Shown piece after piece: positions 1 to 10,000 of a stretch of DNA of 10,000 bases. The notes below the pieces were generated by a model. That model saw only the letters and a program-made list of their open reading frames with translations, searched no databases and was not told the origin of the DNA. The stretch spans positions 1 through 10,000 of the forward strand of contig VSJD01000007.1 of NCBI GenBank assembly GCA_008636095.1, in the 5' to 3' direction. Position numbers and translations under genes: made by a program. Numbering within the stretch: the first letter of the stretch is position 1; each line of letters begins with the position of its first letter. The DNA comes from Kiritimatiellota bacterium (GTDB lineage: Bacteria; Verrucomicrobiota; Kiritimatiellia; JAAZAB01).

Positions 1-349
1 TCAGCTTAAGAAGATATTCGTCCCCGCTGACCAGGCGGGCACCATAGCGCCCCTGCGTGACGTGTCCATGCCGATTATGGACCCAGTTGAAGTACACCCC
101 ATAGCCAGTCAGAATCCCATGCATGAATCCATTTAGATTACCACGCGGCGTTTCCACCACTAGGTGAAAATGGTTGGACATCAGGCAAAAAAGGTAGACG
201 CGCACTTGGCTGCGCTCCGCGACTTCCCCTATGCGCGTCAACAGATATTTCCGATCACCGTCCGTCTTGAACAGGACTTCTTGGCCGTTCGACCGGACCG
301 TAACGTGATAGATCGCACCGGGATACTCCACTCTGAGTTGTCGAGCCAT
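1..349 (-). CDS. REP-associated tyrosine transposase (RAYT, Y1/IS200-like family), C-terminus outside window
   Basis: Translating the minus strand from ATG 347-349 gives 116 residues that stay open to the window edge, so the C-terminus is missing. The N-terminus MARQLRVEYPGAIYHVTVRS is the typical opening of REP-associated Y1 transposases. It is followed by the metal-binding HUH-type motif SNHFHLVVETP and then YGVYFNWVHNRHGHVTQGRY, which carries the candidate catalytic tyrosine and the conserved F-N...GH...QGR block. Members of this family nick and rejoin single-stranded DNA at REP-like hairpins, and are usually single-copy domesticated relatives of IS200/IS605. An in-frame TAG lies four codons upstream, so the start is ATG or a GTG two codons before it. 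The family N-terminus favours ATG. A good -10 box lies about 50 bases upstream. The gene directly upstream on the same strand appears truncated where this unit begins. Confidence 0.93.
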   Translation of the reverse strand, partial: MARQLRVEYPGAIYHVTVRSNGQEVLFKTDGDRKYLLTRIGEVAERSQVRVYLFCLMSNHFHLVVETPRGNLNGFMHGILTGYGVYFNWVHNRHGHVTQGRYGARLVSGDEYLLKL

Positions 350-380
350 GCACACACTCTACGATACCTCCCACCAATAC

Positions 381-440
381 GCAAGTCTTTATTCTCTATT
401 ATAAGGGCTGACCCCACGGCTTTGTACTTTGTACTGCCAG
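381..440 (-). repeat. RAYT-unit flank containing a GGGGTCAG motif
   Basis: Read on the minus strand, this stretch has a duplicated TACAAAG (bases 421-434 region), then GGGGTCAGCCC (405-415), then TTATAATAGAGAATAAAGAC. A GGGGTCAGACC motif and a matching TATTCTCTA block recur at 2540-2620, in the gap between two other genes. From memory, GGGGTCAGACC-like sequences commonly border RAYT genes in PVC-type genomes. I take this as the upstream boundary of the transposase unit; the exact edge cannot be fixed from one copy. Confidence 0.5.
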
Positions 441-907
441 GCCGAGAAAAAAAGACTCTTAACATGTGAAAAATCGAAGCTTTCCCCCTCTTTAACAGGG
501 CGCTCGGCGCTGAAATCCCAGGCTATATCCAGCCATTTGCCATAAGAACCACCGGAAAATTCTTTGCGCATTAGCATTAGAATTTCATTGTTGTTAACAT
601 CAAAAATCTGCGCTTGCAAGTGTGTTCGCGCACTGGTGGAATTTAGCATCAATTTCCAGTTCAGAATGCCGTAGCCGCGCCAGTCCTGAACAGGTTCAAA
701 TTGCCGGGTAATATGCAACGTGCCCTTCCCCGCACATTCAAAACTCATGCGCAGGGCGTTAATGCCCTCCTTGGTCTCCACGCCAAGCGGTTTGATTCCC
801 GGTGTGGCCGAGAAACGCGCCGCATCGTCCATGGAATCAACCGTAATATCCGCGTGGGCCAGGCCGATTAATAGCGGCATCAATACTGCAATAGTCAGTA
901 ATCGCAT
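389..907 (-). CDS. Secreted protein of unknown function, probably truncated at the C-terminus
   Basis: 172 residues from ATG 905-907, chosen because GGGAAAGGG precedes it and it opens a clean signal peptide (MRLLTIAVLMPLLIGLAHA, cleavage before Asp20). An in-frame ATG 21 codons earlier would put a charged, lysine-rich tail before the signal. The mature part (about residues 20-157) has the alternating pattern of a beta-sandwich, with GYGILNWKLML, THLQAQIFDVNNNEI and KWLDIAWDFS. This resembles galactose-binding-like or carbohydrate-binding folds, but I do not recognise a named family. The last 15 residues (QYKVQSRGVSPYNRE) are encoded by the RAYT flanking repeat, including the GGGGTCAG motif. 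The native C-terminus was therefore probably lost when that unit arrived. It is likely exported. Function is unknown. Confidence 0.7.
   Translation of the reverse strand: MRLLTIAVLMPLLIGLAHADITVDSMDDAARFSATPGIKPLGVETKEGINALRMSFECAGKGTLHITRQFEPVQDWRGYGILNWKLMLNSTSARTHLQAQIFDVNNNEILMLMRKEFSGGSYGKWLDIAWDFSAERPVKEGESFDFSHVKSLFFSAWQYKVQSRGVSPYNRE
398..426 (-). promoter_or_regulatory. Candidate promoter of the RAYT transposase gene
   Basis: The minus strand carries a perfect TATAAT at 398-403. TACAAA (421-426) lies 17 bases upstream as a weak -35. The start codon is about 50 bases downstream. The promoter lies within the end of the upstream truncated gene, so it probably came with the transposase unit. 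The -10 match is strong, but the -35 matches the consensus at only about half of its positions. Confidence 0.45.
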
Positions 908-957
908 AATTTTTCCCTTTCCCTGAATTTGGGCCGACTTTTTTGCCATAACCTGAA

Positions 958-983
958 TCAGTGACAGCAAGCGCCGTCACTGA
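958..983. repeat. Perfect 8-base inverted repeat (TCAGTGAC...GTCACTGA)
   Basis: The arms 958-965 and 976-983 are perfectly complementary around a 10-base spacer. They lie 50-75 bases upstream of the start codon at 907. No run of T follows on either strand, so it is not an obvious intrinsic terminator. It could be an operator or an mRNA leader hairpin. Confidence 0.45.
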
Positions 984-1048
984 GCTTTTATCCGGTTGTA
1001 TTGCTGTAGCATCGTCCATCGCCGGATTTTCGATGGCCACACTATAAT

Positions 1049-1104
1049 GCTGACATTCCCGCCCCGTGTCAAAGCACGGGGTAAACTCCAGCGGGAATCC
1101 AGCA
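1049..1104. repeat. REP-like nested palindrome
   Basis: The inner stem CCCCGTG (1062-1068) pairs with CACGGGG (1075-1081) around a 6-base loop. Outside it, ATTCCCGC (1055-1062) is matched by GCGGGAAT (1091-1098), with partial GCTG/CAGC pairing beyond. The ATTCCCGC...GCGGGAAT frame is the layout of widespread REP-like intergenic repeats, which fits with a RAYT gene less than 1 kb away. There is one copy in this window, so mobility is inferred. Confidence 0.6.
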
Positions 1105-1130
1105 TCAACATTGAATATTTCCGAACGGGA

Positions 1131-1168
1131 CATCCCTTCCCCCATGGGGTACCCCATGGGAAGGGATG
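1131..1168. repeat. 38-base near-perfect palindrome upstream of a small ORF
   Basis: Bases 1141-1160 (CCCATGGGGTACCCCATGGG) are a perfect 20-base palindrome with no loop. Flanking arms CATCCCTT (1131-1138) and AAGGGATG (1161-1168) extend it to 18 paired bases per side, with one 2-base bulge (CC, 1139-1140). A loop-free perfect dyad suits a dimeric DNA-binding protein better than an RNA hairpin. It ends 15 bases before the ATG of the small plus-strand ORF at 1184. Confidence 0.7.
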
Positions 1169-1183
1169 AACAAAGAGGCACCC

Positions 1184-1333
1184 ATGAGACTGCGGGATTA
1201 CGAGGCCAAAGAAATGTGCGAAAGATTCTGGACACTACCGTACTGCCTTTTTGAAAGTGCGAAAAAGATCGTACGTTATCGACACTACCGGGACGGTAGC
1301 GGGCGCAGTCCGATTAATTCGAGTTGCTTTTAG
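1184..1333 (+). CDS. Possible small protein of 49 residues, unknown function
   Basis: ATG at 1184 is preceded by AAAGAGG, 7 to 8 bases upstream, and opens a 49-codon frame ending in TAG at 1331. The product starts MRLRDYEAKEMCERFWTLPY and continues with a Lys/Arg/Tyr-rich stretch (AKKIVRYRHYRDGSG). It is charged and amphipathic at first sight, with no signal peptide or membrane segment. It is the only plus-strand candidate in a window of minus-strand genes, and it sits just downstream of a long palindrome that could be an operator. It may instead be the 5' remnant of a longer gene: the last 10 codons look less protein-like. I do not recognise a family. Confidence 0.35.
   Translation: MRLRDYEAKEMCERFWTLPYCLFESAKKIVRYRHYRDGSGRSPINSSCF
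1231..1299. repeat. 10-base direct repeat and adjoining hairpin
   Basis: GACACTACCG occurs at 1231-1240 and again at 1281-1290, exactly 50 bases apart. The second copy runs into CTACCG-GGA-CGGTAG (1285-1299), a perfect 6-base stem with a 3-base loop. Both lie within the possible small ORF. Confidence 0.4.
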
Positions 1334-1431
1334 CCCACAGGATGCAAACTTTCGGAAGTGCTGCCTCGCCCATGCTTATTCCTCACACCATTTTCACCGT
1401 TTTTCCGCCACAGGCGAATCTACAGGTTACT

Positions 1432-2475
1432 CTAAGGGGTCGTGCAATAGTTGAACGGATACTCCAACACCTGCCACCATTCAAAGAAGATAGTGCCAGA
1501 GTTTGCCTCGTCTAAATCCGCAGAAATGTTAATAGTAGATTCTGTATAAGAAGACTCAATATTGTTGCATCCTATTTGAGTGTCGGCCTTACAATTTAAT
1601 ATCCGAATAAATTCGGTATCCGCTGAAAATATCAACTCGGCACTAAAAGAACTTATATTTGTAGATGGATTTGTGTCAAATTGCACAACGCCGTTTCCCA
1701 CATCCTGAACACCCCACGAATCCACCAGATATGGAACAGCTTTTCCCATAATGATTCGATGGTCACTTGACCACCCATCCCATGCGATAGAACTCATTTC
1801 AATATCATGTAGTGTCCCATTGGCCACCCCAACGTTCGACGCAATTCCGTGATAAATATAGTTAATGGGATGCTGATACTGTATTGTTCCGCCATATTTT
1901 ACATTCCGTGATATTACTATTCCAAAATTAGTTCCGGCACTAACTCCACCCCAATAAGGCATAGCAGGTAGGGTTTTTAGCGCATTCAGCACCTTACACC
2001 GCTCCTGAAAGTTCGTGACGTATATCCGCCACGGATCGTCGCCGTAAGTGACCGCATTTGTGCCGATCGCAGGCGTGCCTGTAAATTGGTTCGTCCAATC
2101 CCCGATCTTCATCTGCGCCCATAATCCCGTCACGGTCAGCATTACTATGTTAGTTGTGCCGTTATAGACCGTGCCCGGGTCCACATAATACGGCACGAGC
2201 GCCCTGATTTTGGAAGCCATGGCCCCCATCAGGCTCTGATCAAGATAAAATCCCGCGGTATTCGTAAACGGCACCACTTGGTACTGAACCGGATTGGTCG
2301 AATATTGCGTGGCCCAGCATCGTTCATTCATGCCACGAACACACTCCGCCCCCTGCGCCACAATATTGCCTATCTCACTCGCCGTCGGCCGGTTCGGATA
2401 GGATTCGGCATATCCACCGACAACCAGCGCCATGATCCAGAGCGCCACCGCCATAAGCAAATATCCGGCATTCAT
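1432..2475 (-). CDS. Secreted protein of unknown function (347 residues)
   Basis: The start at ATG 2473-2475 is preceded by AAGGGA and opens a signal peptide (MNAGYLLMAVALWIMALVVG, likely cleavage near GYAES). An ATG 21 codons earlier would add a polar extension before the signal. The mature protein has several Trp/Tyr-rich strands, six cysteines (residues 45, 53, 160, 295, 303 and 343) that could form disulfides outside the cell, and a helical segment around 150-170 (YVTNFQERCKVLNALKTLP). Residues 226-300 look like a beta-sheet-rich domain. There is no visible catalytic motif, calcium repeat or C-terminal sorting signal. It is separated from the upstream gene by 167 bases of RAYT-type repeat scar and so may have its own promoter. 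A weak TTGGAA/TAATAA pair precedes it but is too close to the start to trust. Confidence 0.8.
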   Translation of the reverse strand: MNAGYLLMAVALWIMALVVGGYAESYPNRPTASEIGNIVAQGAECVRGMNERCWATQYSTNPVQYQVVPFTNTAGFYLDQSLMGAMASKIRALVPYYVDPGTVYNGTTNIVMLTVTGLWAQMKIGDWTNQFTGTPAIGTNAVTYGDDPWRIYVTNFQERCKVLNALKTLPAMPYWGGVSAGTNFGIVISRNVKYGGTIQYQHPINYIYHGIASNVGVANGTLHDIEMSSIAWDGWSSDHRIIMGKAVPYLVDSWGVQDVGNGVVQFDTNPSTNISSFSAELIFSADTEFIRILNCKADTQIGCNNIESSYTESTINISADLDEANSGTIFFEWWQVLEYPFNYCTTP

Positions 2476-2539
2476 TTGTGATCCCTTATTATCCGCTAAT
2501 GCTTTTATTCCAAATGCCATGTCATTTTCCACCAACACT

Positions 2540-2625
2540 CAAGCCATTATTCTCTACTTATGGGACCCTATGCGTTTTCATATCCTTATTTCTTATTTCC
2601 AGGTCTGACCCCAATGCTTCCAATG
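2540..2625. repeat. RAYT-associated repeat remnant between two genes
   Basis: Plus-strand bases 2540-2563 (CAAG, C, TTATTCTCTA, GGG) match 382-405 just upstream of the RAYT transposase, allowing several differences. Further right, AGGTCTGACCCC (2604-2615) is the GGGGTCAGACC motif. Next to it AATGCTTC is tandemly repeated (2616-2632 region). I read this as a degenerate non-autonomous copy or scar of the same transposase system. It fills most of the gap between the stop at 2643 and the start at 2475. Confidence 0.5.
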
Positions 2626-2642
2626 CTTCGCTTCCGAACTAT

Positions 2643-3548
2643 CTATTTCGCAAACACATTTGTTGATTGTTGAGAAACACAATTGCTTTTACTGGTCAGG
2701 GCATCAACTCTCTCATCGAGTTGTTTGGAGGGAGAAAGATTGGTTACGAACGCACTAACCTGCTCCTTCGGTATTGCCGCCATGCCGAGCATGTCGGCAA
2801 GTTGTTTTGCCTTCGTCTTGTCATCCTGTGATGAACGGAGAACCTTCACAACACCGGGTAGAACTTCTTTCGCTGTACCCACGCTGAATGTGTGCTTTCG
2901 GTTGCCTTTATGGGAAAAGCTGTAGACATCGCCCTTCTCTAGGCGTTGTACGTAGTCCCGGCAGTCCCGGCTGACATATTCAACCGCGTTCGTGGGCGTG
3001 ATTGCAGGTTTCCGAGTAAGTGGAATGAGATTCTCATTGATCGTATGTCCATCCGTGTATATGACGGTAGCAGAGGTCTTATCGGAGTTGCGTCGTACAT
3101 CCTTTACGCAAGGAAGTGCCTTATATACTTTTTCTAACTCGTCGGCCAATTCACTTCGTTTGTGATGCGACGAAAGATAAGTCCGCACTCGAACCATATA
3201 ATCTACTACATTCTTGTCGTAAGGAGTTGAATTTACGGTTATGTTTGCAGGTAGTGATGGAAGTTCGTTCTCTGGTTTTGGAATTTCTTTCACCAATGGT
3301 GCATAATTGGCAATGAGTTGGTCGTTGATATAGATGGCCATGTCTTTCCGGGAGACCACATACGGAGCTTCAACATACTGACCTTCCACAAAAACAAAAC
3401 CGTTGGAAATCGGTTGACTAGTTGTGAAAACCGCGCCGACCGCATGGCTACCCTTTTCATCCGCTCCCTGGCTTAAATGTGCCGGAAGCAAGCAAAGGCA
3501 TATAAATAACGCCAACGTGAACAGAAATTGCGCGTTTTCTTGTTTCAT
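2643..3548 (-). CDS. Secreted protein of unknown function, coupled to the peptidase-like gene (301 residues)
   Basis: ATG 3546-3548 follows a strong AAAGGAG, which overlaps the stop codon of the upstream gene. The two genes are therefore almost certainly co-transcribed and translationally coupled. A signal peptide covers residues 1-28 (FLFTLALFICLCLLPAHLSQG). Residues 40-80 show the pattern GFVFVEGQYVEAPYVVSRK...IYINDQLI, a short beta-rich unit that I have the impression recurs in PVC secreted proteins but cannot name. Residues 115-170 hold a charged helix (HHKRSELADELEKVYKAL) then a strand pair (ATVIYTDGHTINENLIPL). The C-terminal third is helical and charged (TKAKQLADMLGM, SKQLDERVDAL). No catalytic motif is evident. 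Given the tight linkage it may be a partner, chaperone, inhibitor or substrate of the neighbouring putative peptidase. That is inference. Confidence 0.85.
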   Translation of the reverse strand: MKQENAQFLFTLALFICLCLLPAHLSQGADEKGSHAVGAVFTTSQPISNGFVFVEGQYVEAPYVVSRKDMAIYINDQLIANYAPLVKEIPKPENELPSLPANITVNSTPYDKNVVDYMVRVRTYLSSHHKRSELADELEKVYKALPCVKDVRRNSDKTSATVIYTDGHTINENLIPLTRKPAITPTNAVEYVSRDCRDYVQRLEKGDVYSFSHKGNRKHTFSVGTAKEVLPGVVKVLRSSQDDKTKAKQLADMLGMAAIPKEQVSAFVTNLSPSKQLDERVDALTSKSNCVSQQSTNVFAK

Positions 3549-3555
3549 GAAGATT

Positions 3556-3562
3556 CTCCTTT
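3556..3562 (-). promoter_or_regulatory. Strong ribosome binding site overlapping the upstream stop codon
   Basis: The minus strand reads TAAAGGAG (3563 down to 3556). TAA is the stop codon of the 3561-6179 gene, and AAAGGAG is a near-consensus Shine-Dalgarno site placed 7 bases before ATG 3546-3548. This fixes the start of the downstream gene and indicates translational coupling. Confidence 0.85.
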
Positions 3563-6179
3563 AGAATGAACTTTCGCGATTGTCGCCGCTTGGCGTGACA
3601 CGATTGCCATCCATCCGGCGGCCTTCCGTGCCTCCTTTATTGCGGCATTTATCGGCAACCGCCCGCATCGTCGTTGTGGCACCGCCCGTCTTGTCGAAGT
3701 CGAATCCCAATCCGTAGTAACCGTCGGCATTGTCGAACCAGCGGTGATTGGAAGTCGGACAACCGCTCTGCTTGATCAATGCCTCGTTGGCCGAGTTATC
3801 CTCACTCATGTAGGTATCAAAGACAATGCATCCCCAGCCTTTCCGGTTTTCTGCTGTTGTATCGGGAAAAACTGCATTGTCGGCAAGAGGTGCCGGGCAC
3901 AAGGTCGTCCAATCGTTACCGTCCATTTTTACATTATTTGTGTAACCGTTGCCGTCTTCGTAGGCTTCTCCCGCCGTACGTTTCCGGGTGCTGTCGGTGG
4001 TTCCATTCATCCGTTCCAGAAACTTCTTGTTCACATCGCGCGCCTCGGTCTCGTCCGTTGGGTTCCAATAGCCACTTCGCCAACGACCACCTGTCGCCTC
4101 TTTGACTGACGACTCTCCTTCACTGGGATTATCCGAGGCGGAGTAGCAGATAGACCACATGCCGATTGTCCGGTTGGCATCCATACCGGATTTCCAGTTG
4201 TCTGCAAGCCACTTACTGCTTACCTCGACGTAATAACCAAGACCATCCTCACGTTTCGTGACCATATTTGCCTCTGTGCCACACCAGGCATTGCAGGCGT
4301 TCTGACCGTTTGTGGTGTCCTCAGCATACACCGAAAGATGTTTGCCTACGGCACCATGAGATATAACGGTGAAGGCTCCGGCATTTGCCATGTTCTTATA
4401 GTTCGCGAGAGAGCAGTCCTCGAAGTTCGTATCGGAAGCACTGCTGTCACTGAACCAAGTTACCTTAAAACCTTCGTCTTTGATCTGATTCTGAAATTCC
4501 GTGCCGTCGCCGGTTCCCAGCGAAGGCAGTGAAGACCAGACATAGGCATTGCTGCTGACTGGCGTATATGAAATCGTTGGAATAATTACCATTGCCACTT
4601 TATCAGTGCAGGCAAAATTACCGTAACTGTATGACCACGCCACCATCACCTTGCCGGTCACAATGCCATCAACATAAAAACTGCTTGGAGAATTTGTGCT
4701 ACTCAAATCATAGGTTTTCGGAAGCGTGATTTCGGCCGTTTTATTTATAGTTGTCCAGACCTTGATCCTGTCTCCGCCTTCAATCGCTTCCAGCTTTAAC
4801 ACGCCGTTGGTCAACGCAGGGCGCAATGCCAGTTTGATTTCACCCAAATAGTCGGTGTTTGTGTTGATTCCATATCCATTAACGCAAATAATTCGGCCGG
4901 GCGCGTATTCTTCATATTGGTCCTCACCAGCGTCGTCCGCATCAATTGTTCCGTCGTTATTCGAATCAGTATCTATATCTATTTGCACCACCGTCACCGT
5001 GCAAGTGTCGTAACAATTGGTTAAATTGACGGCTGTGGCCAAGACTGTGTAATTAGTAATGATCGAGCCGGCATTAAATACAATACTCGTGCCTACCGCA
5101 CTTCCTTCAATGCTCGCTCCATCCTCCATCTCCGGAGTGATATCCCACTGCACGTTTGCAATGCTGTCCGGTATCAGGTGGAGGATGGTTGTATTGGTAA
5201 CGCCGACGTAAACATTGCTTTCCAGAATATCCACTTTGATCACCAAGAGATTCACTTCGTCATAAAAATTCGTATTATCTTTTGACGTAGCCCGGATTTT
5301 ATAATTCGTGGCAATATTGCCGGGCATGATTACCGCTTGCCATGCGCCGTTGGATATGATTGTCGCACCGTCTGAACCTGACAAATCTGGAATGGTGATC
5401 CACGTCACGCCCTGCGGGATATTCGTTCCGGTCACTGTGTATTGGGCCGGATTCGTGCTCCCCAACAGCGCGAAGGCATCACGCGGCGTAATCCAGATAT
5501 CGGGAATTATCAACTCATAATAAACATTCGTAATATCAACCTGATACGTACCGGAATCGCTTTGATTTATTCCCGGAAAATTGCTTGGAATTACCGGGCC
5601 GATATCAACAACATTGCTCACCGGACCATAAGTCCCCAGACTTCCAACAAAAACGTTTGTGATTGCCACCGGAATATCGTTCGTTGATGTCCACCAGACC
5701 GATGTTGACGATTGGAATGTAATCTTGTTCTGTAAGACCCACAAATACGCACTCCAACCTCCCACGGTATTCAGTGTCCCTCGAACCCATCCGACGTTGT
5801 CGAATATCTTACCGGGATAGTTTGACGGCGTCCAGTTATAAGCCAGTGCCGCATTCCACGCGACCAAGGCCGACCCACGGCATATTGGAAGCGCCATTTG
5901 CCGCTCAATCGCATACGTCTCGCTGGAATTTGTCTTGATCGAACCCTTCACAATATCCGTCAATTTATCAGCCGCCTCATTCAACTGATATTCGGTCGGA
6001 ATTTCAGGAAGGTTGGTAAATGTCACCGCCTCAAACTTAGGGGGAGTATGATGATAATATGGCGTCTCGGCAGCAAGAAATGCAGAATGCAGAATGAAGA
6101 ATGCAGAAACAATTATTGCCCGCGAAACACGCGAAAGGACGCTAAATTTTAAAGGCAAATATTTTACTTCGGATTTCAT
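3561..6179 (-). CDS. Large secreted protein with a putative clan CD (caspase/gingipain-like) cysteine peptidase domain
   Basis: 872 residues from ATG 6177-6179; the next Met is at 95, so this start is the only ATG that includes the signal peptide (about 1-37, core SAFFILHSAFLAA). Residues 45-400 are Thr/Asn-rich beta-sheet-like extracellular modules. Residues 401-422 (DIDTDSNNDGTIDADDAGED) look like a calcium-binding loop, followed by EEYAPGRII. The C-terminal domain (about 555-745) has hydrophobic-SHG (AFTVISHGA, His608) and, 70 residues on, hydrophobic-C (GMWSICYSA, Cys678). Next come SVKEATGG, RSGYW, a helix DVNKKFLERMNG and TAGEAY. That order (H-G, then Cys, then a helix and a G...A-x-Y helix) is what clan CD peptidases (C14, C25, CHAT) show. 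The fold call rests on pattern, not on a search. A cell-surface or secreted protease is the best guess. The N-terminal codons come from a dispersed repeat. Confidence 0.85.
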   Translation of the reverse strand: MKSEVKYLPLKFSVLSRVSRAIIVSAFFILHSAFLAAETPYYHHTPPKFEAVTFTNLPEIPTEYQLNEAADKLTDIVKGSIKTNSSETYAIERQMALPICRGSALVAWNAALAYNWTPSNYPGKIFDNVGWVRGTLNTVGGWSAYLWVLQNKITFQSSTSVWWTSTNDIPVAITNVFVGSLGTYGPVSNVVDIGPVIPSNFPGINQSDSGTYQVDITNVYYELIIPDIWITPRDAFALLGSTNPAQYTVTGTNIPQGVTWITIPDLSGSDGATIISNGAWQAVIMPGNIATNYKIRATSKDNTNFYDEVNLLVIKVDILESNVYVGVTNTTILHLIPDSIANVQWDITPEMEDGASIEGSAVGTSIVFNAGSIITNYTVLATAVNLTNCYDTCTVTVVQIDIDTDSNNDGTIDADDAGEDQYEEYAPGRIICVNGYGINTNTDYLGEIKLALRPALTNGVLKLEAIEGGDRIKVWTTINKTAEITLPKTYDLSSTNSPSSFYVDGIVTGKVMVAWSYSYGNFACTDKVAMVIIPTISYTPVSSNAYVWSSLPSLGTGDGTEFQNQIKDEGFKVTWFSDSSASDTNFEDCSLANYKNMANAGAFTVISHGAVGKHLSVYAEDTTNGQNACNAWCGTEANMVTKREDGLGYYVEVSSKWLADNWKSGMDANRTIGMWSICYSASDNPSEGESSVKEATGGRWRSGYWNPTDETEARDVNKKFLERMNGTTDSTRKRTAGEAYEDGNGYTNNVKMDGNDWTTLCPAPLADNAVFPDTTAENRKGWGCIVFDTYMSEDNSANEALIKQSGCPTSNHRWFDNADGYYGLGFDFDKTGGATTTMRAVADKCRNKGGTEGRRMDGNRVTPSGDNRESSF
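6078..6108. repeat. 31-base signal-peptide-encoding repeat, copy 1
   Basis: This stretch (plus strand: AAATGCAGAATGCAGAATGA and onward) matches 6920-6950 at 29 of 31 bases. It is itself a short-period repeat of GAATGCA. On the minus strand both copies are read in the same frame as the core of a signal peptide (FFILHS[AT]FL). Confidence 0.85.
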
Positions 6180-6218
6180 TCTATCTCTTTTTCGCGTTAT
6201 TTAGCGTGCTTAGCGGGC
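6118..6218. repeat. Inverted-arm dispersed repeat, copy A, spanning a gene start
   Basis: The left arm 6118-6146 (GCCCGCGAAACACGCGAAAG...) and the reverse complement of the right arm 6190-6218 match at 23 of 29 bases, so the element is about 101 bases with imperfect terminal inverted repeats. The start codon of the peptidase-like gene (6177-6179) lies inside it. The stop codon of the next gene upstream (TAG, 6218-6220) overlaps its right edge. The whole gap between the two genes is therefore repeat. Confidence 0.8.
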
Positions 6219-7168
6219 TAATCCTTTTTATAAAACATACCCGAAAGTGCGATCAATGCGTTTCGCATATCAATTAAATCCGCCTGCGAGCCGGGGGTAT
6301 TGGTAAATACCGGCACAGTCCCATAAAACAACATCCAATGCCGGATAATCTTCTGCCTGGCCAACTCGCGCACTACCGTTGAATTGCCATCGCTATCGTC
6401 CAGAGGATCATACCCATGCGCCACTTCCCAGCCATCGGAAAGTCCGTCACCATCCGTGTCAGGATTATATGGGTCCGTCCCGTGGGTCGCTTCCAACCAA
6501 TCCGGCAAACCGTCGCCATCGGAGTCCACCGCTGAATCAAAACTGAACACGTATTTTACCTGACCAATGTTGGCCAGGGCGAAGTCGTTGGTGGACGAAG
6601 CATTGCCCCAGGGATAATAGCCCGGCATGTTTGCAGGGAAAGTATTGGTTAAGTTGAACTCGTGGAGGCGGTCATAAAACGGCTGAACCACGTATTTTAC
6701 CTGGCCGAGATTGGCAAGATAGTAATTGTTGGAGTTGGAAAAGGCAGCGATCAGCGCGGAAATCGTGGAACCGGCGCCGAAATAGGCTTCCATTTCGTCG
6801 CGGGCGTTAGCGGCCATCCATTTCAATTGGCCCTGGGTAATGGGCGCGTAATCGTTCGGGGACAGGTTGGGATCAACTGCACCACGGGTGAGCCACCACG
6901 AAGGACCTTGGGCGAAAAGAAATGTAGAATGCAGAATGAAGAATGTAGAAACCAAGAAGCGCAAAGAAGGCAAGAATATTACCCGCGAAACACTTGACTT
7001 GCTTACTGAAACCACAAAAGGCAAAAAAGGAAGGGACGTTTGCCCGCGAAACACGCGAAATAACGCTAAAGTTTTAAATTTTAAAGGCGAATATTTTTCG
7101 CAATTTATTTTCCGCGCCAAACGCAGAAGAAAAATTGCGAAAAAACCGCTTTCACTTCGTGATTTCAT
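6218..7168 (-). CDS. Secreted protein with GQ[LV]K motifs and calcium-binding (thrombospondin type 3-like) repeats
   Basis: 316 residues from ATG 7166-7168. The next Met is 118, so an ATG start forces a long leader. Residues 1-64 are encoded by dispersed repeats, and the real signal peptide is likely 65-87 (FLVSTFFILHSTFLFAQ). An unannotated TTG start closer to it is possible. The mature part has three copies of xGQxK: QGQLKW (112-117), LGQVKY (154-159) and IGQVKY (201-206). The first two are followed by helices and the second by QPFYDRL. Residues 213-261 hold two Asp-rich loops (DSDGDGLPDWLE, DTDGDGLSDGWE) and a final DDSDGN. These are the calcium-binding repeats often found in PVC surface proteins. 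I know the GQLK motif as recurrent in such proteins, without an assigned role. It is probably structural or adhesive. Confidence 0.82.
   Translation of the reverse strand: MKSRSESGFFAIFLLRLARKINCEKYSPLKFKTLALFRVFRGQTSLPFLPFVVSVSKSSVSRVIFLPSLRFLVSTFFILHSTFLFAQGPSWWLTRGAVDPNLSPNDYAPITQGQLKWMAANARDEMEAYFGAGSTISALIAAFSNSNNYYLANLGQVKYVVQPFYDRLHEFNLTNTFPANMPGYYPWGNASSTNDFALANIGQVKYVFSFDSAVDSDGDGLPDWLEATHGTDPYNPDTDGDGLSDGWEVAHGYDPLDDSDGNSTVVRELARQKIIRHWMLFYGTVPVFTNTPGSQADLIDMRNALIALSGMFYKKD
6920..6950. repeat. 31-base signal-peptide-encoding repeat, copy 2
   Basis: 29 of 31 bases match 6078-6108. On the minus strand it encodes STFFILHSTFL in the signal peptide of the GQ[LV]K protein, in the same frame as copy 1. 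Confidence 0.85.
6948..7054. repeat. Degenerate tandem duplication of about 60 bases within a leader sequence
   Basis: GAAACCA begins at 6948 and 7008, and CCCGCGAAACAC at 6982 and 7043. The intervening bases align with scattered differences (for example GCAAAGAAGG versus GCAAAAAAGG). On the minus strand the two units encode related hydrophobic stretches (SLPFLPFVVS and FLPSLRFLVS), which explains the long leader of the protein starting at 7168. Confidence 0.65.
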
Positions 7169-7237
7169 TTTATTGCTTTTTTTAGCGACCTTTAGCGCCT
7201 GCCCGACGTAGCTTTAGCGAAGACGGATGTTTAGCGG
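7043..7237. repeat. Inverted-arm dispersed repeat, copy B, spanning a gene start
   Basis: The left arm 7043-7070 (CCCGCGAAACACGCGAAATA...) is like copy A (6120-6146). After it, TTTAAAGGCGAATATTTT (7080-7097) matches TTTTAAAGGCAAATATTTTA in copy A, and GATTTCATTTTATT (7161-7174) matches GATTTCATTCTAT. The right arm (7181-7237) has TTTAGCG units interrupted by a 30-base insert. The ATG of the GQ[LV]K protein (7166-7168) is at the same place within the repeat as the ATG in copy A. Copy B has about 55 extra internal bases, which resemble the inside of copy C. Confidence 0.75.
7198..7227. repeat. 30-base insert nested in the right arm of copy B
   Basis: CCTGCCCGACGTAGC...GCGAAGACGGA sits between TTTAGCG and TGTTTAGCGG, where copies A and C have only TG. 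A related 33-base insert occupies the same place at 9437-9469. Its end GCGAAGACGGA recurs in reverse at 9989-10000. Confidence 0.6.
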
Positions 7238-7238
7238 A

Positions 7239-7622
7239 CTATCTCGTGTTCGCTATCCTTTCCCATTCTATCTTCGGATAATGCCCAAAATTTACCAATA
7301 ATCCAAGTTTGAAGCCCGTTGCCTGGAGATAATTGATCAACTGCGCCCGATGCTCATCCGCCAGTTGGGAAACCGCTTTAATCTCCATAATGATCTTGTC
7401 ATAACAAATGAAATCAGGTGAATAGGTCTGTTTGAGTTGACGTCCTTTGTATTCCAATGTTAGGGATTTCTGCGAGATGAACGGCACACCCTGCAAATCA
7501 AGTTCTATTTCCAGGCATTCCTGGTAAACAGGCTCAAGAAAACCGCAGCCTTTGTCTTTATAGACCTCAAAACACGCCCCCATAATCTTAAATGCTTCGT
7601 CCTTATAAATTAAATCGTTCAT
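7239..7622 (-). CDS. GxxExxY family protein (PD-(D/E)XK nuclease superfamily)
   Basis: 127 residues, the usual length for this family. It carries the defining motif GFLEPVY (Gly27, Glu30, Tyr33) and a PD-(D/E)XK signature: PD with Asp70, then Glu80-Ile-Lys82 in IIMEIKA. The tail contains QLINYLQATGFKLGLLVNFG, the helix and strand found in most members. The family is abundant in PVC, Bacteroidetes and Lentisphaerae genomes, often in many copies. A DNA-cleaving role is inferred from the fold and has not, to my knowledge, been settled. ATG 7620-7622 has only a weak GGGAAAA upstream. No signal peptide, so it is cytoplasmic, unlike all the neighbours except the transposase. It lies directly between copy B (its stop TAG borders that repeat) and copy C of the dispersed repeat, which hints at a link between the protein and the repeats. 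Confidence 0.92.
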   Translation of the reverse strand: MNDLIYKDEAFKIMGACFEVYKDKGCGFLEPVYQECLEIELDLQGVPFISQKSLTLEYKGRQLKQTYSPDFICYDKIIMEIKAVSQLADEHRAQLINYLQATGFKLGLLVNFGHYPKIEWERIANTR

Positions 7623-7632
7623 TTAGAATTTT

Positions 7633-7774
7633 CCCGCCAAACACGCTAAATTACGCGAAATAAGCGGTTTTTCCCGCAATTTTGACGGCACAAAGCGCCA
7701 ATAAAGTTACGAGAAAAATTCATTGCTTCGCAAAAATCAATTCACTTTTCGCGTCTTTTAGCGTGTTTAGCGGG
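7633..7774. repeat. 142-base MITE-like element with 28-base inverted arms, copy C
   Basis: Left arm 7633-7660 (CCCGCCAAACACGCTAAATT...) matches the reverse complement of right arm 7747-7774 at 25 of 28 bases. The interior (AAGCGGTTTTTCCCGCAATTTT, about 7662-7683, quoted here in part) resembles the extra internal part of copy B in reverse orientation. On the minus strand an ATG (7721-7723) opens a 26-codon leader-like frame ending LFRVI, then TAG, similar to the leaders in copies A and B but closed. It stands just before the GxxExxY gene start. Confidence 0.8.
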
Positions 7775-7811
7775 CTATTTCTTATCTTGTTGCGGGCTAA
7801 ACTTGTTTCCC

Positions 7812-9395
7812 TTACTGATTTGTATATACTCCCATCGGGACATCGCCGGCGGGCGCGCCGGCTGTGATGGAACCAGTGATATCAAGAGAGCCATTGACCA
7901 CGCCGCCGGCCGTGCTCAAAAAGGCGTTTGCCTCATTGGTCGCCGCTGTCCCCAGTCCCAGATTATCTCGGGCAGTGCCGGCATTGGCAACATCCGAGAG
8001 ATTGTTAGCGGCGATCAAGGCGCCCGCGTTTGTGCTCAATGCGCCAACTTGTGTTGCGGTTATGCCGGTAATTTGGGAACCATCGCCATTCGGCGATAGA
8101 AATGCTCCGGCCTCATTCGTTGCCGCGGAACCAAGGCCAAGATTGGCGCGGGCGGCGGCTTGATCGGCAATATCCGAAAGATTATTTGAGGCTGACAAGT
8201 TTCCTGTAGGCCAGGTTGTGCGTGTTTCTCCACCCAGGGTAATAGCCGAGACGATATTCGTGCCATCCACGCGGGCATTGCCGACCACATGCAGTTGTTC
8301 CGCCGGGTTGTTGGTCCCGATACCCACTTTGCCCATCAAGACGTTGACGCCGGAGGCGCTGGCCTGACTGATGCCGTTGGAGGAGATTGCCAGCGTGGTA
8401 ACATTGCTGGAGGTAGTCGCCGGATACCTCACGATCACGATACCGGAGCCGCCCGGTTTACCACAATTACTTGAGTTATCATACCCACCTCCTCCACCAC
8501 CTCCAGTATTATTCTGTCCAGGGGTAGCATATGGGTTATCATCATTACCATTCCCATCCCCACCACCATCGAAACCCAACCCCCATTGATTATCCCCCCC
8601 TTGGTCGCACCCCCCACCACCGCCACCGTAACCTTTTGCAACGCCAGAAATACTATTTGTAATCCCAAATCCTCCATTCGGTCTTGCATCTGTATATGAC
8701 AAACCAATACTACCAGCTCCACCTCCGCCCGCACCGCGATAGCCATAAGCACCGTTACCACCATTGCCACCCGCAAAACCCTTGCCCGGTATACCTGCTG
8801 CCCCTGTTTTATAGGTTTGTGCATCACCGCCTCCACCAGAACTGCCAGTTGATGCTTCCCCTGGGACCCACCCGTGACTTCCACCCTTTCCGCCACCTAA
8901 AGCCGTTATGTTTGCAAAAATAGAGTTTGATCCCTTACAACCCTCTCCACCACCTTCGCCAATCACTACAATATTTGTACCCGACAAAGATACACTATTA
9001 GTATAATACACCTCTCCGCCCCCACCCCCTCCACCAATTTGATTACCTCCCCATCCGCCCCCCGCCACAACCAACACATCGCAAGTCAACGACCCGCCAG
9101 GCACAATGAAATTAGCTGTTCCAACATTCGTAAACGTATGAATGCGATAATTGCCATTGGTGGTGATTGTTCCTCCGGTTGCTGTGCCACCCCCGTTGGT
9201 TCCACCGGCGGTTGTGGAAAAATACATGTTTCCCATAATCGTGGCGTCTTTTGTGACCGTCAGGTTGTCGGTTGTTAAATCACCCGCCCAGGCGGAGGCG
9301 GCTGAAAAACAGACGACGGACGACAGACACCAGATGACAGCCCGGAGAAGACAAAGGTCAGTAAGAAAACGAAGTGATTTTATTTTCGTTGTCAT
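7812..9395 (-). CDS. Secreted glycine-rich and phage-tail-fibre-like surface protein
   Basis: 527 residues from ATG 9393-9395, chosen because GGAG lies about 10 bases upstream and a signal peptide follows (residues 1-37, ending ASAWA). An ATG 18 codons earlier lies within a repeat. Residues 82-324 form a glycine-rich domain: HTFTNVGTANFIVPGG, then DVLVVAGGG, long Gly runs, and the closing GGSGIVIVRYP, which is the classic end of this domain type. Residues 357-376 (VGIGTNNPAEQLHVVGNARV) and two 60-residue-spaced repeats, NNLSDIADQAAARANLGLGSAATNEA (404-429, quoted in part) and NNLSDVANAGTARDNLGLG (464-482), are typical of phage tail fibres and trimeric surface proteins. There is no C-terminal chaperone or anchor: it ends abruptly at GVYTNQ, next to repeats. 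It is probably an extracellular adhesin or structural fibre. Confidence 0.87.
   Translation of the reverse strand: MTTKIKSLRFLTDLCLLRAVIWCLSSVVCFSAASAWAGDLTTDNLTVTKDATIMGNMYFSTTAGGTNGGGTATGGTITTNGNYRIHTFTNVGTANFIVPGGSLTCDVLVVAGGGWGGNQIGGGGGGGEVYYTNSVSLSGTNIVVIGEGGGEGCKGSNSIFANITALGGGKGGSHGWVPGEASTGSSGGGGDAQTYKTGAAGIPGKGFAGGNGGNGAYGYRGAGGGGAGSIGLSYTDARPNGGFGITNSISGVAKGYGGGGGGCDQGGDNQWGLGFDGGGDGNGNDDNPYATPGQNNTGGGGGGGYDNSSNCGKPGGSGIVIVRYPATTSSNVTTLAISSNGISQASASGVNVLMGKVGIGTNNPAEQLHVVGNARVDGTNIVSAITLGGETRTTWPTGNLSASNNLSDIADQAAARANLGLGSAATNEAGAFLSPNGDGSQITGITATQVGALSTNAGALIAANNLSDVANAGTARDNLGLGTAATNEANAFLSTAGGVVNGSLDITGSITAGAPAGDVPMGVYTNQ
9310..9330. repeat. Short-period GAC repeat within a signal-peptide region
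   Basis: Plus-strand CAGACGACGGACGACAGACA is a degenerate GACGAC/CAGAC repeat. On the minus strand it encodes CLSSVV inside the signal peptide of the glycine-rich protein. As in the two genes downstream, a hydrophobic export signal is built from low-complexity DNA. Confidence 0.4.
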
Positions 9396-9420
9396 GCTTA
9401 TATCTCCATGCATTTCTTTT

Positions 9421-9480
9421 TTCGCATTATTTAGCGCCTGTCCTGCCATAGCTTCTAAGCGAAGGCGGATGTTTAACGAG
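9421..9480. repeat. Solo arm of the dispersed repeat, copy D, with nested 33-base insert
   Basis: TTCGCATTATTTAGCG (9421-9436), a 33-base insert (9437-9469: CCTGTCCTGCCATAGC...GCGAAGGCGGA), then TGTTTAACGAG match the right arm of copy B (7181-7237), including the position of the insert. No left arm is found. It fills the gap between the stop at 9493 and the start at 9395. Confidence 0.65.
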
Positions 9481-9492
9481 CAAATTATTTTC

Positions 9493-10000
9493 TTACAACT
9501 TCACATTCCCATCTATAACCACTTTCACGTTCTTACCCTTAATATTCAGATTTTCGTTGTAGGTTCCGGATTTGATGACCATCATTGACGCGCCATCGGC
9601 GTCAACTGCGGCCATGCCTTTGTGGACCGTCTTTTTTGGCCCCTTCTTCTTCCCGGAAATGGCCGGCGCCCGGCCCGTAAAGGTGTCGTTGCCCCGGACC
9701 TGATCCACGTAGATAATGCCTTTCTTATCCTTGTCTTCATCCCTGTCATCGTCTATATCCGGGTCGGGCGGCACAGGACTGTTCGTGTTCGTTGTATGAA
9801 AACAGGCTTCATAGTCGCTTATGCCGTCGCCATCCGTATCCACGCAATAATCCGACGTCCCCAGCTGTCTTTCCTGCTCATTATCAAGACCATCTCCATC
9901 TTCATCAATGTAGACCAATCCTTCATAAACGATTACCTCTCCTTCCGTCTTCGCCCCTTCGCTTGAACTCAGGGCTACGCCGGACAAGTCCGTCTTCGCC
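9493..10000 (-). CDS. Secreted-type protein with calcium-binding repeats and a short beta-helix-like end, N-terminus outside window
   Basis: The frame is open to the window edge (169 codons visible), so the start lies outside; a TTG at 9985-9987 is an unlikely start. The first part is a 15-codon in-frame duplication (AKTDLSGVALSSSEG then AKTEGE). Then come two calcium-binding loops (YIDEDGDGLDNEQE and CVDTDGDGISDYE, about 9807-9910) and an acidic linker (DPDIDDDRDEDKDKKG). After the linker, IIYVDQVRGNDTFTGR (9711 onwards) begins the pattern of DUF1565/right-handed beta-helix proteins: YVD..GND..TG, then GPKKTVHKG, VIKSGTYNENLNIKG. The protein ends at VVIDGNVKL after roughly one helical turn, much shorter than usual for such domains. 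It may be truncated or a minimal C-terminal module. Probably surface-exposed or exported. Confidence 0.78.
   Translation of the reverse strand, partial: AKTDLSGVALSSSEGAKTEGEVIVYEGLVYIDEDGDGLDNEQERQLGTSDYCVDTDGDGISDYEACFHTTNTNSPVPPDPDIDDDRDEDKDKKGIIYVDQVRGNDTFTGRAPAISGKKKGPKKTVHKGMAAVDADGASMMVIKSGTYNENLNIKGKNVKVVIDGNVKL
9944..10000. repeat. In-frame duplicated TCCGTCTTCGCC repeat with small palindrome
   Basis: TCCGTCTTCGCC occurs at 9944-9955 and 9989-10000, 45 bases apart, so the duplication keeps the frame of the partial gene. CGGAC-AA-GTCCG (9981-9992) is a perfect small hairpin. The reverse complement GGCGAAGACGGA is the end of the nested insert at 7198-7227, so coding and intergenic copies of one short repeat family coexist here. 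Confidence 0.6.

Follow-up and report, generated by a model that had tools for sequence, protein, structure and literature searches.

The sequences compared here make it fairly probable that intergenic repeats have been recruited as leaders of secreted proteins and that start codon and signal peptide have been exchanged among secreted proteins that are otherwise unrelated, without the repeats having been purpose-built for this role. The window, which is the whole 10,000-nt stretch of DNA that was analysed, comes from an uncultured bacterium and carries genes A, B and C (Table 1), and the named relatives are assemblies of Kiritimatiellae, Lentisphaerae and Verrucomicrobia.

Repeats within the leaders of genes A and B

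In the ORF translations, the frames of A and B are both open through the repeats. Bases 6078-6108 and 6920-6950 are identical at 29 of 31 positions, are tandemly repeated with a period of 7, and read VS[AT]FFILHS[AT]FL in the open frames of both genes, which bears out the original prediction of a 31-base block coding FFILHS[AT]FL in A and B. This shared block consists of tandem GAATGCA heptamers and is distinct from the adjoining CGCGAAACACGCGAAA arm repeat. A single frame through the whole of the shared leader had also been proposed; it holds at K-Y-x-PLKF and within the array but is lost in the arm, which reads FSVLSRVSRA in A and LALFRVFRG in B. The mature proteins are unrelated, as had been expected, since BLASTP between mature A and mature B found no similarity (best E 1.3).

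Gene C is a third putative secreted gene with a period-7 array in its signal peptide. The gene C homologues have leaders of another heptamer type, and no run of 7 residues is common to gene C leaders and those of A or B. Second copies of B, A and probably C are grouped on contig C317 of genome G000 (L058, L125 and L151), and therefore the A/B/C cluster appears to be duplicated in G000. In the A paralogue of the window's genome (A2), a similar repeat precedes a leader of the ordinary type.

Table 1. Positions of genes, heptamer arrays, arm repeats and a candidate start codon in the window
Feature	Position	Strand	Remarks
Gene A	3561..6179	-	872 aa, without a Pfam match; leader runs through arm and array
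Gene B	6218..7168	-	316 aa, TSP3 repeats; leader read through repeats
Gene C	7812..9395	-	glycine-rich domain; putative secreted protein; start ATG 9395
GAATGCA heptamer array	6078..6110	-	codes VSAFFILHSAFL, hydrophobic core of the gene A leader
GAATGCA heptamer array	6920..6952	-	codes VSTFFILHSTFL, hydrophobic core of the gene B leader
Second kind of heptamer array	9309..9340	-	in gene C signal peptide (IWCLSSVVC); period 7, differs from GAATGCA
Palindromic arm repeat, copy A	6116..6226		arms about 6116-6153 and 6189-6226; holds ATG 6179; its - strand provides gene B with its TAG stop
Palindromic arm repeat, copy B	7040..7240		arm 7040-7077; ATG 7168 inside; arm and array separated by other repeats
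Palindromic arm repeat, copy C	7630..7783		arms 7630-7667 and 7746-7783; lies in the gap ahead of the PDDEXK_3 gene
Alternative start of gene B (candidate)	TTG 6973	-	MPSLRFLVSTFFILHSTFLFAQG

One strand of the GAATGCA array has no stop in any frame. Since 7 is not divisible by 3 and the frame moves on by one base per unit, the three frames of this strand all yield one cyclic heptapeptide, CILHSAF (mean hydropathy 1.63). Therefore, no particular frame has to be caught. The opposite strand gives the heptapeptide ECRMQNA, with a mean hydropathy of -1.26. Hydropathy is 1.30 for the unit GAATGAA and 0.73 for GAATGTA, and 1145 of the 16384 possible heptamers are open and reach a hydropathy of 1.5. 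The frame bias implied by the original prediction is not demonstrable; by a hand count, six independent leader arrays use the three frames 4:2:0. Removal of the array lowers the hydrophobic maximum of window A, window B (read from TTG), the B paralogue, the A orthologue in genome G007 and locus L043, changes it little in L050, and leaves it unchanged in a pilin-like gene.

ATG 6179 in A and ATG 7168 in B are the only in-frame ATGs ahead of the mature parts. The claim that each repeat copy holds the only ATG near the 5' end of its gene is accurate to that extent, but other in-frame starts exist in both genes, namely TTG 6158 in A and TTG 7120, 7024, 6973, 6964 and 6955 and GTG 7054 and 7015 in B. 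In the G009 orthologue of B, a stop interrupts the frame of the MKSRSES start module, and the DNA of this orthologue, read by eye, has an ATG at the position equivalent to TTG 6973 of window B; the true start of gene B may for this reason be TTG 6973. For A, the sequence MKSEVKYLP recurs in the homologue P0166, and ATG 6179 is therefore favoured.

Arrays and arm repeats between genes

Allowing at most 2 mismatches, GAATGNAGAATGNAGAATG occurs at 65+68 places in the 3.81-Mb genome, compared with 1+0 for the reversed pattern. Of the five genomes of the window's genus, four have the pattern commonly and G009 has it sparsely, at 7 places; five other genomes of the family have 0 to 5 places. A related looser pattern matched in 45 of 387 genomes drawn from the phylum, some by CATTCTT variants only, and its reversed control also matched in some of the 387, up to 4+13 in one genome. 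Many other period-7 arrays, for example with GTCAGAG, GACGACA or ACGGCTG units and some in mixed runs, were seen at L032, L050, L057 and L062.

The positions of 117 arrays in three genomes (44, 41 and 32) were determined with a simple custom gene caller, on contigs that were mostly picked for holding arrays and with the places in G007 and G008 sampled in part. The gene edge lay at a median distance of 4 nt on the AAATGCAG side and 124 nt on the other side, and 96 of the 107 arrays with both edges known were nearer to a gene on the AAATGCAG side (p 4e-18). An edge fell within -50 to +15 nt in 76 of 115 cases on this side and in 3 of 109 on the other. The AAATGCAG side faces a gene stop in 69 arrays and a gene start in 46, and 16 of the 69 stop-side arrays start exactly 2 nt past the stop codon, as TGA-AG-AAATGCAG. 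The orientation bias relative to genes that had been looked for is strong, but it is a general polarity to gene edges, more often to stops than to starts; the position rule concerns genes in general and is unrelated to secretion. Purine skew of all gaps was considered as the cause of array orientation and set aside as weak (94 of 150 tandem gaps, and 20 of 32 in nine arbitrary contigs).

In many cases, two arrays form an inverted pair and occupy the whole gap from one stop to the next start; the raw, uncontrolled folding energies of two such gaps are -38.8 and -31.5 kcal/mol. Two MITE-like traits were found. The array pairs of these gaps have terminal arms in inverted orientation that flank a short spacer and include no transposase gene, and the repeats are present or absent at orthologous sites, in two gaps that were compared. 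Upstream of the MRILTTYITRQF gene, G006 has a 6-nt gap, G000 and G008 have GAATGCA arms, and G007 has a different inverted heptamer repeat; upstream of the MNALVDQF gene, there are arrays in G000 and G008, another repeat in G009 and a short gap in G003. Across the orthologous gaps L213-L217 and L221-L226, the same short gap holds different inverted-repeat families, or none, depending on the species.

The arm motif CCCGCNAAACACGCNAAA occurs at 18+14 places in the genome, compared with 2+4 for the control, and inspection by ORF of 30 loci of these 32 places gave no further clear case of an arm repeat in the leader of another gene. A PDDEXK_3 nuclease gene (window 7239-7622) lies between two arm-repeat copies, and a damaged PDDEXK_3 copy at G000 C27:2072-2381 (L263) lies between inverted arms. 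This nuclease was considered as the mobiliser of the arm repeat and not retained, as four copies in the genome, one of them damaged between inverted arms, are too few to conclude. A further dispersed sequence (about GCGAAGACGGATGTTTAGCG and relatives) is present at 7200-7236, 9440-9478 and 9961-10000, seemingly nested in arm-repeat copies. At the start of the window, an IS200-like Y1 transposase gene (2-355), which we take to be RAYT-like, lies near imperfect direct repeats with GGTCTGACCCC/GGGCTGACCCC (371-430 and 2529-2620) that could be the REP sequences of this transposase. A search of Rfam gave no structured RNA match at gathering thresholds in the window.

Leaders in common between unrelated proteins

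The frame was read for 41 of the 46 start-side arrays, 5 being dropped because no gene lay within 150 nt, and was found closed in 12 and open in 29. Seven of the 41 arrays are clearly inside the coding leader of a secreted or pilin-like protein, namely those of window A, window B, the B paralogue (L058), the G007 A orthologue (L193), a pilin-like gene (L032), L043 and L050; at the sequence level, a dispersed repeat would here be translated as part of a signal peptide. The L032 array runs straight into SCAFTLIELL, the motif from which we assume this gene to be pilin-like. Two more arrays, L182 and L203, are ambiguous; both genes are presumably TadE-like by motif, and L203 has an ATG 17 nt past the array. 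Among the open arrays, 16 of 29 have an ATG within 30 nt past the array, including the lipoprotein-like gene L191, and 4 could be assigned neither way (L052, L179, L202 and L173:3809), the last of which is probably a spurious antisense frame.

These counts bear on the possibility that the leaders are an annotation artefact, in which the frames are open merely since the strand has no stops and the real starts lie elsewhere, or A and B are no longer exported. The hydrophobic heptamer strand is indeed stop-free in all frames, most other arrays, including those 16, precede an ordinary start, and the MKSRSES frame is broken in G009. We nevertheless consider this explanation rather unlikely: window A, window B, the B paralogue and the G007 A orthologue have no ATG for at least 84 nt past the array, well into the conserved mature part; the array of the pilin-like gene leads directly to its SCAFTLIELL motif; and in homologues from many contigs, the array-coded leader stays in register with the mature part that follows it.

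Recruitment of repeats as leaders, the reading that we prefer, is accompanied by sharing of the leaders themselves. The match of window B to the B paralogue (228 of 240 bases) sets in exactly where the array has its outer edge and continues through the rest of the compared stretch. Between the B paralogue and the G007 A orthologue, 85 of 98 bases agree over start codon and signal peptide, and the alignment stops at the mature part. The MKSRSES module is common to window B and the G009 A orthologue (104/127); as a start module it occurs at 4 places in 10 genomes, compared with 1 for the reversed control, with three of the four at A or B loci and the fourth in G001. ATG-plus-leader modules do therefore precede unrelated proteins, as expected of a dedicated mobile element that would bring along start codon and signal peptide and capture the coding sequence behind it. 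However, the ATG-bearing module is present at just these 4 places, arrays are more frequent at gene 3' ends (69) than at 5' ends (46), and most copies are non-coding and stand beside ordinary genes. Given the low number of MKSRSES places, the gene-edge polarity and the mostly non-coding arrays, a dedicated capture element was rejected as the main reading, and we regard it as very improbable. The portable start plus secretion signal of the original prediction survives in that repeats appear to form signal peptides and that start and signal peptide are common to unrelated mature proteins, but not as a purpose-built element, with 7 clear and 2 ambiguous arrays of 41 being leader-coding.

Leaders were also cut from database homologues, yielding 57 of 60 for B and 38 of 64 for A (3 and 26 were dropped; the window's own A and the B paralogue are among the proteins used). 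Homologue DNA from contigs covered 7 loci, few of which had usable leaders. Repeat-like patterns, which were picked by eye from the same proteins that they score, occur in 33 of the 57 B and 15 of the 38 A leaders, in none of the mature segments and in none of 48 distant homologues; leaders without such a pattern, 24 of 57 for B and 23 of 38 for A, are ordinary. At least 8 residues in a row are common to 39 of 2166 A/B leader pairs, which involve 10 A and 19 B proteins and are not independent of each other, and runs of this length were absent from shuffled leaders, mature pairs and leader-mature pairs.

Common leaders would also be expected if the neighbours A and B had kept their leader by ordinary homology, or copied it by gene conversion, with the repeats as bystanders. 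A and B homologues are neighbours, both with a second copy on C317, the longest contigs of several database pairs are equal in length, and three of the four known MKSRSES places are near A or B, all of which is consistent with this view. On the other hand, mature A and B are unrelated, several kinds of leader, built of repeats found elsewhere in the genome, precede both families, and array-coded leaders are also present in the unrelated pilin-like gene, L043 and L050. We consider ordinary homology unlikely.

Under recruitment and exchange, the raw material would be the many intergenic palindromic repeats whose arms consist of tandem heptamers (GAATGCA and others) or the CGCGAAACACGCGAAA motif. 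Such repeats would lie flush between the stop of one gene and the start of the next, as observed for GAATGCA, and the array strand facing the downstream gene would offer three open frames, always with the observed CILHSAF. Read-through of a repeat would have replaced the usual 5' coding end of A, B and a few further secreted or pilin-like genes, so that the array forms the hydrophobic core of the signal peptide of a protein that is presumably translated and exported. Start and signal peptide would then have been swapped among unrelated mature proteins, between which they are seen to be common, most likely via recombination at shared repeats. The repeats would not have evolved for the leader role; rather, intergenic sequence would have been recruited repeatedly.

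Known repeats and the origin of export signals

Four described systems were compared, as far as the available portions of their accounts reach. In Yersinia, the palindromic repeat RU-2/YPAL forms part of the YPO1552 signal peptide (Delihas 2007; PMC2759123, PMC2229807), and YPO1552-related proteins of other genera have unrelated signal peptides (PMC2759123, PMC2229807). The likeness lies in a dispersed repeat translated within a signal peptide; RU-2/YPAL is, however, one longer element, not a heptamer array, with few cases, and the portions available describe neither frame independence nor a leader common to unrelated proteins. The class 3 repeats of Geobacter metallireducens are paired tandem heptanucleotide sites between genes with the consensus MTYCTGA, proposed as binding sites of a global regulator, and in a sister species the same proBA gap is occupied by a different sequence (PMC2700814). 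The arrays studied here are likewise tandem heptamers paired on opposite strands between genes, but their unit ATTCTGC differs from that consensus by one base, and the available part of the Geobacter account describes no signal-peptide role.

The TAACTGA direct repeats of Beggiatoaceae are intergenic, lie a few nt from start codons, with some at ORF ends, and are translatable in one orientation into the repeating heptapeptide LSVISYQ; they have been proposed as sites of translational regulation (PMC4679880). They resemble the present arrays as intergenic heptamers by starts that are translatable in one orientation, but the heptamer differs (GAATGCA here), the repeats are mostly direct and not inverted, and no leader exchange is described in the portion available. 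Rickettsia palindromic elements, about 150 bp long, lie in frame in unrelated protein genes, including ORFs of metabolic genes, and each codes a conserved peptide (PMC10969869). By description, not by sequence, these are comparable as palindromic repeats in frame in unrelated protein genes; unlike the present repeats, they are, according to the part available, not specifically secretion leaders. Heptamer arrays as exchanged secretion leaders, with a frame-independent core in several unrelated leaders, were not among the matches listed in a literature search that was thin on subscription journals. Repeat-built signal peptides and paired heptamer arrays have each already been described, and it is their combination and the leader exchange that look new.

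More tentatively, intergenic heptamer hairpins could constitute a standing, frame-independent reservoir of secretion leaders, from which a gene beside an array might gain an export signal in any frame, with recombination between the many copies shuffling start-plus-signal cassettes among unrelated secreted proteins, so that in this lineage the evolution of leaders would be modular and separate from that of mature domains. Where a genome is rich in repeats, an N-terminus may be a translated repeat, which bears on start annotation and homology searches. The export signal was apparently gained or swapped rather than built from scratch, and non-coding repeats, for which the right frame is not needed, would offer bacteria a concrete way to acquire export signals and for these to spread.
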